64,000 nucleotides of DNA. Origin: a virus. The position numbers and the translations under genes were made by a program. The notes under the pieces are model-generated. The model searched no databases. It was not told the origin of the DNA and was given only the letters and a program-made list of their open reading frames with translations. How positions within the stretch are numbered: the first letter of the stretch is position 1; each line of letters opens with the position of its first letter. This document shows positions 1 through 64,000 of the stretch, piece after piece. Location of the stretch: IMG/VR virus record IMGVR_UViG_3300048589_001082, positions 1-64,000 of that record; one strand, written 5' to 3'.

Positions 1-9
1 CACCCCGCC

Positions 10-42
<33 letters not shown>

Positions 43-89
43 ACGGGAGCCGCGGCCGGCCGGCGCTCGCGCCGCCGCCGCTGTATCTC

Positions 90-266
90 CTACAGGTAGA
101 ACTCCGAGGCGCGGACGATGAGCTGCGACCGCGACCAGCCCAGCTCCTCGGCCGTCTCGTCCAGCCGGTGCATCAGGTCGTAGCTCATCCACGCCTGCAC
201 CGTCCGGCCCCTGGCCTCTTCGTTCGGGTCTGTTGCGCGTTGCTGCGCGTTTGTCGTTTGGGTCAC
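90..266 (-). CDS. Ribbon-helix-helix (CopG/Arc-like) small protein
   Basis: Small protein of about 58 residues. The C-terminal 39 residues look like a ribbon-helix-helix fold: a short strand (RTVQAWMSYDLM), an acidic first helix (HRLDETAEELG), then the turn and second helix beginning SRSQLIVRASEF. RHH proteins bind DNA as dimers and serve as antitoxins or phage repressors. No toxin gene is seen beside it before the window ends. The start is a GTG 4 bases after GGAGG; a second GTG in frame directly precedes it and an internal ATG lies before the SYDLM stretch, so the start is uncertain. It has its own promoter at 319-347. Assignment rests on pattern only. Confidence 0.6.
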   Translation of the reverse strand: MTQTTNAQQRATDPNEEARGRTVQAWMSYDLMHRLDETAEELGWSRSQLIVRASEFYL

Positions 267-318
267 CACGCCTCCGGGCGGCCGTCACACAGTCGGACAG
301 ACAGACGGCCGCCAACCC

Positions 319-347
319 TCATGATACCATACCACTTGACAGGATTC
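319..347 (-). promoter_or_regulatory. Promoter for the RHH gene
   Basis: Reading the minus strand, TTGAAT (342-347) and TATCAT (319-324) are separated by exactly 17 bp, close to sigma-70 consensus in both elements. It sits about 50 bp upstream of the 90-266 start, in an AT-richer gap. Confidence 0.6.
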
Positions 348-383
348 AATAGGCTCTGCCAAGTCGCCGGGCTTACGTCCGCG

Positions 384-413
384 AGTCGGGCGTTAGCTAT
401 CCGGCTAACGACT
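384..413 (-). terminator. Hairpin at the end of gene 412-1047
   Basis: TTAGC and GCTAA pair around a 6-base loop with an outer AGTCG/CGACT stem interrupted by a bulge. It overlaps the stop codon of the 412-1047 gene. No U-tract follows, so it is at best a weak or rho-assisted terminator. Confidence 0.3.
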
Positions 414-1047
414 ACTCGCCCATGTCCGGGTGGATGTAGACCCCGCGAGCCAGGGGGGCGCGGAAGACGGCCGCCTCGTTGAACGTCTCCCAGTCGATGT
501 CCCGCAGCGCGTCGTGGTCGTAGGTGGCCTGCACCACAAGCGCTTCTTCCACCGCGCCGCCGGCGCCTTCGAGGGTGAACGTCCCGGCCAGCGTCGCCGT
601 GCGGAAGGGCACGCCCGACGCATCGAGCGCCCGCAGGATGACGGCCGCGTCGGTCTTGGCCAGCGACAGGGCCAGGCCCGGCGTCAGGTGGTCGTCCAGC
701 GCCCAGGTCACGCCGATAGAACCCTGGTCATCGAAGAAATCGATCTGGGTAAACTTGCGCCCGCCGTTGACGTCGCGGTTGGACTCGCCCAACAGCCGCA
801 GCAAATCCCGCTCCAGGCGGTCTTTGGGCGGCAGGGTCAGGGTCGCCGTGGCGTCGGCCTCGGCCGCCGTCTCGACCACGGCCGTCGCCGGGGCCGCCTC
901 GGCCGTCTCGGCAATGGCGATGGTGGCGCGGGCGGTGGCCGCGGCCTCATCCAGAACGCCTGTGGCCGACATGACCACGCCGCACAACACCGCCAGCCCC
1001 ACCAGACCCGCGACGACCAGCAACGCCAACTTTACGCCTCGTTTCAT
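412..1047 (-). CDS. Membrane-anchored protein of unknown function
   Basis: 211 residues. Positions 1-30 form a positively charged N-terminus followed by one hydrophobic helix (LALLVVAGLVGLAVLCGVVM), which reads as an uncleaved signal anchor. An Ala/Thr/Glu-rich linker to about residue 70 leads to a C-terminal globular domain of about 130 residues with alternating strands and no family I recognise. The bulk would face outside the membrane. The ATG follows GGAGGGG at good spacing, and the gene has its own extended -10 promoter at 1088. It stands as an isolated transcription unit, as phage cargo (moron) genes often do; that is inference. Confidence 0.7.
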   Translation of the reverse strand: MKRGVKLALLVVAGLVGLAVLCGVVMSATGVLDEAAATARATIAIAETAEAAPATAVVETAAEADATATLTLPPKDRLERDLLRLLGESNRDVNGGRKFTQIDFFDDQGSIGVTWALDDHLTPGLALSLAKTDAAVILRALDASGVPFRTATLAGTFTLEGAGGAVEEALVVQATYDHDALRDIDWETFNEAAVFRAPLARGVYIHPDMGE

Positions 1048-1087
1048 AACTATCCCCTCCGGGTTCTATTGTGGACAGACGCGGCCG

Positions 1088-1096
1088 ATTATAGCA
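1088..1096 (-). promoter_or_regulatory. Extended -10 promoter for gene 412-1047
   Basis: Minus-strand TGCTATAAT is a perfect extended -10 (TGn + TATAAT). No good -35 is visible, as expected for this class. The start codon is about 40 bp downstream. The same 9-mer recurs in minus-strand promoters near 3183 and 46793. Confidence 0.7.
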
Positions 1097-1112
1097 GAGC
1101 AGGGCAGGGGGA

Positions 1113-1153
1113 GAAAAAGGCAGAGGGCCGAAGGAGTGACCCCCACGGCCCTC
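1113..1153 (-). terminator. Intrinsic terminator
   Basis: Minus-strand RNA forms GAGGGCCG/CGGCCCTC (1146-1153 with 1123-1130), with an inner GGGG/CTCC pairing, followed by a TTTTT run (1114-1118). It would end transcripts coming from the right just before the 1088 promoter. Confidence 0.65.
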
Positions 1154-1292
1154 GCGTCCGCCGGCCGAAGCCGACGGAGGGGCAAGAAAACCGGATACCC
1201 GCCGGCTACGGGGCGATCGACTCCGGCCGGTGCGCGCGTGCACTCGCAACCGGCCATCAGCGCCAATCCACGCCCACTTGCTGGGACTTATG
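1113..1292 (-). ncRNA. Candidate small RNA between promoter 1298 and terminator 1113
   Basis: The 339-bp gap 1048-1386 contains a sigma-70-like promoter pointing left (1298-1327) and a complete intrinsic terminator (1113-1153), with no convincing gene between. A transcript of about 180 nt is predicted. The only reading frame here is compositionally odd and lacks a clear ribosome-binding site. Read-through from the gene at 1387 would also end here. Low confidence without expression data. Confidence 0.3.
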
Positions 1293-1297
1293 AGCGC

Positions 1298-1327
1298 AGT
1301 ATAGCCGATGGAGCTATCCCGCGCCAA
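1298..1327 (-). promoter_or_regulatory. Putative promoter upstream of the candidate sRNA
   Basis: Minus-strand TTGGCG (1322-1327) and TATACT (1298-1303) with an 18-bp spacer. The 10-mer GCGCCAATCC occurs at 1260-1269 and again at 1321-1330, the second copy covering the -35, so an operator role is possible. Confidence 0.45.
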
Positions 1328-1386
1328 TCCGTGGCGATAAGTTACAAATCCCTGCCACTTGCGGCAACGGCCGCCGTGGCGGCCGG

Positions 1387-1914
1387 CTAATCCAGCTCAT
1401 CCCGCAGCCCCAGGAGCGACCGGGCATCCTCCAGCGACGCCACGCGGGTGATGGTCACGCGGCCGTCGGCGTCCTCGACGCGCACCGCGTAGGCGTCGTC
1501 GGGCAGCCGCCGCGCCTCGAAGGTGACGTCGCCGTGCGTGCCGCGGATGACGGCCGCCTCGCCCGGCGCGGCCTCGACCGCGGCCATGCCTGCCAGCAGC
1601 GCTTCCAGTCCGGCGCCCTCTTCCAGCAGGATGCGCGTCTGGGTCAGGAAGCGCACCGCGTCGGGGGCGGCCAGGGGCAGGGCGGCGGCGGCCCGCGCCA
1701 CGGCGTCGGCGCTCGTCTCGCGGGCGATGCGGCGGCCGACCTGCGCCCGCGCCGCGCCGGAGAGGGCTTCCATTGCCCCCAGCCAGGCGCGGAACGCCTC
1801 GCCGGCGGCGATGGGGTCATAGGGAAAGGCTGTCACCGCCGCGCGGTAGCGGCCGTACAGTTCGACCGTGCGGGCGGCGGCGTCGATGGTCTGCTGTTTG
1901 GTACTCGCGTTCAT
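1387..1914 (-). CDS. Hypothetical alpha-helical protein
   Basis: 175 residues from the chosen ATG. Mostly helical to about residue 125 (Ala/Arg/Glu-rich, no Cys), then a short beta-rich C-terminus (VTFEARRLPDDAYAVRVEDA). No known family recognised. The start is chosen because it forms an ATGA overlap with the stop of the upstream gene (1911-2240) and follows GAGGAA; a longer form beginning 10 codons earlier is possible but would overlap more. The two genes are probably translationally coupled. Confidence 0.65.
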   Translation of the reverse strand: MNASTKQQTIDAAARTVELYGRYRAAVTAFPYDPIAAGEAFRAWLGAMEALSGAARAQVGRRIARETSADAVARAAAALPLAAPDAVRFLTQTRILLEEGAGLEALLAGMAAVEAAPGEAAVIRGTHGDVTFEARRLPDDAYAVRVEDADGRVTITRVASLEDARSLLGLRDELD

Positions 1915-2240
1915 TCGTTCCTCGCGCTGTCCCAATCCCACCACGCGCCCGGCGGTTCGGGATTGGGGTAGAAGTGGGTTGGTTTATCGGAGATAAGCCA
2001 GTCGCCCTGCAACCACTGCCGGCCGTAGGGTACGTTAATATCCAGAAAAGCGGGCGTCACGCCCAACCTAGGCGTATAGACCATGTACTCGCATTCGGCC
2101 GCAGGCGACTCACGGTCAATCGGCCGCGGCCTCAGCGCGTCCACCATCGCTCGTAGCCGGTCGCGCTCGGCCCGCAGCTCATCGACCTGGGCCTTGAGTT
2201 CCTGGCATTGCCCCGTGCAACGGGCCGGTTCGTTTGTCAT
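1911..2240 (-). CDS. Hypothetical protein with N-terminal coiled coil
   Basis: 109 residues. Residues 10-37 form a coiled coil (ELKAQVDELRAERDRLRAMV). The C-terminal half is rich in Trp, Pro and Tyr (GAWWDWDS near the end), a globular domain I do not recognise. Coiled coil plus small aromatic domain is a common plan for small phage proteins. Overlaps the next gene by 4 bases. Confidence 0.6.
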   Translation of the reverse strand: MTNEPARCTGQCQELKAQVDELRAERDRLRAMVDALRPRPIDRESPAAECEYMVYTPRLGVTPAFLDINVPYGRQWLQGDWLISDKPTHFYPNPEPPGAWWDWDSARNE

Positions 2241-2325
2241 GCGTCTCCCTGCGGGGAAGGGAGACGACGCTTTGAGGCGGCCGTGTTAATGGTCAGTAGC
2301 TCGACCGGGGTGGGGGCATCGCTGC

Positions 2326-2565
2326 TCACGAGCAGCCTCCGCGCTGATCGGCCAGCGTCGCGCACATAAACTCGCGCGTCAGGTAGCCGGCCACGTCGCC
2401 CGGCACGCCGCGCGTCACCAGTTCGTTGTAGAAGGTCGCGTACAGCGCGGCCGTGGCCGCGACGGCGGCCGAGGGCGTGTCGTTCATCGCCGCGCCCAGC
2501 CAGGCCAACTTGCCGTTGTCGGCCGGCGGCCCGGACGCCGCGCCGGTGGGGTGGGGGTCACTCAT
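2326..2565 (-). CDS. Small hypothetical protein
   Basis: 79 residues. A polar, Pro/Gly-rich first 20 residues precede a helical part (SAAVAATAALYATFYNELVT) and a segment VPGDVAGYLTREFMCATL. Several phage proteins carry a similar short helical repeat in which a helix ends in a TREFM-like motif; I cannot name the family. It lies between the nuclease gene and the coiled-coil gene and is preceded by an AT-rich gap that may hold its promoter. Confidence 0.55.
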   Translation of the reverse strand: MSDPHPTGAASGPPADNGKLAWLGAAMNDTPSAAVAATAALYATFYNELVTRGVPGDVAGYLTREFMCATLADQRGGCS

Positions 2566-2639
2566 GATGGCTTCCTATATATAGGTAGGTATTTATACTT
2601 AAATTAAGCTGTATTATCGGTAGTTTGACTAATATGCGC
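2566..2639 (-). promoter_or_regulatory. AT-rich intergenic island
   Basis: About 70 bp that are roughly two-thirds A/T in a genome that is strongly G/C. It includes the palindrome CTATATATAG and a minus-strand TATAAA (2592-2597). Probably a promoter region for 2326-2565, but no good -35/-10 pair can be fixed. Confidence 0.4.
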
Positions 2640-3059
2640 TTATACTAGGTAAACCGGTTCCGGTTCCTTGAACCACGGCTCATCCGTGTCCTTCTCGAAT
2701 GCATCCAGGTATTGGGAGACGATGGCCGTGCGGTGCTCGGCCGGCAGGCTGCTGAAGATTTCGGTAGATGTGTCGGCCGCGCGGATATTGAACAACCGGT
2801 TGTCGTCGCCCGCAAGTCTGGCAATCCAGCTCTGCTCGACGGCGCGCCGGTCGCCGGACTCGATCTCTTCCAGAACGTCCATGACCACACACTCGCGACC
2901 GTTTTCGGCCAGCCAGCGCTTTAGCTCCCGGTTGCCCTTCGTCGGCCGTCTCTCGGCGTCGTAGAAATGGCTCAGGAAACGCGCGTCCGGGTCGGCCGTC
3001 GAGCCGACGTAGCGATACTCATCTTCCCACTGCAACCGCAACCCGTAGACGTAAAACAT
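2640..3059 (-). CDS. GIY-YIG nuclease domain protein
   Basis: 139 residues. The N-terminal domain matches the GIY-YIG endonuclease fold: YVYG at 3-6 (the GIY position), YRYVGST at 15-21 (the YIG position), Arg27 in the first helix, Glu75 in EQSWI as the metal-binding glutamate, and Asn91 in LFNI. The family cuts DNA and includes homing endonucleases and repair nucleases. The C-terminal 40 residues are acidic and carry no obvious DNA-binding domain, so this is a minimal, free-standing nuclease. The ATG follows AGGAG, but that site lies in a hairpin (3064-3096), which suggests translational control. Function as a homing enzyme is inferred, not shown. Confidence 0.8.
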   Translation of the reverse strand: MFYVYGLRLQWEDEYRYVGSTADPDARFLSHFYDAERRPTKGNRELKRWLAENGRECVVMDVLEEIESGDRRAVEQSWIARLAGDDNRLFNIRAADTSTEIFSSLPAEHRTAIVSQYLDAFEKDTDEPWFKEPEPVYLV

Positions 3060-3063
3060 GATA

Positions 3064-3096
3064 CGCTCCTGTCTTGCTTGGCAAGTCACAGGAGCG
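3064..3096 (-). promoter_or_regulatory. Hairpin sequestering the nuclease ribosome-binding site
   Basis: In the mRNA, CGCTCCTGT pairs with ACAGGAGCG (9 bp), and an inner CTTGC/GCAAG stem closes a 3-base loop. The AGGAG of the 2640-3059 gene (3066-3070) is inside the distal arm, 6 nt from its ATG. Folding would hide the Shine-Dalgarno sequence. Confidence 0.75.
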
Positions 3097-3182
3097 CGTG
3101 CTACACTACCCCCGTGTCTGGCCCTAATCCAGTCACCGTGCCCTGGGGCGTTGACGCGCCGCCGGGGCTTTTCACTCAGAGT

Positions 3183-3213
3183 ATTATAGCACATTTGTTC
3201 CAATTCATCCCAA
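3183..3213 (-). promoter_or_regulatory. Extended -10 promoter overlapping a direct-repeat operator (site 1)
   Basis: Minus-strand TGCTATAAT gives the -10 at 3183-3188; TTGGGA (3208-3213) is a possible -35 at 19 bp. The 20-bp element TTGGGATGAATTGGAACAAA (3194-3213) is a copy of the window-wide direct-repeat motif and covers the -35 and spacer. It would drive the nuclease gene with a leader of about 115 nt. Confidence 0.65.
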
Positions 3214-3223
3214 CTGGTTGAGA

Positions 3224-3251
3224 GGCAACACGGCCGCGCGGCCGTGTTGCC
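3224..3251. repeat. 28-bp perfect palindrome
   Basis: GGCAACACGGCCGC followed at once by its exact reverse complement. It lies between the 3284-3571 gene and the 3183 promoter, where a bidirectional terminator would be expected, but no U-tract is present. Its core ACGGCCGCGCGGCCGT is shared with the palindrome at 32032-32061. Confidence 0.8.
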
Positions 3252-3283
3252 CGCTTCGCCTACAGCCTGGACAGCGTGGTAAC

Positions 3284-3571
3284 TCACCACTCCCCGCGGT
3301 CTCTCGCGTCGCCCCGGAAACGTAGGTTTTGCCACACGGATGAGGTTTCCTCTGCTGCCTGTTTCCGCGACCAGTAGATGTGGCGGATTACTTGCCCATC
3401 CCGGTCGCACACACGCGCGGTAACTGTGTCGTTCGGTGCGGCCAGGTTCTCCAGCGCGGCGCGGAAGGCCCGCTCGGCCTCGGCCGCGCGGGTGATGACC
3501 ACCGACTCGATCACCAGATACCAGCTTACGGCAATGCCGACAAACAGCGCCAGCACTCCAATGTCGCTCAT
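3284..3571 (-). CDS. Small single-pass membrane protein
   Basis: 95 residues. Residues 3-27 form one hydrophobic helix (IGVLALFVGIAVSWYLVIES), followed by a helical stretch rich in Ala/Glu/Arg and a C-terminal part with Arg/Asp residues that should be cytoplasmic or periplasmic depending on topology. It follows the cell-wall hydrolase and another small membrane protein, so a role in lysis (spanin- or holin-like) or in the envelope is possible but not supported by a recognisable family. Confidence 0.55.
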   Translation of the reverse strand: MSDIGVLALFVGIAVSWYLVIESVVITRAAEAERAFRAALENLAAPNDTVTARVCDRDGQVIRHIYWSRKQAAEETSSVWQNLRFRGDARDRGEW

Positions 3572-3583
3572 TCCTCTTGTCTC

Positions 3584-3808
3584 CTAGCCGCGCCGGCGGG
3601 CAATCGACAGCCCCACCAGCACAATCCCGATTAGCGCCGCGAATACCCCCAGGAGCATCACCCCCTGAGGGTCGTCGCGCAGCACCCCGGCCGCGCCGCC
3701 GGCGGCCACCAGCGAGGTGAAGCACCCCGCGCCCAGCAGCACCAGGCCCGCCAGCAGGATGCAGCCCACGCCCGCGCGCCCGTTTTGCTCCTTACCTCTG
3801 TTCGACAT
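3584..3808 (-). CDS. Small two-helix membrane protein
   Basis: 74 residues with two hydrophobic helices, about residues 13-41 (CILLAGLVLLGAGCFTSLVA) and 47-70 (GVMLLGVFAALIGIVLVGLS), a charged N-terminus and an Arg-rich C-terminal tail (ARRRG). Size, two membrane spans and position directly after the lysin gene (3878-7198) fit a class II holin, but no family signature is visible. Other small membrane proteins at 8844-10057 compete for that role. Confidence 0.5.
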   Translation of the reverse strand: MSNRGKEQNGRAGVGCILLAGLVLLGAGCFTSLVAAGGAAGVLRDDPQGVMLLGVFAALIGIVLVGLSIARRRG

Positions 3809-3877
3809 CTATCTAACCCCTGACGCGCCTCCCGCGCGCCTGGCGCGATTACCGGTACGTAGCCTGCACGCCCGCCG

Positions 3878-6800
3878 TCACCCCAGCTTCAGGCAGGGAA
3901 TGACTTCCATCACCGGCGGCTCCTGGCCCTCGCCGCCCGGCACGATCCACGAGTGGTCGCCCGACGAGGAGCGCCACCCCACCAGCCCGCCCGGTTGCGC
4001 AGCCGTGCGCCGGGCGTAGAAGTAGACCTCGGCCGGCGCGCCGCCGGGCGCGGTCAGCCAGTGCAGCTCGACCACGTCGCGCAGCGTCACGCCGCCCTCG
4101 CTCGTCCATGTGGCGTGCCGGGCGGCGAACTTGAGCCACGTCCGGTGGTAGCCCTCCTTCGGCTCGGCCGCCTTGCGGCAGTCGCCCTTATAGTAGAAGG
4201 ACACCAGCGGGTTGCGCTCGTAGGTCTGGCCCACCGTCCACCGGCGCGGGCACCACGGCGCGCCGTAGGTCAGGCCGTCGCGCCGCTGCACGTAGTACTT
4301 GCCGCCGCCGGGCGAGGTGTCCACCCCCCGGTAGACGGCCGCCGCGTCGGCCCAGAACTCCTCGAACTCGCCGCTCTTGACCTGGTAGAAGCGGCCGTTC
4401 CGCTCGACGGTCGTCAACCGCTGGTGGCCGTCGCGCCCACCGATGAGGTAGGCCAGCACGTGGACGCGGCCGTCGCCCCACAGGTACTCGGTCATATCGA
4501 TCGACGCCTGGGGCGGCGGCGCGGGCGGCGGGATGGTCGGCGGCGCGGCGACCAGCGGGCGGCCGTCCTCCCAGACGAATATCCGGTCGTAGCGCGGCAC
4601 TTCACACCAGTAGACCCGCAGCGGAGACTTGGCCCCCGGCGGCAGGGCGCGCATGTAGCGGTAGTGCTTGCCGCCGATCATCACCCCGCGCTCGCCGGGA
4701 ATGGGCGAGAAACCATCGGCCACGATCCGGGCGTGCAGGGCGAAGGTCGGGTTCCACTCCAGCGCCTCGACCGCGGCGACGCGCCACACTTCCGGCCCCG
4801 GAGCCGCCGCCGCCGGCCGCTGGCACAGCGCCCGCCACTCGGCGGCCGTGCCGCTGAACCGGTTGATGTCCAGCGCCTTCGACTGCACGCCCCAGGCGGC
4901 CCGGTCGGCGCTGATGTCCCGCACCTCGTGCTGCCACAGCGTCCAGGCCGTCCACGGCGCGGGCACGATCGGCCGCGCCGCGCTCGTCCAGGCGGCGATC
5001 CACAGCCGGTGGCGACTGCCCCACGCCGGGGCGCGCAGGGAGTTGCGCCAGTAGTTGAGCGAGGTGTAGATGATGGGCGGCTCGCCCAGTAGCGCTTCCA
5101 GCCTGTCCAGGTAGGCCCGCGCCCGCGCGGCCGTGTCCGGCCCCACGCCGGTCGGCTCCTCGAAGTCGGCGCACACCAGCCGCGGCGCGCCCACCTCGGT
5201 AATCAGGGCGGCGACCTTCTCGGCCTGCTGCACCGGGTCGAGCGACGGCCGCCAGTAGTGGTAGGTCAGGAAGGGCACGCCGTGACGGGCGGCCTCGGCC
5301 ACGTTGCGCCGCAGTTGGGTGTCCGTGCCCAGCCCGTCGCCCAGGCGGATGATCGCGCCGCCAATGCGCTTAGCCAGCGTCTCCCAGCGAATCTCCCCCT
5401 GGTGGTGGCTGACGTCTACCACCGGCGGGACAAGCGGCGGTTGCGGTTCCGGCGCGGGCGGCGGCGCGGGCGGCGGCGGCTCGACCGGCGGCGGCTCCGG
5501 GGCCGGTTCGGCCGCCGCCTGGCGCAGCTCCAGCGCGTCGAGGAACACCCCGTTCTGCGGCAGCGCGAACGGCAGGATAAAGTCCAGCTTCAGGTCGAAG
5601 GCCGCCGCCGGGGCGTCGAACGTCACGACGATGTGGTTCCACTGCCCCGGACGCAGCGCCAGCCAGCCCCCGGCCGTCGAGCCGGCGGTGACGTGCGCCC
5701 ACTCCGGGCGGCCGCCCGTCACGGCCTTGTCGCCCACGCGCACCCGGAACAGTCCGTCGCGCTGCTGGGGGTCGTTGGCCCAAATCTTGGCCTGCTCCGG
5801 CTTGGAGGTGTAGCCCTTGACCAGATCGGGAAAGACCGGCACGACCAGCCGCAGGCGGCGCGGCGCGACCGAAGCCGCGACCTGGGTAATGAGCGTGGCG
5901 TTGATCGCCCCGCCCCCCTTAAAGAGCTTCAGCGTGTGCCCGCCCTCCAGGATGAGGGCCTGCGGCTGGCCCTTGCGCTCGTCGGGGGCCAGCTTGCCTT
6001 CCGGCAGCCGGTTCATCTCCGGCCGCAGGAAGGGCCACTCCGACAGGGGATTGGGCCACGCGCCGTCTTTGGTCTCGCGCCAGTTGATGCGCCATCCGTT
6101 CGGTACTTGAAGTGCCATGATGGGGTAGCCGTTGGCGTCGTCGGGGTGGTAGTGCCCCTCCTCCCACCCGGCGTTGACCAAGAGGTTGGCGGCCGTCGGG
6201 GGCGGCGCGGGAATGGGCGCGGGGGCCGGGGGCGGCGCGGGCGTCGGGGGTGGCGTTGGCTCCCCACCCAGAGGCGGCGCGTCGCGGGCGATGATCGCTT
6301 GCGTCAGCGGCTCCATATAGCCGTTCATCTTCCGGCCCAGATCGCCCCAGGCCGCGCCTTCCTTGCCCAGTGTCCACAGGGCCAGCCCGCGCACTTCCGG
6401 CCGGGCGTAGAGGCGGCCGTAGGCGGTGACGATCTGCCCCACCCCATCGGCCGCCTCCGGCGCGTCATTGAGCGTCCAGCCGAACTCGGTCACGAACAGG
6501 GTCGGCCACGGCCGTGGGATGGCCTGCCAGCGGCCGACCAGCGCCGGCGCGTCGAGGGTGTCGGCCCGCAGGCTGTACTCATGCACGTCCAGGGCCAGCG
6601 TGTCGGGGTTGGCCCGCAGCAGCTTCAATAGCTCGGTCATGCGCGGCCCGGCCCACTGCCACGGCTCCGGCGTGCCCGGCGACCAGCCGAAGAGCGTCAG
6701 CCGCACCCCCTCGGCCGCGGCGTGTTCGGCCAGCCGCAGGGCGTGGGCGGCCAGCCACTCGCTGTTGTCCCAATAGATGCCGCCGTTCCACGTCACCAGC

Positions 6801-7198
6801 TTCCGGTACGGCCCCGGCCCGCCCATTTCCAGGTCTTCCGGTGAGAGCACAAAGGCCGGTTCGTTGGTGATGCCGAACCAGACCACATCCCGGTCGAGCT
6901 CCTTGGGCCACTTCAGCCGGTGGTACTCCCACTGGCGCGTGGCCGCCTCGCGCGGGTCGAGGCCGTACTCCGGCACGTCGAAGTCGGCGTGGCGGTAGAC
7001 CAGGGCCGCGGCGCGCCGGCGCTCGCGCGACCAGCCCGCCCGCTGCATCTTGTCCTGGGCCTCCCACACCGGCCCGGCGGCGTTGATGCTCATCACCACC
7101 GGGGGTATCCCGGCGGCGATGAGCGGGTCGAGGTAGCGCGCCCCCCACCCGTCGGCCGCATTGACGCTCGTGAACTTGAACCCGATGGGCATCTTCAT
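3878..7198 (-). CDS. Two-headed cell-wall hydrolase: clan A glycosidase plus GH25 muramidase
   Basis: 1106 residues with a modular plan. Residues 1-300 look like a TIM-barrel glycosidase of clan GH-A: the acid/base Glu113 in TNEPAF and the nucleophile Glu238 in FVTEFGW are in their expected settings. A Pro-rich linker (310-336) leads to a beta-sandwich, possibly carbohydrate-binding (337-560). A second Pro-rich linker (565-592) leads to a GH25 muramidase (593-790): Asp595 in DVSHHQG, Asp678 and Glu680 in ADFE, Asp777 in LDINRF. Residues 800-1106 form an unrecognised C-terminal domain. GH25 enzymes cut the MurNAc-GlcNAc bond of peptidoglycan. The first domain probably cuts another host polysaccharide. 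No signal peptide. The ATG at 7198 is preferred over an upstream frame extension that is Arg/Gly-rich and not gene-like. Either endolysin or tail-borne hydrolase; its own promoter at 7347 favours a lysis role. Confidence 0.8.
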   Translation of the reverse strand: MKMPIGFKFTSVNAADGWGARYLDPLIAAGIPPVVMSINAAGPVWEAQDKMQRAGWSRERRRAAALVYRHADFDVPEYGLDPREAATRQWEYHRLKWPKELDRDVVWFGITNEPAFVLSPEDLEMGGPGPYRKLVTWNGGIYWDNSEWLAAHALRLAEHAAAEGVRLTLFGWSPGTPEPWQWAGPRMTELLKLLRANPDTLALDVHEYSLRADTLDAPALVGRWQAIPRPWPTLFVTEFGWTLNDAPEAADGVGQIVTAYGRLYARPEVRGLALWTLGKEGAAWGDLGRKMNGYMEPLTQAIIARDAPPLGGEPTPPPTPAPPPAPAPIPAPPPTAANLLVNAGWEEGHYHPDDANGYPIMALQVPNGWRINWRETKDGAWPNPLSEWPFLRPEMNRLPEGKLAPDERKGQPQALILEGGHTLKLFKGGGAINATLITQVAASVAPRRLRLVVPVFPDLVKGYTSKPEQAKIWANDPQQRDGLFRVRVGDKAVTGGRPEWAHVTAGSTAGGWLALRPGQWNHIVVTFDAPAAAFDLKLDFILPFALPQNGVFLDALELRQAAAEPAPEPPPVEPPPPAPPPAPEPQPPLVPPVVDVSHHQGEIRWETLAKRIGGAIIRLGDGLGTDTQLRRNVAEAARHGVPFLTYHYWRPSLDPVQQAEKVAALITEVGAPRLVCADFEEPTGVGPDTAARARAYLDRLEALLGEPPIIYTSLNYWRNSLRAPAWGSRHRLWIAAWTSAARPIVPAPWTAWTLWQHEVRDISADRAAWGVQSKALDINRFSGTAAEWRALCQRPAAAAPGPEVWRVAAVEALEWNPTFALHARIVADGFSPIPGERGVMIGGKHYRYMRALPPGAKSPLRVYWCEVPRYDRIFVWEDGRPLVAAPPTIPPPAPPPQASIDMTEYLWGDGRVHVLAYLIGGRDGHQRLTTVERNGRFYQVKSGEFEEFWADAAAVYRGVDTSPGGGKYYVQRRDGLTYGAPWCPRRWTVGQTYERNPLVSFYYKGDCRKAAEPKEGYHRTWLKFAARHATWTSEGGVTLRDVVELHWLTAPGGAPAEVYFYARRTAAQPGGLVGWRSSSGDHSWIVPGGEGQEPPVMEVIPCLKLG

Positions 7199-7346
7199 GT
7201 GTATTCCCGCTCCCACGGCCGCGCGACGCAACTGCCCGCAACCGCGACATGGGCGGGCGGCCCAGCCACGGCCGTCCCGCCCCGCTACCACTACACTCTT
7301 CTCTTAATCCGCTACGCGCGGCTGCATCCGGTACGTTCCACCCCGC

Positions 7347-7374
7347 ATTATAATCGCAACCAATCTCAACGCAA
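7347..7374 (-). promoter_or_regulatory. Promoter with direct-repeat operator (site 2) for the lysin gene
   Basis: Minus-strand TATAAT (7347-7352) with TTGCGT (7369-7374) at 16 bp. The plus-strand element TCGCAACCAATCTCAACGCA (7354-7373), a copy of the direct-repeat motif, fills the spacer and most of the -35. A bound protein there would block polymerase. Confidence 0.65.
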
Positions 7375-7384
7375 CAAGGCGCGA

Positions 7385-8449
7385 TTAACGATGCACGGCG
7401 CTCAGGTACTTGGAGGCCGCCCGCAGGTTCGACGTGCCCCAGAAGTCACCGTCCTCATCGACCACGACCACCACGGCCGTGGCTCCGTTGGGCGCGGGGA
7501 AGCCGGAGGCCACGGCGTAGTCGTCATCGACCTTGTAGCTGCCGCACAGGCACGACAGCGCCGTCTGCCCGCGGTTGTTGAACTCGCGCACCACGCCCGA
7601 TGCGTGGGTGTGGGCGGCCACGCCCACCCGCCAGTAGTACGACCCGTCGAACTTGGCCTCGCGCTCGGTGGCGTGGGTGGGGTTGTAGATCGACGCCCCG
7701 CGCCACTTGTGCCGGGCCTTGAAGGGCACGGCCGCCTCGCCCACCTGCACCGTGAAGCGCAACTCGTGGGGGTGGTAGAGGATGTGGCGGCCGACGATCT
7801 GTTCCGTGACCTCGCGGAAGTAGTCCACCCCCGCCAGTAGTCCCGTCCAGTTGTCGTGGTTGCCGGCCACCGAGGCCACCAGCCGCGGGGCGATTCTTCT
7901 CAGCACCCGCCGCACCAGTGCCCACTCCTCGGAGATGCGGAAGGGGGTCTGGTCAACCCGCAGCGCCAGCAGCTTGCCGACGATGAAGTTGTCGAGCAAG
8001 TCCCCCACGGCGACGATGTAGAGGCCCGGTGTGGCAAGGATGTGGTCTATCTCGCGGTCGATGCGTTCGTAATCGACCCCCTCCCCGCCCAGGTGCAGGT
8101 CGGCCAGGAAGGCCAGACCCACTGCGCCGTAGTCGAACACCAGGCGCCCTTCGCGGGTGCGGGCCGCCAGTCGCTTGCGGCTCAACTCCACCGCCCGCTG
8201 CCAGACGGCCTCTTCGTCAATCCCTTCCAGTTCGGAAAGCGCCCCTTCGATGATGGGTACGGCCGCCGGGGGCCGGTACTTGGGGTCGGATTCGCGGGCC
8301 AGCCGGTCGCGGAACCCATACACCTTGCGCCGCACCGAGGTGGGCGTCATGCCGGGAAACAGGGGGTAAACGGTGTCGAACTTGCCGCCACTGCGTTGCC
8401 ACAGGTCTAGCGCCTGGACCATCAGCGTCTCATCCGTTGCCGGTGTCAA
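7385..8449 (-). CDS. Calcineurin-like metallophosphoesterase
   Basis: About 354 residues from a TTG start. The full two-metal signature is visible: D117-x-H119 in LADLHLGG, G149-D150-x-x-D153 in VGDLLDNF, G196-N-H-D199 in VAGNHDNW, His247 in ARHKW, and H280-x-H282 in AAHTHASG. The N-terminal 60 residues look like a helical DNA-binding-type segment (TPTSVRRKVYGFRDRL). The family hydrolyses phosphodiesters or phosphomonoesters; some phage members act on nucleotides or DNA ends. The TTG is chosen because AGAGGAG lies just upstream; the next candidate is an ATG at 8422. It is the last gene of the tail/lysis block, and the 7347 promoter lies directly after it. Confidence 0.8.
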   Translation of the reverse strand: MTPATDETLMVQALDLWQRSGGKFDTVYPLFPGMTPTSVRRKVYGFRDRLARESDPKYRPPAAVPIIEGALSELEGIDEEAVWQRAVELSRKRLAARTREGRLVFDYGAVGLAFLADLHLGGEGVDYERIDREIDHILATPGLYIVAVGDLLDNFIVGKLLALRVDQTPFRISEEWALVRRVLRRIAPRLVASVAGNHDNWTGLLAGVDYFREVTEQIVGRHILYHPHELRFTVQVGEAAVPFKARHKWRGASIYNPTHATEREAKFDGSYYWRVGVAAHTHASGVVREFNNRGQTALSCLCGSYKVDDDYAVASGFPAPNGATAVVVVVDEDGDFWGTSNLRAASKYLSAVHR

Positions 8450-8464
8450 ATGACTCCTCTCTCG

Positions 8465-8545
8465 AAGCGGCGACCCGCCGGCCGCGGCCTGCGCCGCGGG
8501 CGTGGCGCGTGCTACCCTACCGGAGCGCCGGCGGGTCGCCCGCTT
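8465..8545. repeat. Imperfect inverted repeat, 18-19 bp arms
   Basis: AAGCGGCGACCCGCCGGC (8465-8482) and its reverse complement with one extra base (8527-8545) enclose 44 bp. It fills the gap between 8576-8815 and the phosphoesterase gene. It could be a folded RNA element, a terminator without U-tract, or a small mobile repeat. The 11-mer GCGCGTGCTAC inside the loop also occurs at 3094-3104. Confidence 0.7.
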
Positions 8546-8575
8546 CCAAACGCGCCCCAACACCCAATGGCCATC

Positions 8576-8815
8576 TCAGTTCCATGATAGGGCCGCGGCC
8601 ACGTCCTCCGGTCGAAGGACGGCCGCGCCCACCAGGATGGCCGACGCAATATCGGCCACCTCGTCGTCGCCCATGCCCATCCGCCACGGCAGTAGCCCCA
8701 GCCACACTTCGGCCTCGGCCCGCGTGTCGAAGGTCACGGTTTCCCGGCGGCCGTCACGATACGTGACCGCGACGGCCCCCGGCCCATTCCAGTACTCCTC
8801 GCCCAGACGCAACAT
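8576..8815 (-). CDS. Small hypothetical protein
   Basis: 79 residues. The first half is a small beta-strand unit (VAVTYRDGRRETVTFDTRAEAEVWL), the second helical (VADIASAILVGAAVLRPEDV). No family recognised. It ends the series of small genes that follows the fibre gene. Confidence 0.5.
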   Translation of the reverse strand: MLRLGEEYWNGPGAVAVTYRDGRRETVTFDTRAEAEVWLGLLPWRMGMGDDEVADIASAILVGAAVLRPEDVAAALSWN

Positions 8816-8843
8816 ACCCGAACCCCGCTGCCCTTCGGGGCGG

Positions 8844-9140
8844 TTAGCGCGCCGGCGCGAAGTGCTTGGCGATCTGGTACGTGCCCTGGTTGGCCAGCAG
8901 CGCGTACAGGAACATCGACGCCAGGAGCTTCCACCCGGCCTCGTCGCAGGTGATCCAGGCGTAGCGCAGGTAGCACGACCCGACCAGGATGACCACGACC
9001 GCCAGCAGCAGCGCCGCCAGCATGACCAGCGCCTTGCGCTTGCTGTCCTGCCGCTCGTACCAGTCGCTCAGCCCCGGCACGTAGCCGAAGCCCAGCGACA
9101 GCACCATCCCCGCCACCATGACCAACAGATTCTCGCTCAT
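8844..9140 (-). CDS. Holin candidate, three membrane helices
   Basis: 98 residues with three likely membrane helices: about 5-24, 38-60 and 72-92. The last carries LLANQGTYQIAKH, resembling the helix ending ANQATY in several phage holin-like proteins (recalled from memory, not searched). A holin oligomerises in the inner membrane to time lysis. Position beside other small membrane proteins and just after the tail genes fits a lysis cassette. The GH25 lysin is one transcription unit downstream. Assignment is by topology and context. Confidence 0.55.
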   Translation of the reverse strand: MSENLLVMVAGMVLSLGFGYVPGLSDWYERQDSKRKALVMLAALLLAVVVILVGSCYLRYAWITCDEAGWKLLASMFLYALLANQGTYQIAKHFAPAR

Positions 9141-9146
9141 CGTCTT

Positions 9147-9710
9147 TTACTCCTTTGTCTTGCCGATAGATGACTGATACGCCTTGACCGCCGCCAGCGG
9201 CGGCCACTCCGCTTCCGGCCGTCGCGCCCGCGCCACGCGGGCCAGTTCGGTCAGCCGGAAGTTCCGATACGCGCTTTCCACCAGATGGCGGGCGCGAGCC
9301 GACTTCGATTCGCCGCCCAGTTCCTCGGCGTCGAGGCCGATGTCCCGCGCCAGGTTGTCGATCTCCTCAATGGAGAAGTGGTCGCCGATGCGGTGGTAGA
9401 TGGCGACCAGCGGGTTGTCGGTCGCCCCGTCGGCCGCCGTCGGCCCGGTCACGACCAGCCAGGGCGGCGGGGGAATGGGCGTGCCGCCCAGCTCCACCAC
9501 CTGCCCGCGCAGTTGCGCCGACCAGACGCGGTAGCCGGACAGGTTCAACTCCAGCCCGACCACGCGCAGGGTCAGCTCTTCCAGTTGGTCGGTCAGGTGA
9601 TCCATCTGGGTGAAGATGGTCGATGACCGACGGCCGCGCCAGGCCGAGTGCAAAACGACGGCCGCCACGCAGGCCAGCAGCAGCGCGGTCAGCGCCAGTT
9701 CAGGACTCAT
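9147..9710 (-). CDS. Membrane-anchored coiled-coil protein with death-like EAD domain
   Basis: 187 residues. Residues 4-22 are a membrane anchor (ELALTALLLACVAAVVLHSA), 33-60 a coiled coil, 78-84 a Pro-rich hinge. Residues 100-165 match the pattern of the bacterial effector-associated domain 1 (EAD1): LVAIYHRIGDHFSIEEIDNL, then ARDIGLDAEELGGE, then the basic SKSARARHLVES and RLTELARVARARRP. EADs are death-like adaptor domains that tether proteases, NTPases and TIR effectors of bacterial conflict systems by pairing with a matching EAD. A lone copy on a phage membrane protein could act as a decoy or a trigger. The ATG at 9710 overlaps the upstream stop (ATGA). The match is by eye. Confidence 0.65.
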   Translation of the reverse strand: MSPELALTALLLACVAAVVLHSAWRGRRSSTIFTQMDHLTDQLEELTLRVVGLELNLSGYRVWSAQLRGQVVELGGTPIPPPPWLVVTGPTAADGATDNPLVAIYHRIGDHFSIEEIDNLARDIGLDAEELGGESKSARARHLVESAYRNFRLTELARVARARRPEAEWPPLAAVKAYQSSIGKTKE

Positions 9711-10057
9711 AGTCGCCTCCCGCCGAGGGCGCGCCGCAGGTCGCCCCACACGGCCCTCACGCCGCCCCAGTTGAAGCCCACCGCCGACGCCGCCAGCAGC
9801 GTCAGCAGGACGCGCCCCGCGCCCTGCCGCGCCGGATAGGGCATGTCGGCCAGGTAGAGCGCGGCGTAGAACAACGCCAGCCCGCCGAAGGCCGCGGCCA
9901 TGCCGACCGAGGCCATGCCGTACTCGCGAATGCGGCCGTGGCGCGTCTGCGCCCGGTGGCGCGCCAGAAACGACGCGCCGGCCAGCGCCAGCCACAACCC
10001 CACCAGCATGGGCGAGTACCGCTCGCCCGCGGCCGTCAACAGGGCTTCGATGCTCAT
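9707..10057 (-). CDS. Small membrane protein, three helices
   Basis: 116 residues. Likely membrane helices at about 18-33, 50-70 and 83-102, with basic loops (RHRAQTRHGRIREY) between. The start ATG follows GGGAG, directly downstream of the fibre gene, and the stop overlaps the EAD gene. With 8844-9140 it makes a pair of membrane proteins around the EAD protein, so the three may act together at the membrane, for example as holin, antiholin and regulator. That is inference. Confidence 0.55.
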   Translation of the reverse strand: MSIEALLTAAGERYSPMLVGLWLALAGASFLARHRAQTRHGRIREYGMASVGMAAAFGGLALFYAALYLADMPYPARQGAGRVLLTLLAASAVGFNWGGVRAVWGDLRRALGGRRL

Positions 10058-10067
10058 GGCCGTCTCC

Positions 10068-13000
10068 CTACGCCCCCTCACTCCCCGGCGGCGGCAACGT
10101 CGTCGGATAGATGTAACGGATGACACCATCCAGCCGCTTGACCACAAACCGGTCACTCCAGAACGCCAGCAGCACATGATCCGGGTCGGGTTCGGAGAAC
10201 TGGAAATCCCAGAACTCATCGTCCGTCAGCGGCTTGAACTTCAGCCACTTCCCGGCGATCTCGTGCGTGTGGCTGGCCGTCTCGTCGTCAATGGCATTGG
10301 GCGTGTCCCCGCCGCTCGTCGCCGGGTCAATCGGCCCCACCAGGATAGGCGCTTGCAGCGGCGGCGCGGCCGGCACGGTCAGCGTCACCGACTTCGTGTC
10401 GCTGCCCGCGGCCGTCGTCACCGTCAGCGTGACCGTGAACTCCCCGGCCAGCTCGTACAGGTGCGTCACCGTCGCCCCGCTGCCGGTCGTCCCGTCACCG
10501 AACGCCCAGGCGTAGGCGGTAATCTCTTCCCCGTTGCCGTTGGAAATACTCGCGTCGAAGGACGCCAGCAACCGCCCGCCGGCCGGGTCTACCTCGGTCG
10601 TCACCGTGAAGTCGGCCGTCGGCGCGTCGCCGGGATCGACCACCTCCGTACCCTTCTCCACCGCCAGCAGCACCAGCCGGTAGCCGTAGCCCGGCTGCCC
10701 CGTCCAGGTGACGTTGAAGGAGTCGGCTTCCAGCGCCGCCGTGCCGTTCCACAGATCGCCCCCGGCGGCCGACACCTGCCGGAAGCCGGTCGCGCCCAGC
10801 GAGTGGGTGTTGGTCGGCGACGCCCCGTCGGCCGAGGCGATGCCGCCGGAGAACGACAGCGGCCCGTGGACGCTGGTGGTGTGCCAGCCGATGGCCTCGG
10901 CGTTGGCCCCGCCCAACTGCCCCACCGGGTCGGGCGTCACCCCGTAGGACGAGGTGATGGCCTGCGCTGTCTGGGCCTCAAATGGCAGCGCCACGTCCAG
11001 CGCCCCGCTGGTCGGCAGGGCCACCATGCCCAGCCACACCCCGTGCCCGCCGGCGCGGAAGGCGAACATGGAAACCGCCCGGTTCATCGCCGACGAGTAC
11101 GGCAACAGGGTGAACGAACCGGCGGTGAAGTTGCCCGCCTCAATCGAGCAGTAGCCCGGCACGCCGTCGGCCGATGAGCCGATGCGCGGCTGCAAGCGGC
11201 TCACCAGCGCCGCCGGGTCGGCCGCGTCGATGTCGCGGTTGCGAATGTGGTACTGCGTGCCACTGCGCACCGCCCAGCCGCGCGAGATGTCGGCGTGGGC
11301 CTCGGCCACGTCCTCGACCGCCGCCCACGTCGAGCACAGGTACACCGCGTCCTGGTCAATGCCGGTCTCGACCGTCCGCGTCTGGCCCGCCGCGCCGATG
11401 CCGCCAACCGTCCCGGCCCAGAACTCGCACCCGTCCCCGGCGTAGAACGTCGCCTCGGCCAGGTAGCCCGCCGGGAAGGCGTCACTGACGTTCAACTCCA
11501 TGCCGCCCGCCACGAACTTCACGAACGCCGCCTCGCCCGTCTTGGCCCCGGCGGCGTCGATGGTCATGGCGATCTTCGCCGTCGAGTAGCGCCGCCAGGG
11601 GTTGGCGACCGTCGCATTGTCCTCGGCGAACCGGCAGTGAACCCACTGCGCCTGCCCGTCGGCCGCGCCCTCGCTCAAGAGCGCCCCGGCCGCCGCCGTG
11701 CCCGCCGTCGTGGCGCCGACGATCTTCAGGTGAACGCCCTTGGGAATCTTCGTCCCCAGGGCCGCGGCCGTCACCGTCTGCGCCCCGGTCGAGGTCGCCA
11801 GGGCGAACGTGTGGGGGACGATCAGGAAGTCGTCGCCGGTTGTCGTCTGCCCCTGCACGGTGATGGTCATCGTCTCGGCGTCGGATACCCCGGCGGCCGT
11901 GTCGGCCCGCAGCGTCACCGTGTAGATGCCCGGCGAGGCGAAGACGTGGGTGATGTTGGCGGTGGTGTAGGACGCCTGCCCGCCGCCGCCGAGACGCTCC
12001 ACTGTCCACAGATAACCGGAGAGGGTGGTATTGGCGACCGTTGAGGTGTTGGTGAAGGTGATGCTCTCGCCTTCCCGGATAATGTTGTCCACGTCCGACG
12101 AGGTAAAGGCCGCGTCCACCGTCGGCGTAGTGACGGCCGTCACGGTGTAGTCCCGTGTCTCGGTGTCGCTCTCGCCCGTGGCCGCCGTGGCCGTCAGTCG
12201 CACCCGGAACGAGCCGGGCGTGTTGAACGTGTGCTGGAACGTGCCGCCCGTGCCGCTCGCCACGACCACCGTCCCGCCCGGTAGCTCCAAGACCGCCCAT
12301 GCCTGCGAGGCCAGCGTGCCGTTCTGCACGGTCGATTGCCCGGTGAAGGTCACAACCGTACCCTGCTGCACCGTGGTCTGCGAGGGGTTGGCCGAGAAGG
12401 CGGCCGTCACCACCACGCCCGGCGCGTCGTTGGTGATGGTGTAGCTGATGATCTCGTTGTCCGACAGCCCGCCGGTGGCCGTCACCGCCAGTTCCACGGT
12501 GTAGCTGCCGTCAGTGGCGAAGGTGTAGCTGAGGTTGGTCGAGGTCGCCGTGTGGACGGTTGTCCCGCCCTTCTTGACCGTCCACGTCCGCCCGGTGATG
12601 GAAGCCGATCCGGTGGCGTAGGAGGTGTCGGTGAACGTGACCTGCGTCCCCTCGACCAGCGTCGTGCCCGACGGGTTGCGGCTGAAGGCGGCCGTGACCG
12701 AGTTCGTCACCGTGCCGCCGAATTCATGAAAGCCGCAGTCCGGGTCATTGCGGGGCGCGCCGAAGTGGTCGCGTTGGGCGGCCAGGGGTACGCCGGGGTT
12801 GCTGAAGAACGGGTAGCCGCCGGCCGCCGCGCCGATGGCAGGCGAGGAGCCGGTCAGCAGGTACTTGTTCTTGTTGAAGTTGTTACCACCGTCCACCGGC
12901 TGCCCGCCGTTGGACACGTTGCCGTTGCCGCCATTGTCCACAACGACGAACTCAGGGTCTACGAGCTTGGGGTCGGCAATGATCGCGCCTTCCGACAGCC

Positions 13001-14222
13001 AGCCCGGCAAGGAGAGGTTATGCCCTTTCCAGAAGAAGACGTTGTTGCGCCCCTTGAGGCCGCTCATCCCGGCGTCTTTGATAAAGGCGTTCTTGAGCAA
13101 CTGGCTGGGCGCGTAAAAGACGTTGTTCTCGATAATCGTATTGGAGTGCGACGACGCCGTGGCCTGCCCGCCGGTGATCATCCAGTCCGTCACCCCGGCA
13201 ATGCCGACGAAGGTGTTGTAGCCGATGTAGGCGTCGCGCAAACGGGTGTTGTAGTTCTTGCCGACGCGGATACCGAACGTCGTCGCGCCGCCGACAAACA
13301 GGTTCCCGTACACCTGCTGGCCTTGCGAGAACTCGCCCACGTCATCCTGCCCCTCGGCCTCGTCGCCAAAGACCAGTGTCTCGGTCGGCCCTGGATTATC
13401 GCTGCCGCGCAGATACTCATCGTTCCACGTTGTCCATGAGGTCGTCCAGCGCACCGTTGGCCGCTTGGTGTTGTTGAGGTAGATATTCATGTGGTAGTTG
13501 TTCCACACGGTGCACTCCTCAATCACGCAATCCTCGCTGCCCTTGCCCAGCACCAGCGACTCGCCGTTCTGGTGGTGCGACCGCACGCGCCGGAAGGTGT
13601 TGCGCTTGCAGTTCTTCATCGCGTTGCAGACGGCGATATAGGCGTATTGGGCGCTGCCGTAAAACTCCGCGTCACCGTCGGCAAATCGTTGAATTGACCC
13701 GCGCGACGTTTCAATGTCTTCCAGCAGGTTATCGACGCACGAGTTTTTGTCGCCGCCGCCGGTGATGATCATCGCGCCGGAGTAGGCGAAATCGACGCGC
13801 AGATCGTGCAGGTGGTTCCGCGCCCCGCTGACGACGATCAGGTGTCCGGCCGAGTTGCAGATTTTGAACCCGCCCAGTTCGTTATCGTCGCCGCCGACCG
13901 GGCACAGCGCCGGAACCTGGTTCTTGCCCGACTTCATCACCACATACGTGCCTTCAGGGATGTTGCGTAGGGCAAAGGTCGATAGGTTGTCATGGTACTT
14001 ACCGTCCACCACCGGCTGATGCCCATCATCGGCCAGCCAGCGTTGCCCGTTTTTCCGCAGTTCCAACGTCTCGTAGTACGGCGTTGACCCGGCCCGGACG
14101 TAGATAGTGTCGTTGTTGCCGCTTACGTCCCGCGCCTTCTTGAGCGAGTTGAAACAGTTGGCCCAACTCAGCCCGTTATTGCTGTCGCTGCCCACTCCCT
14201 TATGCACGTAGTAAGTCGTCAT
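10068..14222 (-). CDS. Tail fibre/receptor-binding protein: beta-helix with PKD domains
   Basis: 1384 residues. Residues 1-503 look like a right-handed beta-helix of the pectate-lyase type (repeating short strands such as NTIIENNVFY and DAYIGYNTFVG), closing with CGFHEFGG. Three PKD-type immunoglobulin-like domains follow at about 505-602, 603-697 and 698-793. A mixed beta region occupies 794-1225, and a fourth PKD domain about 1228-1310 (AYAWAFGDGTTGSGATVTHLY). The tail end is short and polar. Beta-helices in phage fibres bind or cleave surface polysaccharide; PKD domains serve as spacers or sugar-binding units. The last large structural gene, as expected for the host-recognition protein. 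No catalytic residues could be fixed. Confidence 0.8.
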   Translation of the reverse strand: MTTYYVHKGVGSDSNNGLSWANCFNSLKKARDVSGNNDTIYVRAGSTPYYETLELRKNGQRWLADDGHQPVVDGKYHDNLSTFALRNIPEGTYVVMKSGKNQVPALCPVGGDDNELGGFKICNSAGHLIVVSGARNHLHDLRVDFAYSGAMIITGGGDKNSCVDNLLEDIETSRGSIQRFADGDAEFYGSAQYAYIAVCNAMKNCKRNTFRRVRSHHQNGESLVLGKGSEDCVIEECTVWNNYHMNIYLNNTKRPTVRWTTSWTTWNDEYLRGSDNPGPTETLVFGDEAEGQDDVGEFSQGQQVYGNLFVGGATTFGIRVGKNYNTRLRDAYIGYNTFVGIAGVTDWMITGGQATASSHSNTIIENNVFYAPSQLLKNAFIKDAGMSGLKGRNNVFFWKGHNLSLPGWLSEGAIIADPKLVDPEFVVVDNGGNGNVSNGGQPVDGGNNFNKNKYLLTGSSPAIGAAAGGYPFFSNPGVPLAAQRDHFGAPRNDPDCGFHEFGGTVTNSVTAAFSRNPSGTTLVEGTQVTFTDTSYATGSASITGRTWTVKKGGTTVHTATSTNLSYTFATDGSYTVELAVTATGGLSDNEIISYTITNDAPGVVVTAAFSANPSQTTVQQGTVVTFTGQSTVQNGTLASQAWAVLELPGGTVVVASGTGGTFQHTFNTPGSFRVRLTATAATGESDTETRDYTVTAVTTPTVDAAFTSSDVDNIIREGESITFTNTSTVANTTLSGYLWTVERLGGGGQASYTTANITHVFASPGIYTVTLRADTAAGVSDAETMTITVQGQTTTGDDFLIVPHTFALATSTGAQTVTAAALGTKIPKGVHLKIVGATTAGTAAAGALLSEGAADGQAQWVHCRFAEDNATVANPWRRYSTAKIAMTIDAAGAKTGEAAFVKFVAGGMELNVSDAFPAGYLAEATFYAGDGCEFWAGTVGGIGAAGQTRTVETGIDQDAVYLCSTWAAVEDVAEAHADISRGWAVRSGTQYHIRNRDIDAADPAALVSRLQPRIGSSADGVPGYCSIEAGNFTAGSFTLLPYSSAMNRAVSMFAFRAGGHGVWLGMVALPTSGALDVALPFEAQTAQAITSSYGVTPDPVGQLGGANAEAIGWHTTSVHGPLSFSGGIASADGASPTNTHSLGATGFRQVSAAGGDLWNGTAALEADSFNVTWTGQPGYGYRLVLLAVEKGTEVVDPGDAPTADFTVTTEVDPAGGRLLASFDASISNGNGEEITAYAWAFGDGTTGSGATVTHLYELAGEFTVTLTVTTAAGSDTKSVTLTVPAAPPLQAPILVGPIDPATSGGDTPNAIDDETASHTHEIAGKWLKFKPLTDDEFWDFQFSEPDPDHVLLAFWSDRFVVKRLDGVIRYIYPTTLPPPGSEGA

Positions 14223-14230
14223 ACTTCCTC

Positions 14231-14542
14231 CTACTCCCCTTCCATCCGCACGCGGCCGACGCGCTGCAAGTAGAACCGCGCCCGCCCCTCAACCGTCCGC
14301 ACCAGCCCCCGGTAGAGGCTGCTCGTCTCGTAGTCCACGAAGTACACCGGCGGAATGTCGGCCGCCGCCGGCAAGGCCGAGGTCGGCGTGTCGGCCGCCA
14401 TGCCCCACCCTTCCATCGCCCCGGCCGTCGCGGTGGCGCGCGACGCCAGCAGCGCCCGCTCCAGCACCGCCACACGGGCCTTCAGCGCGGCGATCTCCGT
14501 CAGTAGGTTGTTCTGGTAATACCCTGCGCCTGTCGTTGCCAT
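14231..14542 (-). CDS. Small tail-region protein with N-terminal coiled coil
   Basis: 103 residues. Residues 11-35 form a coiled coil (LLTEIAALKARVAVLERALL), followed by an Ala/Gly-rich linker and a C-terminal beta-rich part (PPVYFVDYETSSLYRGLV) that may pair with a neighbouring fibre or baseplate protein. It lies between the fibre and the Gp37-like gene with 8-9 bp gaps, so it is part of the tail operon. Confidence 0.6.
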   Translation of the reverse strand: MATTGAGYYQNNLLTEIAALKARVAVLERALLASRATATAGAMEGWGMAADTPTSALPAAADIPPVYFVDYETSSLYRGLVRTVEGRARFYLQRVGRVRMEGE

Positions 14543-14551
14543 CTCTCTCCC

Positions 14552-15721
14552 CTATCCTTCGATGCTGCCGCCGTCATCGAAGACCAGCGACAGCGTGCCC
14601 GTGCCCGGCTGGAACTCCATGCCGATGACCACCAGTTTCTCGCTCGTCGCCATCGGCGTGGACGCCTCAATGGCAATCCGCGTGCCGATGCCGTAATCCC
14701 GATAGAGCGCCGGCGGCAGGTTCAGCGCCGCCCCGGCCACGCGCAGACGCGGCTTCGAGTGGGCCGCCAGTTGCGCCCGCGCCCGCGCCGCCGCCCGCCC
14801 CGGCCCGGATTCCCCGGTCACGTCCGGCAGGACGACCAGTTGTTGCCGCGGCCCGTAGCGCATCCGGCTGGCCCCGTCGCTGGCCGTGTGTAGCTCGCTG
14901 TAACCCGACTCCTCCCCGGACAGATCGGCCGCCGGGTTGAGGAAGTCGCCAATGCCGACCAGCACTTCGTTGTAGATCGGCCCCTGCTCCAGCACCGACC
15001 AGTCCACCAGGTTGTGTCCCTGGATCAGAATGGCCCGGTTGGCCGCGTCGTCGAGCGCATCGCGGAAGGCCACCAGTTCAAAGGTGATGTCCCGCGCCCC
15101 CGTCGGTCGCGTGCGCGTGAACCAGTGCAGCCCGCCGTCCAGCCCGCGCAGCTTGTCGGCCGCCGCGGCAAGCGTCTCGTAGTGGAACTCGGCCTCCACC
15201 GGCTCACCGCCGCCGGCGGCCGTGCCGTCGAAGACCATATCCAGCCCGCTTCGCGTCACCAGGTCGGCCAGAATCTCGGCCGCCGGGCGGGCGTCCCCTT
15301 CCAGGTAGAGCGCCTGGGCCTCGGTCAGCAGCCAGTTGAGCATGTAACCCGCCTCGTACATCTGCACGCGCATCTGGCCCAGGGTCGTCTCGCGCGGCAC
15401 GTCGATGACCCCACCCCACGGCGGCAGGCCGTTGGAGAACTCGATCTTCGCCCGGTTGCCGAACTCCAGCAGCGCCCCATTCGCCAGCGCCGCCGGCAGC
15501 GACAGGATAAGCGTCGCCATGCCGTAGCCGTCCGTGCCCCAGGTCACGTTTTCCAGCAGCCCCGACAACTCGCCGCGCACCACGCCGCGCCGGTCGCCCA
15601 CGTAGATGACGTAGGAGACCGGCGACAGCGACGGCGGCGCGAGGTAGACAGGCGGCGGCGGGGGTGGGGTCGTCCCACCCGCCCGCCGATACGTCCAGAA
15701 GCCGGTAGACCGTAATGGCAT
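14552..15721 (-). CDS. Tail protein, baseplate hub-like (Gp37-like)
   Basis: 389 residues. After a Pro-rich N-terminus the sequence has the strand pattern of siphovirus Gp37-like or hub proteins: VIYVGDRRGVVRGELSGLLE, a central helix-rich insert around LLTEAQALYLEGDARPAAEI, and a C-terminal barrel with GIGTRIAIEAS and VVIGMEFQPGTGTLSLVF. Such proteins sit at the tail tip and hold the fibre. Placement downstream of tape measure and Dit agrees. Exact family assignment is by recall. Confidence 0.65.
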   Translation of the reverse strand: MPLRSTGFWTYRRAGGTTPPPPPPVYLAPPSLSPVSYVIYVGDRRGVVRGELSGLLENVTWGTDGYGMATLILSLPAALANGALLEFGNRAKIEFSNGLPPWGGVIDVPRETTLGQMRVQMYEAGYMLNWLLTEAQALYLEGDARPAAEILADLVTRSGLDMVFDGTAAGGGEPVEAEFHYETLAAAADKLRGLDGGLHWFTRTRPTGARDITFELVAFRDALDDAANRAILIQGHNLVDWSVLEQGPIYNEVLVGIGDFLNPAADLSGEESGYSELHTASDGASRMRYGPRQQLVVLPDVTGESGPGRAAARARAQLAAHSKPRLRVAGAALNLPPALYRDYGIGTRIAIEASTPMATSEKLVVIGMEFQPGTGTLSLVFDDGGSIEG

Positions 15722-15724
15722 TGG

Positions 15725-16846
15725 CTACCCCACCAACACGAACGTATCCCCGACCGCCATAGCCGAGGTTAGCGCCTCGATGGTCAGTCGCTTGGTCGCC
15801 CCATCGTAGCCGACCACCAGCTTGCCGCCCTGGCCGGCGTTGGCCCCGCTCGTGGCGACGAACGTCTTGCCCACGTAGAAGCCGTTGACCGCCGACAGGC
15901 CCAGCCCGGTCACAACCGTAGTGGTGTTCGTGCCGGTATTGACGATGCCGATGACAGCCGCCTTCGCCAGCGCCACCAGTTTGTCAAAGGTGGCCTGAGA
16001 CGAACCCAGGTTGACCATGTTGGCGTTGACCGTGCTCGTCACCGCGCCAACTGCGCCAACAGAGACGTTGTTGAGGGCTATCCCCGTCCCATCGACCAGC
16101 TTCCGCAGGTTTTCGGCCGCCACAGTCGAGCCGTCGATAGCGGTCACGTCGCCGCCCCCGCCCCCGCCGCCGCCCGCGGCCGCGGCCGAGAGCGCCTCAC
16201 CGGCTGAACCGGCCGTCACGTGCCCGCTCAGCAGCTCGTCCCACACGGCGTCGGCAATGTCTTGTGTCCAGTCAATCGTTCCGTCTTCTTGCGCCGCGCC
16301 CATCGTGTAAGGCGTCCGAAGGGTGTGACCCTCCATCGGCGTGAACCAAACCGCGTCGGCGATCTCAGTCGCGGCGGCGTCAGAAATGGCCCCGGCGCTG
16401 ATGGCGTCCGTGGCGAGAGAGTTGACCACCACCCCCTGGCCGAAGCTGCCGTCGGCCACGTGCCCGCTTCTGGCCTCGTCCCACACGGCGTCGGCCACGG
16501 CCGCGGCCGTGGGCGGGGTGGGGGCGTAGCGGTTCTGGATGGAGAAGTGGGCCAAGACCGCGTTGACCGTCTTGCCGTCGATGGTCGCGCCCGACAGCAC
16601 TACCGTGTAGTTGTTACCCGTGGCATAGAAGGCGTCGGTCGTGGCGATGCGGCAGTGGTGGACGCCGGTCAAGCCGTCGAAGTCCTCCGTGTCGGTCACG
16701 CCCGTCGTCGTCTGTGTCGCGGAGTTGCCCTTGTAGACACTAATCGTGCCATTGGTGGCGCGGGTGATCGACGCCCCGTCCGCGCCGTTCGATGACCACA
16801 TGAAATCGACAGTGGCCGAGGCGGCAAAGTCGCCTAGATACTGCAT
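15725..16846 (-). CDS. Tail-tip structural protein with ADAVWDE repeats
   Basis: 373 residues. An N-terminal beta-sandwich of about 110 residues is followed by imperfect repeats of the type AVADAVWDEARSGHVADGS (around 115-230), a motif family seen in many phage tail proteins. A Gly-rich hinge (eight Gly) precedes a helical and then beta C-terminal part. Probably a distal tail or fibre-attachment protein. Its start overlaps the upstream gene by 13 bases. Confidence 0.6.
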   Translation of the reverse strand: MQYLGDFAASATVDFMWSSNGADGASITRATNGTISVYKGNSATQTTTGVTDTEDFDGLTGVHHCRIATTDAFYATGNNYTVVLSGATIDGKTVNAVLAHFSIQNRYAPTPPTAAAVADAVWDEARSGHVADGSFGQGVVVNSLATDAISAGAISDAAATEIADAVWFTPMEGHTLRTPYTMGAAQEDGTIDWTQDIADAVWDELLSGHVTAGSAGEALSAAAAGGGGGGGGDVTAIDGSTVAAENLRKLVDGTGIALNNVSVGAVGAVTSTVNANMVNLGSSQATFDKLVALAKAAVIGIVNTGTNTTTVVTGLGLSAVNGFYVGKTFVATSGANAGQGGKLVVGYDGATKRLTIEALTSAMAVGDTFVLVG

Positions 16847-17421
16847 AGTAGTCCTCCTACTTTCGTTGAGAGCCGGGTGCGCCGGACTTTGGAACCGGCC
16901 GCGCCGGCCGGCGGGGTGTAGTCGATGGTCAGTTGCGCCGCGCCGCTACCGTTGTCATAGCCGTAGATGCGTAGCAGGCTGGCGGCCGATCCGGTGATGT
17001 AAAAGGCCATCGCGTTGCCCGACGCCCAGCCGGGAATGGCGGTCATCTCTTCGACCAGGGTCTTGAGTTCCGGCGTGTCCCGCGCTCCCGTGCCGATGGC
17101 CGTCGCCGTCCACGTCACGGCCGCGCTCGTCTTCAGGCGGTTGGTCAGGTGGTCGGTGTCGGTCGTGAACGCGGCCGGGTTGGCCTCGCCCGCGCCGCGA
17201 ATCGTCACGTCCGGGTCGTCCCACGTGGCGTTGGGCAGGTTGAGCGTCAGCTTGCTGCTGTTGATGGTCGAACCGGGCGGGACGGTCGCGCCGGTGAAGC
17301 GCAGCCCGATGATCTGGTGCGCGAAGTTGGCGTTCAGCGTCGTGCCGTTCGTGGTGTTGACGTGGTCGGATTCCTGGGCGTCGTCGGCCGAGGCGGCCAC
17401 CGTTGCGGTAAACGTTGCCAT
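16834..17421 (-). CDS. Beta-sandwich tail protein
   Basis: 195 residues, almost all beta strands (GSTINSSKLTLNLPNATWDD), resembling the DNRLRE/CBM-like sandwich folds found in surface and tail proteins, and ending in YTPPAG plus a basic tail. Probably a tail-tip accessory or carbohydrate-binding subunit. Located between Dit-like and repeat-containing tail proteins. Confidence 0.55.
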   Translation of the reverse strand: MATFTATVAASADDAQESDHVNTTNGTTLNANFAHQIIGLRFTGATVPPGSTINSSKLTLNLPNATWDDPDVTIRGAGEANPAAFTTDTDHLTNRLKTSAAVTWTATAIGTGARDTPELKTLVEEMTAIPGWASGNAMAFYITGSAASLLRIYGYDNGSGAAQLTIDYTPPAGAAGSKVRRTRLSTKVGGLLCSI

Positions 17422-17430
17422 AGCGCTCCT

Positions 17431-19383
17431 TTAGGCGTACCAGCGCGGCCGGTAGCTCACCTTGATCTCCATCTCGCCCATGCCCGTCTCGGTAATCTGG
17501 AACTCGTTGACCCCCGGCGCGAGCCGGAGGAACTTCGGCCGCGGCGCGTCGCGCTGCACCGCCTGATACTGGTTGGAGCCGTCGGCCGAGTACGTCACCG
17601 TCTGCCATTGCGAGTCGATGACCAGGCTCTCGCCGGGGGCCATGTTGGGGTACTGCACCGTCAGGCTTTCGCCCGTGGTGGCGTTCTCGATGGTCAGGTT
17701 CAGGTCGTACTCGGTGTCCTCGATGCTGAGGCTCACCGCCGGGGTCATGCGGTCGTCAAAGCGAATCCACGCCTGGCGGATGTCCACCTGCATGTAGCTG
17801 GCCTGAGCGACCGACCAGCGGATGCGGTTGTAGGGCGTGTCGAATTCGGGATCGAACACGTCCACCTCCGGCGACTCAATATCAAAGAACTGGTTGACAC
17901 CCGTCCAGGGCAGCCCCGCCCCCGTCCACAGCGGCCGTCCCGATTTCAGGTCTTCGCTCCAGGCCCACAAGACCGGCACGTTGGGCGCGCTCGTGGGCGA
18001 TGTCCGCATCATCTGCCGTAGTTGCGCCCGCATTGACTTAAGCGGTACGGCCGTCCGTAGCGAGAAGACGCTGAGCGATGTCCACCCGGCACGGAGGCCC
18101 AGCGCTGTCCACGGGTAGGCCCACGAGGCGTCATACGCCCCGGTGGTCGCGTCCGACTCCTTGACGAAGCCGATGTTGTTGATGAATGAGGAGAAGCTCC
18201 AGCCGCCCGAACGCGGCGGCTGACTGAAGCCCTGGTAGTTCCAAATGGTGTTGCTGCTGCCGCCGCCGTAGGCCACGAATACCGGCGCTTGCGCCGTGCG
18301 ATAGGCGGTGTTCTTCATGCTCTCCGGCACTTGCGCCGTCGGCCCGTACAAGAGCCAGCCCACGCCCTGGTAGTGGATGATGTCGGCCCCGGCGTCGTGG
18401 GCCGCGGCCGTCGTGCCGAACCGCCCCCGCGCCACCCCGTAGAGGAAGCCCGGCGCGCGGCTGGTGTAGGTCACGTACTCGTTATCGACCTTGAGCGTTC
18501 CGGCCTGGGGTAGCCCGTAGTCGTCCTCCACCTGCCAGGTCGTGGCCGACGCGCTGGCGTAGCGCGACAGGCGCGGGTAGATGGCCGGCTGGAACTCCAT
18601 GTCGATCCATATCTTGGTCTGCGCCGTGCCGAAGGCGTCCCCCGGACTCAAGACCGTGTCGGGATACCAGTGGCGGCGAATCGTGCCGTTCATCATCACG
18701 GCCATGTTCGACCCGTCGGTTATCTTCCCCGCCGACAGCAGCGCGGCCGTCGATACCCCGCCGCCGGTCACGTCGATGGGGTGGCGGCCGCCCAGCGGCG
18801 AGCGCCACTGCACCAGGATGAGCCGCCGGTAGGGCCAGTTGGGCGCGGTCTTGGACGTGTTGGGCGTCAGGGTATAGGTGGGGTAAGCGTCCAGGTCGCC
18901 GGCCACGGTCAGCGACGTGGCCCCCGACTCGTCCAGCGTCCAGGTGACTTCCTCCAGCGTGGTCGAGCGCCAGCGCACCTCGTCGGTGGCCTCCAGCGCC
19001 ACCAGGAACCCCTTGCCCCCCTGCCCCTCGCTCTGGTCGGCCTTGCGCGGCACGAACTGCATAAAGCGCCGTCGCGGCGTGCCGGTGGCGTTCTCGACCA
19101 CCACCGTCAGCGGCCCGCGCGTCGGGTCGAACTGCCGCAGGAGCGCCCGACGGCGGGCGTCGATCTCGTCGGCCGTGGCGCCCTCGTCCAAGACCAGCGC
19201 ATTCAGGTAGTAGACGTGCAGGCCCAGGGCGACGTTGGTGACGATGGGCGCGTCGGTGTCGCGCGACACCCGCGAGACGGTCGATTCCGGTTGCAGGAAC
19301 GACATGTCCAGGGTGGCAAAGTAGCCGCTGCCCGGCTGCACGTTGATCTCCCCGATGCTGATGACGTTGGTCGTATGCGACAT
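17431..19383 (-). CDS. Distal tail protein (Dit-like), extended
   Basis: 650 residues. The N-terminal 200 residues resemble Dit/phage tail-component proteins, including DARRRALLRQFDPTRGPLTV, an arrangement typical for the first Dit domain. The rest is a long beta-rich region with repeated Trp/Tyr, probably carbohydrate-binding or galectin-like inserts. Dit forms the hexameric hub joining tail tube to baseplate. The gene directly follows the tape measure in transcription order, as usual in siphoviruses. Confidence 0.65.
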   Translation of the reverse strand: MSHTTNVISIGEINVQPGSGYFATLDMSFLQPESTVSRVSRDTDAPIVTNVALGLHVYYLNALVLDEGATADEIDARRRALLRQFDPTRGPLTVVVENATGTPRRRFMQFVPRKADQSEGQGGKGFLVALEATDEVRWRSTTLEEVTWTLDESGATSLTVAGDLDAYPTYTLTPNTSKTAPNWPYRRLILVQWRSPLGGRHPIDVTGGGVSTAALLSAGKITDGSNMAVMMNGTIRRHWYPDTVLSPGDAFGTAQTKIWIDMEFQPAIYPRLSRYASASATTWQVEDDYGLPQAGTLKVDNEYVTYTSRAPGFLYGVARGRFGTTAAAHDAGADIIHYQGVGWLLYGPTAQVPESMKNTAYRTAQAPVFVAYGGGSSNTIWNYQGFSQPPRSGGWSFSSFINNIGFVKESDATTGAYDASWAYPWTALGLRAGWTSLSVFSLRTAVPLKSMRAQLRQMMRTSPTSAPNVPVLWAWSEDLKSGRPLWTGAGLPWTGVNQFFDIESPEVDVFDPEFDTPYNRIRWSVAQASYMQVDIRQAWIRFDDRMTPAVSLSIEDTEYDLNLTIENATTGESLTVQYPNMAPGESLVIDSQWQTVTYSADGSNQYQAVQRDAPRPKFLRLAPGVNEFQITETGMGEMEIKVSYRPRWYA

Positions 19384-19386
19384 TCC

Positions 19387-22300
19387 CTATCCCCTCTGGT
19401 GGCGCAGCCCCTCGAAGTACAGATCGCGCAGCGGGTCGGCCGACGGCCGCCCTTCCAGGGCCACGTTGTAGCCGCCGTAGATGTTGACCGTCTGGGCCGG
19501 GTTCAGGCCGGCCATCTCCACCTGCACCGTCCGGTTCAGTCCGCTCTGGAGGCGGCCCTGCATCGCCCGCGTGTCGGCCAGCCCAATGCGCCGCATCTCG
19601 CCCACCGCCTGGCGCATCCGGCGCTGCACGTCGCGCGTCTCGCCCAGCCCGGCGGCCAGCCCGGCCATGACCTGCTGCCCGATGTCACGGAAGACGGCCG
19701 ACGGCGAGGCGATCTGCAACTCCTCGTTGGCCCGCTCCACCAGCTGCCGCGTGGCCTCGGTCATGGCCGCCAGAATGTCGGTCATGGAGGCGTCCAGCCC
19801 CAGGGTCAGCCCGTCCAGCACGTCGCGGCCGAGGTTGTTCTCGCGGATGAGGTTCAGGAGGTCTACCTGCGTCTGGAGGAAGTCCAGCCGCGACCGCTGC
19901 TCCTCTATCGCCGCCAGCTCCTCCTGCTGCCGGATATACTCCTGCTCCAGCCGGTTGCGCTCGTCGGCCAGCCGGATGGCCTCGTCCAGATCGCGCTTGA
20001 TCTCCACGTTGTTGGCGTAGGCCGACGACCCTTGCAGCGTGCGGATGAAGTAGGCCCGGCTCTCCGGGGTCATCTCCAGCAGGTTATCGACCACAATGTC
20101 GCCGAACGTCTGGCGCAGGCGATCCATCGTCTCGCCCAGCCGGTCGGTCGTGCCCTCGATGCTCTCGGCCAGCGCGTCGGCCTGAAGGCCGAAGACGTTG
20201 TCGCCAATCCCCAGCAACCCACCCCCGGCGGCCGTCAGCCCGCGCAGCATCCCCAACTGCTCCAGATCGGCCAGGTCGCGCAGGATGCGGTCGCGCTGCT
20301 CAACCATGTCGTCGCCCAGGTTCGCCAACTGCTGGCGCAGCGCCGCCCGCTCCCGCTCGACGCCGACGGCGATACCGCTGACGATGGCGTCGCCGACCTG
20401 CATAAACAGGCGGGACGGGGACTCGGCCATGATGGCGTCCATCGTCTGGTTGAAGGTGTCGTCGGCGATCTCCTTCATCTTGGCCGCCAGTTCCCCCCGG
20501 CGGCGCTCGACGCCGATGATGACGCCGTCCATCATCGACTCGCCGACGATCTCCATGTTGCGGATGGTGTCGTCCCAGGCGGCGACCACCGCTTCGGTGA
20601 CGCGCTCCATCTGGGACGTGACGCCATCCTCGCCGTCCTCGATGCCGACCGCCAGCCCTTCCATGACGTTGGCGGCAATGTCCTGGAAGACGCCGGAGGG
20701 GGACTCGATTCGCAGCGCCTCTTTCACCGGGTCGATGAGGCCGCCCTGCACCATCTCCTCGGCCGCCGCCGTCACCAGTTCGGTGTGCTCGCGGATGCCC
20801 GTCTCCACTCCGGCCGGCACGGCCTGGCCCACGTCCGTGGCCGCCGTGGTGACGGTGTCCATGCCGCCGCTGATGCCGGCGGCGATGTTGTCGGGCACGG
20901 CCTCGCCGGCGGCCGTGGCCTGGGTCGCCATCTCTTCCGACATGGGAGCCATGGCCAGCGGCACTTCGGCGGCCATCGTCTCGGCCGTGGGCAGCACGCC
21001 GCCGTCCCCCTCGATCTTGGCGATGAACCTGTCCAGTTCGGCCATGGCCTCATCGACCGAGATGTTGACCTTGGGGTCGGTCGAGGCCATGAGGGTGGCC
21101 AGCTCTTCGATCTTGCGCTTGACCGCCGCGGCCTGAAGCGCGGCCTCGGCCTGGGCCTCGGTCATGATGCCCGTGGCCGTGGCGTAGGCGGTGATGACCT
21201 CCGGCGCAGCCCCCATCTGCACCAGTTGGTCGTAGAGACCCTGGCGCACCGCGTCCACGTTGACCGCCAGCCCCTGCTCGGCCGTCGAGACGTTCTCGAC
21301 CGTCGGCGGAATCCCGGCCAGCAAGCCTTCGTAGTGGGCAATCTCGTAGGCGGTATTGGTTATCTTCTCGGTGAGCTTGTCCTGCTCCATCCCGTAGGTG
21401 CCGATGCCGGACACCAGTTCGTCGTAGGTGGTCTGGAGCTTCTTGATCTCCTCCGTGTACCGCTCGGCCAGCGCCCGCTGCTCCTCGGTCGGCCCCGATA
21501 CCTGGGTCGTCACCGTGACGGTGCGCTCCGGGGAGACCAGCGGCGCGTCGGCCTGGGGCAACTCGGTCACGTAGTCGGCCTGCACCGCGCCGAAGGCGGC
21601 GGCGTACTGCTCGGCCGCGGCCTTGGCCTCATCCAGCGCCGCCTTGTTGCGCGACGTGGCGGCCGTCAGCGCGTCGATGCCGGCGGCGAACTTGTCCGAA
21701 CGGTCGGCCGCCAGCTTCATGCCGTCGCCGGTCTGGCCTATCTGTGAGCGAACGCGGGCCAGTTGGGTCACGGTCAACCCCGCCGAACGGGTCACTTCGT
21801 TATAGCTCTCGGCGTAGGCCAGCATGGCCTTATCGGCCGAGGCGGCTTCCCGCGCAACGCGCTTGGCCGCGTCGGCGGCGAGCTTCTCCGCCTCGCGCAC
21901 CGCCTCCGGCGAGACCATGTCCTCGGCCTCGATGAGCGCGCCTTCCTCGCTCCAGCCCTTCAGGAACTGCTCGCGGAAGCGTTGCCCGGACTCATACGCG
22001 CCCCAGCCGCGCTCGAAGTCCCTGGTAGCCAGCCCTTCGGCAATGCCCCGCGCCGCCTTGCGCCCCAGGTCGCCCCAGTCGATGTTGAGCCACCAGGTGA
22101 TGATCTTGGCCGCCAGTGACGCCAGCGCCGGGCGAATGGCCTCCCACAGATTGGAGAAGACCTTGACCAGCATGTCCCAGGTGCGCTCCCAAATCTGGCG
22201 CAACTGGCGGCCGACCTCCTCCCAATCCCCCCGGAAGATGGCGGCGAAAATCTTGAACACCGACTTGATGTTCTCCAGGGCGGTGCGGAGGTAGAGGGTG

Positions 22301-23595
22301 ACGGCGTCCCAGATGAGGCGCGCCGAGCGCATGATGCCCGCGCCATGCTCGTCCCACAGCCTGCGGATGAAGGCCAGCCCCTGCCCGATGACCTCGCGCA
22401 CCTTCGCTACGGCCTCGGCCGTCCTGGCCCGAATCCCACCCCAGTCGCGCGCCCAGGCCACGGCCAGCAGGCCCACGGCGGCGATGACCAGCCCGATGGG
22501 GCCGGTCAGGGCCGCCAGTACGCCGCTCAGACCGCCCACGGCGGCCGTGGCCCCGGTGGCCGCGGCTCCGGCGGCGGCCGTGCCCGCGGCGGCGGCCGTC
22601 CCGGCCGTGGCCGTCAGGCCGAAGAAGGCCGCCACGCCCGACACCACCGCCTTGAGCGCGGTGAACCCGGCGACGACCTTGGTCACGACCGACAGGGCGG
22701 TCAGGGCCGCCAGCAGCCCGCCCATGACCTTGACCAGCAGCGGCCCGTGCTCAACGGCCAGGGGGACGATGACGGCCATCGCGTCGCCCAACTGGCGGGC
22801 GAAGTTGGCGATGCCCTCCTGCGTCTCCGGGCTGTCGAGAATGGCGACGATCTCTTCCAGCCCGCTCTTGGCCCCCTCGAAGAACGGCCGCAGCGCCGAC
22901 CCCAGGGCCATCTTGGCCGAATCGGAGATGGTGGACATCAGGCCCGACCAGGTGGTGGCCTGCTTGGCCATCGCCCCGGAGAAGCCGTCCATGTGCCCTT
23001 GCAGAACGGCGAAAATCTCGTCGGCCGACGCCCCCGCCTCGCGCAGCCGGTTCATCTCGTTGATGACCGCCGGGGACACCGCGCCCAGTTGCATGAGGTT
23101 CTGGGCCGCCTCGCCGAACGGCTGCCCGCCCTGGATGGCCGCATACGCCCGGCCGATCCAGAAGGAGATGTCCTCGATCGGCGCGCCGATGGCCGCGGCC
23201 GTGTCCCCAATGCGCGTCAGGTTCGCTTCGGTGTCCAGCGCGTCGCCGCCGAAGACGCGCATCTGGCGGGATGCCTGGATGATGGGGCCTGTTTCAAAGG
23301 GGGTGCGTTTCGCGAACTCGAAGAGACCGGCGACGTGCTTCTGCGCCTCGTCGGCCGATCCCATCAGCGTCTCGAACTGGAGCTGGGTCGTCTCCAGCGT
23401 GGCGTTCATGTCGATAGCCGACTTGACCGCCAGCCCGAACCCGGCCGCCGCGCCGAGGCCCAGCCCGGCGAAGGCCAGCTTGGCCCCGTTCTGGAGCGTG
23501 TGCAGCGCCTTCTGGGCTTCGGAGACGCCCCGGCGGAGTCCCGACGTGTCGAGATCGATCTTCGCGTGCGCGCTGCCGAGTAAAATCGAGTTCAT
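19387..23595 (-). CDS. Tape measure protein
   Basis: 1402 residues, the longest structural gene. The N-terminus has the typical tape-measure start (DTSGLRRGVSEAQKALHTL) and a TP901-type core with MNATLETTQLQFETLMGS. Residues about 285-400 carry hydrophobic membrane-like segments (GVAAFFGLTATAGTAAAAG), and several long helical stretches follow to about 1290. Tape measures set tail length and enter the host membrane during DNA injection. At roughly 0.15 nm per residue, 1402 residues correspond to a tail of about 200 nm; this is a rule of thumb. Confidence 0.9.
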   Translation of the reverse strand: MNSILLGSAHAKIDLDTSGLRRGVSEAQKALHTLQNGAKLAFAGLGLGAAAGFGLAVKSAIDMNATLETTQLQFETLMGSADEAQKHVAGLFEFAKRTPFETGPIIQASRQMRVFGGDALDTEANLTRIGDTAAAIGAPIEDISFWIGRAYAAIQGGQPFGEAAQNLMQLGAVSPAVINEMNRLREAGASADEIFAVLQGHMDGFSGAMAKQATTWSGLMSTISDSAKMALGSALRPFFEGAKSGLEEIVAILDSPETQEGIANFARQLGDAMAVIVPLAVEHGPLLVKVMGGLLAALTALSVVTKVVAGFTALKAVVSGVAAFFGLTATAGTAAAAGTAAAGAAATGATAAVGGLSGVLAALTGPIGLVIAAVGLLAVAWARDWGGIRARTAEAVAKVREVIGQGLAFIRRLWDEHGAGIMRSARLIWDAVTLYLRTALENIKSVFKIFAAIFRGDWEEVGRQLRQIWERTWDMLVKVFSNLWEAIRPALASLAAKIITWWLNIDWGDLGRKAARGIAEGLATRDFERGWGAYESGQRFREQFLKGWSEEGALIEAEDMVSPEAVREAEKLAADAAKRVAREAASADKAMLAYAESYNEVTRSAGLTVTQLARVRSQIGQTGDGMKLAADRSDKFAAGIDALTAATSRNKAALDEAKAAAEQYAAAFGAVQADYVTELPQADAPLVSPERTVTVTTQVSGPTEEQRALAERYTEEIKKLQTTYDELVSGIGTYGMEQDKLTEKITNTAYEIAHYEGLLAGIPPTVENVSTAEQGLAVNVDAVRQGLYDQLVQMGAAPEVITAYATATGIMTEAQAEAALQAAAVKRKIEELATLMASTDPKVNISVDEAMAELDRFIAKIEGDGGVLPTAETMAAEVPLAMAPMSEEMATQATAAGEAVPDNIAAGISGGMDTVTTAATDVGQAVPAGVETGIREHTELVTAAAEEMVQGGLIDPVKEALRIESPSGVFQDIAANVMEGLAVGIEDGEDGVTSQMERVTEAVVAAWDDTIRNMEIVGESMMDGVIIGVERRRGELAAKMKEIADDTFNQTMDAIMAESPSRLFMQVGDAIVSGIAVGVERERAALRQQLANLGDDMVEQRDRILRDLADLEQLGMLRGLTAAGGGLLGIGDNVFGLQADALAESIEGTTDRLGETMDRLRQTFGDIVVDNLLEMTPESRAYFIRTLQGSSAYANNVEIKRDLDEAIRLADERNRLEQEYIRQQEELAAIEEQRSRLDFLQTQVDLLNLIRENNLGRDVLDGLTLGLDASMTDILAAMTEATRQLVERANEELQIASPSAVFRDIGQQVMAGLAAGLGETRDVQRRMRQAVGEMRRIGLADTRAMQGRLQSGLNRTVQVEMAGLNPAQTVNIYGGYNVALEGRPSADPLRDLYFEGLRHQRG

Positions 23596-23620
23596 TGACT
23601 GTGGCCCCTGTTCCCCGTGC

Positions 23621-23815
23621 CTACTCCGCCAAATCGCTCCAGTCGTAGCTCACCGGCTCATCCCCACCCTCCGGCGCGTCGCCGCTGTCGTCCGGGTCCA
23701 GCCCGGCGAACATCACGGCCATGTCGAACTGGTAGGCGGCCCACTGGTCGCCCACGCCCACGTAGGCCGACGGCCGCCCGCCGAAGGTCTTAGCCAGCAG
23801 GTAGAGCATCCGCAT
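23621..23815 (-). CDS. Tail assembly chaperone, frameshift product (T-like)
   Basis: The 64-residue form starts at an ATG inside the upstream gene's end. The same frame is open back to a TGA at 23864-23866 and reads ARNRTEMRMLYLLAKTF before and after that ATG, continuing the chaperone fold. The usual product would be a G-T fusion made by frameshifting from 23790-24209 at 23832-23840. The frame is +1 relative to G. It lies just before the tape measure, the conserved place for this pair. Confidence 0.75.
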   Translation of the reverse strand: MRMLYLLAKTFGGRPSAYVGVGDQWAAYQFDMAVMFAGLDPDDSGDAPEGGDEPVSYDWSDLAE

Positions 23816-24209
23816 CTCCGTCCGGTTCCGGGCGAAAAGGCTCCAGCGCCGCGGCCGGCCGGTTCACCTCCTGGAAGATGGTCATCTTGTCGATGAACGG
23901 GATGTCGTCGATGGCGATGTGATCGTCGTCCCCCTCGCGGCTGACGGGCGGGTCGATGAGCACCGCCAGCACCACCGCGTCGATGAGCGGCAGCATCTCG
24001 GCCATGTCGGCCGGGCTGAACTCCCCGTCCTCGCCCGGCTCGATGTCCTTCAGCCGGCCCATCAGGGTCAGCGGGATCGTCCCGTTGAGCATCAGGTTGG
24101 TCAGTTGCGCCGGGCGCACGGCCGCCGGGTAGCCGTCGCTCAGCACCAGCTCGCGCGGAGCCGACCGCATCTTCCACCGCGACAGGTACTGGATGTCTCG
24201 CTTGCTCAT
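23790..24209 (-). CDS. Tail assembly chaperone (G-like)
   Basis: 139 residues, helical and acidic, between the major tail protein and the tape measure. This position, the overlap with a short frame before the tape measure, and the slippery site near its end define it as the G-type chaperone that coats the tape measure during tail assembly. The last 20 residues are acidic and Pro-rich (FRPEPDGDADALPAG). Homology by sequence alone would be weak; the call rests on synteny. Confidence 0.75.
   Translation of the reverse strand: MSKRDIQYLSRWKMRSAPRELVLSDGYPAAVRPAQLTNLMLNGTIPLTLMGRLKDIEPGEDGEFSPADMAEMLPLIDAVVLAVLIDPPVSREGDDDHIAIDDIPFIDKMTIFQEVNRPAAALEPFRPEPDGDADALPAG
23832..23840 (-). promoter_or_regulatory. 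Probable programmed +1 frameshift site
   Basis: Minus-strand CCTTTTCGC in the G/T overlap. In the G frame it reads CCT TTT CGC; slipping +1 re-pairs the Phe codon TTT as TTC and enters the T frame (CTT TTC GCC). Most tail chaperones use -1; here the frames require +1 (or -2). Confidence 0.55.
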
Positions 24210-24265
24210 GTGGTCTCCTTGCGCCGAGCCGGGGAGAGGGCCGCCCCCCTCCCCGGCTCACCGGA

Positions 24266-24796
24266 TTAGCTCGTCGGCAGCGCCGCGGCCGTCTCCTGCT
24301 GGATGATGCGGACGATGCGGCCGTTGGAATCAGCGGCCACGCCGACCGAGACGTTGGTCACGTGGAACTCCTCGTCCTGGAAGGAGATTTCCGGCGCTTC
24401 GGTCAGGGTGCAGTTGCCCAGGAGCACCTGCGTCGCCCCGCCGTCCTTGTCGCGGGCGATGCCGTAAATCTTGAAGGTCGGGAACACCAGCCCTTCCGGG
24501 ATGTCCAGCGTGGTCGTCTCGTTGGGCGAGGAACCGGCCACCGCCAGGGTCACGCCCAGCATGATCGCCAGGGCGGCCGACGAGTAACCGCCGGCCGACA
24601 GCGTGCCTTCGCCGCCGGACACCGAGGTGTAGCGCACCTTCTCCACGTCATCGCCGCGCAGCACGGCCGTGGAGACGGTCGGCTTGAAGGTGAACGTGAT
24701 CGCCGCGTCCAGGTCTTCCTGGACTGTGCCCGCGGCGTTGGTGATCTTGATGTCACGCAGGCCGCGGGTGTATTTGCCATAGGTCTTGTTTGCCAT
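24266..24796 (-). CDS. Major tail (tube) protein
   Basis: 176 residues, beta-rich throughout (KYTRGLRDIKITNAAG; FEVTNVS-type strands near the end, EEFHVTNVSVGVAAD), with a length and position directly upstream of the tail chaperones typical for the tail tube subunit. The tube is built from hexameric rings of this protein. It begins with MANKTYGKY after a strong ribosome-binding region (GGGGAGAGAGCAAG). Confidence 0.75.
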   Translation of the reverse strand: MANKTYGKYTRGLRDIKITNAAGTVQEDLDAAITFTFKPTVSTAVLRGDDVEKVRYTSVSGGEGTLSAGGYSSAALAIMLGVTLAVAGSSPNETTTLDIPEGLVFPTFKIYGIARDKDGGATQVLLGNCTLTEAPEISFQDEEFHVTNVSVGVAADSNGRIVRIIQQETAAALPTS

Positions 24797-24850
24797 CTCT
24801 TGCTCTCTCCCCTTGGGGCGCGCCGCCCCGTTGGCCTTCTTCGGCCTGCT

Positions 24851-25273
24851 TTACGCTCTGGCCTGCTTTACCCAGGCCCGCACTTCGTCCAGGCTCGCGC
24901 CCGACGCCGTTGCCAGTTGCTCCATGCCGCCCTCGTCCAGCGCCGCCAGTTGCTCCGGTCGCCGGATGCCGTGCTCCGATAGCTGCATGGCCCACTTACC
25001 GCCGGTCACGTGCGCCACCGTGCGCTCGGCCGCCGGCGCGTCGGCCGGCAGGACGATGTTCTTGGGGTCAAGCCCCATCGCCTCGCCCAGCGCCTTCAGC
25101 GCCGCCGCCGTCGGCCGCGCCCCCAGCCAGTAACCGCCGCCGGGGTAGGTCAGGAGTTCGGCCGCCGTGGCGATGTCCACGTCGGCGGTGAACCCCGGCG
25201 CTTCCCACACGTACTCGCCCAGCGTCCGCCGGTACGGGCCGGGCTGCATGGCGATCCGAATCGTCTCGGCCAT
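24851..25273 (-). CDS. Head-tail region protein with HhH-like C-terminus
   Basis: 140 residues from the ATG at 25273, which shares its T with the upstream TGA. The N-terminal half is a small beta domain (IRIAMQPGPYRRTLGEYVWE). The C-terminal 45 residues (LSEHGIRRPEQLAALDEGGM) look like a helix-hairpin-helix pair, a fold that binds DNA or protein. A capsid-tail accessory role is likely from position; the exact role is unknown. Confidence 0.55.
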   Translation of the reverse strand: MAETIRIAMQPGPYRRTLGEYVWEAPGFTADVDIATAAELLTYPGGGYWLGARPTAAALKALGEAMGLDPKNIVLPADAPAAERTVAHVTGGKWAMQLSEHGIRRPEQLAALDEGGMEQLATASGASLDEVRAWVKQARA

Positions 25274-25608
25274 CACACCACCCCCGTGCGCAGCGCCGCC
25301 AGCGTCGTGTTGGTCACGGCGTCGAAGTTGATCCACACCGTGCCGTCGGCCTGCACGTAGTCGGGGTGGAACGGGCCGATGAACACCTCCGTGTTCTGGG
25401 CGATGTTGACCGTCAGGGCGGTAATGGCCCGCCCCTCGAACGTCTTGCCCACGGCGATAGTCGCCACCCGCGCCCCCACCCCCTGCTTCACGTGGTAGAC
25501 CATGTCCCGGTGCCAGGTCGCGGCGTGGCCGTCGGCGTGCGCCGCGGCGTAGGTCGCCACCAGCCCGGTCGTGGCCGTTCGCTCAACCGTCTTTGTCTGT
25601 CGTGCCAT
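25273..25608 (-). CDS. Structural protein, head-tail region
   Basis: 111 residues, mainly beta strands after a short polar N-terminus (HRDMVYHVKQGVGARVATIA, TEVFIGPFHPDYVQADGTVW). It lies between the tail-terminator-like gene and the HhH protein. It could be a minor tail or neck protein. No family recognised. Confidence 0.5.
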   Translation of the reverse strand: MARQTKTVERTATTGLVATYAAAHADGHAATWHRDMVYHVKQGVGARVATIAVGKTFEGRAITALTVNIAQNTEVFIGPFHPDYVQADGTVWINFDAVTNTTLAALRTGVV

Positions 25609-25633
25609 CTCTCAACTCCCCTTCCCTTGTCTG

Positions 25634-25653
25634 TAGGGACGAATCTCAACCAC
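25634..25653 (+). promoter_or_regulatory. Direct-repeat motif, site 3
   Basis: TAGGGACGAATCTCAACCAC, a copy of the window-wide 10+10 direct-repeat motif, in the 58-bp gap before 25273-25608. No promoter can be recognised here, so this copy is the odd one out. Confidence 0.6.
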
Positions 25654-25666
25654 ACCGGGCAAATCG

Positions 25667-26083
25667 CTACCCCCGGTAGATATGCACCTCGTAGCGGGCC
25701 ACCCCGCCGCGCGCCGAGAGCGCCTCTTCGCGCCAGCCCCAGGTGGCCCCAAACCGCGCCGCCTCCCACATCCCGCCGCCCAACGGCCGCCGGTGCAGCA
25801 CCTCGTGGACGCGGGCCAGCGCCTCCTCGACCCGCGCGTCGCTGGCGCGGTCGTAGACCCACACGGCCACCAGTTGCGCCCCGGCGATGCGCCGCGGCCC
25901 GGCGTCGCGCTCGCCGCCCGAATTGACCAGGGCGCAGGCCAGGAGTTCGCTGTTGGCGTCGAACGCCCCCGGCGCGAGTTGCCGGGTAATCTCCGGGATA
26001 CCCGTCCACACCCCACCCGGCAGCAGCGCCGCCAGCGTGGCGTCGGCGGCGAGAATCGCGTGAACCGCGGCCGTCGGCGTCAT
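25667..26083 (-). CDS. Tail terminator/neck protein candidate
   Basis: 138 residues. The pattern TPTAAVHAILAADATLAALL, then a central strand region with LVAVWVYDRASDARVEEALARVH, is typical of DUF3168-like tail-completion proteins, which cap the tube and join it to the head. It overlaps the 26080-26445 gene by 4 bases, the usual order being gp10-like then terminator. Confidence 0.6.
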   Translation of the reverse strand: MTPTAAVHAILAADATLAALLPGGVWTGIPEITRQLAPGAFDANSELLACALVNSGGERDAGPRRIAGAQLVAVWVYDRASDARVEEALARVHEVLHRRPLGGGMWEAARFGATWGWREEALSARGGVARYEVHIYRG

Positions 26084-26445
26084 CGGTTCGCCACCCCCTT
26101 GAGCCGCCGCTGAAGGCGCGGGATGGTCTTGCCGTGCAGCGTGGGCACGATGACCGCGTAGCGCCCGGCGCGGGCCAGCTCCAAATCCTTGCCGTACTCG
26201 GCCGAGTGGATGAGGAACAGCGTCAGCCGCCAGCCGTCGAGCCGCACCTCGCCGCGCAGACCGCTGCGGGCGTTACCGGAGATGTCGCGCCACGGGCGGT
26301 CGCGCTTCATGTCGGCCGCCGAGGCCGCCGCCTCGGCCCGCGCCGCCGTCTGGATGCGCGTGCCCGTCAGGTGGCTGAAGCGCTCCACGGCCGCGGCCAG
26401 GTCGGCCGGGCTTTTGTCCCAGGTAAAGCTCACTTCACCGGCCAT
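26080..26445 (-). CDS. Head-tail completion protein (HK97 gp10-like)
   Basis: 121 residues from an ATG that follows a GGAGGG-type site. The N-terminal coiled helix (LAAAVERFSHLTGTRIQTAAR) and the beta end (YGKDLELARAGRYAVIVPTL) match gp10-like neck proteins. These small proteins bind between head and tail. It overlaps neighbours on both sides (1 and 4 bases), showing tight co-translation. The longer upstream frame is Arg/Ser-rich and not gene-like, so it is not used. Confidence 0.65.
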   Translation of the reverse strand: MAGEVSFTWDKSPADLAAAVERFSHLTGTRIQTAARAEAAASAADMKRDRPWRDISGNARSGLRGEVRLDGWRLTLFLIHSAEYGKDLELARAGRYAVIVPTLHGKTIPRLQRRLKGVANR

Positions 26446-26705
26446 CAGTACACCCTCCCCGGCACGTACGGCTCGGCGCTCATCTCGGCCAGCGCCGACC
26501 GTTCGCCCGCGCGCGTCAGCCAGGCCACCGCCCGGCGGGCCAGCCACACGTCCGGCCGCCCGACCGTGGGCGAAACGCCCGACTGAGGGGTCATGTCGTT
26601 GAGCAGCCGCGTCCAGGCCACGGCCGCCGCGTCGTCGCCGTCCATCGACCAGACGCCATCGGAGACGGTAGCCCGGCGGTTGCCCACGTAGATGACGGCG
26701 CTCAT
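26445..26705 (-). CDS. Small neck-region protein
   Basis: 86 residues beginning MSAVIYVGNRRATV. A small beta unit is followed by helices (AAVAWTRLLNDMTPQ; VWLARRAVAWLTRAGERSA). Position between the MuF protein and the gp10-like protein suggests a head-completion or stopper role. No family recognised. Overlaps both neighbours. Confidence 0.55.
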   Translation of the reverse strand: MSAVIYVGNRRATVSDGVWSMDGDDAAAVAWTRLLNDMTPQSGVSPTVGRPDVWLARRAVAWLTRAGERSALAEMSAEPYVPGRVY

Positions 26706-28537
26706 TGGAGCATCCTCCCGGCCAGGTACTCCAGGTCGCCGCGCAGCAGGTGGTACATGAAGTGGAAGTAGTCCGGGTCGCGCGCGGCCAGGTCTTCGGG
26801 GCTGTGGCGCATGTACTGGAGGCCGGTGGAGACGATCTCCGTCGCGCCGTAGCTGTAGACCTTGCCCATGTAGGGGTCGATGAACTCATCCCGCCAGGTC
26901 AACTCGGCCGCGTCGTAGGAGGGGTACTCGGCCAGTTGGTTAAGCCCCACCGGCGCTTCGCCGCGCGTGCGGCGGGCGTGGAAGGCCCAGGCCAGTTCCG
27001 AGACCATCTCGCTGTCGTTCTCGATGACGTGGCCCATCTCGTGAAAGACGACCGACCCCAGGTGCTCGGCCGGGTTGCCGGACAGGAAGATGTCGTTGCC
27101 GTAGGCGTAGCTGCGGTTGCTGTCCAGCGTCCGGGCGACCCGCACGCGCACCGCGTCGTCGAGCGTTGCGCTGGACACGAACTGCCGCACCTCGTCCAGC
27201 ACCTCGCGCACGGCCGTCCGCTGGCCGCCGGTCAGGGTCACGGCGGCGGCGAATGACGACCGGCGCGACTCCGGCAGGGCCAGCGCCGCCCGCGCCCCGG
27301 CGTGGTAGTGGTTATACGCCCGGCGGCGCAGGATCGCCGTTCGCTTCAGCCGCTTCTCCAGCGCCGTGATCAGCTCGTCCGGCTGGTTGCCCTCAACGGC
27401 CAGCGCGATCTGCAAGTCCAGGTCGAGCACCGCGTCGCTCAGACGGCTGTAGCGCTCCCAGCGCACGGACAGCTTCATCGCCCGCCGGCGGGCGCGCTCC
27501 GACGCCTCCGACTGGAAGACCGACTCGGCCACGCCGCGGCCGACGTACTCCGGCCGCATCGACAGCGAGTTAATGGGGGCCAGGGCCACGGCCGCGCCGT
27601 CCGCCGGCTCGCCCACACCGGCCGCGTCCTCGCGCGGGCGGTAGGCGACGGCGCAGCGGCAACCGGCGTCGGTGGGTGAGCGCATCGACCCGTCGGGAAA
27701 GGGCGTGTCCAGCGGCAGCCAGCCGGCGGCGGCGTTGGCCCGGTGGGCGTCGCGCACCCGCGCGTCCCCGGCGTCGAGCCACGACTTCTCCATCGCCACG
27801 CCCTCGGCCTCAAGCGCCCGCGCCTGGGCCTCGCCGCCCGCCTCATAGGCGTCGTTAATCTCGTAAGCGGCGACCATCTCCGCCCGGCTGCGGTAGGTCT
27901 GGGACGGGAAAAGGGGCGCGCCGGCGAAGCTCTTGAACTTTTCGGTGATGGCCTCGGCCGTGCGGTTCCACGACCAGCCGTTCTCGACCGCGCTCGTGAT
28001 GAGCGTGCGCAACTGGTCGCGCGTCGTGTCGTTGATGCGCGTGACCTGCGCCGCGGCTACGGCGCGGGCGTGGGCCACGGCCTCGGCCGACCCCACGGCG
28101 AAGCGCAGGCCCAGTCCCGTTCCGGCCAGGGCCGCTTCGGCCCCGGCGGCGTAGGCGGTGGTGCGGCCGTCGGTGATGATGTCGCGCAGGGCCAACAGGC
28201 CGCCGGGGTGGTTGCCCATGAACACGCCGTTGAGCAGGTAGTCCCACTCCTCCCAGGAGATGTCCTCGGTCAGCCGGCGGCCGGCGCGGCTCTCGCGCGC
28301 GGCGCGATCCATCCGGTCGGCCATCGCCTGGCCCAGCACGCGCACCGCGACCTCGCCCTGAAAGACGAACCACGTGGCCACGCGCCGCGCCGTCCGGCGC
28401 TCCAGGTCGCCCGTGACCGCCTCGCGGCGCGCGGCCGTCGCCTCGCGCACAAAGAGGCGCAGCGCCCGGCGCACCCGCTCGACGCGGCGCGGCCGGGTCT
28501 GCGACCGGTCGGCCAGCGGCAGGCTAAGCGCCGTCAT
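26702..28537 (-). CDS. MuF/SPP1 gp7-like protein with C-terminal zincin metallopeptidase
   Basis: 611 residues. Residues about 20-170 are helical; 170-300 match the Phage_Mu_F domain (PF04233 type): SQTYRSRAEMVAAYEINDAY, DARVRDAHRANAAAGWLPLD and the closing Cys-Arg-Cys at 293-295. Residues 340-460 are helical. The C-terminal domain carries a zincin signature HEMGH (H499-E500-H503), preceded by GNPAEHLGSVV, with a possible third ligand in TEIVSTG (Glu567). MuF proteins enter the capsid with the portal; a peptidase tail makes this resemble the MuF polymorphic toxins carried into hosts by phages. The start at 28537 overlaps the portal stop by 14 bases; the longer upstream frame is unlike protein. 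Confidence 0.8.
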   Translation of the reverse strand: MTALSLPLADRSQTRPRRVERVRRALRLFVREATAARREAVTGDLERRTARRVATWFVFQGEVAVRVLGQAMADRMDRAARESRAGRRLTEDISWEEWDYLLNGVFMGNHPGGLLALRDIITDGRTTAYAAGAEAALAGTGLGLRFAVGSAEAVAHARAVAAAQVTRINDTTRDQLRTLITSAVENGWSWNRTAEAITEKFKSFAGAPLFPSQTYRSRAEMVAAYEINDAYEAGGEAQARALEAEGVAMEKSWLDAGDARVRDAHRANAAAGWLPLDTPFPDGSMRSPTDAGCRCAVAYRPREDAAGVGEPADGAAVALAPINSLSMRPEYVGRGVAESVFQSEASERARRRAMKLSVRWERYSRLSDAVLDLDLQIALAVEGNQPDELITALEKRLKRTAILRRRAYNHYHAGARAALALPESRRSSFAAAVTLTGGQRTAVREVLDEVRQFVSSATLDDAVRVRVARTLDSNRSYAYGNDIFLSGNPAEHLGSVVFHEMGHVIENDSEMVSELAWAFHARRTRGEAPVGLNQLAEYPSYDAAELTWRDEFIDPYMGKVYSYGATEIVSTGLQYMRHSPEDLAARDPDYFHFMYHLLRGDLEYLAGRMLQ

Positions 28538-29969
28538 CGTCGTCCTCCACGGCCATTTCCAGGCGGCCGATGAGCCGGTTGACCGCGCCGACCGTCTCGG
28601 CGTACAGCCGCGCCGGCACGGTGGCCTCGTCCATGCCGTCGGACGAGGACGCGGATGCGTCCTCATCCTCGTCTTCGGCGCCCTCGTCATCCGGGGCGAC
28701 GGCCGCCGGGGCCACGGCGACCGGCGGGCCGGAGAACAGGTCTTCCAGGGTCAGATCGTCCGGCAGGTACGGCTCGATGAGCGCCCAGACGGCCGCGTCC
28801 GACCAGCCGCCGGCGCGCATCGCGCCCACCGCGCCGGCCAGGGCCTGAATGTCCTGGGGGGTGAGGACGCGCTTGGACGGCCAGCCGATGGTGTACTCGA
28901 CGTTCTCCGGCAGGATGCCCGCCAGGAGCCAGGCCCGCTCGACCAGCGGTTCGATGATCTGGTCGGCCAGCCACGCCTGGGCCGCGGCGATGCCCTCGTC
29001 GTACTGGGCCTTCTTCTCTTGCAGCACGTCCCGGTTCAGGTTCTCGCCGTAGGCCAGCAACTCCAGCGGCACGGGCGAGGCGGCGGTCATCGTCTGGATG
29101 TGGTGGCGGATGTCGCCGATGGCGTCCAGCTTCCCATCCCCCTGAAGCTCGTCAATGCCGCCCTCGAAGTTGATGAAGTAGTCGGCCTTGGCCGGGAAGG
29201 GCTTGTCCAGCGCCGCCTGGTTCTCGGCCTTGTAGGCGGCGATGTCGGCTTCCGTCGCGCCGACCAGCTTATGCACCAGGCGCACCCCGGCGTGGGCCTT
29301 GCGGCGGATGGCTACGTCGATCTCCCCCTCGTTGACCCGCTTCCACACGCCGGTGGCCGCGGCGAACTCCGGGCGGCCGTAGCGCTGCTCCGAATCGTGG
29401 AGCCAGCGGGCGTGGATGATGAGGAACTCCGGGAAGTAGACCGCGTCCGGGCCGAGCGATGCCGCGGCGACGGCCGTCTGGTCTGTCCAGGCGAAAGCCC
29501 GCTCCGGGTCGGGAAAGCGGTCGAACTCGTCCGAGAGCCGCACCATCTGGAGGGTCGGTTTGCGCGTGACCTCGACAATCTCCCGCGCGGCCGAGACGCC
29601 CAACTCCAGGAAGTCATCGCCGTCGCGCTGGGCCTGGCGCAGCCAGTCATCCAGGAGGCGCTTGAGCCGCAACCGGGACAGGAGCGTATCGACCACCGCC
29701 TGCGCCTCGTCCGCCCGCGGGCCGCCGGTGACGGTCAGGGTAAAGCCGTTCTTGGTCGCGTCGCGGGCCAGCGTGCGAATGATGCCCTGGATGCGGGGGT
29801 CGCGGTCGTACATCTCCCGCGCCCGGCGCACCGTGTCGTGCCGCCCGTTCTCGGCCGAGAAGCGGGCCACCAGGTCGGCCGTCCGCGCCGGACGCGCAAT
29901 CTCCCGCGACGTGTTGTGCGGGACGGAGGGCGTTGTCAGACTGCGCCGGATGCGATCCAGGATTCCCAT
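28524..29969 (-). CDS. Portal protein
   Basis: 481 residues. The N-terminus (MGILDRIRRSLTTPSVP), the DPRIQGIIRTLARDATKNGF stretch, the long central beta-helical core, and the acidic Ser/Asp-rich end (DDEGAEDEDEDASASSS) fit a siphovirus portal. Twelve copies form the ring through which DNA enters and leaves. It precedes the MuF gene in transcription, as in SPP1 and many other phages. Confidence 0.75.
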   Translation of the reverse strand: MGILDRIRRSLTTPSVPHNTSREIARPARTADLVARFSAENGRHDTVRRAREMYDRDPRIQGIIRTLARDATKNGFTLTVTGGPRADEAQAVVDTLLSRLRLKRLLDDWLRQAQRDGDDFLELGVSAAREIVEVTRKPTLQMVRLSDEFDRFPDPERAFAWTDQTAVAAASLGPDAVYFPEFLIIHARWLHDSEQRYGRPEFAAATGVWKRVNEGEIDVAIRRKAHAGVRLVHKLVGATEADIAAYKAENQAALDKPFPAKADYFINFEGGIDELQGDGKLDAIGDIRHHIQTMTAASPVPLELLAYGENLNRDVLQEKKAQYDEGIAAAQAWLADQIIEPLVERAWLLAGILPENVEYTIGWPSKRVLTPQDIQALAGAVGAMRAGGWSDAAVWALIEPYLPDDLTLEDLFSGPPVAVAPAAVAPDDEGAEDEDEDASASSSDGMDEATVPARLYAETVGAVNRLIGRLEMAVEDDDDGA

Positions 29970-30002
29970 AGCTCCCTTTGTCCTGTAGGCCCGCAGGTGG
30001 GT

Positions 30003-30323
30003 CTACTGGGCCAGATCGGCCCCCGCCTGGGTAAAGGCGCGGCGGTCGCCGTGGATGGTCTTGACCTCCACCACCGCCCCGTTGTAGTCGTTGAACCGGT
30101 CGCCGATCTCCACGTCCAGATCGACCGGCCCCAGCAGAATGAGCGGCCAGAGCGCCGCGGCCGTCGTCTCGCCCCGCCGCGTCGCGCCGCCGCGGGCGGC
30201 GATCACGCGCACCGTCTGCGGCGCGAGGGTCAGCGCCCCGCGCCGGAAGGCGGCAACGAGCGGCCTCTCGGCAATGATGGCCTGCACGTCGGCGGCGATG
30301 GCCGTCAGATCGTCGGGGTTCAC
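30003..30323 (-). CDS. Head completion protein candidate
   Basis: 106 residues. Mixed fold: a helical N-terminus (DLTAIAADVQAIIAERP) and a beta part (LILLGPVDLDVEIGDRFNDY). The GDRF-type turn recalls SPP1 gp16-like stopper proteins. It lies between the portal and the connector gene. The assignment is by synteny. Confidence 0.5.
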   Translation of the reverse strand: MNPDDLTAIAADVQAIIAERPLVAAFRRGALTLAPQTVRVIAARGGATRRGETTAAALWPLILLGPVDLDVEIGDRFNDYNGAVVEVKTIHGDRRAFTQAGADLAQ

Positions 30324-30982
30324 CGGTACTCCCCTCCCCCCGCGCCCGCGCCGCGCGCGCCGATGAAGCCCACCAGCGACCGGCAGGCGTCGGCGTAAGC
30401 GGCGTCCATCTCGCCCGCCAGTTGGGCGTGGGGCTGCGTCACCAGGCGCTGCACGCTCACGTCCCCGATCTGGTAGTTAAAGCCCCGCCCGGCGGCCGTC
30501 ACGCTCGCCAGCAGGCGCAGGGCGTTGGCCTGGGCGCGCAGCATGACCACTTCCTCGGTCTGAGCCGTCAGACCGGCAAAGGTGTCGCTGAGGCTCTCGT
30601 AGGGATACCCGGCGGCGTACCAGATACCCCGCGCCGCGGAGTAGCCCGGCGTGGGGTAGAAGGTGATCTGGTTGCCGCTGATCGCGTGTCGCTCGACCGG
30701 CGAGACCGAGGCGTCATAGACGGTCAGGAAGCCGTCGCTGTTGCGCACCGCGCCGGCCGCCGGCGACTCCAGTTCAATGAGACGCTGGAAGCCGGGCGGC
30801 AGGGCATAGGCGGCCGTCCCGACTACAACCGCCAGCGTGGCGTAGAGCACGCGCGGCACGCGGTAGCCGAAGTCGCCCACCGCCTCACGCACCGCCTGCT
30901 GGTACTGGGCCGTGGTCGGCTTGCCGCCCACCGGGGGCTGCGCGGCCGTCAGGCGGGCCGTCAGGTCAGTCAGCGTACTCAT
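30320..30982 (-). CDS. Head-tail connector/adaptor protein
   Basis: 220 residues. Helices in the first 40 residues (TTAQYQQAVREAVGDFGYRV) and a central beta region resemble phage gp6/gp15-like adaptors that sit under the portal, though this copy is longer. The C-terminus is Gly-rich. The order of neck genes here (adaptor, stopper, portal, MuF) is unusual because they are transcribed between capsid and portal. Confidence 0.55.
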   Translation of the reverse strand: MSTLTDLTARLTAAQPPVGGKPTTAQYQQAVREAVGDFGYRVPRVLYATLAVVVGTAAYALPPGFQRLIELESPAAGAVRNSDGFLTVYDASVSPVERHAISGNQITFYPTPGYSAARGIWYAAGYPYESLSDTFAGLTAQTEEVVMLRAQANALRLLASVTAAGRGFNYQIGDVSVQRLVTQPHAQLAGEMDAAYADACRSLVGFIGARGAGAGGGEYR

Positions 30983-31334
30983 GGATGGCCTCGATCAGCT
31001 CCCGCTTCGTGCGGCGGCCGGGCACGAGGCCCAGCGTCCGCGCCATCTCAACCAGCTCAGCCCGCGACAGCGCCTCCAGCGCGCGGGCGTCGGCGTCGCC
31101 GTCCAGCACGTCGAGGGAGTACTCGTCCGGCTCCTCGTCCCCCTCGTCGGGCGCGTCGGCCTCAATGAGTACCACGGCCGCCGGTGGGGCGTCGGGCGAC
31201 TCCAGACCCGCCCCGTGCCGGGCGCGGGCCTGGAGGTAGTCTTGCAGGGTGACGGGCCGACCCTCGCCCGGCAGGAGGTACTTCGGGCCGATGAGGATCA
31301 TGTCATCGGTGCGGTTAATGGCCGTGACGAGCAT
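30966..31334 (-). CDS. Head protein with C-terminal HeH/SAP-like domain
   Basis: 122 residues. The N-terminal 40 residues look like a beta unit common in phage head proteins (DMILIGPKYLLPGEGRPVTL). An acidic linker (DEGDEEPDEYSLD) leads to a C-terminal helix-extended-loop-helix (LSRAELVEMARTLGLVPGRR) of the HeH/SAP type, which binds nucleic acid. Such proteins are often found next to capsid genes. Overlaps the connector gene by 17 bases. Confidence 0.6.
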   Translation of the reverse strand: MLVTAINRTDDMILIGPKYLLPGEGRPVTLQDYLQARARHGAGLESPDAPPAAVVLIEADAPDEGDEEPDEYSLDVLDGDADARALEALSRAELVEMARTLGLVPGRRTKRELIEAIHEYAD

Positions 31335-31346
31335 CGGCGTTCTCCG

Positions 31347-31631
31347 TCAGGCGCGATCCTGAACCACCAGCAGCAGCTTGCCGGCCGAGGTGTCTGTGCC
31401 GCCGTTGTTGCTGATGATCCCGTCGGCCGCGATGGTGAACTGTCCCGTCAGGTTGACCACGTCGGTCACGGCCGTGCCCGCGCCGGGGTAGTAGATGACG
31501 CCCACCAGGGCCTCGGTCAGTCTGACGTCAGGGGCGGGGACAGGCCCGGCCGGGCCGCCCGGCACAACGGCCACGCGGGTGTAACCGGGGGCGGTAATCG
31601 GGCGGGTAAAGGACGTGCGTTCCATACTCAT
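31347..31631 (-). CDS. Capsid decoration-like protein, copy 2
   Basis: 94 residues. Its C-terminal half (GVIYYPGAGTAVTDVVNLTG, then FTIAADGIISNNGGTDTSAG and GKLLLVVQDRA) is clearly homologous to the 31665-32015 protein (FTISAANTINNTGGTAST, GKLLVFYQDRA). The N-terminus differs. Beta-rich, small, and immediately after the major capsid gene: a head decoration or fibre protein. A duplication followed by divergence is the likely origin. Confidence 0.65.
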   Translation of the reverse strand: MSMERTSFTRPITAPGYTRVAVVPGGPAGPVPAPDVRLTEALVGVIYYPGAGTAVTDVVNLTGQFTIAADGIISNNGGTDTSAGKLLLVVQDRA

Positions 31632-31664
31632 CTGTGTCTCTCTCCGTAAGCGGGTAGCCGTGGG

Positions 31665-32015
31665 TTAGGCACGATCCTGGTAGAAGACCAGCAGCTTGCC
31701 GTTGGTCGAAGCCGTGCCGCCGGTGTTGTTGATGGTGTTGGCGGCCGAGATGGTGAACTCCGGGGTCAGGTCGGTCATGGCGTCGATTGCGCCCGCGTCC
31801 GGCAGGTGCAGGACGCCGATGAGCGCGTCGGCCACGGCGATGCCCGTCACCGTGACGTTGCCGGCGGCGGCCCCATTGACCAGGGCCATCTTCAGGAAGC
31901 CCGTGCCCAGCTTGGGCTTGGTCACGGCCGCGTCGGCCAGGGCCGCCGTAGCGACCTTGCCGGGCAGGATGCGCCCCTCAAACGGGGCGGTCAGTTCAAC
32001 GACTGCGTTACTCAT
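31665..32015 (-). CDS. Capsid decoration-like protein, copy 1
   Basis: 116 residues from the ATG after GGAGAG. The N-terminal 40 residues (VVELTAPFEGRILPGKVATA) are specific to this copy; the C-terminal beta half is shared with 31347-31631. It is the first gene after the major capsid gene, the usual place of a decoration or cement protein. A perfect 30-bp palindrome (32032-32061) lies directly upstream and may set its expression relative to the capsid. Confidence 0.65.
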   Translation of the reverse strand: MSNAVVELTAPFEGRILPGKVATAALADAAVTKPKLGTGFLKMALVNGAAAGNVTVTGIAVADALIGVLHLPDAGAIDAMTDLTPEFTISAANTINNTGGTASTNGKLLVFYQDRA

Positions 32016-32031
32016 GGTGGCTCTCCTCAAA

Positions 32032-32061
32032 GGGGCGGACGGCCGCGCGGCCGTCCGCCCC
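32032..32061 (-). repeat. 30-bp perfect palindrome between capsid and decoration genes
   Basis: GGGGCGGACGGCCGC followed directly by its reverse complement. On the minus strand it is followed by TTT and then the ribosome-binding site of the next gene, so a leaky terminator or an mRNA processing/stability hairpin is likely. Confidence 0.8.
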
Positions 32062-32080
32062 TACTCCCTACCGGGCGACG

Positions 32081-34435
32081 CTAGGCGACCTTGACGTAGC
32101 CGCCCTTGTTGGCGACAAACGACCACTGGCCGCTGTACTGCTCGATGTACCACTCCTTCTGCGCCGTCAGCTTGCCGTTGGTGTCACGGTACTGGAACGG
32201 GCCGAAGAGGCTCATCGGCCGCGAGGCCAGCACGCGGTGCTGCACCAGTTCGCGGTTGACCACCAGGATGTGGCTGTCCGGCATCTGCACCGAGGAGAAG
32301 ACCGGCAGGCCCTTGACCATCATCTGCTCGAACCCGGCCGCGCCCAGGAGCGCATCGGGGAAGCCTTCGCGGGTCAGACCCGTCCAGTTGGACAGGCGGT
32401 CGGCGTTGGTCTTGGACATGACGAAGGCGGTCGGCGCGTAGTTGTCGTTGCGCACGGCCGTGGCGGCGATGCCCATCTTCTTGACCAGGTCGCCCTCGCT
32501 GTCCGAGGCGGCCGTCCACGTGCCGCCGGCGTTGCCGCTCTCGATGGCCTTGTTGATCGCCAGGTAGAACACCGCCTGGTCGATCTTCTCGTTCACCTCA
32601 GCGATGAGCGAGGAGACCGCCTGCGACATCGGGTCCCAACCGAACTGGCTCATGCCCAGGGCGGCGGCTTCGTCGTTGACCAGCACGCTCATCCGCAGGG
32701 CGGCGACGGCCACGTCCTGGTAGGACAGGGTCGTCTTGCCGCGCTGGATGGCCCCACCCTCGCCGGTGGCCATGGCGTCGTAGGTGTAGTCCACCTTCAG
32801 CGACGTGGCGTCACCGATCGTGCCCGGCGAAGCCAGGGTGTAGATACGGCCGCCGGGGTAGTCGATGCGGTAGTCCGACCACTCGGTGTAGGTGACGTTG
32901 CCGGCCGAGTTGGTCACCGTGACCGAACCGGGGCGCAGGTAGTTGTGGGCCAGGTCTACCCAGGCCCCTTCGTCGGAGGTCACAACCTCATCGGTAACGG
33001 TCGGAGCCGCGCCCGTCTCGGCCGCGTACGCCTTGAACCACACCCGCGTCGGCGAACCGTCGATGGTGCCGAAGTCGAAGATGTTGGCCGCCACCAGTTG
33101 CGGCATGGCCTCGGCGATGACCGCGCGGGACACCGAGTACGGCAGGTTCAGGTCGGTCGTGGCCGACGCTTCCATCCAGGCGCGCCGCTCGTTGTGCTCG
33201 GCGATGAGCTGCGACCGGTACGCCTTGTCGAACGCCTTCAGCATCCGCTCGGTCAGCTCACCGGCCGGGGAAGCGGCCCGCTTCGGCTCGCGCTCCACCA
33301 GGTGGCGGATCGCCAACTCCTCGCGCACCTGCTCGGAGAACTCCAGGTACTCCGGCCGGCCGGTCTCGCGCTCGATGACCGGGCCGGTGACGCGCACGCC
33401 GCGCCCCTCGACGCGGGCGGCGGCCTCGACCTTCTCGTCCTCAATCCGCTTGGCCTCGGCCGCGGCGGCCGTCTCGCGCTTGACCGCTTCGATGACCGCG
33501 TCCAGCTTGGCCCGCTCGGCGGCGACAAACCGCTTGACCGCCTCGGCGTCGGGCAGACCGGCGACCTCGGCCGACTCGCGCACCTTCTCCACCAGCGCCG
33601 CATCGTAGGGCAGCGCGGCCGTCTCGGCGGCGATGGCGTCGGCCACGGCCCGCATCCGGGCGGCCTCTTGCAGCTTCTCGTTGGCCTCGGCCAGCTTCTC
33701 CTTCTCGGCGGCCAGCCGCTTGGCCTCGGCCTCCTGGGCCTCCTGGGCGCGCTTGGCCTCGGCCAGCGCCTTCTCGGCGTCTTCCCGGCGGCGATTCTGC
33801 TCTTGCAGGTCGGCCGCCAGCTTGGCGTCAACGACGCCATTCTTCTCGTCTTTCGGTTCCATCTCTAGCTCTCTCCCCTCTCCCTTGTCGGGTTGCGTGT
33901 GTTTGTGCTCCAGAACCGTGATCCCGGCCTCCTCGAAGGAAGGCTCAAAGACCAGGTCAAACCCGGTCAACTCCAGGCGCGTCACGGTTTCGATCTCTTT
34001 CTCGGTGTCGTACTGGCTCTCGCCGTACCCTCTGAGCGACAGTCCGGGGAAGACACCGGCCTCCATGAGGGTCAGCACGTTCCGGCCCGCGTCGGTGGGG
34101 ATAATGGCTCCCTCCACCTCCACGGCGCGGGTCGTCTCGTTGAAGGCGATGGCCTCCCACTTGACGACCGTTTCCAGAACGCGCGTCCCATACGGCGGAT
34201 GGTCGGCTTCTCCGAGGATGTTGCCCTGGCTGAGCGATCGGGTGAGCTTGGCTTGCGCCATGCGGACCGCCTCGCGGAGCACGTCGGCCGGGTACAAACG
34301 GCTATTCTGGTTGACCGTGTCGGCCACCGCTCCCACGCCGCGGATGCGGCGCGGCCCGGCGGCCGCCTCACCGGTCTGCTCCAGCAGGGCGACCTCGCCC
34401 TGTACTTCTCTGAATCGGGTGTGCTTCTTGCTCAT
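32081..34435 (-). CDS. Fused prohead protease-scaffold-major capsid protein
   Basis: 784 residues from the ATG after AGGGG. Residues 1-175 look like a prohead protease of the gp21/S80 type: NQNSRLYPADVL at 42-53, candidate catalytic His79 in GEADHPPYG and Ser133 in PGLSLRGYG. Residues 205-345 are a charged coiled coil (EKALAEAKRAQEAQEAEAKR), the scaffold or delta domain. Residues 385-784 are an HK97-type major capsid protein, with the typical late stretch QHRVLASRPMSLFGPFQYRD. The three functions are normally separate genes. An internal ATG at 33862 (residue 192), after a strong GGAGAGGGGAGAG region, may give a scaffold-capsid form without protease. An alternative start at 34468 would put the terminator stem in the coding sequence. 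Confidence 0.85.
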   Translation of the reverse strand: MSKKHTRFREVQGEVALLEQTGEAAAGPRRIRGVGAVADTVNQNSRLYPADVLREAVRMAQAKLTRSLSQGNILGEADHPPYGTRVLETVVKWEAIAFNETTRAVEVEGAIIPTDAGRNVLTLMEAGVFPGLSLRGYGESQYDTEKEIETVTRLELTGFDLVFEPSFEEAGITVLEHKHTQPDKGEGRELEMEPKDEKNGVVDAKLAADLQEQNRRREDAEKALAEAKRAQEAQEAEAKRLAAEKEKLAEANEKLQEAARMRAVADAIAAETAALPYDAALVEKVRESAEVAGLPDAEAVKRFVAAERAKLDAVIEAVKRETAAAAEAKRIEDEKVEAAARVEGRGVRVTGPVIERETGRPEYLEFSEQVREELAIRHLVEREPKRAASPAGELTERMLKAFDKAYRSQLIAEHNERRAWMEASATTDLNLPYSVSRAVIAEAMPQLVAANIFDFGTIDGSPTRVWFKAYAAETGAAPTVTDEVVTSDEGAWVDLAHNYLRPGSVTVTNSAGNVTYTEWSDYRIDYPGGRIYTLASPGTIGDATSLKVDYTYDAMATGEGGAIQRGKTTLSYQDVAVAALRMSVLVNDEAAALGMSQFGWDPMSQAVSSLIAEVNEKIDQAVFYLAINKAIESGNAGGTWTAASDSEGDLVKKMGIAATAVRNDNYAPTAFVMSKTNADRLSNWTGLTREGFPDALLGAAGFEQMMVKGLPVFSSVQMPDSHILVVNRELVQHRVLASRPMSLFGPFQYRDTNGKLTAQKEWYIEQYSGQWSFVANKGGYVKVA

Positions 34436-34449
34436 GCTGCCCCTGCCCC

Positions 34450-34488
34450 AAAACGAAAAACGGCGCACCCCCCGTAGGGAGTGCGCCG
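34450..34488 (-). terminator. Intrinsic terminator in the capsid leader (attenuator-like)
   Basis: Minus-strand RNA: CGGCGCACTCCC, loop TACG, GGGGGTGCGCCG (12-bp stem with one G-U pair), then TTTTTCGTTTT. It lies after the 34560 promoter and before the 34435 start. No gene ends here to need it, so it must be overcome or modulated for the structural genes to be read. Confidence 0.85.
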
Positions 34489-34559
34489 CGTGTCCATCGT
34501 TCCTGGCGCGTCACCGGGTATGGTGGCCCGGCCGCGTGGTATTCGTTTGTCTGACCCGG

Positions 34560-34610
34560 ATTATATGAATAGTCCAATCGCGGTCAAATACTCGTTGAGA
34601 TTGGTTGCAG
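34560..34610 (-). promoter_or_regulatory. Late promoter with direct-repeat motif (site 4)
   Basis: Minus-strand TTGACC (34582-34587) and TATAAT (34560-34565), 16-bp spacer. The direct-repeat motif CTGCAACCAATCTCAACGAG (minus, 34591-34610) ends 3 bp upstream of the -35, where an activator or a repressor could act. Start site near 34553 gives a leader of about 118 nt containing the terminator. Confidence 0.7.
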
Positions 34611-34659
34611 CCGACGGCCGCTTCCGTAGGTAGTTCTTCCCACCGCGCGGCCGACCGCG

Positions 34660-34804
34660 CCGACCTCGGCCGCGTCCCCTGCCCGGCGGCCGTCTGTCAC
34701 CGGTCTGTCCGGCTCCGCTCCGGCGCGCCCGGCGTCCTGTCACCGGTCTGACGCGCGGCCGTCCGCACCGACCTCGGCCGCGTCCCCTGCCCGGCGGCCG
34801 TCTG
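34660..34804. repeat. Duplicated 37-bp segment in non-coding DNA
   Basis: A 37-bp sequence (34660-34696) recurs exactly at 34768-34804, 108 bp apart; TGTCACCGGTCTG also occurs twice (34695-34707 and 34738-34750). They lie in the ~300-bp gap 34611-34911, which otherwise holds only the terminator of the upstream gene. A 60-codon frame here (34561-34743) is Arg/Gly-rich and is not called. Confidence 0.85.
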
Positions 34805-34854
34805 GCGGCGGTGGGCCGCGCCGGCCGTCGCCTGTCTCGAAGGGCGTCCGGGCC

Positions 34855-34882
34855 AACAAAGGGGCCGCCCGGCGGCGGCCCC
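34855..34882 (-). terminator. Terminator of gene 34912-35349
   Basis: GGGGCCGCC, loop of 4, GGCGGCCCC, then TTTGTT on the minus strand, 30 bp after the stop codon. It separates this small gene from the late promoter region. Confidence 0.7.
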
Positions 34883-34911
34883 TGCTGTGATTGGCGGCGG
34901 TAATACCCTAG

Positions 34912-35349
34912 TTAGTTGGCGCTCCGCAGCGCCTCGGCCAGCTTGCGGATTTCTTCCCGCGCCTCCGATTCCTCAGAGACCCGGATTTCATCCGCCAGCG
35001 TCGCCAGCGTCGCCACCGCGTCCGCGTCGCCGTCTTCTTCGGCGGCTTTCGCCAGCCGGGTCATCCGGCTCTTGAAAGCGGCCCGGCGGCGCGGGTCGTA
35101 GGCGGCGTACCCGGCGCGGTACTCATCAAGCAGGTCATCGACGGTCATCCCGCCGGTGTCCTTCCGTTCGGCCTCACCGATAGTCGCCCGAATCTGGGCC
35201 AACACTTCGGCGATCTGCGGGTCGGTGGCCGTTTTGGTCATCCGGCTCACCTGCGCCCGCAAGGCCGCCTGTTGCGTAGGGGGAAGCTTGTCGAAAGCCG
35301 CCGCCCGCCGCAGCATCCCAATGACAGTCTGGAATGGAGTAGTGGACAT
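34912..35349 (-). CDS. Hypothetical all-helical protein
   Basis: 145 residues, predicted to be helical throughout, with two similar helical units: LPPTQQAALRAQVSRMTKTA (about 22-41) and YDPRRRAAFKSRMTRLAKAA (about 84-103), suggesting an internal duplication. Acidic C-terminus (EESEAREEIRKLAEAL). It has its own strong promoter and terminator, so it is expressed separately from the structural operon. A regulator acting on the neighbouring late promoter is conceivable from position only; no DNA-binding motif is recognised. Confidence 0.65.
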   Translation of the reverse strand: MSTTPFQTVIGMLRRAAAFDKLPPTQQAALRAQVSRMTKTATDPQIAEVLAQIRATIGEAERKDTGGMTVDDLLDEYRAGYAAYDPRRRAAFKSRMTRLAKAAEEDGDADAVATLATLADEIRVSEESEAREEIRKLAEALRSAN

Positions 35350-35418
35350 GGGTATTACCTCCGTATTTGGTTTTTAACCGGTTGCTTTGGGGTTATCCCC
35401 GCCGCCAATCACAAAGAC

Positions 35419-35484
35419 AGTATAACATCTGCGTTATTAGATGTAAATAAGTAGAAATACTCATTTTGTTGCGATTGGTTGCGA
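35419..35484 (-). promoter_or_regulatory. Strong promoter with operator-like repeats (site 5)
   Basis: Minus-strand TTTACA (35442-35447) and TATACT (35419-35424) at 17 bp, with an extended TG. The inverted repeat ACATCT/AGATGT (35425-35430 and 35439-35444) covers the spacer and -35. The direct-repeat motif TCGCAACCAATCGCAACAAA (minus, 35465-35484) lies 17 bp upstream. Drives the 34912-35349 gene. Confidence 0.75.
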
Positions 35485-35508
35485 AGGCGCGGCCGTCCGG
35501 CCGGACAG

Positions 35509-35727
35509 TCACCGGGCGGCCGACCGGGGCGCGGCGCGGCCGTCCGGGGTGGAGGGGGGCGGCTGACCGGCGCGGGCGCGGACGGCCGTCTCGATGTCGT
35601 CGGCGGCGCGGGCGGCCGTCTCGGCCGACCACCGGTAGCGGTTCATCAGCACGTCCAGCACGGCCGCCCGGTAGATGGCGGCCAGCCCGCGCACCAGGGC
35701 GTTGCGGTTCTGTTCTTCCTGTGTCAT
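35509..35727 (-). CDS. Small helical protein, paralogue of 38288-38536
   Basis: 72 residues from the ATG after GGGGAG. It shares a pattern with 38288-38536: NRYRWSAETAARAADDIETA here against DRYGWSVEAAAEFVDALPGI there, each after a short helix ending in an aliphatic-rich stretch. The two flank the large terminase and its neighbours. Function unknown; a DNA-packaging accessory is possible from position. Confidence 0.6.
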   Translation of the reverse strand: MTQEEQNRNALVRGLAAIYRAAVLDVLMNRYRWSAETAARAADDIETAVRARAGQPPPSTPDGRAAPRSAAR

Positions 35728-35772
35728 GGCTCCCCTATTCCCTGCGGTCATTCCTGCGGCCGTTGGTCGCGT

Positions 35773-36012
35773 CTACTGTTCGACCTTGCCCAGTGGCCGG
35801 AACGACCAGTCAACAAGCCCTTTCTCGTCCACCGTCAGGATGACCTCCCACCGCCCCGGCGTCAGGGCGGCCACGCGGCGGCCGAACTTCGCCATCTGGG
35901 TCGCCCTGTCGCGTCCGGCGGCGGGGGTGGTCGACCGGGGCGCGGCCGGCGCGTGGTTGACCGGCACAACACGCCCGGCGATCTCGTCGTCCAGCGCGTC
36001 ACCCACCGTCAT
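35773..36012 (-). CDS. Small hypothetical protein
   Basis: 79 residues. Pro/Ala-rich first half; the second half is a small beta unit (RWEVILTVDEKGLVDWSFRP). No family recognised. It overlaps 35999-36208 by 14 bases and follows the terminase in transcription. Confidence 0.5.
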   Translation of the reverse strand: MTVGDALDDEIAGRVVPVNHAPAAPRSTTPAAGRDRATQMAKFGRRVAALTPGRWEVILTVDEKGLVDWSFRPLGKVEQ

Positions 36013-36208
36013 TCAGCCCCGGCCCGGCCACGAGCGCCGCCAGTTGCGCGGCCAGATCGACCAGAGCGCGGGTTTCGCCTCCGGCCGCCTCCGGCGACGC
36101 CTCGCCCCCGTAGCGCAGCTCCACGGCCGCGGCCAACTCGGCCAGCAACCGGCGCACCTCGGCCAGCGCCGCCGCCTGTCGCTCCACCGCTGTTTTCTCG
36201 CCCGCCAT
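35999..36208 (-). CDS. Small helical protein
   Basis: 69 residues, nearly one continuous helical pattern (TAVERQAAALAEVRRLLAEL) with Leu at heptad positions: a short coiled coil. The ATG follows GGGGAG just after the terminase stop. The longer upstream frame lies inside the terminase gene and is rejected. Confidence 0.55.
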   Translation of the reverse strand: MAGEKTAVERQAAALAEVRRLLAELAAAVELRYGGEASPEAAGGETRALVDLAAQLAALVAGPGLNDGG

Positions 36209-36215
36209 AGCTCCC

Positions 36216-37784
36216 CTACTCCCCGAAGATTTCCTCGGCGGTGACGACCCTGGCCGCCCCGGCCTTCGGCCGCGACCGCTCGGCCCGCGCCAGTCGCGCG
36301 AACGCGCCCGACGAGGCGTCCACGGCGTCCTTGACGGCCCCACCGGGGAAGGCCGCCAGGATGTCCAGATAGTCCCGGTTCCACGGCCCGGCGACGAGCT
36401 TCACCCGCCCCACCGACGCCTGCGCCGCCAGCGGCTCGGCCCGCAGCGTCTTGTCGCCGGTCGGCCGGTCGGCCGCCACCCGATACCCCGACAGCGAGGC
36501 GATGGTGTTCTCGGCCGACTCCTTGCCGCCCGAACCCGGCTCCTGTTCGGCCACCGTCTCCACGTCATACCCCCAGGCGGCGAAGTCGGCCGCGGCCGTC
36601 TGCCGGATGACCGCCTCGCGCTCCGGGGCCGTCCACTTGCCCATGACCATGTGGCTGACGTAGTAGTCGGCGCCGACGCGCACCATCAGGACGCCCACGG
36701 TGTAGGCGCTGCCGGGCGAGCGGCTGCCGGCCTTGTCCCAGTAGCGCACCGCCGCGCGGGCCGTGCCCGGCGCGGTGACGAGGGCGAACGCCTCCGGGCT
36801 GACGACCTCGAACCACTCGCGGCGGAACATGTCCCCCTCCGGGGCGCTCGGCCGCTGCTGGTAGAGGGCCATGAACGACAGGATGCCCTGCTCGACCCGC
36901 TTGGCCTCCAGGGCGGCCACGTCGAAGCGCTCCGGGTTCATCGCCTCGCCCGGCGCGCGGCCCAGCGGGTCGGCCTCGCCCGGCGGCCGTCCAATCCCGG
37001 CGTTGTAGTCGTCGCGCTCTTCCTGGCTCTCGGCCAGGGCGGGGATTCGCAGCACGTGCCACGTCTCTCCGCCCTCGGCCGCTAGAATACGCCCGGCCAA
37101 GTCCATATCCGACCAGCGGGTCATGATGAGGATGACCGCCGGCGGGCGGCCGTCGCGCGGGTGCGGCTCCAGGCGCGTCACCATGTCGTGCGTCCACCAG
37201 TTCCAGGCCCGCTCCTGGTAGGCGTGGCTACGGGCCTCCTCATAGGACTTCACCACGTCATCCAGGATCAGCAGGTTGGAGCCGCGGCCGGTTGCCCCGC
37301 TGCCCACGCCCACCGCCCGCAGGCCCCCGCCCGCGGCCGTCAGCCACTCTTCCACCTGTTGCCGCGCCGGGTTGAGCTTCACCCCGCGCTCGGTGACGAT
37401 GCGGCGCGTCTCCAGGGAGAAGGACTCGGCCAATGACTGGTTATAGCTGCCGATGATGACCCGCGTCAACGGGTCGCGCTCCAGCGCGTAGGCCGGGTAG
37501 CGCACCGTGACCATCTGGGACTTGAAGGAGCGTGGGTGCAGGAAGATCATCAGGCGGGTTATCTCGCCGGACTCCACGCGCTTCAGGTAGCGCCGGATGA
37601 CCTTCAGGTGGCGGTAGTGCCAGGGCCACTCCGGCGAGGCTTGTTTCAGCCAGCGGCCGAAGGGTGGTACGTCCCGCCGTCCGGTGGTGGACTTCAGTTC
37701 GGCCGCGCGCCGGGCGGCCTGAAGGCGGAACGCCTCGAACGCCGCCGGGCTGCCCCAGGCGTCCGGCCGCGCCAGTTGTTCCAT
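36216..37784 (-). CDS. terL: Large terminase subunit
   Basis: 522 residues. Motor domain: an atypical Walker A HPRSFKS (83-89), Walker B LLILDD (171-176), and the coupling motif ILIMTRW (218-224). The nuclease domain starts about 340, with the first metal Asp in RYWDKAG (Asp350), EQEPGSGGKES near 410 and a late acidic AVDASSGAF. TerL packages DNA into the prohead and cuts the concatemer. The N-terminal 75 residues are helical. The neighbouring genes are small; a small terminase may be at 44617-45348, about 7 kb upstream, an unusual separation. The ATG at 37784 is preferred; an in-frame GTG lies two codons upstream. Confidence 0.88.
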   Translation of the reverse strand: MEQLARPDAWGSPAAFEAFRLQAARRAAELKSTTGRRDVPPFGRWLKQASPEWPWHYRHLKVIRRYLKRVESGEITRLMIFLHPRSFKSQMVTVRYPAYALERDPLTRVIIGSYNQSLAESFSLETRRIVTERGVKLNPARQQVEEWLTAAGGGLRAVGVGSGATGRGSNLLILDDVVKSYEEARSHAYQERAWNWWTHDMVTRLEPHPRDGRPPAVILIMTRWSDMDLAGRILAAEGGETWHVLRIPALAESQEERDDYNAGIGRPPGEADPLGRAPGEAMNPERFDVAALEAKRVEQGILSFMALYQQRPSAPEGDMFRREWFEVVSPEAFALVTAPGTARAAVRYWDKAGSRSPGSAYTVGVLMVRVGADYYVSHMVMGKWTAPEREAVIRQTAAADFAAWGYDVETVAEQEPGSGGKESAENTIASLSGYRVAADRPTGDKTLRAEPLAAQASVGRVKLVAGPWNRDYLDILAAFPGGAVKDAVDASSGAFARLARAERSRPKAGAARVVTAEEIFGE

Positions 37785-37795
37785 GCCCACGGCGG

Positions 37796-38248
37796 CTACT
37801 CGCCCTCGCCCTGCTCCACCAGCCGCCGCACGTCGCCGCGGCCGCCCGGCTCGACCAGCCGCAGCGACGGCCGCCGCGCCGGGTCGTCCGGCGTTGTCAC
37901 CGCATCGCCCTCCGCGTCGGGGGGGATACTCGGCGGAGGTGACGTCAGCGCGCCGGCCGTCTCGTCGCCCTGGGCCTCGACCTCGGCCGCCTGCATCCGC
38001 CCCAGGTGCAGCACGCACTGGCGCAGCCAGTTGGCGACCTCCGGCAGATACCCCCACGTGTTGCAGTAGTCGCGCACATCCTCGGCCGTCAGCCCGCCGA
38101 AGCGCACCGCGTAGGCCAGGGCGTCGGCCGTGGCCGGGTGGTGCTCTTCCAGGTTGGCCCATGACCGCGCGTCCCATGGGGCGAGGGCCGCTTGCAGAAT
38201 CTCGTCCATCTGTTCGCCGGTCAACTGCGCCGGCTGATTGTCGTCCAT
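37796..38248 (-). CDS. Hypothetical protein upstream of terminase
   Basis: 150 residues. The N-terminal 95 residues are helical (QLTGEQMDEILQAALAPWDA; YLPEVANWLRQCVLHLGRMQ) and could form a small-terminase-like oligomeric domain; the C-terminal 50 residues are Pro/Asp-rich and probably disordered. Position directly before TerL makes it an alternative candidate for the small terminase, but no HTH is visible. Confidence 0.55.
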   Translation of the reverse strand: MDDNQPAQLTGEQMDEILQAALAPWDARSWANLEEHHPATADALAYAVRFGGLTAEDVRDYCNTWGYLPEVANWLRQCVLHLGRMQAAEVEAQGDETAGALTSPPPSIPPDAEGDAVTTPDDPARRPSLRLVEPGGRGDVRRLVEQGEGE

Positions 38249-38287
38249 GCCGTTACTCCTCTACCGATACTGTTTAGTGTGTCTTGG

Positions 38288-38536
38288 CTACTTGCCCGCC
38301 TTCTGGCGCGGGGCGCGAGCCTCATCGAAGACGCCGTTGATGGTCGCGGCCATCTCGCCCACGATCCCCGGCAGCGCGTCCACGAACTCGGCCGCGGCCT
38401 CGACCGACCAGCCGTAGCGGTCGCGCAGCAGCTTCCCCGCCGCCCCGGCCACCAGCGCGGCGACGTTGTTGGCCATCTCGTGCTGGGCGGCGGTGATGCG
38501 CTTGGCCTTCTTGGGGTGGAAGTTGCGCCTGGTCAC
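38288..38536 (-). CDS. Small helical protein, paralogue of 35509-35727
   Basis: 82 residues. Basic N-terminus (TRRNFHPKKAKRI), then helices including LLRDRYGWSVEAAAEFVDAL, matching the 35509-35727 protein. Overlaps 38533-39894 by 4 bases. Function unknown. Confidence 0.6.
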   Translation of the reverse strand: MTRRNFHPKKAKRITAAQHEMANNVAALVAGAAGKLLRDRYGWSVEAAAEFVDALPGIVGEMAATINGVFDEARAPRQKAGK

Positions 38537-39894
38537 TGGCCCACCTCCGGCCGGTAGTCGGCCGCCGTGTCGGCGTCGTCGCCGCGGACGCCCAGGCTCA
38601 CGGAGAAGTCGTACTCGGCCGCGGCGGGTCGCAGGAACAGGGTGCTCATCAACTCGTCCTCGCGCGCCACCAGATCGGCCGCGCGGTCAAGTGCCCGCGC
38701 TGAATAACCATTGTCTATGTACATCTGACGCATCTTAACGTAGTGGCGCAGTACCTCAAACAGCCCGCTCGCCGCTTTACAGTCACTATCGCTCACGCCG
38801 AACGCCATGACTGACGAGATGCCTTGGGCCCGCGCGCACCACACCTGCGCATCCTCGTCCCACCAGATAACAATCTCGCTCTCGGCCGCGTCGGGAATAT
38901 CCTCAACACCATCCTCGAAGGGGGGTAGGCGGACGCCGGGGCCGGGGAAGCCGTCCATCTCCAGCGTCTCGACTGTAATCTCCACGCCATCGACCATCAC
39001 CCGTGCTTCAGGCAATTCGTCGTTCTCCGCATCGCCATCCCTGAGCGGCGCGAAGGTGATGACGAGCTGGCCACCGTGCAGCATCGCCTTCAGCAAGGCG
39101 TCCACATGCCGGCGGGCCGCGTCGTCCATCTGGCGGCGAATCTCGGCCATGAGGGGCGAGGACGCCACGTGGCGATCCACGGCCGCCTGGACTTCCGCCC
39201 GTTCCACCTCGGCGCGGTGGGCGGTCACGTCGGCCGCCGCGCTCTTGCGCTCAATCTCTTCTCTCGCGGCGGACATCTCTTCGGCAAACCTGTCCGTCTC
39301 GGCCCACCGCGCCACGTCAGCGCGGAAGGCGTCGAACCCGGCGATGCTATCCCTTATCAACAGGAAGCCGGACGACTCCAGCGACCCCAGCCCGCGGCCG
39401 TCGGCCGGCGGAGTTTCACCCCTGCGCAACTCCCCCGCCCGCTCGGCCGCCTCGGCGCGGAAGGCGTCGAACGCCTCGGCGCGGCCCCACGCGGCCGGGT
39501 CGCCCAGCGCCGCCAGACGACTACCACCGGCGGCCGCATCAAGTCGCGCCTCTTCGGTCGCCTCCAGGGCGCTGACCGGCGACGCGCCGACCGCGTTGCC
39601 GTCCACCCACACATCCACGCCCAGCGCCGCCAGCTGCGTCGCCAGTTGCTCGTTGGTCCTCTGTAGCCGCGCGTTCTCCGCGACCAGGGCCACACCCTCA
39701 TCGGAGAGCCGCTGCACGGCCGCGGCCAGCACGCGGATGTAGCCCGACGCCGGGCCATGGTCGGCCGCGTCCAGGGCATCGGCGTTGACGACGAAGCGGT
39801 TCGCGGCCGCGCTGCGCCGCCACTCCGCCAGGCGCTCGGACATCTCCGGGCTATCCACCCCTCCCAACACTGTCTCGATCTGTTCCTCGCTCAT
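38533..39894 (-). CDS. Large hypothetical coiled-coil protein
   Basis: 453 residues from the ATG after GAGGGAG. Long helical region to about residue 270 with coiled-coil stretches (LVAENARLQRTNEQLATQLA), then a beta-rich domain (ITVETLEMDGFPGPGVRLPP and IVIWWDEDAQVWCARAQGIS), then a short helical tail. The segment WCARAQGISSVMAFGVSDSD resembles a HicB-like small domain, which pairs with RNase toxins; this is only a resemblance. No clear function. Confidence 0.55.
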   Translation of the reverse strand: MSEEQIETVLGGVDSPEMSERLAEWRRSAAANRFVVNADALDAADHGPASGYIRVLAAAVQRLSDEGVALVAENARLQRTNEQLATQLAALGVDVWVDGNAVGASPVSALEATEEARLDAAAGGSRLAALGDPAAWGRAEAFDAFRAEAAERAGELRRGETPPADGRGLGSLESSGFLLIRDSIAGFDAFRADVARWAETDRFAEEMSAAREEIERKSAAADVTAHRAEVERAEVQAAVDRHVASSPLMAEIRRQMDDAARRHVDALLKAMLHGGQLVITFAPLRDGDAENDELPEARVMVDGVEITVETLEMDGFPGPGVRLPPFEDGVEDIPDAAESEIVIWWDEDAQVWCARAQGISSVMAFGVSDSDCKAASGLFEVLRHYVKMRQMYIDNGYSARALDRAADLVAREDELMSTLFLRPAAAEYDFSVSLGVRGDDADTAADYRPEVGQ

Positions 39895-39926
39895 TGTGTC
39901 TCCCTCGTCGCGCCACGTGGCGCTAT

Positions 39927-40229
39927 CTACTCTTCTTCGCTGTCGTCGAACGCGCCCCACCCGAAGATGGTTGCACTCCGCTCGGTCGCGGCAAGTCGGG
40001 ACCTGAGTTCCGCGATCTGGGCCTCAGCCCTGGCCCGCGTGTCACGCTGCGCATCAAATAGGGCGTCCTCGTCGGTCTGGTACAACTCGGCAATGAGCGC
40101 GAGCGTCACAATCGGCCGCCCGGTCTGGTCGTGCCGGTATTCGACTGACTGCACGCCATCCAGCCGTATGTGATTAAGCGTGACGGTGCCGATCCCATAA
40201 TCGTCCGTCTGTATAGTGACCTTGTTCAC
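39927..40229 (-). CDS. Hypothetical protein
   Basis: 100 residues. The first half is beta (TIQTDDYGIGTVTLNHIRLD), the second helical and coiled (DAQRDTRARAEAQIAELRSR), ending acidic (FDDSEEE). Typical of the small regulatory or accessory genes in this block. No family recognised. Confidence 0.5.
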   Translation of the reverse strand: MNKVTIQTDDYGIGTVTLNHIRLDGVQSVEYRHDQTGRPIVTLALIAELYQTDEDALFDAQRDTRARAEAQIAELRSRLAATERSATIFGWGAFDDSEEE

Positions 40230-40296
40230 TCATCTCTCCCTTGCCGATTAGTTTACCCGCCACTCCAGCGGGCACGTCAGCAGACTGAGCGTGGGG

Positions 40297-40926
40297 CTAC
40301 TCCTCTTCGTCGGTCGCGGGCGTCCTGTCCCACTCGGCCGCGGTGATGGTCACGTCTGTGGGGTACGCTTCGGTGTAGAAGCCGGTCTTGGCCGGCGTGG
40401 GGCGCGGCTCCTCAGTTGCCGTCGCCTCGCGTCCCATGGCCGGCCACGTTCCCGTGTGCAGCGCCTTCAGCCACGGCTCCCAGTCACCGCCCGACCATTC
40501 GGGTGTAACGGTGGCCCTGGCCTCGGCCGGCCGGAACCCGCCGTAGACCTGAAGCTCGCGCTCTCGCGCCCGCGCCGCGGCCAGCTCGGCCGCCAGTTGC
40601 CCTTCCAGTTCGTCGGCGCGTTTGTTGGCCCGCTGCAACTCGTCCATCAGGTAGTCGATGACCCGCAGCAGCAGCGGCGCGGTGGCCTCGTCGGCCGCGC
40701 GGGCCGGGTCGGGCGCGCGGGCCGGGTCGGGCGCGTCATCCTCGTCGTAGTCGTCATAGTCGTCCTGGTCGATGCGGGCGACCGGCCCCGCTTCGGTCAG
40801 CATGGCTTCGAAGGCGTACCGCCGCCCGTCGAGTTCGATCTCGGCGTTGTACGGGCGGCCGACTTCCAGACCGCCGCTGGTCTGGATGGTAATCTCACGA
40901 ACAAGGGGGCGAGCAGTCTTAATCAT
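40297..40926 (-). CDS. Hypothetical acidic protein with central coiled coil
   Basis: 209 residues. A small beta domain (1-50), an acidic/Pro repeat region (QDDYDDYDEDDAPDPARAPD), a central coiled coil (LMDELQRANKRADELEGQLA) and a C-terminal region rich in Thr/Pro/Trp. The tandem 'APDPAR' repeats suggest slippage. It overlaps 40919-41224 at its start. Function unknown. Confidence 0.5.
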   Translation of the reverse strand: MIKTARPLVREITIQTSGGLEVGRPYNAEIELDGRRYAFEAMLTEAGPVARIDQDDYDDYDEDDAPDPARAPDPARAADEATAPLLLRVIDYLMDELQRANKRADELEGQLAAELAAARARERELQVYGGFRPAEARATVTPEWSGGDWEPWLKALHTGTWPAMGREATATEEPRPTPAKTGFYTEAYPTDVTITAAEWDRTPATDEEE

Positions 40927-41224
40927 TGCCACGTTCCTCTTCCCCCTCGGCCGCGGCGCGGGCCTCGTTTGCAACCCCGGCCGCGTCCATGATGCTTTTC
41001 GCCACATAGTTCGCCCAGGCCCAAGCGCTCGGCGGCAGGGTGAAGCCCACGCTGAAGCCGTTTATCCCCAGCGACTCGACCTGAGCAGTCGTCGCCGGCG
41101 CGTCGCTCAGGTGGCCCAGAGTCACTTCGGCCGTGTCGGCCAGTCGCACCTCGCGGCCGTCTTCGGTGATGAGGGTAATATCCCGCAGGGTTATGATGCG
41201 CTCTTGCCTCCGTACTGCCGCCAC
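40919..41224 (-). CDS. Hypothetical protein
   Basis: 101 residues. The first half is beta (RIITLRDITLITEDGREVRL), the second half helical (AWANYVAKSIMDAAGVANEA) with an acidic end. The architecture (beta unit then helix) recurs in several genes of this block, as if from a common small fold. No family recognised. Overlaps neighbours on both sides. Confidence 0.5.
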   Translation of the reverse strand: MAAVRRQERIITLRDITLITEDGREVRLADTAEVTLGHLSDAPATTAQVESLGINGFSVGFTLPPSAWAWANYVAKSIMDAAGVANEARAAAEGEEERGND

Positions 41225-41754
41225 AGCCTCCGCAGCAGCGGCCGTATGTTATGGCCCTCGTAAGGGTCTTTCTTCGTGCGAAGGTACTCCGGCGGGTAGC
41301 GCTCCACATCCACCGTTTCGGAGTAGTAGCCGTTGCTCGACCCCCACCAGCGCATGGTGACATAGACCCCGGCGTCGGTCGCCAGCTTGTAGAACGTCCA
41401 CGTCTCCGACGACTCCGCGCGCGGGTCGTTGTGGTTGTTGTTACTGACTTCCTCGGCCGACACCACCCGGCCGCCGACCAGCGCCGACAACTCAGTATCC
41501 ACCTCTTCCAGATAGACCGACTCGCTGCACGTCTGGTCGTGGTACACGCGCCAGATGGCCCGGTCGGTGACGAAGTAGACAACCTGCACCTGGCCGTACT
41601 CGTTGGCCTCAGCCTCGACGCCGAGCACCGTCTCGCCCACCATGCCGGAGATGTCGGCCGTCGGGTCGGGCGAAGGGTCGGGCCGCTCGCCCCCTGCCAG
41701 GCCCAGCCCTTTCAACAGCGCATAGAACTCGCCGGCGGTCGGCTCGTTACTCAT
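41191..41754 (-). CDS. DUF7448-like phage protein
   Basis: 187 residues. The stretch with FVTDRAIWRVYHDQTCSESV, VYLEEVDTELSALVGGRVVS and ETWTFYKLATDAGVYVTMRW closing in GSSNGYYSETV matches the recurring pattern of a family common in phages and bacteria (recalled as DUF7448: a Cys-containing strand, an LxG-type turn, AEE, then WTFYK and SNGYYSE). Function unknown. The start overlaps the stop of the upstream gene; the ATG at 41757 is one codon earlier. Confidence 0.65.
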   Translation of the reverse strand: MSNEPTAGEFYALLKGLGLAGGERPDPSPDPTADISGMVGETVLGVEAEANEYGQVQVVYFVTDRAIWRVYHDQTCSESVYLEEVDTELSALVGGRVVSAEEVSNNNHNDPRAESSETWTFYKLATDAGVYVTMRWWGSSNGYYSETVDVERYPPEYLRTKKDPYEGHNIRPLLRRLWRQYGGKSAS

Positions 41755-42232
41755 CATCGTCAGTGTCCTCGCCATCCCAATCTTCATACCAGTCGTCGGC
41801 GTCGTCGGTGTCGCCGTCGTCATCCTCCACGATGCCGCGCAGAAACCACCACCGGCGCAGCTCCCATAGCATCATAGAGGCCATCTGCCTGAGGGCAGAG
41901 CCTGCCGACTGGCGGCCGTCGGCCACACGCTGGCTCGTCAGGATAATCGCCTGCGCCTGTCGGGGCAGATGGTTGAACCACGGCCGGGCATGCCACTTGT
42001 CGTAGACATGAAACAGGTACTCGATCCCGCCCTCGGTCGCCTGTATCCCGGACAAAACCCCATCGACAATCGCCTGACCAAACATCATCCACTCCAGCGA
42101 TTGCGATGGGTTGAAGATCGACGCCGGCGGCTCGAAGCGGTCGGCCCATGCCGCCTCGACGCGCGCGAGCTGGGCCGATAACTCATCGGCCTGCCGGTAG
42201 AAGTCGCTCTGGAAGAAGAGGGAGGTGTTCAC
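41747..42232 (-). CDS. Hypothetical helical protein with acidic tail
   Basis: 161 residues from a GTG start in a GTGA overlap with the upstream stop. Helical, rich in Trp and aromatic residues (HARPWFNHLPRQAQAIILTS; LWELRRWWFLRGIVEDDD), and ending in a highly acidic tail (WYEDWDGEDTDDDE). No family recognised. An upstream extension overlapping the 42229 gene is not gene-like. Confidence 0.55.
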   Translation of the reverse strand: MNTSLFFQSDFYRQADELSAQLARVEAAWADRFEPPASIFNPSQSLEWMMFGQAIVDGVLSGIQATEGGIEYLFHVYDKWHARPWFNHLPRQAQAIILTSQRVADGRQSAGSALRQMASMMLWELRRWWFLRGIVEDDDGDTDDADDWYEDWDGEDTDDDE

Positions 42233-42924
42233 CCAGCCCCCTGGGCCCACGGCCGCGTCACCACATCCTCCGGGTAGCCAAGCCCCCGCAGGATGTCGCG
42301 CACGAAAGCCGCGGTGCGCGAGTGCAACCGGATGCGCCCCATGTTCTCCGCGAGCCACTTGGTCATGTCCCACGACCCGGTGTAGGCCATGCTGCTGCCC
42401 ATCCAGTCGGCCACCATCTCCAGGGCGTACCGGCGCGGCATCTCTACCGCCCCGGCCTCCACGTTGCTGCCCTTCGGGCTGAAGCCGTCGGCAAACAGCC
42501 AGTGGTTCCAATGGTGCGGATTTTGGTGAATGTGGTGCAACCACGCGGCGGCGAACCGATCGGGGTTGGGCTTGCCGCCGTGGAAGTGCTCGGCGTAGGC
42601 CGGGAACTCGGCGTCGGAGAACTTGCTCTGGTCATGGAACCTGAGTTGCTGTTCGTCCACGCCCAGCTTGCGCCCGGCCTCCTGCACACTGCGGATGTGC
42701 AAGACCAGGCTCTCCAGATAGGCGGCCGTCCACGAGGGAGCGTAGGGGAACATCACCGCGCGGAATGCGGCCAACGCCTCCGGGTCACTGATGTCCACGA
42801 AGCGCGTGATAACGGCGCGCGAGATGTTCCATGCCGCGCGACCCGCCCCCGGCACGTCCACACCGTCCAGCACGTCGCTGAAGGGGACGCCTTGAATCTC
42901 CTGTCCGTTGTAAGTGACTTGCAT
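42229..42924 (-). CDS. DUF5662-like HD-type protein
   Basis: 231 residues. The central region (RFHDQSKFSDAEFPAYAEHF, then AAWLHHIHQNPHHWNHWLF) carries the His/Asp cluster of DUF5662-type proteins: HDxSKF and HHIHQNPHHWNHW. The arrangement resembles a metal-binding HD phosphohydrolase-like site, but the reaction is unknown. The N-terminal 90 residues and the C-terminal 90 residues are helical. Overlaps the next gene by 4 bases. Confidence 0.65.
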   Translation of the reverse strand: MQVTYNGQEIQGVPFSDVLDGVDVPGAGRAAWNISRAVITRFVDISDPEALAAFRAVMFPYAPSWTAAYLESLVLHIRSVQEAGRKLGVDEQQLRFHDQSKFSDAEFPAYAEHFHGGKPNPDRFAAAWLHHIHQNPHHWNHWLFADGFSPKGSNVEAGAVEMPRRYALEMVADWMGSSMAYTGSWDMTKWLAENMGRIRLHSRTAAFVRDILRGLGYPEDVVTRPWAQGAG

Positions 42925-42949
42925 ACTACGATTCCCTCTTTTCGACCCG

Positions 42950-43792
42950 CTACGCGACGGCCGGCTCCGGCCGCCAGTCCGCCGTAGCGCGGCGCGTCCG
43001 GGAAGTCATGATCTCGTCGCGCACGGCCGCCACGGCCTCTTCCACCGTCTCGGCGGTCAACTTCCTGATGGTGATCTCGTCGTTGTACATGATGTAGTCG
43101 TCGCTGTCGCCCAGCGGCGGCACGGGGATGCCACTGCCCTTGTCCGCAGGGTTGCCGTGTCCGTCGAGCAGCACGACCATAGCCCACGTCTCGACGCCCG
43201 ACCGGCCGCCGCGCGGTCGCGCCCACGGCCGCCGGCTCAACTCCACCCTGGCCGGGTAGTCGCCTTCCGGCATGGGGATAACGGTTTCATGGACGGCGGT
43301 CTCTACCGGCTCGAATACCTGGCGGCCGAACAGTACGTCCCTGATGGAGAAAGAGATAAACCAGAACCACAGGCCAATGTAGACGCGGTCGCCCCCGCCC
43401 ACGCTGAACATCAGGGAGCGCTGTCCATGCCGGCCGCCTTGGGCCAGACGCCGCACCAACCGGCCGAGCCGCCCGGAAGGGAATATCGACAGGCTGACCG
43501 TAGCCGCCAGCGGCACGGCCACGAAGAGATGCGCGTCGCCCTCGTCGGCCGAGCCGATATTGAAACTGGCATCGGCGAACAGGTCGCGGTTGCGCCACGT
43601 CGACAGGCTGACGCCGACGATCTGCCGCTCGAACTCGCCGTACTCGTCGCGCCCCATCAGGAAGAAGCACTGCTCGTAGCTGGACAGGTCGCCGCGGAAG
43701 GTCAGCAGTTGCCAGCGGCCGAGTGCCCGCTTCCGGCGCGTTGTGTTGAGCCAATCAGCCCGTTTCTTGGGATTCCACATAGTGGTGTTCAT
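42950..43792 (-). CDS. Hypothetical protein
   Basis: 280 residues, mixed fold with strands in the first 190 residues (RWQLLTFRGDLSSYEQCFFL; LMFSVGGGDRVYIGLWFWFI) and a helical end (LTAETVEEAVAAVRDEIMTS). Two Cys-free halves separated by a Pro-rich segment. The YIGLWFWFISFSIRD stretch is hydrophobic but reads as buried strands rather than a membrane helix. No family recognised. Confidence 0.5.
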   Translation of the reverse strand: MNTTMWNPKKRADWLNTTRRKRALGRWQLLTFRGDLSSYEQCFFLMGRDEYGEFERQIVGVSLSTWRNRDLFADASFNIGSADEGDAHLFVAVPLAATVSLSIFPSGRLGRLVRRLAQGGRHGQRSLMFSVGGGDRVYIGLWFWFISFSIRDVLFGRQVFEPVETAVHETVIPMPEGDYPARVELSRRPWARPRGGRSGVETWAMVVLLDGHGNPADKGSGIPVPPLGDSDDYIMYNDEITIRKLTAETVEEAVAAVRDEIMTSRTRRATADWRPEPAVA

Positions 43793-43818
43793 GCCTTACC
43801 TGTTTCCTTGCCGCGCGG

Positions 43819-44601
43819 CTACTCGGCGCGACCGTCCTTGCCCTGCCGCTGGCCGACCGCCTCGCCCAGCAAACCGCCGTCCACCAGCTTCTGGAGCAGG
43901 TCTGGCGGCAGTGGCGTAGGCGTGATGGTCACGGTGTGCTGAACCGGCTGGTGGCCGCTGCCCTCGAAGTACTCCACCCGCTTGATGGTGCGGCCGTCCT
44001 CGTGGTACTCGATGGACTTGACCTGGGGGCACTCCTCGTGCCGGTGGTTCGCCCCACAGCGCGGGCAGAGGGTGGCGACGTACCACGCCGATGATGGCGC
44101 GGGCGTCGATAACCCCGGCAATCCCCCGGATGGGGGAACAACCGTGCCTGGAGCGACCAGATAGCCGGGGTAGACGGCGCCTGACGTAGTGGACGAGGCC
44201 GCGGCTCCCGCCGGGTTCCACCGCAACGCCGACCAATCAAACGGCGCGGCCCGCCACTCCTCCAACGCCGCCTCATCGGCCGCCGCCGTGTGGTACTCCG
44301 CCATGATCTCGGCCAACGGCTCCCAAACGGCCGCGGCCTTCTCGGTCAGGTCAAGGATAGCGCGGGCGGCGGCCAGGTCTTCGGTCAACTGCTCCACCTG
44401 TTGCACGAGCCGGGCGTTGCAGGCCGTCGCATCGACCGCGCGGCTCTCGGCCGCCTCCAGCCTCGCCTTTAGTGCGGCGACGCAGTAGGAGCGGTCGGCG
44501 TGCGTACACACCACGCTATACACCGGATCGTCTACCGCGTGGAGGAACCCTGCTTCCCCCGGTCGTATCTCTGCCTTACACTCGGAACAATATCGGGGCA
44601 T
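43819..44601 (-). CDS. Zinc-ribbon protein with coiled coil
   Basis: 260 residues. N-terminal ribbon CSECKAEIRPGEAGF...C, a coiled coil (60-110), a Pro/Ser/Thr-rich linker (120-175), and a second ribbon CPRCGANHRHEEC with a further His. Two zinc-binding modules at the ends of a coiled coil suggest a nucleic-acid or protein adaptor. The ATG after TGAGG is chosen; an in-frame GTG lies four codons upstream. Confidence 0.6.
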   Translation of the reverse strand: MPRYCSECKAEIRPGEAGFLHAVDDPVYSVVCTHADRSYCVAALKARLEAAESRAVDATACNARLVQQVEQLTEDLAAARAILDLTEKAAAVWEPLAEIMAEYHTAAADEAALEEWRAAPFDWSALRWNPAGAAASSTTSGAVYPGYLVAPGTVVPPSGGLPGLSTPAPSSAWYVATLCPRCGANHRHEECPQVKSIEYHEDGRTIKRVEYFEGSGHQPVQHTVTITPTPLPPDLLQKLVDGGLLGEAVGQRQGKDGRAE

Positions 44602-44616
44602 GGTGCGCCTCACGGG

Positions 44617-45348
44617 CTACTCGTCATCCTCTTCGTCATCCCCGGCCGTGGCCTCAGCCGCCAGCAGCCGCGCCCAGCTCTCCATCGCCGCCTCGGCCTG
44701 GGCCGGGGTGATGCCGTCGGGCAGGTGCTCCGTCCAGTCCACCACGGCCACTTCGTGACGGCCGCCGGGGGCCATGTCCAGCGACAGCCGCGTCAGCTTC
44801 GATGCCGCGTCGGCAATGCGCGGCAGGTCGGCCAGCGTCCACCGCGCCGGTTTCCACGTCACCTCGCGCCCCTCGGCGTCGGTGACTTCGACTTCCCACA
44901 GCGGCGAGCCGACCATCTGCAAGGCCATCTGGAACATGCCCGCGCCGATGGCGTGTTCGGCCTGGCGCAACTTGTCCACGCGCTCATTGAAGTCGGCCGC
45001 CGCCTTGCGCGCCGTGGCCCCCGCCGACCAGCGCTTGTACAGGGCAATGAGGTGCTCCAGCACGCTGCGGAACTCCTCGCCGTGATACCAGCTCTTGTCG
45101 CCGCCGTAGAAGATGCGCTGCGAGACCGTGTCCTTGCGACCGAAGACGTTCATGCGCGATGCCTCGGTCAACCCCACCTCGGCCAGCGCCAGCGCCGTCC
45201 GGCGACGCTTCTCCAGGGGCGGCAGCGTCAGCCGGTTCAGTTGCGACTCGACGGCCGTGTGGAAGTCGTCGTCGCTGCCCAGCGCCAGACCGGCGGCCCA
45301 CTGCTCGGCCCGCCGCCTGATCTCCGCCCCCTGCTCAGTCGTGATCAT
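44617..45348 (-). CDS. Possible small terminase subunit
   Basis: 243 residues. Helical, with a region LALAEVGLTEASRMNVFGRK followed by a Trp/Phe-rich stretch (KSWYHGEEFRSVLEHLIALY) that resembles the DNA-binding N-terminus of some small terminases, in which a short helix pair is followed by a Trp and the helix that precedes the oligomer domain. The C-terminal 130 residues are helical, then beta, and end acidic (AEATAGDDEEDDE). Small terminases bind the packaging site. The distance to TerL (7 kb) is unusual. Evidence is weak; a general DNA-binding protein is equally possible. Confidence 0.4.
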   Translation of the reverse strand: MITTEQGAEIRRRAEQWAAGLALGSDDDFHTAVESQLNRLTLPPLEKRRRTALALAEVGLTEASRMNVFGRKDTVSQRIFYGGDKSWYHGEEFRSVLEHLIALYKRWSAGATARKAAADFNERVDKLRQAEHAIGAGMFQMALQMVGSPLWEVEVTDAEGREVTWKPARWTLADLPRIADAASKLTRLSLDMAPGGRHEVAVVDWTEHLPDGITPAQAEAAMESWARLLAAEATAGDDEEDDE

Positions 45349-45635
45349 CCCTGCTCCCCGTTCCCCCGGTTGCTGCGCGGCGCGGCGGTCGCCTCCTCTC
45401 GCGCCCGCTCGGCCGCCCTCGCCAACTCCCGCTCCACCGCCGCCAGCGTGTGGCGGTGCAGCGCCGCGACCTGCCCCTGATGGTGCATCCCCGCCAGCGT
45501 GCCGATGAGCACCCCCGTCGAGACGGCCGCCACCACGTAGGGCGACCGCAACGGCTCGCCTAACAGCAACGCCGCCCAGGGCGCGGCAATCACGCTGCAC
45601 CAGGCGACGGCCGAGATGAATTGCGCGACTCCCAT
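45345..45635 (-). CDS. Small membrane protein
   Basis: 96 residues. Two hydrophobic helices at about 5-28 (FISAVAWCSVIAAPWAALLL) and 34-52 (SPYVVAAVSTGVLIGTLAGM), then a charged helical tail (ERELARAAERAREEATAA). ATG after GGGGG at good spacing. Position before a possible small terminase, so a lysis role is unlikely; perhaps an envelope or exclusion protein. The longer upstream frame is not gene-like. Confidence 0.5.
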   Translation of the reverse strand: MGVAQFISAVAWCSVIAAPWAALLLGEPLRSPYVVAAVSTGVLIGTLAGMHHQGQVAALHRHTLAAVERELARAAERAREEATAAPRSNRGNGEQG

Positions 45636-45924
45636 GTCATCCCCCTGCCACTTGCCCGCCGCCGGTGTGCGCGACCGCGCGCGCGGCCGAACGGGCGTGA
45701 GCTTATGTTGATCTTCATCTGCACTTGGGGATAGACCCCCGTTAGTGTGTGAAATGCACAATGTCTATGCGAATAGATAGATAGACCCGACGAGGGGCGA
45801 AACGCGGGCGAGGCGGGAAGGTGAAGGGGGCGGCCGCCGGTCTGTGTTGCTGTCCAGGCCATTGGAGGGAGGAACACGGCCGCCCCTCTGGAGGGAACTG
45901 CGCCGGCAGTATCGCACAAATGTT
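45636..45924 (-). promoter_or_regulatory. Non-coding regulatory region
   Basis: A 289-bp gap. It holds a tract of lower GC with GTCTAT/ATAGAC inverted repeats (around 45764-45787) and two copies of a GGGTCTATC-like element. A long hairpin (GGGGCGGCCG with its complement, about 45828-45893) may terminate the 45925-46368 gene. A promoter for 45635 and downstream genes is expected, but no clear -35/-10 pair can be fixed. No direct-repeat motif was seen. Confidence 0.45.
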
Positions 45925-46368
45925 TTATCGCGCGCAACTCCACCTCGCTCCTCCCCGCTCCGCCAGGGCCGCTTCGGCGGCCATCTCGGCGGCGCACCAG
46001 GCGCACAGCGTCTCGTCCCCGGCCGACGGCCGCACCCCGCGGGCGTCCAGGCGCACTTCGCAGCGACGGCAGAGGCAGGCGCGCGGCGGGCGCGGCGCGT
46101 ACCGGGGCGCGGCGCGGCCGTCTATCTCGGCATACGACACCCCACCGGCCACCAGCACATCGGTGATAAAGCGCGACCCCACGCCCGACACCCGCGCCGC
46201 CAGCGCCGCCGGGGTCAGGGATGTCTCATCCCGGAAGACCTCGACCATGCGGCGCGGCGAACCGAAGCGGGCCTCCACCAGCAGGCAACGGCGGTCATGG
46301 TCGGCCCAGGCCGACTTGTAGACCCGCAGCCCGCAGCGCGGGCACGTGTGCCAGCTTCCGTCGTGCAT
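45925..46368 (-). CDS. Zinc-finger protein
   Basis: 147 residues. N-terminal CPRCGLRVYKSAWADHDRRC (C2HC finger), then a helical region, then a second Cys cluster: CLCRRCEVRLD and CAWC near the end. Such proteins bind nucleic acid or partner proteins. The start shares its first base with the upstream stop. The longer frame start is not favoured because of that overlap. Confidence 0.6.
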   Translation of the reverse strand: MHDGSWHTCPRCGLRVYKSAWADHDRRCLLVEARFGSPRRMVEVFRDETSLTPAALAARVSGVGSRFITDVLVAGGVSYAEIDGRAAPRYAPRPPRACLCRRCEVRLDARGVRPSAGDETLCAWCAAEMAAEAALAERGGARWSCAR

Positions 46369-46736
46369 CAGTTCACCGACGGCCAGCCCTCGGCCGCGAT
46401 TGACAGGACGTGCTCCAGCCACGTCAGGGCGCTCGGCCCGGCCGCCTCCGACCAGCCGTGACGGGCGCAGACGGCGCGTATCTCGCGCAGGACGTTGTTG
46501 GCCAGCACCAGCGTCTCGCGCAGGTCGGCGTTCTCGGCCGCCAGCGCCTCGACCCGCCGCGCCGCCGTGCGCTCGAACTCCGCCAGCCGCGCTTCCTGGG
46601 CGTCCAGCTTGCGACCGGCCGCCGCCAGACGCTCGGCCATCGCCCCCTGCTGGCGCGCCACCGCCACCAGTTGGGCCGCGAGGTCGCCTTCCCCCGCGCC
46701 CGGCTCAACACTGTCTAACGGTTGATACTCGTTCAC
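46368..46736 (-). CDS. Coiled-coil protein, first gene after the divergent promoter
   Basis: 122 residues from a GTG after CGGAG. One long coiled coil at about 20-95 (AQLVAVARQQGAMAERLAAA; EALAAENADLRETLVLANNV) with a short globular end containing Trp. It is the leftward gene of a divergent promoter pair whose operator also controls the rightward ParB-like gene, so it may be a regulator or a partner of that system. Confidence 0.6.
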   Translation of the reverse strand: MNEYQPLDSVEPGAGEGDLAAQLVAVARQQGAMAERLAAAGRKLDAQEARLAEFERTAARRVEALAAENADLRETLVLANNVLREIRAVCARHGWSEAAGPSALTWLEHVLSIAAEGWPSVN

Positions 46737-46792
46737 CTTGCGCTCCGGTTCACCGCGCTATACCCTCTGCACTTGACGACGATACGCCGTCT

Positions 46793-46832
46793 ATTATAGC
46801 AAGTGGTTGCGATTTGTCCCAATCTGTACAAT
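46793..46832. promoter_or_regulatory. Divergent promoters sharing one direct-repeat operator (site 6)
   Basis: Leftward: TGCTATAAT (-10 at 46793-46798) with TTGGGA (46817-46822), 18 bp. Rightward: TGGTTG (46804-46809) and TACAAT (46827-46832), 17 bp. The motif TTGGGACAAATCGCAACCAC (minus, 46803-46822) covers both -35 elements, so one bound protein would repress both directions. Confidence 0.75.
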
Positions 46833-46839
46833 AAGGCGC

Positions 46840-47526
46840 ATGGACACGCGACCCAACCCCAAATCCGTTCGCAACCGCGTCGTGGAGATGCGGCTGATCC
46901 GCGCCGGCGATCTGCTCGACCATGACGGCAACTGGCGCATCCACCCGCTGTACCAGCGCGAGGCCCTCGACGGCCGCCTGGAAACGGTCGGCATCACCGA
47001 CGTGCTGAAGGTCTACCCCTCGGCCCGCGCCGGCGGGCGGCTGGTCATCATCGACGGCCACCTGCGGAAAGCGACCGACCCGGAACTGTACTGGCCCTGC
47101 GTCATCCTCGACCTCGATGACGAGGAGGCCGATGACGAACTGGCCTTCCACGACGCCATCGGCGCGTGGGCCGAAACCAACCCCATCGCGCTCAACGCCC
47201 TGCTGGAGAAGATGCGGGTTGAAAACGAGCGGGTGGCCGCCGCCCGCGACCGCTTGCAGGAGTCCATCGCCGACCAGGTGGAGATCGCCCGCCGCGCCCT
47301 GGGCGACCCGGCGGCGGCTCCGGCCCGCGAAGGCGTCTACGGCGGCTTTGCCCTGGCCCCGTCGGTCAAGGTAACGGTAGCCATCGGCGACGACCTGGCG
47401 ACGGTCGAGCGGGCGCTGAAGGCCACCGGGCTGAAGAACCGCGCCGCCGCGCTGGGGGCGATCTGCTCCTACTACATCCACATGCACGAGAAGGGGCAGG
47501 CGGCCGCGGCCGAAGGGGAGGCGTAG
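46840..47526 (+). CDS. ParB-like nuclease domain protein
   Basis: 228 residues. The N-terminal 80 residues match the ParB-like nuclease fold: IHPLYQREALDGRLETVGIT followed by VIIDGHLR at 69-76, the DGHxR signature. The middle is an acidic and coiled region; the C-terminus (VKVTVAIGDDLATVERALKA) is a small beta-helix domain. Such proteins in phages often sit next to a methyltransferase. The ATG lies 7 bp after the -10, so the mRNA is predicted to be leaderless. First of a two-gene plus-strand operon; the only plus-strand genes in the window. Confidence 0.8.
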   Translation: MDTRPNPKSVRNRVVEMRLIRAGDLLDHDGNWRIHPLYQREALDGRLETVGITDVLKVYPSARAGGRLVIIDGHLRKATDPELYWPCVILDLDDEEADDELAFHDAIGAWAETNPIALNALLEKMRVENERVAAARDRLQESIADQVEIARRALGDPAAAPAREGVYGGFALAPSVKVTVAIGDDLATVERALKATGLKNRAAALGAICSYYIHMHEKGQAAAAEGEA

Positions 47527-47529
47527 ACG

Positions 47530-48183
47530 ATGGGCGCGAGACCCCCCAAGATGGACAACCTGACCCTGAGCCAGAAGGTCATGCTCCGGCAGACCGCCCT
47601 GGCCGCCCTGGGCGGCGAGACGCCGGTCATCTGCGAGACCCACGGCGGCCGGGGCGACGTGTGGGCCGCCGTCTACAGCCACGTCGAAGACGGCGCGGTC
47701 TTTGAGACCGACCCGGACAAGAGCGTGCTGCTGGCGATGCAGCGGCCGACCTGGGCGGTGTATGAAGCCGACGTGGAGATGGCCCTGGCGGCCGGGGCGG
47801 CGGGTCACCTGACCTTCAACTACCTCGACGTAGACCCCTACGGCTCGTCGTGGGAGACGCTGGAGGCGTTCTTCGGCTCGACCCGTCCGCGCGCCCCGCG
47901 CATGGTGGTGGTGGTCAATGACGGGCTGCGCTTCAAGGCCCAGAGCGGATCGGCCTGGCAGGTCGAACGGCTGGCGCCCTTTGTCGAGCGCTACGGCAAC
48001 CACGCCGTCCACCGCGACTACCCCACCCGCATCTGCCGCGAACTGATGACGCAGATGGCCGCGCTGGGCGGCTACACCATGCGGACGTTTGAGTCCTACG
48101 CCACCGGCCGCGAGCGGAAGATGGTCCATATGCTGGCGATACTGGAACAGGAAGCGCAACGCGAGACGGCCGCCGCGACCTAG
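47530..48183 (+). CDS. Trm1-like SAM-dependent methyltransferase
   Basis: 217 residues. A Rossmann methyltransferase core: THGGRGD at 37-43 (SAM-binding loop), acidic FETDPD at 58-63, an ADVEMAL helix, and YLDVDPYGS at 98-106, which resembles the DPYG/DPFG motif of Trm1-type tRNA guanine-N2 methyltransferases rather than the NPPY of DNA adenine enzymes. The C-terminal 70 residues are helical. Acting on tRNA, on DNA or on another target cannot be decided. It follows the ParB-like gene by 3 bp and converges with the minus-strand genes by overlapping stops. Confidence 0.7.
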   Translation: MGARPPKMDNLTLSQKVMLRQTALAALGGETPVICETHGGRGDVWAAVYSHVEDGAVFETDPDKSVLLAMQRPTWAVYEADVEMALAAGAAGHLTFNYLDVDPYGSSWETLEAFFGSTRPRAPRMVVVVNDGLRFKAQSGSAWQVERLAPFVERYGNHAVHRDYPTRICRELMTQMAALGGYTMRTFESYATGRERKMVHMLAILEQEAQRETAAAT

Positions 48184-48470
48184 ACCTCGTAAGGCCCGCC
48201 TCCCCCGCCCCGCTCGATCTGCTCTCGTGTCGAGCGCCCGGCCTCGTACTGAGCATCGCGGTGCCGGGCGTCCAACTCGCGGGCGCGCTGAACGACGGCC
48301 GCCCACTCGTTGTTGGACTGCATGATCTGCTGCTGCTCCGGCATCAACGGGCCCGACCACACGGCAGCGGCGTACGCCTGCAACTCTAACAACTGCTCTG
48401 CCGCCTGCATCATCTCGTCCCACAGGTCTTCGGGCACGCTGACGTGCCCGCGGCTGGTGATGTATGTCAT
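48180..48470 (-). CDS. Hypothetical helical protein
   Basis: 96 residues. A small strand-helix start (TYITSRGHVSVPEDLWDEMM) resembling a compact regulator, then a coiled helix (WAAVVQRARELDARHRDAQY) and a Gly-rich end. Its 3' end overlaps the plus-strand methyltransferase by 4 bases, so the two transcripts meet there. Confidence 0.5.
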   Translation of the reverse strand: MTYITSRGHVSVPEDLWDEMMQAAEQLLELQAYAAAVWSGPLMPEQQQIMQSNNEWAAVVQRARELDARHRDAQYEAGRSTREQIERGGGGGPYEV

Positions 48471-48482
48471 TCTGTTCCCCTG

Positions 48483-48857
48483 TTAGTTGTCGTCCGGCCG
48501 GGCCGGCGGGTGAATCGTCGCCCGCGCCTCGCGGGTGGCGCACCACCACCCGGCCTTATTCATCGGCCGCAGTTCGATCTCCTCCAGCGAGACGCGGGGG
48601 AAGGTGACTTCCGAACCGCCGGGCCGGTTCTCCGTGGCGATCATCTGGAAGTAGGGCAAGCGGCCGGTCGCATGTAGTCGTTCACGCTCTCCAGGCGTGT
48701 GGGCGGTCATCACAGCCACGGCCGCCGCGTCCGCCGTGAACCACAACAGGTTAAGCGTGCCGGCCACCCCCTCAATGACCGTGGCCTCGACGTAGCCGGT
48801 TATCGTGCCGGCCATGTTGGCGACGCGGATGTTGATGTACTCTGATCTACCAAACAT
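48483..48857 (-). CDS. Hypothetical beta-rich protein
   Basis: 124 residues. Strands alternate through the sequence (SEYINIRVANMAGTITGYVE; VTFPRVSLEEIELRPMNKAG) with an acidic, Pro-rich tail. Possibly an OB-like or jelly-roll fold. No family recognised. Confidence 0.5.
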   Translation of the reverse strand: MFGRSEYINIRVANMAGTITGYVEATVIEGVAGTLNLLWFTADAAAVAVMTAHTPGERERLHATGRLPYFQMIATENRPGGSEVTFPRVSLEEIELRPMNKAGWWCATREARATIHPPARPDDN

Positions 48858-48861
48858 GAGG

Positions 48862-49236
48862 TTATCCTGTCTCCCTCTCCGCGGCCGTGTCAATGGCCCG
48901 GACGTAGCGCACGTCGCGGGGCCATACCCGGTAGCGGCTCCACGTCGCGCTCGGCTGGTCAACGTCGTCCGGCCACAGGTAGTTGTCCTCGTCGTCGCCG
49001 TACCACTGGAGCCATAGCTCGTCCGGCGGCGCACCTGTCTCCGGCTCGTCGGCCGGGTGCTTCAACTCGGCCAGCTCGTCCTTCAGCTTCTCCACCCGGC
49101 CGCGCAGCGCCTCGTTCTCGGCCTGCATCAGGTAGTAGTCGGCCGCCGTCAGTCCGGCGGTGATGAGCGCGTCCTCGGCGTCTACCACGATCTCGGTTCC
49201 GTCGGCACGACGGATGGTGACTGTCTGACTACCCAT
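48862..49236 (-). CDS. Hypothetical protein with coiled coil
   Basis: 124 residues. N-terminal beta (QTVTIRRADGTEIVVDAEDA), a coiled helix (LMQAENEALRGRVEKLKDEL), an acidic linker, and a C-terminal Trp-rich beta part (DDEDNYLWPDDVDQPSATWS). Similar plan to 39927-40229. Overlaps 49229-49531 by 8 bases. Confidence 0.5.
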   Translation of the reverse strand: MGSQTVTIRRADGTEIVVDAEDALITAGLTAADYYLMQAENEALRGRVEKLKDELAELKHPADEPETGAPPDELWLQWYGDDEDNYLWPDDVDQPSATWSRYRVWPRDVRYVRAIDTAAERETG

Positions 49237-49531
49237 AGCGTGCCTCTACCCTGACGGCTTGCTCAGCCTCATTGCGCTCGGCCATCTCGATCAGCTCGTC
49301 CAGGCGCTCGCCCTGCGTCCAGCCGTCGTTCGTCGCCAGCTTCGCTACCAGCAGCATCAGGTTGTGACCCGGCAGGCCGGCCGGGTCGCCGTCTCGATAC
49401 TCGACGCAGTTGCGAACGAGGCGCAACTCGCGCGCGGTGAAAAAGTCGGCAATGTACGGCGCTTGCTCCGCCCACTGCGCACGATCCGTCTGCTCCAACT
49501 CGGCCGCTCGTTCATCTGACAAAGGTTCCAC
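49229..49531 (-). CDS. Hypothetical small helical protein
   Basis: 100 residues, helical and acidic (SDERAAELEQTDRAQWAEQA; ARELRLVRNCVEYRDGDPAG), with a short VRVEARYG end. It resembles other small phage proteins of this block; no family recognised. Confidence 0.5.
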   Translation of the reverse strand: MEPLSDERAAELEQTDRAQWAEQAPYIADFFTARELRLVRNCVEYRDGDPAGLPGHNLMLLVAKLATNDGWTQGERLDELIEMAERNEAEQAVRVEARYG

Positions 49532-49569
49532 TGTTATCCTCCGTTCGTTATCGTTCTCGTCGCGGCCGA

Positions 49570-49704
49570 CTACCGGCCCCGGCCCGCCCGGCGGCCGTTC
49601 GTGACGCGCCGCGCGACCCAGACGCCGGCCGCCAGAACGGCCAGCGTGCCGGGGGCCAGGCAGAAAAAGAACTCGACCAAGTAACTTGCTTCACCAAACA
49701 TCAT
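49570..49704 (-). CDS. Very small membrane protein
   Basis: 44 residues with one membrane helix (LAPGTLAVLAAGVWVARRVT) after a short aromatic N-terminus (EASYLVEFFF) and a basic tail (RRVTNGRRAGRGR). Two overlapping ATG codons follow GGAGAG immediately after the GNAT gene's stop. Small single-helix proteins in phages can be lysis accessories or inner-membrane anchors; no family recognised. Confidence 0.55.
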   Translation of the reverse strand: MMFGEASYLVEFFFCLAPGTLAVLAAGVWVARRVTNGRRAGRGR

Positions 49705-50069
49705 TACTCTCCTGTTGTTGGCGTGACGGCCGCCGGCCCGGATAGCTGCAACCGCCACAGATTGAGTGTTCGCCCGGAGCGCGTCGTCTCCGTACCATCC
49801 AGCGCAAAGCCCATTGCCGCGTACCAGCCGTTGGCCGGCAGTTCCGCCGGGCACTTGGCGAAGAGACTCGTCGCCCCGGCCGCCCGCGCTTTCTTCTTGA
49901 GCAGGTTCAGCAGCAGGCGGCCGACGCCCTGTCCCTGGTGGTCGCGCTGGACGATGATCTCCCGGATGGTCAACTGCCCGTCGCGGCGCACGTGGTAGTG
50001 GCACATGCCGTGCTCGACCAGCAGCAGTTCGCCGCGCTCGTTAGACTCGTTCAGGGTCTCGAAGATCAT
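49704..50069 (-). CDS. GNAT-family N-acetyltransferase
   Basis: 121 residues, the length of a minimal GNAT domain. The CoA-binding motif (DHQGQGVGRLLLNLLKKKAR) matches the Q/R-x-x-G-x-G/A signature, and the following AAMGFALDGTETTR stretch fits the acceptor side. GNATs acetylate amines on proteins or small molecules. In a phage it may modify a host protein or a DNA base precursor; no target is suggested. Overlaps 50066-50743 by 4 bases. Confidence 0.75.
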   Translation of the reverse strand: MIFETLNESNERGELLLVEHGMCHYHVRRDGQLTIREIIVQRDHQGQGVGRLLLNLLKKKARAAGATSLFAKCPAELPANGWYAAMGFALDGTETTRSGRTLNLWRLQLSGPAAVTPTTGE

Positions 50070-50743
50070 GGCTCCACCGCCGGCAGGGACTTAGGACGCC
50101 ACGCCAGAACCAGATCGTCGTAGACCGACAGGCGCTCCCCGATCCAGTAGCCCGGCGCGTCCTCGTCGTCCGGGTGGTTGCTGTGAACGTAACTGGCGTT
50201 AAGAATGACCTCGCACGCCTGGCCGTTCTCCGTCGGTCGCTCCGCCATTGGCCGGAAGCGGCGGTCGCCCGGCGCACTAGGCGGCAGTACCTCGGCCGCC
50301 GCTTGCAGTTCGGCCACACGGTCGCGGTTTTCCCTGATCGCGTCGAGGATGCTCTGTCGCGTTGCCGTTTGCCAGTCCAGGCCGAGGGCCGTGGCAATGT
50401 CGTTCGCTCTGTCCCACGCGGCAAAGCCGTCTTCAATCAGAACGTCCAGGGCGGCGCTGAGCGCGTCCAGATCGGCCCGGCTGGCGTCGGGCAAGCCCGG
50501 CAGGGCGTACAGCCTCCTTAGCGCCCGCGACGCCTTGCAGGTCGCGCACTGGCATTGGCCGTCATCTACTTCTTCCGCGGCGCGGTGTAGCTGCACGACA
50601 TAGCGTTTCATCTTGGCCAGCGTCTCGGTTAGCGCCGTCACCTGCCGCCGCAACTGGTCAACATCTTCGCTCGCGCCGGTCAGCAGGGCCGCCCAGGTCG
50701 CCTGCTCCTCATCGTGCGTGATCGCAGTCACATTGATGGGCAT
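50066..50743 (-). CDS. Hypothetical protein with zinc-like Cys cluster
   Basis: 225 residues. N-terminal coiled coil (DVDQLRRQVTALTETLAKMK), then a Cys cluster QCQCATCKA, then helices (ALSAALDVLIEDGFAAWDRA), then a beta part (RPTENGQACEVILNASYVHS). Could be a DNA-binding accessory protein. No family recognised. Confidence 0.5.
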   Translation of the reverse strand: MPINVTAITHDEEQATWAALLTGASEDVDQLRRQVTALTETLAKMKRYVVQLHRAAEEVDDGQCQCATCKASRALRRLYALPGLPDASRADLDALSAALDVLIEDGFAAWDRANDIATALGLDWQTATRQSILDAIRENRDRVAELQAAAEVLPPSAPGDRRFRPMAERPTENGQACEVILNASYVHSNHPDDEDAPGYWIGERLSVYDDLVLAWRPKSLPAVEP

Positions 50744-50752
50744 GGCTCCTCC

Positions 50753-51004
50753 CTACCAGATCGACCCGGCCGTAAGCGCCGAGGCCATCCCGCAGGCGGA
50801 GATGACCAGAAAGGCGCAGACCGCCAGCACAATGAGCAGCAGCAGCAACCCCGCTACGCCCAGCCGCTCCGTGCCGGGGGCGTAGTGGGGTTTCTCCGGC
50901 GGCCGTCCGCCGGGCGGGTTGACGTTGACCTCCTGCCCCGCGCTGCCCTTGGGCAGCGACCAGATGTTGACTTCCTGATCCGCCTTCTTCTGCTTGTGTT
51001 TCAT
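50753..51004 (-). CDS. Small membrane protein
   Basis: 83 residues. A polar, Pro-rich N-terminus (EVNIWSLPKGSAGQEVNVNP) and one membrane helix at about 47-72 (RLGVAGLLLLLIVLAVCAFL). Type II topology likely, with the N-terminal half inside. It precedes the triple-HTH gene and may anchor a regulator; that is inference. Confidence 0.5.
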   Translation of the reverse strand: MKHKQKKADQEVNIWSLPKGSAGQEVNVNPPGGRPPEKPHYAPGTERLGVAGLLLLLIVLAVCAFLVISACGMASALTAGSIW

Positions 51005-51031
51005 GGTTCGCCTCCAGAGTTCCCCGCTCCT

Positions 51032-51730
51032 CTACTCCTCCCCCGGCGCAAGCCACCGCTCGCCGGGCAGGACAATACCGCGCGCCCCGTCCCCCTCCAG
51101 GCCGACGCGGCCGTCCTCGGCCAGCCGCAGCAGCCAGTACTTGACCGCCGTCTTCGACCCCAGTCCCGACAGCGCCACCAGTTCGCCGTGGGTCGGGCTA
51201 CGGCCGCCGTGCGCGCGCTTGTAGGCCACAATGCAGGCGTAGAGCGCGCCGGCCTGTCCGCTCTGCGGCCGGGCACGGCGCGGCTTGCGGTCGGTTCCCT
51301 CGCGCCGCCGCGCCAGCCACGCATCCACGTCAGCCCGCGCGAAACGAACGCGCTTGCCGACCCGCGCCGAAGGCGTCAGGCGGCCGTCGCGGATGGCCTT
51401 CTCCACCGCCTGGCGGCTCAGCCCGGCCGCGGCGGCGACATCGTTGATGGTCAGCAGTTCCCTGTCGTTCGTCATCTCAACCCGTTCTCCTCCCTCCGGC
51501 GCAAGCCACCGCTCGCCGGGTAGCGCGATCTCGCGGCCGTGGCCGAAGCCGGACGGCGCGATGCGGCCGACGACCGCCAGTTGTTCCAGATACGCCTGGG
51601 CCACCGCGGTCGAGCGGACGCCCAGCCCGCGGGCCACGTCCCGCAGCGCCGGGCTACGGCCGCCGTGCGCCCGCTTGTAGGCCACGATACCGGCGTAGAC
51701 GCTCTCCAGCGCCCAGGGCGACACGTACAC
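51032..51730 (-). CDS. Triple-HTH DNA-binding protein (wHTH-HTH17-wHTH)
   Basis: 232 residues from a GTG after GGAG. Residues 10-78 and 163-229 are two winged-helix domains with nearly identical ends: AGIVAYKRAHGGRSP at 13-27 against ACIVAYKRAHGGRSP at 165-179, both closing in LPGERWLAP. The LxAxKRAHGGRSP-type start is typical of LexA-type DNA-binding wHTH domains. Between them, residues 92-142 form an excisionase-type HTH (LLTINDVAAAAGLSRQAVEK, then VDAWLARRREG). A protein with two linked wHTHs would suit direct-repeat operators one turn apart, which occur nine times in this window. An internal ATG at 51475, after GGGAGGAG, may give a shorter HTH17-wHTH form. Confidence 0.8.
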   Translation of the reverse strand: MYVSPWALESVYAGIVAYKRAHGGRSPALRDVARGLGVRSTAVAQAYLEQLAVVGRIAPSGFGHGREIALPGERWLAPEGGERVEMTNDRELLTINDVAAAAGLSRQAVEKAIRDGRLTPSARVGKRVRFARADVDAWLARRREGTDRKPRRARPQSGQAGALYACIVAYKRAHGGRSPTHGELVALSGLGSKTAVKYWLLRLAEDGRVGLEGDGARGIVLPGERWLAPGEE

Positions 51731-51734
51731 CGCT

Positions 51735-51956
51735 TCACTCCGCCGCCGCCGCGCGCCGGGCGTGCATCGCCCGGCGGTCGCGGGCGCTCTGGCGGCCGAC
51801 GTGGTACTTGCCGCACCACTGGCAGCGGTAAGCCGACCACGTGCCGCCCAGGAACGACTTCCGCAGTTTGGCCGCGGCGATGCCCGCGTCCTGCATGGTG
51901 GCGTGGGCTACCTTGCCCTCGCACGACCGGCGGCGCTGGTGACGCTTGGATGCCAT
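51735..51956 (-). CDS. Small zinc-ribbon protein
   Basis: 73 residues. Basic N-terminus (ASKRHQRRRSCEGKVAHATM), then CQWCGKYHVGRQ, a CxxC-type knuckle followed by His residues. Such proteins occur in phages next to DNA-binding and replication genes, though without a fixed function. It lies directly upstream of the triple-HTH gene and may help it or bind RNA. Confidence 0.55.
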   Translation of the reverse strand: MASKRHQRRRSCEGKVAHATMQDAGIAAAKLRKSFLGGTWSAYRCQWCGKYHVGRQSARDRRAMHARRAAAAE

Positions 51957-51958
51957 CA

Positions 51959-52351
51959 CTACCCTCCCACCCCGGCCGCGACCGGAGCCGGTTCCGGCGA
52001 CGGGGGGAGCAGCTTCGCCACGCAGCGATCGCACAGGTAGAGGCACTCGATGCCGACCCGCTTGGGCCGTACCGACGTGTTGACGTCGCAGTTATCGCAA
52101 ACACCCGACACCCGCACGATCTCCGGGGCGCGTTCCCACTCGGCCCGGCCCCGGTCGGTGACGACGTAGACGGCCGCCGCGCCCTCCTCGCGCCGGATGT
52201 ACTCCCGGTCGAAGAGAACGGCGAAGACCCCCTTGCCCACCGTCCGCTGGTCGGGATATAGCTCGTAGCGGTTGGTCGTCCCGTTGTAGACGAGACGGCC
52301 GCCCGGCTTGACCAGTCCGTTCAATGCCTGAAACGTTGAGCTGATGCACAT
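51959..52351 (-). CDS. Small protein with Cys-rich ribbon
   Basis: 130 residues from the ATG after GGAGG. Beta N-terminus (GRLVYNGTTNRYELYPDQRT) and a C-terminal CDNCDVNTSVRPKRVG...CDRC ribbon. The pattern suggests a small zinc-binding domain. No family recognised. An earlier in-frame GTG is possible. Confidence 0.55.
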   Translation of the reverse strand: MCISSTFQALNGLVKPGGRLVYNGTTNRYELYPDQRTVGKGVFAVLFDREYIRREEGAAAVYVVTDRGRAEWERAPEIVRVSGVCDNCDVNTSVRPKRVGIECLYLCDRCVAKLLPPSPEPAPVAAGVGG

Positions 52352-52373
52352 GGCAATCCTCCACACTTACCCA

Positions 52374-52838
52374 CTACTCAAACGCCATCTCATGCGGCGA
52401 GATCGCCGCCTCGTCCGCGCATATCTCCCAAAGCTCCACCTTGACCAGATCGCGCGGCCCCCAGACCTTGATGCACTCCACCCAGGCCACGGCCGAATCC
52501 TCTTCGAGCAGGGCGTCCATGACCCAGCCGAGCAAATTGTCAGCGTCGGGCTTCGTCAGGCAGGGTGTCCACAGCGCGGCGGCCCGCCTGGCCTTCGACC
52601 ACGATGCCGGGATGCGCCGGGTAGTTGTCACCTTTATGGCCACCGGCAGGCGCAGCGTCACCGAACCGAACGACTGGCGCAGCACGTCGCGGGCACGCAA
52701 ATATTCAGATGGCATGTAAGTGCCCTTGACCGTCACCCGCGGCCGGGCCTTGCCGTGGCCGGCCATCGGCACCAGCGCCGCCTGATAGGTCGTGTCGGCC
52801 CAATGCCGCACGCCGTCGGCCGTCGTCCACGTTCTCAT
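52374..52838 (-). CDS. RusA-like Holliday junction resolvase
   Basis: 154 residues. It has the conserved RusA plan: a basic start (MAGHGKARPRVTVKG), the catalytic region KPDADNLLGWVMDALLEEDSAVAWV with Asp98, Asp100 and Asp108 (and Glu113/Asp114), and a final strand WGPRDLVKVELWE. RusA resolves four-way DNA junctions during recombination-dependent replication and packaging. In lambdoid phages it belongs to the early DNA metabolism block, as here. Start overlaps the upstream stop (ATGA). Confidence 0.85.
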   Translation of the reverse strand: MRTWTTADGVRHWADTTYQAALVPMAGHGKARPRVTVKGTYMPSEYLRARDVLRQSFGSVTLRLPVAIKVTTTRRIPASWSKARRAAALWTPCLTKPDADNLLGWVMDALLEEDSAVAWVECIKVWGPRDLVKVELWEICADEAAISPHEMAFE

Positions 52839-53494
52839 CGCGCCTGCCTCTCTAACTCGGCGGCGCAGTCCAGCCGTAGCGTGGCCAGCGCCTGCAAGTG
52901 CGTGGCGAACGGCACGTCCACCGTCCCGCCGAGCCGGTTGAGAAAGGCGCGGGCAAACCTGGGCAGGCCGTCATCCGGCCCCAGGTAGGACACCATCGAC
53001 GCCTTGGGCGGCGACCCATCGGCCGCGGCCAGCGCGTGCAGATCGACCGGCGCCGCCGAGGTCAGTCCGGGCAGACCCGGCTGCGCGGCCGTCCGCGCCT
53101 CCCAGCCGGGCACGTAGGCGATGCGCCCTTCGGGATACCAGCGCGGGAAGCACATCAGCATCCGCGCCCAGGCCGTGTCCAGCGAGGCGAAGGTGATGAC
53201 GCACGCCTCGGTGACGTGGCCGGCGGCGTGCTCGGCCACCAGCTTGCGGATGAACCGGGCGTTGTCGTAAAACGGCGGATTCATCCAGACCCGCCCGCCC
53301 CACGCCCGCGTCAGGCCGTCGTCGGCGATGGTGAAAAGCCGCGTCGCGCCGACCCGCTCATTGGCCGCGGCCGAGGAAGCCGGGTCGAGGTCGATGCCGC
53401 CCATCACCGCTCGCGCCGCGTCGATGATGGGTTGTGGTGTCCACCACTCCATCTGGCCGGAGTCCTGCTGGATAAGCCTGACCGTATCGCTCAT
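52835..53494 (-). CDS. Phage DNA N6-adenine methyltransferase (PF05869 type)
   Basis: 219 residues. Typical of the phage DNA-adenine methylase family: EWWTPQPIIDAARAVMGGID, DLDPAS at 35-40, the FT-ADDGL-W-G stretch and catalytic NPPF at 72-75. It methylates adenine in a short sequence and can protect phage DNA from host restriction. Overlaps RusA downstream and 53491-53847 upstream by 4 bases each. Confidence 0.85.
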   Translation of the reverse strand: MSDTVRLIQQDSGQMEWWTPQPIIDAARAVMGGIDLDPASSAAANERVGATRLFTIADDGLTRAWGGRVWMNPPFYDNARFIRKLVAEHAAGHVTEACVITFASLDTAWARMLMCFPRWYPEGRIAYVPGWEARTAAQPGLPGLTSAAPVDLHALAAADGSPPKASMVSYLGPDDGLPRFARAFLNRLGGTVDVPFATHLQALATLRLDCAAELERQAR

Positions 53495-53847
53495 GTCCCT
53501 TTATCCCCCTCCGCGTCGCGCAGGCAGCGCAGGGCGATCATCTCCCGCACCGCCGGATTGCGGCCGTCGGCCTCCAGTAGTACCCGCGCGTAGGCTTCGC
53601 CGTTGTCCTTGACCCGGTAGCTGAACTCGACGCGACCGTAGCGGCCCAGCGGCCCCCGAAGGTAGGGCAGGATGACCTGCACCCGGCGGCCCGGCGCGGG
53701 CAGCGCCGCCAGATGCGCTCCCTCGCTCAATCGCTTCAGCCGCGCCTCGGCCGCGTTCAACGCCTCGTCATCACCCGGCCACGGGTTATGGCCCGCCGCC
53801 AGCAGCGCGTTGTAGTCGTCCATCGCGGCGGTCAGTACGTCGCTCAT
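53491..53847 (-). CDS. Hypothetical protein
   Basis: 118 residues from an ATG that overlaps the upstream stop (ATGA). Mixed helix-strand (LTAAMDDYNALLAAGHNPWP; RVQVILPYLRGPLGRYGRVE; GEAYARVLLEADGRNPAVRE). No family recognised. Co-expressed with the methyltransferase. Confidence 0.5.
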   Translation of the reverse strand: MSDVLTAAMDDYNALLAAGHNPWPGDDEALNAAEARLKRLSEGAHLAALPAPGRRVQVILPYLRGPLGRYGRVEFSYRVKDNGEAYARVLLEADGRNPAVREMIALRCLRDAEGDKGT

Positions 53848-54161
53848 GTCCATCTTGCTCTCCCAGCGACCGTCTCGACCGCCCATAGCCCCGCCTCTAT
53901 GGCCGCCAGCTTGCAGCGCAGCGCGTGGGCCTCCTGGACGGCGGCCACGAGGGCCGCGTCATCCAGTTCGCCCCGCTCCATCCGGTCGCGCAGGGCCGCG
54001 GCCCGCGCACCCAGAAGAGCGGCTGAGACCTGAGCGTCGGTCGTGTCGGCCCGCAGCTCGCCGCGCAGGATGCGACGGCGCAACTCGGCCTGCTCGGCGG
54101 CCGTCGCCGCCGGGCGTGTCCAGGTCGTGGGGATAAGGGCGGCCAAGTCCTTGAGATTCAT
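53844..54161 (-). CDS. Hypothetical helical protein
   Basis: 105 residues, helical. AELRRRILRGELRADTTDAQ and LRDRMERGELDDAALVAAVQ are two weakly similar helix pairs, suggesting an internal duplication. The start follows GGAGGACAGT. No family recognised. Confidence 0.5.
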   Translation of the reverse strand: MNLKDLAALIPTTWTRPAATAAEQAELRRRILRGELRADTTDAQVSAALLGARAAALRDRMERGELDDAALVAAVQEAHALRCKLAAIEAGLWAVETVAGRARWT

Positions 54162-54172
54162 ACTGTCCTCCG

Positions 54173-54532
54173 TCACGAGGCGCGGATTTCCCGCGTCTCG
54201 AAAAAGCCCTCCAGCTCCGGGTACTCGCGCATGAGCAACCGGGCGTAGTGGGCGGTGAAGTCGTTGTTGATGCGGAAGTCGTCGCCGCGCGTCTGCACCT
54301 GGTACTGGTAGCGCAAGACCTCCACCAGCGCCTTGATGCCGTAGCGCGTCCGGCCTTGCCGCCGCAGGGCCAGGGCCATGTCCGCCAGCAGCCGGGCCAC
54401 GTGGGGGTTGGCCTCGTGGAACGCCTCGAAGCGTTCGGCAATGGTCATCTCGCGCCGGTAGTCCGGTTCGACCACGGCCGGGAACAGCGACAGTTGAGTA
54501 GCGGTTACTTGAGTCGCTTGCGCTTGCATCAC
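54173..54532 (-). CDS. Conserved phage protein
   Basis: 119 residues. After a disordered N-terminus, the region REMTIAERFEAFHEANPHVA, LRRQGRTRYGIKALVEVLRY and DDFRINNDFTAHYARLLMRE is a pattern I recall from many siphovirus and myovirus genomes (small DNA-metabolism protein of unknown function). Helical, basic. It lies between two DNA methyltransferases. Confidence 0.6.
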   Translation of the reverse strand: MMQAQATQVTATQLSLFPAVVEPDYRREMTIAERFEAFHEANPHVARLLADMALALRRQGRTRYGIKALVEVLRYQYQVQTRGDDFRINNDFTAHYARLLMREYPELEGFFETREIRAS

Positions 54533-55539
54533 TCCTCCTCATCCGGCCCGGCGGGCTGGAACAGATTGGAACTGTGGTCGCCAAAAAAAGAGGCGAACAA
54601 CGGCAACTCCGGTAGTGGCGGCGGGGGCGGCGGGGGCGTGCGCAGCGCCGTCTCGGCCGCCGGGTTGAGCCACAGCGACTCGACCGCGCTCCCATCACCG
54701 TTGACGCGCACCGTCTTGTCGTAGCGCGTCCAGCCGGTCAGCATCTCGTCGTACAGCCCGCAGCGGTAGCCGGAGAGGGCCACCATCGCGCTCAACCGGT
54801 TGAGCGTGTCCAGTAGCTTGGCGTGGTCGGCCTCGGTCATCTCGTGAACGTAGGCCGACCGCGCGTCCCGGACGCGCGTCTCAGGCATGTAGGGCGGATC
54901 GACGTAGAACAGTGTCCGCGGGTGGTCGTAGCGCCCCATGTGAACCAGGGCGTCTTCGTTCTCGATGGTCACGCCTTTGAGCCGCTCCGCCACCACCCAC
55001 AGGTGGGACGTGTCGGCAAAGGTCTTGGCCGCGGCCGTCATCGTCTTGCGGCCGTCGCGCCCGCGGCTGAAGACCTTCTGGCGACGGAAGCCGGGGTTGG
55101 TCGATGAGGAGGTCGGCCCGGCGATGGACATGTAGGCCCGCACGTAGAAGCGACGCGCCCGCTCGACCGGGTCGTCCGTCGGTTGGTAGGCCAGCTTCCA
55201 TTCGTCCCAGGCGAACGGGGTCAGGTCGATGACCCGGATGAGTTCGTCCGGGCACTCGCGCAGGATGCGGAAGAAGTGGGTCACCTCGCCCGCGCGGTCG
55301 TTGATGACCTCGATGAGCGAGCGTTCCGCCAGCAGCAGCACGTTGGCCATGCCGCAGTACGGCTCCGAGAGCGTGTCATGGTCGGCCGGCAGGTGACTGA
55401 TGATCCACGGCCCCAGTGTGTGCTTGGAGCCGTGGTAACGACTGGTCGGCCGCCACGTCGCGTCGGCCGCCACCCGCATGGCGTTGCGCACGTCGTCCGT
55501 GCCGACCGTCCGCCGTTGCCTCGCCTTCCTGACGGCCAC
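54529..55539 (-). CDS. D12-class DNA adenine methyltransferase (Dam)
   Basis: 336 residues from a GTG that follows GGGAGG. The D12 class signature is visible: RYHGSK at 34-39 (FxGxK position), EPYCGMANVL with the SAM site, and DPPY at 214-217 (motif IV). The C-terminus carries a Pro-run and an acidic tail. It methylates adenine at a GATC-like site. A second, different adenine methylase is encoded at 52835. The ATG 20 codons later is an alternative start. Confidence 0.85.
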   Translation of the reverse strand: MAVRKARQRRTVGTDDVRNAMRVAADATWRPTSRYHGSKHTLGPWIISHLPADHDTLSEPYCGMANVLLLAERSLIEVINDRAGEVTHFFRILRECPDELIRVIDLTPFAWDEWKLAYQPTDDPVERARRFYVRAYMSIAGPTSSSTNPGFRRQKVFSRGRDGRKTMTAAAKTFADTSHLWVVAERLKGVTIENEDALVHMGRYDHPRTLFYVDPPYMPETRVRDARSAYVHEMTEADHAKLLDTLNRLSAMVALSGYRCGLYDEMLTGWTRYDKTVRVNGDGSAVESLWLNPAAETALRTPPPPPPPLPELPLFASFFGDHSSNLFQPAGPDEEE

Positions 55540-55540
55540 C

Positions 55541-55972
55541 CTACACCTCCCCATCCAGAACGTGGAAGGCCCGGATAGGCATTCCGGCGCTCGACCCGCC
55601 ACAGCCGTAGGCCCCCACCCGCACGCCGCCCACTTCGCGCTCGACGCGCAGCCGCACCGGCCCGGCGTCCAGCCACACGCCGCTGCCCGGCGGCACAAGG
55701 TAGCCGTCGCCGGTGCGGGTCAGCGTCTCGCCCGCCTCGGCCACCAGCCGCTCCCATAGCGCCTGCTGGGCCTGGCGGTCGCACCAGATAAGATCGACGG
55801 TCGCGAGCACGTCCACGTCCCGCGTCTCGACCCGGCCGGGCTTCTCCTGCACCAGCACCCGGCCCAGGGCGCGGCCGTCGTCGGCCACGTAGCGGTAGCA
55901 GTAGAACCCGACGCGGCCGTCGTCCAGGAGGATGATGGTGCGCGGGGTGACGTCGGCCAGTACCGTTCTCAC
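55541..55972 (-). CDS. Hypothetical beta-rich protein
   Basis: 143 residues from a GTG in a GTGA overlap, after GGAGG. Strands dominate (TIILLDDGRVGFYCYRYVAD; DGYLVPPGSGVWLDAGPVRL) with a middle helix (QAQQALWERLVAEAGETLTR). Possibly a small enzyme or adaptor; no family recognised. Confidence 0.5.
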   Translation of the reverse strand: MRTVLADVTPRTIILLDDGRVGFYCYRYVADDGRALGRVLVQEKPGRVETRDVDVLATVDLIWCDRQAQQALWERLVAEAGETLTRTGDGYLVPPGSGVWLDAGPVRLRVEREVGGVRVGAYGCGGSSAGMPIRAFHVLDGEV

Positions 55973-56388
55973 GACTCACCTCCGGCTACCTCGGCCGCCT
56001 GCAAGCGGGCCGCGTGGGCCATGACCAGGTTGAACGTGTCGCCCGGTAACATCTGCCGGGCGGCGTCCATGAAGTAGTTGCCGAACGTGCCGTACTTCTC
56101 GCGGCGTTCCTGGCTGCGGCGCTCCTTGCGGACGCGCTTGACCATCTCCAGTTGCCGCGCCTTGATCTTCTGCGCCGTCCGGGCGCGACGGAACCAGTCG
56201 GCCGAGGCGTACTCGCCCGTCTCCCAGCGCCGCGCCGTGGCCGCCGCCAACTGGTCGCGAATGGCCGTAATGTCCCCCTGAAGCAGCATCTCCAGCTCCT
56301 CCAGTTGGTCGGCCGTCATCTTGCGAATGTCGTAGCGCGTCTCTTCGCGCTCGACGATGTAGAGGTGGTTATGGGTGTGGTTGCTCAT
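55969..56388 (-). CDS. Hypothetical helical protein
   Basis: 139 residues, mostly helical with a basic middle (AQKIKARQLEMVKRVRKERR) and an N-terminal helix pair (MTADQLEELEMLLQGDITAI). Possibly nucleic-acid binding. No family recognised. Overlaps 55541-55972 by 4 bases. Confidence 0.55.
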   Translation of the reverse strand: MSNHTHNHLYIVEREETRYDIRKMTADQLEELEMLLQGDITAIRDQLAAATARRWETGEYASADWFRRARTAQKIKARQLEMVKRVRKERRSQERREKYGTFGNYFMDAARQMLPGDTFNLVMAHAARLQAAEVAGGES

Positions 56389-56413
56389 CTTTCACCTAAA
56401 GGGCCAGAATGAG

Positions 56414-56533
56414 TCACGCCACGGCGCAGCCCAGCCCGGCCACCAGTAGCGCCGCGACCAGGGCCACGGCCGCCGTCAGGGGGCCGCTGCCGCGTCGCGG
56501 GGGAACGGGATAGGGGTAGTCGTACTCGCTCAC
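56414..56533 (-). CDS. Very small membrane protein
   Basis: 39 residues from a GTG in a GTGA overlap, after GGGGGAGG. One membrane helix at about 18-38 (LTAAVALVAALLVAGLGCAV) with a Tyr/Pro-rich N-terminus. Function unknown. Confidence 0.5.
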   Translation of the reverse strand: MSEYDYPYPVPPRRGSGPLTAAVALVAALLVAGLGCAVA

Positions 56534-56757
56534 GCCGCCTCCCCCCACCCCAGCATCATCAGGGTGGCGTAGCTCATGCGCGGCGAGGGGATAACCCGCG
56601 CCCCGTCGATCTCCTCCGGCCACTCGCCGGGGCGCACCTGCACAAAGGTCGGCCGGCGGCCGTGTCGCGCGGCGACGGCGGCGATGGCCTTCCGCGCCTG
56701 ATCGACGGGCGAGAGGGCGAAGTCCGACTTGTCTACCTGCCACAGAACGCCGTTCAT
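56530..56757 (-). CDS. Small hypothetical protein
   Basis: 75 residues from the ATG that overlaps the upstream stop. Mixed helix-strand (SPVDQARKAIAAVAARHGRR; GARVIPSPRMSYATLMMLGW). The central VRPGEWPEEIDG segment suggests a small globular domain. No family recognised. Confidence 0.5.
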   Translation of the reverse strand: MNGVLWQVDKSDFALSPVDQARKAIAAVAARHGRRPTFVQVRPGEWPEEIDGARVIPSPRMSYATLMMLGWGEAA

Positions 56758-57209
56758 CGTCCTACCCCTCGCACCCAGCGGTCGTACATGACAATCGTCC
56801 CGGCCATGGCCACGTTGTAGCTTGCCGTCCGCGCGGCCGGGATGGCGACCTGCTCGACACACGCTTCACGCGCCGCGCGCGACAGACCGTTGTCCTCCGC
56901 GCCCAGGAGATACGCGCAGCGGGCCGGGTGGCGGTAGAGCGGCAGCGGCACGCCGCCCATCTCGACGGCCACCAGGCGGCAGTCGTAGAGGCCGGCGCGA
57001 AGGTCTTCAACCGACTCGTAGCGGAAGAGAGGGATGCGCTGCCACGTGTGGGTGGTGTCGGTGATGTTCCGCTTGTAGCGCGTCCCCACGGTGAAGATGA
57101 ACGCCGCGCCCAACTGGTAGGCGCTGCGCCACAGCGTCCCCAGGTTCTCCGGGGTCTTGCCGGCGACGATGCCGATGCCGAAGTAGTTGCGATCCGGGTC
57201 TGGACTCAT
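56754..57209 (-). CDS. SPOUT-type RNA 2'-O-methyltransferase (TrmH-like)
   Basis: 151 residues, the length of a minimal SPOUT domain. The three SpoU motifs are visible: NLGTLWR at 22-28 (usually NxGNxxR), LLGAEDNGLS at 101-110 and SYNVAMAG at 130-137. Such enzymes methylate ribose 2'-O in tRNA or rRNA as trefoil-knot dimers and are uncommon in phages. The start ATG is chosen because the Arg/Gly-rich longer frame is not protein-like. A role in modifying host tRNA during infection, or in counteracting a tRNA-directed defence, is possible; evidence is by motif only. Confidence 0.75.
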   Translation of the reverse strand: MSPDPDRNYFGIGIVAGKTPENLGTLWRSAYQLGAAFIFTVGTRYKRNITDTTHTWQRIPLFRYESVEDLRAGLYDCRLVAVEMGGVPLPLYRHPARCAYLLGAEDNGLSRAAREACVEQVAIPAARTASYNVAMAGTIVMYDRWVRGVGR

Positions 57210-57262
57210 TGTGCCTCCCGCCCCGCCGCTCTCGCGGCGGAGCGTCTCTCTACGGCCGCCGC

Positions 57263-57643
57263 TTACCTCGCCGCGGCCGTCTCGCCGGTGTCCGCGCCCT
57301 CCCTCAGCAGCCGCCCGTAGTCGTTCGGCTCCAGGAAGTACCACGCCGCCCGCGCCGAGGGCAGCACCCGCGACGCGCAACGCATGGCCGCTACCAGAAT
57401 GCGCGCCGCCTCCTGCCACGACAGAACCACGCGACGGCCGTCGGTGAAGACGGCGTCCGCGCCGCGCGGGGTCGTCTCTATGGCAAAGAGGGAGAATGAC
57501 ACCGGGTACACTCCGTCATCGCGCTCGACGCGCTCTATGGGCCGGATAACCAGTCCGGCCGCTCCGGGGGCCGCGGCCCCCTCCGGTACGGCTACAATCA
57601 TCGTTGACACTCGTTGACACAATCGCCGCCCGTCTGCCGTCAT
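57263..57643 (-). CDS. Hypothetical protein, first gene of the 57-kb operon
   Basis: 126 residues from the first ATG, 112 from the ATG at 57601. Mixed strands and helices (DGVYPVSFSLFAIETTPRGA; RRVVLSWQEAARILVAAMRC). No family recognised. It follows the 57691 promoter, and a tandem copy of the direct-repeat motif (57600-57619) overlaps the second start codon, so the shorter form may be the real one and its expression may be repressed. Confidence 0.55.
   Translation of the reverse strand: MTADGRRLCQRVSTMIVAVPEGAAAPGAAGLVIRPIERVERDDGVYPVSFSLFAIETTPRGADAVFTDGRRVVLSWQEAARILVAAMRCASRVLPSARAAWYFLEPNDYGRLLREGADTGETAAAR
57600..57619 (-). promoter_or_regulatory. Direct-repeat motif, site 9 (perfect 10-bp tandem)
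   Basis: Minus strand TGTCAACGAG followed by TGTCAACGAT: a near-perfect 10-bp tandem repeat in the same half-site family. It lies across the second possible start codon of the 57263 gene, 43 bp downstream of site 7. Confidence 0.55.
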
Positions 57644-57662
57644 ATGGCCTGTTTATGGCCAT

Positions 57663-57682
57663 TTGGTTGCGACTGGTTGCGA
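57663..57682 (-). promoter_or_regulatory. Direct-repeat motif, site 7
   Basis: TCGCAACCAGTCGCAACCAA on the minus strand, a perfect two-fold repeat of TCGCAACCA in 10-bp register. It lies just downstream of the -10 of the 57691 promoter, covering the first transcribed bases, a repressor-like position. Confidence 0.65.
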
Positions 57683-57690
57683 TTTCCTGC

Positions 57691-57720
57691 ATTGTAGCAC
57701 AGGCCGCCCCCCTTTGTCTA
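57691..57720 (-). promoter_or_regulatory. Promoter of the 57-kb leftward operon
   Basis: Minus-strand TGCTACAAT (extended -10 at 57691-57696) with TAGACA (57715-57720) at 18 bp. The -35 lies in the loop and arm of the upstream terminator hairpin, so termination of the right-hand operon and initiation here are close together. Confidence 0.6.
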
Positions 57721-57731
57721 GGGGGGCGGCC
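57702..57731 (-). terminator. Hairpin terminator after the methyltransferase-helicase gene
   Basis: GGCCGCCCCCC (57702-57712) and its complement GGGGGGCGGCC (57721-57731) around an 8-base loop: an 11-bp GC stem. No U-tract follows on the minus strand, so it may act as a pause or stability hairpin. Confidence 0.5.
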
Positions 57732-57756
57732 GAAACTCGCGTGAATTGGGGGTGAA

Positions 57757-60700
57757 CTACCCGAACAGCGCCAGTTGCCGCGCCGGGCCGGATGGGGGCG
57801 ACGGGCGGTGCGGCGCTTCCGGGGCCGGGGCGGGCGGGGACGGCGAGGGCGTCGGCGTCGGGCGGCGGCCGTCGGCGAAGCGCGGGCGGTCGCCCGACGC
57901 GCCCGCCGACAGCTTGTGGTAGATGGCCTGACCGACCGACATGGCCGCCAGGGCGGTGCTCTCGTTGTCCCCCACGCCGGCCGCCAGGAGCGCCGAGGTC
58001 ACGTCCAGCCCGTCGGCCTGCCGCGCGGCGGCGACCTTGTGCCCCAGCAGCGCGAACTGCGTTTCCTGGGTCGTCGCGCCGTAGTAGGGCACGTAGACCC
58101 GACACTCGGCCGTCTGGCCCGGCCGGTGGATGCGGCCGTTGGCCTGGGTGTAGGTGACGGAGGAGCAGTTGGGGTTCTGGAACCAGACGGCGGTTGAGAA
58201 GTAGACCAGGTTGTTCAGCCCCGTCTCGACCGCCTCCGGGTTGACGATGAGCACCCGCCGGCCGCGGCGGATGACCTCGCGGTTGATCCACTCCATGCGC
58301 TTGCCGGCCGCGACCTTGTCGGCCAGGAGCAGCGTCGCCGTGCCCGCGCCGAAGCGGGCCTCCACCAGCCGCAGGACGCGCGCGGCCAGACCGCTGCGGG
58401 TGTTGACCACGAAGACGATGCAGCGCCGCCCCTCGGCCAACTCGGCCGAGAGCGTCTCCAGAAGCCACGCCTCCTTGGCCGCCGTCTCCCCGGCCGGGCG
58501 CGGCTCGGCCGTCGCCACCAGCCCGCCGCCGATCGAGGCCGGGTAGCGAATCTCGTAACGCCGGCCGCCGCCCTCGGTGTCGGCGTTGCCGGTGTCGGCG
58601 TGGGCGCGGTCGAGGTAGGTCGGCATCTGGGCCATCTGTCCCCACAGCAACCCGGCGGCCGGCGACTGCGCCCGCAGGTCGTCCATGATCTGCGTCACCA
58701 GCCTCTCGCGCAGGCGGCCGTACTCGGCCCGCACCGGCCCGTCGGGCGCGACCGCCTCGCCAATCTCCACCAGCGGCGGCAGCTCCTCGACCATGTCCGA
58801 CTTCTGGAGGAGGATAGCCGAGGGCAGCATGTGGCGCAGGGTAAAGAGCGGCAGCACGCCCGGCGCTTGCCCGATCTTCCGCAGCTTGCGGGCCGCGCCG
58901 GAGTCAACCACCCGGTCGCTCATGGCCCCGTAGCGGTTGTACCAGTCGATCTCCTCTTCGTCGGGGTCAATGCGCACCTTGCGGTAGCCGTAGCGGTTGA
59001 CGAACGCCTCCATCTCGTCGCGGCCGAACTCGTCCCGGAAGCGGCGCGAGAGCGCCCACATGTTCATAAACAGCGACGAGGCGTAACCGTTGTTGGACGT
59101 GCCGGTCAAGACCAGCGTCGGCCGCCCCAGACCCGTCAGGCGATGGGCGGCCCGCTCCTGGGCCGATCCGTCGGTCGAGTACTCGTGGGCCTCGTCCAAC
59201 ACCAGCAGGTCGAACAGCCCCGGCGCATGGCGGCTAATGTAGGTCGCCAGCGGGTAGCGGCGCGGCGACGGCTCGGCCTGGTACAGCCGCTCGCCGCACG
59301 GCTCGCCCCGTTGCCACTCCCCCTCCCCTACCAGCGCCTCCAAGAGCGCCACGGCCGCCGCCGGGCTGCCCAGGGGAACGGCGGCGGCGTTGTAGCTGCC
59401 GGCCTTCACCGGGCGGCCGCCCGACCACTCGTAGGCCGACGTCTGCCAGGCGTTGTCACCGGCCGTCCACGTCCCGGCGCGCTGGGCGGCCAGCTTCTCC
59501 AGGTAGCGCAACACGCTCGCCCGGTTGGTCGGGTCAACCCGCTCGCCCCAGCGCGCCAGCGCCGCCGTCGCCCCTTCCGGGCCACAGCCGACCAGGAGGT
59601 GCAGCGCCGCGTCGCGCACCGGGCGGGCGGTATAGGCGTCGCTATCTCGACTGTCGGCGGCGTGCATCAGGCCATCGACCATGCCGATAACGGCCTTGTC
59701 CCGGCCGGGCCAGGCTGTCGCGTCCACGGCCCATAGCGCCAGGCCCAGGCGTTCGACGGCCGCTTTGGCCGCCGACCACTCCCCGGCCGCGCAGTGGGCC
59801 ATCGCCCCGGCGTAGACCCAGGCGGCGATCTCGCGGGCGGCCCGCGCCCGGCTGTTCCACACCGCCTGCCGGGCGTCGGCCACGTCGGCCGGGTCGGCCG
59901 CGGCGTAGCGGGCGGCCCACTTGCGGCGCTGGGCCGCGACCATCCGCCCCCGCGCCAGGTGGGGCAGGTCGGGGTTCTCCGGCGTGACCGGCGCGAGGGC
60001 CAGGGCCAGCCGCTCGGCCCAGCGGGCGGCGTCCGACGCGGGCCGCGTCTCGCGGTGGTCGCACACCAGCCGCCCGGCGGCGACCTCGGCCGCCGTGGCC
60101 GCAACCGTCGCGCCGCAGCGCGGGCAGCGACCGGCGGCGCGGCCGTCGCCCCAGGGGTGTCCCAGCTTGGCGTACTCGCGCGACAGCAGCAGCAGCGTCA
60201 GCCCGTCGCCCGGCTGCCCGGTCGGCGGCGCGTCGGGCAGCGCCAGGGCCGCGTCCACGTCGGTGACGCGCTCCAGGACGACCACCCGCGCCCCCGGCAG
60301 GCACTTGGCCGCCTCGGCCGCCCACGACGCCACCAGATGGGGCGGGCACACGACCAAGACCCGGCGCACCGGGCGGGCGCGGCCTCGGCCGCCCAGTTGG
60401 GCCACCGTCCGGGCGTAGTGGGCCGGGGAGAGGGCCGCGGCCACACCGAAGGCGATGAGCGTCTTGCCCGTGCCGACCTCGCCCAGCACGAAGGGGTGCT
60501 CCCCGGCGAAGGGGGCGTCTTCGGCCAGGATGACCTTCAGCGCCGCGGCGATGCCGTGGGCCTGATACGGAAAGGGCACGAGGCCCAGCGGCGGCAACTC
60601 CGGCAGCGCGTCGGGATCGGCCGGGTCGTGGAGCGGCGGGCACTGCCGCCGCATGAGGGCCGCCAGCGACAGCCCGTAGTGCTCCAGGAGGTCGGCGGCG

Positions 60701-61890
60701 TTGAACTCCGCCACCACGTCCGCCCCCGTCGCCGTGGCCCCGTCGGCCAGATCGTGGTACGTCCAGGTACGCATGTCGAGAATGGAGATGCTCAGGCGCG
60801 GCTGCTGCACCGCCACCTGCGAGGTGACGCGGCCTTCCTTGTCGGTCTTCTCCTCGATGACCCGGTACTCCTTGTTGAACACCCCCTTGACCATCAGGGG
60901 CGGCAGACCGCCGGCGGGGTCATCGGGCGGGATGCGGTGGCCGTTGACCAACCCCGCCGCGAGGGCCACGGCCACGTGGGCCGGGCGCGGCGGCATAACC
61001 ACCGGGAAGCGGTGGCTGATGAGATCGTCCAGGCCCGTCTCCAGCCCCAGGCCGCGCACCGGGGCCAGGCGGTCGGCCCGGCCTTCCATGAGCGGCCGGG
61101 CGGCCTCGTAGAGCGCCGTCACGTCCACCGGGTTGAGCCGCCAGCCGTCCAGCGCCCCAATGCCCGCGCCTTCGCCCAGGGCAACGCGGGGTGACGCGGC
61201 GTCGAGCGAGACCAGCGCGTCGGGATGGGCGGCCCAGTCGCGCACCCGCGCCTCGGCCGCCGGGTCGGGGAAGCGGCGCGGCGTGGCCCGGCGGCGGCCG
61301 ATGAGAACCACCTGCCGGAACGCCTCGTACTCCCCCGGCGGGAAGCGGAAGCAGTCCAGCGCTTCGTACTCGGCCGTCAGGTAGGCCGCCGACGCGGCCA
61401 GGGCGTAGTGGGGGACGATGTAGACCAGCCAGCCCGCGCCCGGCCGCAGGGCGGGCGTGAAGCGGGCCAGAAACCGGTGCTCCAGACGGCCGGTCTCGCG
61501 GTCGATGTCGTAGGGCGGGTTCAGGTACAGCACGTCCGCACCGGGCTTGTCCCACGACACCTGGAAGGCGTCGCCGTGGAGGGTGCGGGCGTCGGCCGTC
61601 CACACCTGCTCGACGCCGAGGACGCGGCGGCGCAGCGCGGCGGCCCGCTCCGCCTCCAGTTCCACGGTGTAGTACTGGGCGTTGTCGGCACCGGCGCGCG
61701 GCAGAAGCGTCTCGCCCAGCGTCGTCACCGCCTCGCCGTCTCCGGCGCAGGGGTCGAGAAAAGCGTAGGTGGTGTACCGGCCGCCGCGCGGGCGGTAGGG
61801 TAGCGGCGCGAACAGGGCCGCGATCTGCTCGACCACGGATACAGGGGTCTTGTAGTAGCCGCCGACGGCGACTGATTCCGGCCTAGCCAT
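57757..61890 (-). CDS. DNA methyltransferase-SF2 helicase fusion (DarB-like)
   Basis: 1377 residues. Residues 1-200 are a methyltransferase: YKTPVSVVEQIAALF, LDPCAGDG at 45-52 (SAM site), NPPY at 124-127, and PGAGWLVYIVPHYAL. Residues 437-1270 are a Snf2-type SF2 helicase: PFPYQAHGIAAALKV, Walker A GEVGTGKT at 470-477, a zinc knuckle with C589/C592 and C610, DEAH at 899-902, LTGTSNNG near 929, and motif VI QANGRIHRPGQ at 1249-1259. The C-terminus is Pro-rich and ends LALFG. Proteins of this plan include the P1 antirestriction protein DarB. It could modify and translocate on entering or replicating DNA. Overlaps 61883-62779 by 8 bases. Confidence 0.8.
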   Translation of the reverse strand: MARPESVAVGGYYKTPVSVVEQIAALFAPLPYRPRGGRYTTYAFLDPCAGDGEAVTTLGETLLPRAGADNAQYYTVELEAERAAALRRRVLGVEQVWTADARTLHGDAFQVSWDKPGADVLYLNPPYDIDRETGRLEHRFLARFTPALRPGAGWLVYIVPHYALAASAAYLTAEYEALDCFRFPPGEYEAFRQVVLIGRRRATPRRFPDPAAEARVRDWAAHPDALVSLDAASPRVALGEGAGIGALDGWRLNPVDVTALYEAARPLMEGRADRLAPVRGLGLETGLDDLISHRFPVVMPPRPAHVAVALAAGLVNGHRIPPDDPAGGLPPLMVKGVFNKEYRVIEEKTDKEGRVTSQVAVQQPRLSISILDMRTWTYHDLADGATATGADVVAEFNAADLLEHYGLSLAALMRRQCPPLHDPADPDALPELPPLGLVPFPYQAHGIAAALKVILAEDAPFAGEHPFVLGEVGTGKTLIAFGVAAALSPAHYARTVAQLGGRGRARPVRRVLVVCPPHLVASWAAEAAKCLPGARVVVLERVTDVDAALALPDAPPTGQPGDGLTLLLLSREYAKLGHPWGDGRAAGRCPRCGATVAATAAEVAAGRLVCDHRETRPASDAARWAERLALALAPVTPENPDLPHLARGRMVAAQRRKWAARYAAADPADVADARQAVWNSRARAAREIAAWVYAGAMAHCAAGEWSAAKAAVERLGLALWAVDATAWPGRDKAVIGMVDGLMHAADSRDSDAYTARPVRDAALHLLVGCGPEGATAALARWGERVDPTNRASVLRYLEKLAAQRAGTWTAGDNAWQTSAYEWSGGRPVKAGSYNAAAVPLGSPAAAVALLEALVGEGEWQRGEPCGERLYQAEPSPRRYPLATYISRHAPGLFDLLVLDEAHEYSTDGSAQERAAHRLTGLGRPTLVLTGTSNNGYASSLFMNMWALSRRFRDEFGRDEMEAFVNRYGYRKVRIDPDEEEIDWYNRYGAMSDRVVDSGAARKLRKIGQAPGVLPLFTLRHMLPSAILLQKSDMVEELPPLVEIGEAVAPDGPVRAEYGRLRERLVTQIMDDLRAQSPAAGLLWGQMAQMPTYLDRAHADTGNADTEGGGRRYEIRYPASIGGGLVATAEPRPAGETAAKEAWLLETLSAELAEGRRCIVFVVNTRSGLAARVLRLVEARFGAGTATLLLADKVAAGKRMEWINREVIRRGRRVLIVNPEAVETGLNNLVYFSTAVWFQNPNCSSVTYTQANGRIHRPGQTAECRVYVPYYGATTQETQFALLGHKVAAARQADGLDVTSALLAAGVGDNESTALAAMSVGQAIYHKLSAGASGDRPRFADGRRPTPTPSPSPPAPAPEAPHRPSPPSGPARQLALFG

Positions 61891-62779
61891 TGGTCACCTC
61901 GTGATACAGCCGGACTTCCCCGGCCAGAAAGGCATCGACCGCGGCCGACGTGGCCCGGAAGACGGCCGACGGGCGGAAGCCGAAGCGGGTCATGTTGAAC
62001 TCCTTCGTCCCCCGCGCCCACTCCTGCTCGCACCAGCGGCGCGCGCCGTAGTTGTCCTTGTGCGCCCGCGAGGCCAGCCCCAGGCCGAAGGCGCGGACGT
62101 AGGCTTGCAGGTAGAAGGCCGGGTCGTTGGGGATGGGGCGGCGCGTGCGCCGGTCGAGGAACTGGGCGAACCGCGCCGCCTCCGGCACCAGGTCGAGCAG
62201 CGCCTCATCGGTCAGCGGGTCGCCCTTGTAGCGGTGGCCGAAACCGGGACCATCATCCACGCCGGACGGCACGCCGTGCAGCCCGGCGCGGCGGGCGTGG
62301 TCGAGCAGCCGCCCGCACATCTCCCGGTCGGCCGCCAGCGCCGCCGCTTCGGCCGCGTGCCACCAGCCGGGCGTTGTCACCAGAAAGGACACCATCTCCG
62401 GGTCGATCATCCCCGGATCGACCAGGAAGAGTTCCTGCAAGAAAATCTGGGCCACCGTCCCGGCCTCGTGGCGCTGCAAGGCGGTGGTGTAGACGGCCGA
62501 CTTGAGCAGGGCCACGTAGGCTGTCTCCTGGTTGTAGCGCGACCGGTCGCCCTGGGTATCGACCGCCTTGCGCCCCAGACGAAGGTTCGCCAGAAACGGC
62601 CGCAGCGCCGCCTCGCTGCCGGCCACGGCCAGAAAGACGGGGCGGACGACCTTGCCGGTGTCGGTTCGGCCGCCGTCCCACAGCGGGTCGGCCCGCAGCG
62701 ACGCCAGATACACGGCCGAGAACGACCGGGTCTTGCCCGTCTTGGTCGCGGCCTCTTTGGTGATGGTCAGGGTGTGCAT
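61883..62779 (-). CDS. Partner protein of the methyltransferase-helicase
   Basis: 298 residues. The N-terminal third is beta (ITKEAATKTGKTRSFSAVYL), with a VVRPVFLAVAGSEAALRPFL segment; the rest is helical with conserved-looking aromatic residues (QEWARGTKEFNMTRFGFRPS). Not recognised. It is co-translated with 57757-61890 through an 8-base overlap, so a partner or specificity subunit is plausible; that is inference. ATG after GGAGTG. Confidence 0.55.
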   Translation of the reverse strand: MHTLTITKEAATKTGKTRSFSAVYLASLRADPLWDGGRTDTGKVVRPVFLAVAGSEAALRPFLANLRLGRKAVDTQGDRSRYNQETAYVALLKSAVYTTALQRHEAGTVAQIFLQELFLVDPGMIDPEMVSFLVTTPGWWHAAEAAALAADREMCGRLLDHARRAGLHGVPSGVDDGPGFGHRYKGDPLTDEALLDLVPEAARFAQFLDRRTRRPIPNDPAFYLQAYVRAFGLGLASRAHKDNYGARRWCEQEWARGTKEFNMTRFGFRPSAVFRATSAAVDAFLAGEVRLYHEVTNG

Positions 62780-63066
62780 GTTTCACTCCGTGCCGCGATG
62801 GGCGGCAGTAGATGGTTGAGCGTTCCCTCCGGCGGCGCGACCGCGCCGTCCGGCTCCAGCCGCGCCGTGCCGAAGGCGTAGAACCAGGCGCGGCCGTCGG
62901 CCTCGACCGCTACCCGGCGCGCCGTGCCGACCGCGGCCAGCGCGTCGGCGTGGCGCTCGAAGGGGCCGTATACGAGCGCCCAGCGGCGGCCGTCACGGAC
63001 GCTGACGTAGTAGTGACCGGGGCGCGGGTCGGGTTCGACCGCGGCCCCCTGGGTATCGGGTATCAT
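62767..63066 (-). CDS. Small hypothetical protein
   Basis: 99 residues from the ATG at 63066. A disordered N-terminus (DTQGAAVEPDPRPGHYYVSV) and a mixed strand-helix core (WALVYGPFERHADALAAVGT). It overlaps the next gene by 13 bases. No family recognised. The longer upstream frame overlaps the coiled-coil gene in another frame and is rejected. Confidence 0.45.
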   Translation of the reverse strand: MIPDTQGAAVEPDPRPGHYYVSVRDGRRWALVYGPFERHADALAAVGTARRVAVEADGRAWFYAFGTARLEPDGAVAPPEGTLNHLLPPIAARSETCTP

Positions 63067-63136
63067 GGAATTCGCTCCACGGCGGAGCGGAACGGCCGTC
63101 CGTCCCGCTCCGCCACGAAAACCGGCAACACCCCCC

Positions 63137-63583
63137 TTAGAAGGGGATGTCTTCTTCGGTCGCCAGCGCCACCCGCTCCGGGCCGCCGGCGGGCAACAGG
63201 CCGTCGCGCCACAGGGCAAGGATGGTCTCGACCGCCCGGCGTTCGTCGTCGGCCAGCCGTAGGGCCGTCTTGGCCCGCGTCAGCTCCACCTCGGCCGCCA
63301 GCAGCGCCGCTCGCTGCTCGGCCACCGTCTCGCGCTGGGCGGCCGTGGCGGCGTGGGCGGCGGCCTTGCGCTGCGTCTCGTTCGTGCCCGGCGCGTCGGC
63401 CTGGGCCAGAAGCAGGGCCGCGGCCAACCGGCCCTCGGCCGTCTCCAGATTGAACCGCGCCGACAGCGCGGCCACCTCGGCCGTCAGTAACGCCGCGCGG
63501 GCGGCCGACAGCCGGCCGTGGCACTCGTTCAGCCGGGCCACCGTCTGGGAAAGGGTCAGCGTTGTCAGGTGTGGTTGCGACAT
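63137..63583 (-). CDS. Coiled-coil protein with SSB-like C-terminal tail
   Basis: 148 residues, helical and coiled throughout (ETVAEQRAALLAAEVELTRA) and ending EEDIPF. That tip is the acidic-aliphatic-Phe signature of the C-terminal tail of bacterial single-strand DNA-binding proteins, which recruits repair and replication proteins; yet no OB fold is present here. It may bind the same partners through this tail, as a recruiter or a decoy. ATG after GGAGGT, directly downstream of the 63597 promoter. Confidence 0.65.
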   Translation of the reverse strand: MSQPHLTTLTLSQTVARLNECHGRLSAARAALLTAEVAALSARFNLETAEGRLAAALLLAQADAPGTNETQRKAAAHAATAAQRETVAEQRAALLAAEVELTRAKTALRLADDERRAVETILALWRDGLLPAGGPERVALATEEDIPF

Positions 63584-63596
63584 GGAATACCTCCGT

Positions 63597-63627
63597 ATTG
63601 TACCATCTTGGGACGAATTTCAACCAG
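63597..63627 (-). promoter_or_regulatory. Promoter with direct-repeat operator (site 8)
   Basis: Minus-strand TGGTACAAT (extended -10 at 63597-63602) with GGTTGA (63620-63625) at 17 bp. The plus-strand motif TTGGGACGAATTTCAACCAG (63608-63627) covers the -35 and most of the spacer. The predicted leader is very short, with the Shine-Dalgarno GGAGG almost at its 5' end. Confidence 0.6.
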
Positions 63628-63641
63628 TAAAGGCAAACAAC

Positions 63642-64000
63642 TCAGTCGATCTCGACCAGCACCACCGTCGCGCCGTCGCGCGACAGGTAGGTGTACTCCC
63701 GCGCCCCGGCGTGGTACAGGAACTCGACGTACTCCCCGCGCCGGCGCGCCGACCAGCCGTGGGAGCCGTCGCCGATGACCAGCCACAGGCGCGGGAAGGC
63801 GCGGCAGAAGGCCACGGCCGCCGACTGCCACGGCGCGGCCTCGACGGTGTAGCGGGCCAGGTACTCCGCTTCGGCCACGTCCGCGCCGAGCATGACCCGA
63901 CGGCCGCCCTCGACCGCCTCGGCCCACCGGCCGTCCCAGCGCTCCGGCCGGGCGTCGTAGGCGTTGCCGTCGAAGGCCCGCAGCGACCACCCCGGCAGGC
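63642..64000 (-). CDS. Partial gene at the right edge, unknown
   Basis: The frame is open from the stop at 63642 through the right edge and reads as protein (WSLRAFDGNAYDARPERWDG, then AVAFCRAFPRLWLVIGDGSH), so the gene continues outside the window. The visible part has Trp/Tyr-rich strands and an RRRGEYVEFLYHAGA region. No family recognised. Confidence 0.55.
   Translation of the reverse strand, partial: LPGWSLRAFDGNAYDARPERWDGRWAEAVEGGRRVMLGADVAEAEYLARYTVEAAPWQSAAVAFCRAFPRLWLVIGDGSHGWSARRRGEYVEFLYHAGAREYTYLSRDGATVVLVEID

Follow-up and report, generated by a model that had tools for sequence, protein, structure and literature searches.

Control of gene expression by a terminator placed close to the promoter is already known as a style of phage gene control. 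In the lambdoid PR'-tR' arrangement with Q, the promoter is followed by a short untranslated leader, an intrinsic terminator and then the late genes, and the Q system of phage 21 makes use of a direct-repeat site between the -35 and -10 elements together with a pause element that resembles a -10 within the initially transcribed sequence (PMC6606751). The AlpA element of P. aeruginosa is also located between the -35 and -10, and the alpB terminator begins 54 nt from the start site, before the first gene (PMC7969949). The put RNAs of HK022 are around 70 nt in length, contain two stem-loops and are present in two copies per genome, with putL having one NANNAT element at +23 to +28 (PMC9378689). 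Lastly, conAn of the pLS20-type conjugation operons combines a protein and an RNA part encoded in the same operon, which has many downstream terminators (PMC8955417).

The locus described here shares features with each of these systems. The window, the whole stretch of DNA that was analysed, comprises positions 1-64000 of the IMG/VR record IMGVR_UViG_3300048589_001082, the full length of which is 100,464 bases. The record has a GC content of 69% and its minus strand holds nearly all of the genes. A DNA similarity search of a phage collection with this sequence returned no match, and to our knowledge there is no cultivated member of this phage group. The gene at the centre of the locus (32081-34435, minus strand) was assigned by family and homology searches and encodes a 784-residue fusion, in which an S77-type prohead protease (Peptidase_S77) is followed by a scaffold-like helical stretch and the major capsid protein region. 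Its ATG at 34435 is backed by the close relative described below, where an upstream in-frame GTG (34468) falls out of frame. The large terminase gene is found upstream of the fusion, and adaptor-, portal- and head-morphogenesis-like genes are found downstream.

A sequence-only reading of this DNA had proposed that a promoter and a stem-loop with a T-rich run precede the capsid gene, with no gene ending in between, and these three elements of the proposal hold. On the minus strand the order is promoter, hairpin, T tail and capsid ATG, and no open reading frame ends between promoter and start codon. The sigma-70-type promoter TTGACC-16-TATAAT (34560-34587) matches the consensus at 11 of 12 positions, with promoter-like sites numbering two in 10 kb against 0.4 expected. 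The predicted intrinsic terminator (34450-34489, minus strand) is indicated by its scan score, its fold and pair-preserving changes. It is composed of a GC-rich stem (34489-34460), GCGGCGCACTCCC-UACG-GGGGGTGCGCCGT, with 13 pairs if the outer G-U is counted and 12 if it is not, and of the tail TTTTTCGTTTT directly after it, which has 9 T in 11 positions although a CG interrupts the T run. A GC-rich hairpin with a T-rich tract immediately behind it is what defines an intrinsic terminator. When both strands of the full 100-kb record were scanned with a d'Aubenton-Carafa type score, this hairpin came out highest (47.6), only six hairpins exceeded a score of 10, and the maximum in the control, four Markov copies of the genome, was 13.2. 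The runner-up (39.8) belongs to the neighbouring gene for a 145-residue protein. Moreover, the leader folds with a z of -3.4 and no shuffled version folds equally well, such that a terminator-bearing leader is present here well beyond chance expectation. Around 25 bases separate the stem from the capsid start codon, which leaves no room for a further promoter, and hence any polymerase that comes from this promoter or from upstream has to cross the stem. The idea that the stem merely terminates the upstream gene was rejected, as the 145-residue gene has its own strong terminator some 370 bases earlier.

Conservation could be followed in a close relative from IMG/VR (L006/G001, 62,994 bases, about 80-81% DNA identity) and in a near-identical fragment (L002), so that the evidence on pairing and conservation comes from one informative relative. 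The relative keeps the -35, the -10 and the start-site region, whilst the promoter spacer has diverged. The first 54 transcribed bases are identical at 53 positions, a degree of conservation reached by about 2% of windows in the alignable genome, and the leader is therefore strongly, though not uniquely, constrained. The same hairpin position is again top-scoring in the relative (41.0). Within the stem, four pairs are changed and one is gained, all of them pairable, with one pair changed on both sides (C-G to U-A), and the terminator loop is replaced while the T tail is largely kept. With a single relative, this maintained pairing is suggestive rather than strong.

The leader RNA itself contains several elements. 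Hairpin P1, CGCGGCCGGG-CCACCATA-CCCGGTGACGCG (34507-34536, minus strand), is identical in the relative and is predicted at almost all prefix lengths. The 5' segment CAAACGAA (34542-34549, minus strand) is complementary to the T-tract of the terminator, over 7 bp here and 8 bp in the relative. This complementarity is weak by base shuffling (P about 0.09), although few genome segments match as well (0.2% of 20-base windows), and the helix is a suggestive lead only. A third element, GCGCC (34505-34509, minus strand), may serve as an antiterminator strand by pairing with GGCGC (34487-34483) before the 3' arm of the terminator is made, and is likewise only a lead. Folding of the growing transcript gave the same three elements in both phages, namely P1, the transient GCGCC:GGCGC pairing as the minimum free energy structure, and, after synthesis of the T-tract, the closing helix between CAAACGAA and the T-tract, which gains several kcal/mol in the relative. 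The GCGCC:GGCGC pairing is the sole alternative able to block the terminator, but with only 5 bp it loses to the terminator by about 15 kcal/mol as soon as that stem is able to form, and a purely local RNA switch thus looks weak. Ribosome-mediated attenuation through a leader peptide is unsupported, since a conserved start codon with a ribosome site is lacking: no conserved ATG was seen by eye in the leader, and the one start codon that is conserved, GTG at 34514, lacks a Shine-Dalgarno-like sequence and opens a reading frame that changes midway. Comparison of the leader with Rfam, at gathering and at relaxed thresholds, yielded nothing credible, and no further copies of note were found in this record or in the close relative. 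An exact pattern search of IMG/VR matched only the near-identical fragment and the close relative.

Just upstream of the capsid promoter, 4 bp from its -35, is a 16-bp box, CAACCAATCTCAACGA (34592-34607, minus strand), comprising two CAACSA half-sites 10 bp apart in the form CAACSA-N4-CAACSA. The box is conserved in the relative. The intergenic sequence upstream of it aligns poorly. It also occurs upstream of the promoter of the 145-residue gene, and the record contains 17 matches with up to 2 mismatches as compared with 0-8 (mean 2.4) in the Markov controls. About a dozen of the sites are intergenic or at promoters (window positions 7357, 25637, 34607, 35481, 46819, 57616, 57679 and 63611; record positions 86314, 86380, 88324 and 91984), and several are found at matching places in the relative. 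At other promoters the box falls within the spacer, overlaps the -35 or immediately follows the -10. Such varied positions are more in keeping with a repressor or dual regulator acting across the phage genome than with a site devoted to antitermination, and the boxes are viewed here as operator-like sites of a putative phage regulator. The phage encodes an OmpR/PhoB-like response regulator (record 92030-92710, minus strand; L011:10231-10911) with a Trans_reg_C match (E = 8.5e-11), a weak receiver-domain match and a match to PHROG 731. Proteins of the OmpR/PhoB family bind direct repeats, and we infer that this one is a candidate binder of the CAACSA box. One of the listed boxes is associated with the only two plus-strand genes predicted in the record (window 46840-48183), which diverge from a promoter bearing the 16-bp CAACSA box. 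One of this pair resembles a ParB-type N-terminus by eye, with no Pfam or PHROG match, and the segment is 85% identical in the relative.

On balance, the locus is best explained, though with modest preference, by a leader of attenuator type that precedes the capsid operon and is read through in a regulated or leaky manner. Host RNA polymerase would start just downstream of the promoter (34587-34560) and transcribe about 100 bases, including the highly conserved 5' hairpin. By default it is predicted to stop at the stem (34489-34460) in the host, and capsid mRNA would be made only when the stem is read through. Late in infection, a factor or a conformation of the RNA might raise read-through by way of the first ~55 bases, which are conserved. 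The record-best terminator, the pairing kept in the relative and the obligatory path to the gene together give the gate good support, and it is likely that the leader acts as an elongation gate. It is very probable that the phage makes capsid protein only in so far as polymerase is admitted past the predicted terminator or leaks through it. The proposal in the sequence-only reading that the structural operon is governed by antitermination or attenuation is well supported as regards terminator gating, its Q version failed the tests that were run, and regulation of the read-through is something we infer. Counting against the gate are the lack of a known antiterminator family in the record, the T tail with its CG interruption and the single informative relative. 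If the stem does terminate, the most heavily needed gene of the phage would be gated at transcript elongation, and none of the tested features of Q, NusG-like or put systems matched this gate.

Of the described systems, processive antitermination of Q or AlpA type, with a phage DNA-binding protein using the CAACSA box as its loading site at the promoter, would account for the order of promoter, terminator and gene, which is that of 21 PR'-tR' (PMC6606751) and of P. aeruginosa alpB (PMC7969949), the alpB terminator lying, as here, about 50-65 nt past the start site. A direct-repeat box adjoining the -35 also accords with such loading. In both known cases, however, the site is between the -35 and -10, whereas here no 6-bp direct repeat is found in that interval, the spacer of which diverges in the relative, and the box sits upstream of the -35. 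The same box is moreover present at promoters without a subsequent terminator. No early -10-like pause element could be recognised, for the first 60 bases contain a single NANNNT, CACCAT, at an offset of 34-35 after the -10, with nothing -10-like before about +29. Searches of the 100-kb record, which may be incomplete and in which most genes have no assigned function, gave no match to the Q families Phage_antitermQ/Antiterm (PF06530, PF03589), though a diverged or novel Q is possible, nor to a phage-encoded NusG-like (LoaP-like) protein (PF02357). Q-type antitermination is therefore not supported, and a Q/AlpA-type mechanism is very unlikely. A further difference from the lambdoid arrangement is that the first gene here is a capsid fusion. 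With HK022 put (PMC9378689) the leader shares a conserved structured RNA at the start of the transcript, ahead of a terminator, and one NANNAT element, here at about +29, but only P1 precedes the terminator and the leader is present once, where put has two stem-loops and two copies. With conAn (PMC8955417) it shares a promoter-proximal element and terminators that could filter spurious transcription, but the neighbouring protein gene is upstream here, in a separate unit. By analogy, the leader appears to work like a promoter-proximal terminator gate, without assignment to any named antitermination family.

The same elements, a promoter, a structured RNA of ~100 nt and a terminator, could also constitute a small-RNA gene or a constitutively leaky terminator. 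A constant share of read-through would then supply the capsid gene, and the RNA set free, with a 5' segment able to pair with the T-tract of the same molecule, might act elsewhere. This would explain why the whole ~100 nt is strongly conserved, why the 7-8 bp closing helix is seen in both phages and is stronger by several kcal/mol in the relative, and why no antiterminator family was found. Yet base shuffling shows no significance for the match between 5' segment and T-tract, there is no Rfam small RNA match, and an unregulated strong terminator before the major structural gene would be costly, making this reading rather unlikely. A ~100-nt leader that represents a new type of phage regulatory RNA, whereby the 5' hairpin and 5' segment drive passage of the terminator or the released small RNA links capsid production with infection state, is a doubtful prospect. 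Also doubtful is a stem that does not work as a terminator but, from a position ahead of the ribosome site, helps to stabilise the 5' part of the mRNA or to guide its processing. Phage structural mRNAs often bear 5' stabilising hairpins, and about 25 nt separate the end of the stem from the start codon, as would suit such a role, but the 9 T in 11 directly after it are largely kept in the relative, and T-tailed hairpins of this sort hardly occur in the rest of the record or in the Markov controls.

A wider comparison was made through the capsid gene. A profile search with the fusion found 56 IMG/VR loci and two contigs of bacterial genome assemblies, one of which is labelled Anaerolineales. 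The full-length annotated match is the 'putative phage capsid protein and protease' of Virus Rctr41k (KX853513), the same fused protease-capsid protein at 42% identity and next to the terminase, but with an extra N-terminal domain and without promoter, leader or terminator before the gene. At 51 scored loci, the close relative excluded, a terminator-like hairpin was found before the capsid gene in none, and promoter-like matches were few and weak. The distant relatives, about 50 at ~40% identity, have the capsid gene adjoining the terminase, within about 10-20 bases where this was read directly, whereas the gate lies between the two genes here. Similar leader stems, which the earlier reading had suggested looking for in related phages, are thus present in one close relative and absent from some 50 distant ones. 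The absence of the block from these distant relatives indicates that promoter, leader and terminator belong to the two-phage lineage, and that the element goes with the gene arrangement of this lineage. On comparison with loci L018 and L020-L075, many of the capsid relatives also carry an N-terminal extension of ~110 residues, which the fusion of this lineage (32081-34435) lacks. This domain was not found anywhere in the full record, and the 145-residue protein is hence not its detached copy.

The 145-residue protein had itself been suggested, either as protein or as transcript, to take part in control of the capsid leader. The reading frame (34912-35349, minus strand) is correct and coding (dN/dS about 0.16), and it encodes a protein predicted to be all-helical (pLDDT 87). 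The suggested role finds no link, as the gene forms its own transcription unit, with a promoter TTTACA-17-TATACT (35419-35447, minus strand; identified by promoter scan and also compared in the relative) and a conserved terminator (34861-34882, minus strand; score 39.8). Complementarity of its mRNA to the capsid leader is no better than that of shuffles. Searches with the protein against families, solved-structure sequences and folds gave no significant match, and no relative was recognised outside the two-phage lineage. In the spacer between the two units there is a 61-bp direct repeat (34644-34704 and 34752-34812; 92% identical, period 108), and this repeat-bearing spacer is not alignable in the close relative.

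The mRNA of the 145-residue protein has a structure of its own. An arm of its 3' UTR (34886-34908) pairs perfectly over 15 bp with the 5' bases of the transcript (35399-35413), compared with at most 12 in 4000 random segments, and also over 10 bp with the 10 bases before the start codon (35350-35359), a match reached by about 0.6% of random segments. Together these form one continuous helix of ~23 bp that joins the 3' UTR to the 5' end and the ribosome site. In the fold of the full mRNA both helices are near certain in the window and both are present in the best structure of the relative, where one A-U pair of the ribosome-site helix is replaced by G-C. Among known cases icaR of S. aureus comes closest, the 3' UTR there binding the ribosome site of the same mRNA (PMC3868564), and, by analogy, icaR-like autoregulation or protection of the mRNA ends is possible for this transcript.

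Follow-up and report, generated by a model that had tools for sequence, protein, structure and literature searches.

BldC (PDB 6ama, 6amk) is a stand-alone 68-aa protein consisting of a MerR-like single winged-helix (wHTH) unit, whose protomers line up head to tail on direct repeats of 9 bp, and response regulators are well-characterised bacterial binders of direct repeats (both PMC5859096). The cluster A mycobacteriophage immunity repressor (TipsytheTRex) acts as a monomer with two linked domains on an asymmetric 13-bp site (PMC9283540). The regulator analyzed here is encoded in a stretch of 64,000 nucleotides (hereafter, the window) from a 100,464-bp virus record, G000, and has the domain order LexA-type wHTH – HTH_17 – LexA-type wHTH in a chain of 232 aa. 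Among the fold matches, the central domain came closest to BldC (TM about 0.75 by target), with which it is also colinear in sequence; the window domain, however, is fused to one or two wHTHs. In the way it may work, the protein would resemble the TipsytheTRex repressor, with several linked DNA-binding domains in one chain and many dispersed asymmetric sites; the second domain of that repressor is a different one, a stoperator domain, to which no match was present among the fold matches listed. The outer domains have the wHTH fold of the LexA DNA-binding domain (PF01726; PDB 1lea, 3jso), with an ungapped match across helices 2-3, but the Pfam match is under the cut-off and the window protein does not carry the S24 peptidase domain of LexA. 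No S24 peptidase or C-terminal autoprotease was found in the protein, or in the records of G000 and its sister phage G001, which rules out that this regulator is a self-cleaving repressor like LexA.

The layout of an HTH_17 followed by a wHTH is already known, and the extra N-terminal wHTH is the new part. The best viral fold match, Mycobacteriophage Pixie gp83 (G1D4Z2, 158 aa; assigned as gp83 by protein length), has a weak HTH_17 match and then a second wHTH-like region, but is without the N-terminal wHTH and shows no close sequence similarity to the window protein. Bacterial proteins of ~145 aa (L067, L068 and L070), obtained by searching phylum-wide with a Propionibacteriaceae genome as the centre, carry HTH_17 and wHTH in the order of the two-domain core; their wHTH, however, is of the HTH_24/MarR type rather than the LexA type, and there is no duplication. 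A search of INPHARED gave no match at E 0.01, a plasmid search gave weak HTH_17 matches only, and matches in GTDB genomes were confined to the HTH_17 part. Among the relatives of the small protein encoded upstream, none had the regulator adjoining. The initial annotation had regarded the three-domain plan as new. In other phages the two-domain layout recurs in G001 and Pixie gp83, whereas the collections searched yielded no further protein with the three-domain order, in which wHTHs flank HTH_17.

Domain architecture and homology of the two winged helices

Pfam, PDB profile, AlphaFold and Foldseek results agree on three DNA-binding domains, of which the outer two are of the LexA type, as had been read from the sequence at the outset. 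HTH_17 in the middle of the protein matched Pfam at E 9e-12 (45.5 bits versus a cut-off of 27) and at E 1.5e-13 in the genome scan, and LexA_DNA_bind matched residues 24-57 at E 2.5e-4, under the Pfam curated cut-off. A profile of three wHTHs run against the PDB retrieved LexA (best E 1.8e-4). The structure prediction, a single-sequence AlphaFold model, gave three compact HTH units (pLDDT mostly 80-91) joined by linkers of low confidence (residues 74-89 and 151-157); with a full-length pTM of 0.34, the per-domain folds of this model are usable and the relative placement of the domains is not. Foldseek retrieved BldC bound to DNA and LexA, each as a single-domain match. These results establish the architecture of the regulator, and the coordinates of its parts are listed in Table 1.

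Table 1. Parts of the regulator gene and operator-like sites, in window coordinates
Feature	Position	Strand	Basis or context
Regulator gene, long form	51032..51730	-	232 aa, GTG start; open frame, third-position GC, Shine-Dalgarno (SD)
N-terminal LexA-type wHTH + linker (residues 1-85)	51476..51730	-	Missing in sister phage alignment; LexA_DNA_bind match
Candidate two-domain short form	51032..51475	-	147 aa from internal ATG; 76% identity to complete sister protein; SD
Central HTH_17 domain (MerR/BldC/excisionase-like)	51302..51457	-	Pfam HTH_17; Foldseek BldC-DNA structures
C-terminal LexA-type wHTH	51035..51247	-	Three-wHTH profile retrieves LexA structures, E 1.8e-4 to 3e-3
Operator-like site	57666..57685	+	Just downstream of -10; promoter-like 57720-57691, minus strand, 10/12
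Operator-like site	46806..46825	+	Inside promoter-like 46822-46793, minus strand; upstream of soon-starting plus-strand gene
Operator-like site	7351..7370	-	Beside TATAAT
Operator-like site	25631..25650	-	Intergenic; motif scan
Operator-like site	34594..34613	+	Intergenic; motif scan
Operator-like site	35468..35487	+	Intergenic; motif scan
Operator-like site	63605..63624	-	Just upstream of TACAAT box + SD

The N-terminal (wHTH1) and C-terminal (wHTH2) winged helices are 51% identical over 69 aa (E 5e-18), and their Smith-Waterman score of 153, where 2000 shuffles reached at most 62, lies 22 standard deviations above the shuffles; their homology is therefore certain. Repeats are also present in the gene at the DNA level (50 nt at 92% and 43 nt at 84%). 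The initial annotation had called the two winged helices near-identical. This holds for residues 13-27 (AGIVAYKRAHGGRSP) and 165-179 (ACIVAYKRAHGGRSP) and for the sequence LPGERWLAP, which closes both copies, but not for the domains as a whole or for their recognition helices, which differ. In the model, the near-identical 15 residues cover the last part of helix 1 together with the loop that leads into helix 2, outside the DNA-reading helix. DNA identity between wHTH1 and wHTH2 falls from 85% over the opening 18 codons to 51% over the middle 40 and rises again to 88% over the last 11, and that between wHTH2 and its ortholog in the sister phage is 83% and 85% in the flanks and 78% in the middle. 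The flanks of the two copies thus match the closeness of wHTH2 to its ortholog, whereas the middles diverge (51% versus 78%). At the positions aligned without gaps to LexA S39, N41, A42, E44 and E45, which we take to be the base contacts in the LexA-DNA complex, wHTH1 has S, A, V, Q and A, wHTH2 has S, T, A, K and Y, and the sister protein has S, T, A, Q and R, so that wHTH1 and wHTH2 differ at four of the five. The scaffold residues are conserved between the two. Because the recognition helices differ, the copies are not expected to read the same bases. A search for a donor copy of wHTH1 elsewhere in G000 or G001 found none.

Searches of IMG/VR with the whole protein, a two-domain profile and a wHTH profile found a sole relative, in phage G001 (a 62,994-bp contig). 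In G001, the stop of the same upstream gene is followed, after 8 nt, by an ATG equivalent to window position 51475, and the protein is without the entire first wHTH; the indel is clean, measures ~260 bp, and lies after the stop of the upstream gene and ahead of the start codon. Given that the G001 gene begins at the 51475-equivalent codon, the core of the regulator is the two-domain HTH_17–wHTH chain, which is found both in window positions 51032-51475 and in the G001 protein. Within this core, the two phages have the same HTH_17 recognition segment, SRQAVEKAIR, whereas the wHTH recognition helix has changed. From these sequences we infer that the N-terminal wHTH was gained in the window phage rather than lost in G001, with the reservation that a protein carried by two phages only leaves gain and loss indistinguishable. 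As one phage has the extra domain and its sister does not, the pair amounts to a small natural experiment on a regulator gaining or losing a DNA-binding domain, and it also shows a recognition helix changing while the scaffold stays.

Two blocks stand out in the alignment of the phages. About 1.8 kb (window 49050-50850; G001 about 21150-22950) is nearly 100% identical, while the phages are otherwise mostly 70-86% identical on the regulator's side; this block is, to judge from its identity, a recent recombination event ending beside the regulator gene. In the other, which includes the ParB gene, G000 76063-79799 and G001 5179-8924 are 95% identical over 3.7 kb.

We consider it probable that the protein is a phage transcription regulator with a two-domain HTH_17–wHTH core and an N-terminal second copy of the wHTH, produced from two starts and acting at the promoters of its own phage. 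By this account, the second wHTH copy would have been joined in frame to the N-terminus of the core, the long protein would be made from a GTG that is coupled to the upstream gene's stop, and the start at 51475, with its strong SD, would probably also yield the two-domain form. The two wHTHs, on the same scaffold, would most likely read different bases, unless one of them makes a protein contact. The protein would most likely occupy promoters of the phage that encodes it and act there as repressor or co-regulator, its DNA binding and targets being proposed from sequence context, and the HTH_17 domain would supply the specificity common to both phages.

The direct-repeat motif and its candidate binders

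The motif GTTGMRAYYNGTYSC, often followed by NA, is an asymmetric element of 18 bp with two halves 10 bp apart; as a candidate operator it can also be written GTTGMGATTSGTYSC. G000 has 11 GTTGMRAYYNGTYSC sites, seven of them in the window (Table 1), where shuffles give 0.03, confirming that the repeated 10+10 bp motif noted at the outset is real. G001 has six sites and one looser one (shuffles give 0), and several of these coincide in position with sites in G000. The sites are intergenic or in leaders, overlap promoter-like sequences, and occur in both orientations relative to transcription. The site at 57666..57685 and its promoter-like sequence precede the minus-strand gene cluster that contains the regulator gene. 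In both phages conservation extends from position -2 to position +16, and no additional conserved positions, as expected of a third half-site unique to the window phage, were found. Because the motif has the same extent in the one-wHTH and the two-wHTH phage, it is not coupled to the number of wHTHs. The motif set looks like an operator set, and a promoter-associated direct-repeat operator set common to both phages looks like a real regulatory system. We also considered the motif as a -35 box and dropped this idea because its distance to the -10-like hexamer varies between sites. Separately, the window contains two 61-nt intergenic repeats (34644-34704 and 34752-34812) that are 92% identical and 108 bp apart.

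The three-HTH protein, in either form, is a tentative candidate for the binder of this dispersed 18-bp asymmetric operator, GTTGMRAYYNGTYSC-N-A, a role that we rate as possible but rather unlikely. The intergenic and leader positions of the motif, its overlap with promoter-like sequences and its place at the head of the regulator's gene cluster are consistent with such a role, as is the fact that the motif, like the HTH_17 recognition helix, is common to both phages; within the protein, the binding unit could be the HTH_17 domain, with BldC on 9-bp repeats (PMC5859096) as precedent, or a linked pair of domains, as in the cluster A monomer repressor (PMC9283540). However, the two phages have different wHTH recognition helices but the same motif, and the phage encodes other DNA-binding proteins. 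The sites, moreover, lie in both orientations relative to transcription, which is not known of stoperators.

An OmpR-type response regulator encoded at G000 92030-92722 is an equally good candidate binder. Its product combines a weak receiver domain with a Trans_reg_C match (E 9e-11), direct-repeat binding is described for response regulators (PMC5859096), and a motif copy (91983-91997) is located just downstream of its gene. Were this protein to read the motif, which we again hold to be somewhat unlikely, the three-HTH protein would have other targets. Against it, no Trans_reg_C match was found in the motif-carrying G001 record, although this absence weighs little because the record is of 63 kb and has no counterpart of G000 86-100 kb. 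No relative of the OmpR-like regulator was found in IMG/VR. Either the HTH_17 domain or the OmpR-type regulator would explain the direct repeat at least as well as the paired wHTHs.

Translation starts and the reach of the long form

The regulator gene lies on the minus strand, which the initial annotation had not recorded, and is preceded by DNA methyltransferase (methylase) and RusA genes. The TGA stop of the gene upstream lies 4 nt before the GTG start and is overlapped by the SD, and GGAG stands seven bases 5' of the GTG. SD energies are -8.3 kcal/mol for the GTG and -14.5 kcal/mol for the internal ATG at 51475, as compared with a median of -7.5 kcal/mol for called genes. Since a usable SD is present at both starts, two products are plausible, and the second start is plausible in that the whole sister gene starts at the equivalent codon; the internal start proposed earlier is supported by its ATG, its strong SD and its equivalence to the start of the sister gene.

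The stronger SD of the internal ATG and its equivalence to the sister start would also fit a fortuitous long frame, in which only the 51475 product is made and the N-terminal wHTH is the decaying remnant of a separate gene. We regard this as unlikely. Third-position GC is high throughout the frame (0.87 in the N-terminal segment, like the remainder of the gene), and codon-position GC is as in real genes. The frame is free of stops and retains the scaffold residues, and its GTG has an SD coupled to the stop upstream.

A more elaborate version of the two-product model, in which one gene gives two regulators whose forms compete for the 18-bp operators or bridge them differently, is improbable to our minds; if it were true, duplication and re-specification of the wHTH would have created a new regulatory or immunity specificity between the sister phages.

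The initial annotation had proposed that the two linked wHTHs of the long form recognize both halves of the 10+10 bp repeat. In its favour, the chain contains two domains that are homologous and the site has two halves that follow a 10-bp period, but the G001 protein has one wHTH and its motif has the same two halves and the same extent, and the recognition helices of wHTH1 and wHTH2 differ at the LexA-contact-equivalent positions given above. We consider this reading very unlikely.

Excisionase likeness and phage lifestyle

The similarity of the central domain to HTH_17/phrog_66 makes an excisionase (recombination directionality factor) conceivable, but the neighbours of the gene are DNA methylase and RusA genes and not an integrase, and we hold this role to be very improbable. 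The excisionase HTH of the initial annotation survives as an HTH_17 domain, and its excisionase likeness is reduced to a resemblance in fold. Neither a tyrosine integrase (PF00589) nor a serine recombinase (PF00239) was found in the G000 or G001 records, which may be incomplete, and the role is unlikely because no integrase or resolvase was found in either.

G000 encodes a ParB (76049-77113, by Pfam) and a ParA-like protein (94968-95915, by eye from sequence). With no integrase found, this pair possibly reflects a plasmid-like prophage state. Related frames with HTH_17-like units are present at G000 71911-73194 (427 aa, with two such units) and at about 75200-76050 (two, both weak), as against a single gene of this kind in G001. 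With 731 copies in the 100-kb G000 record, the palindrome CGGCCG is about four times as frequent as any other palindromic hexamer, and G001 is similar.
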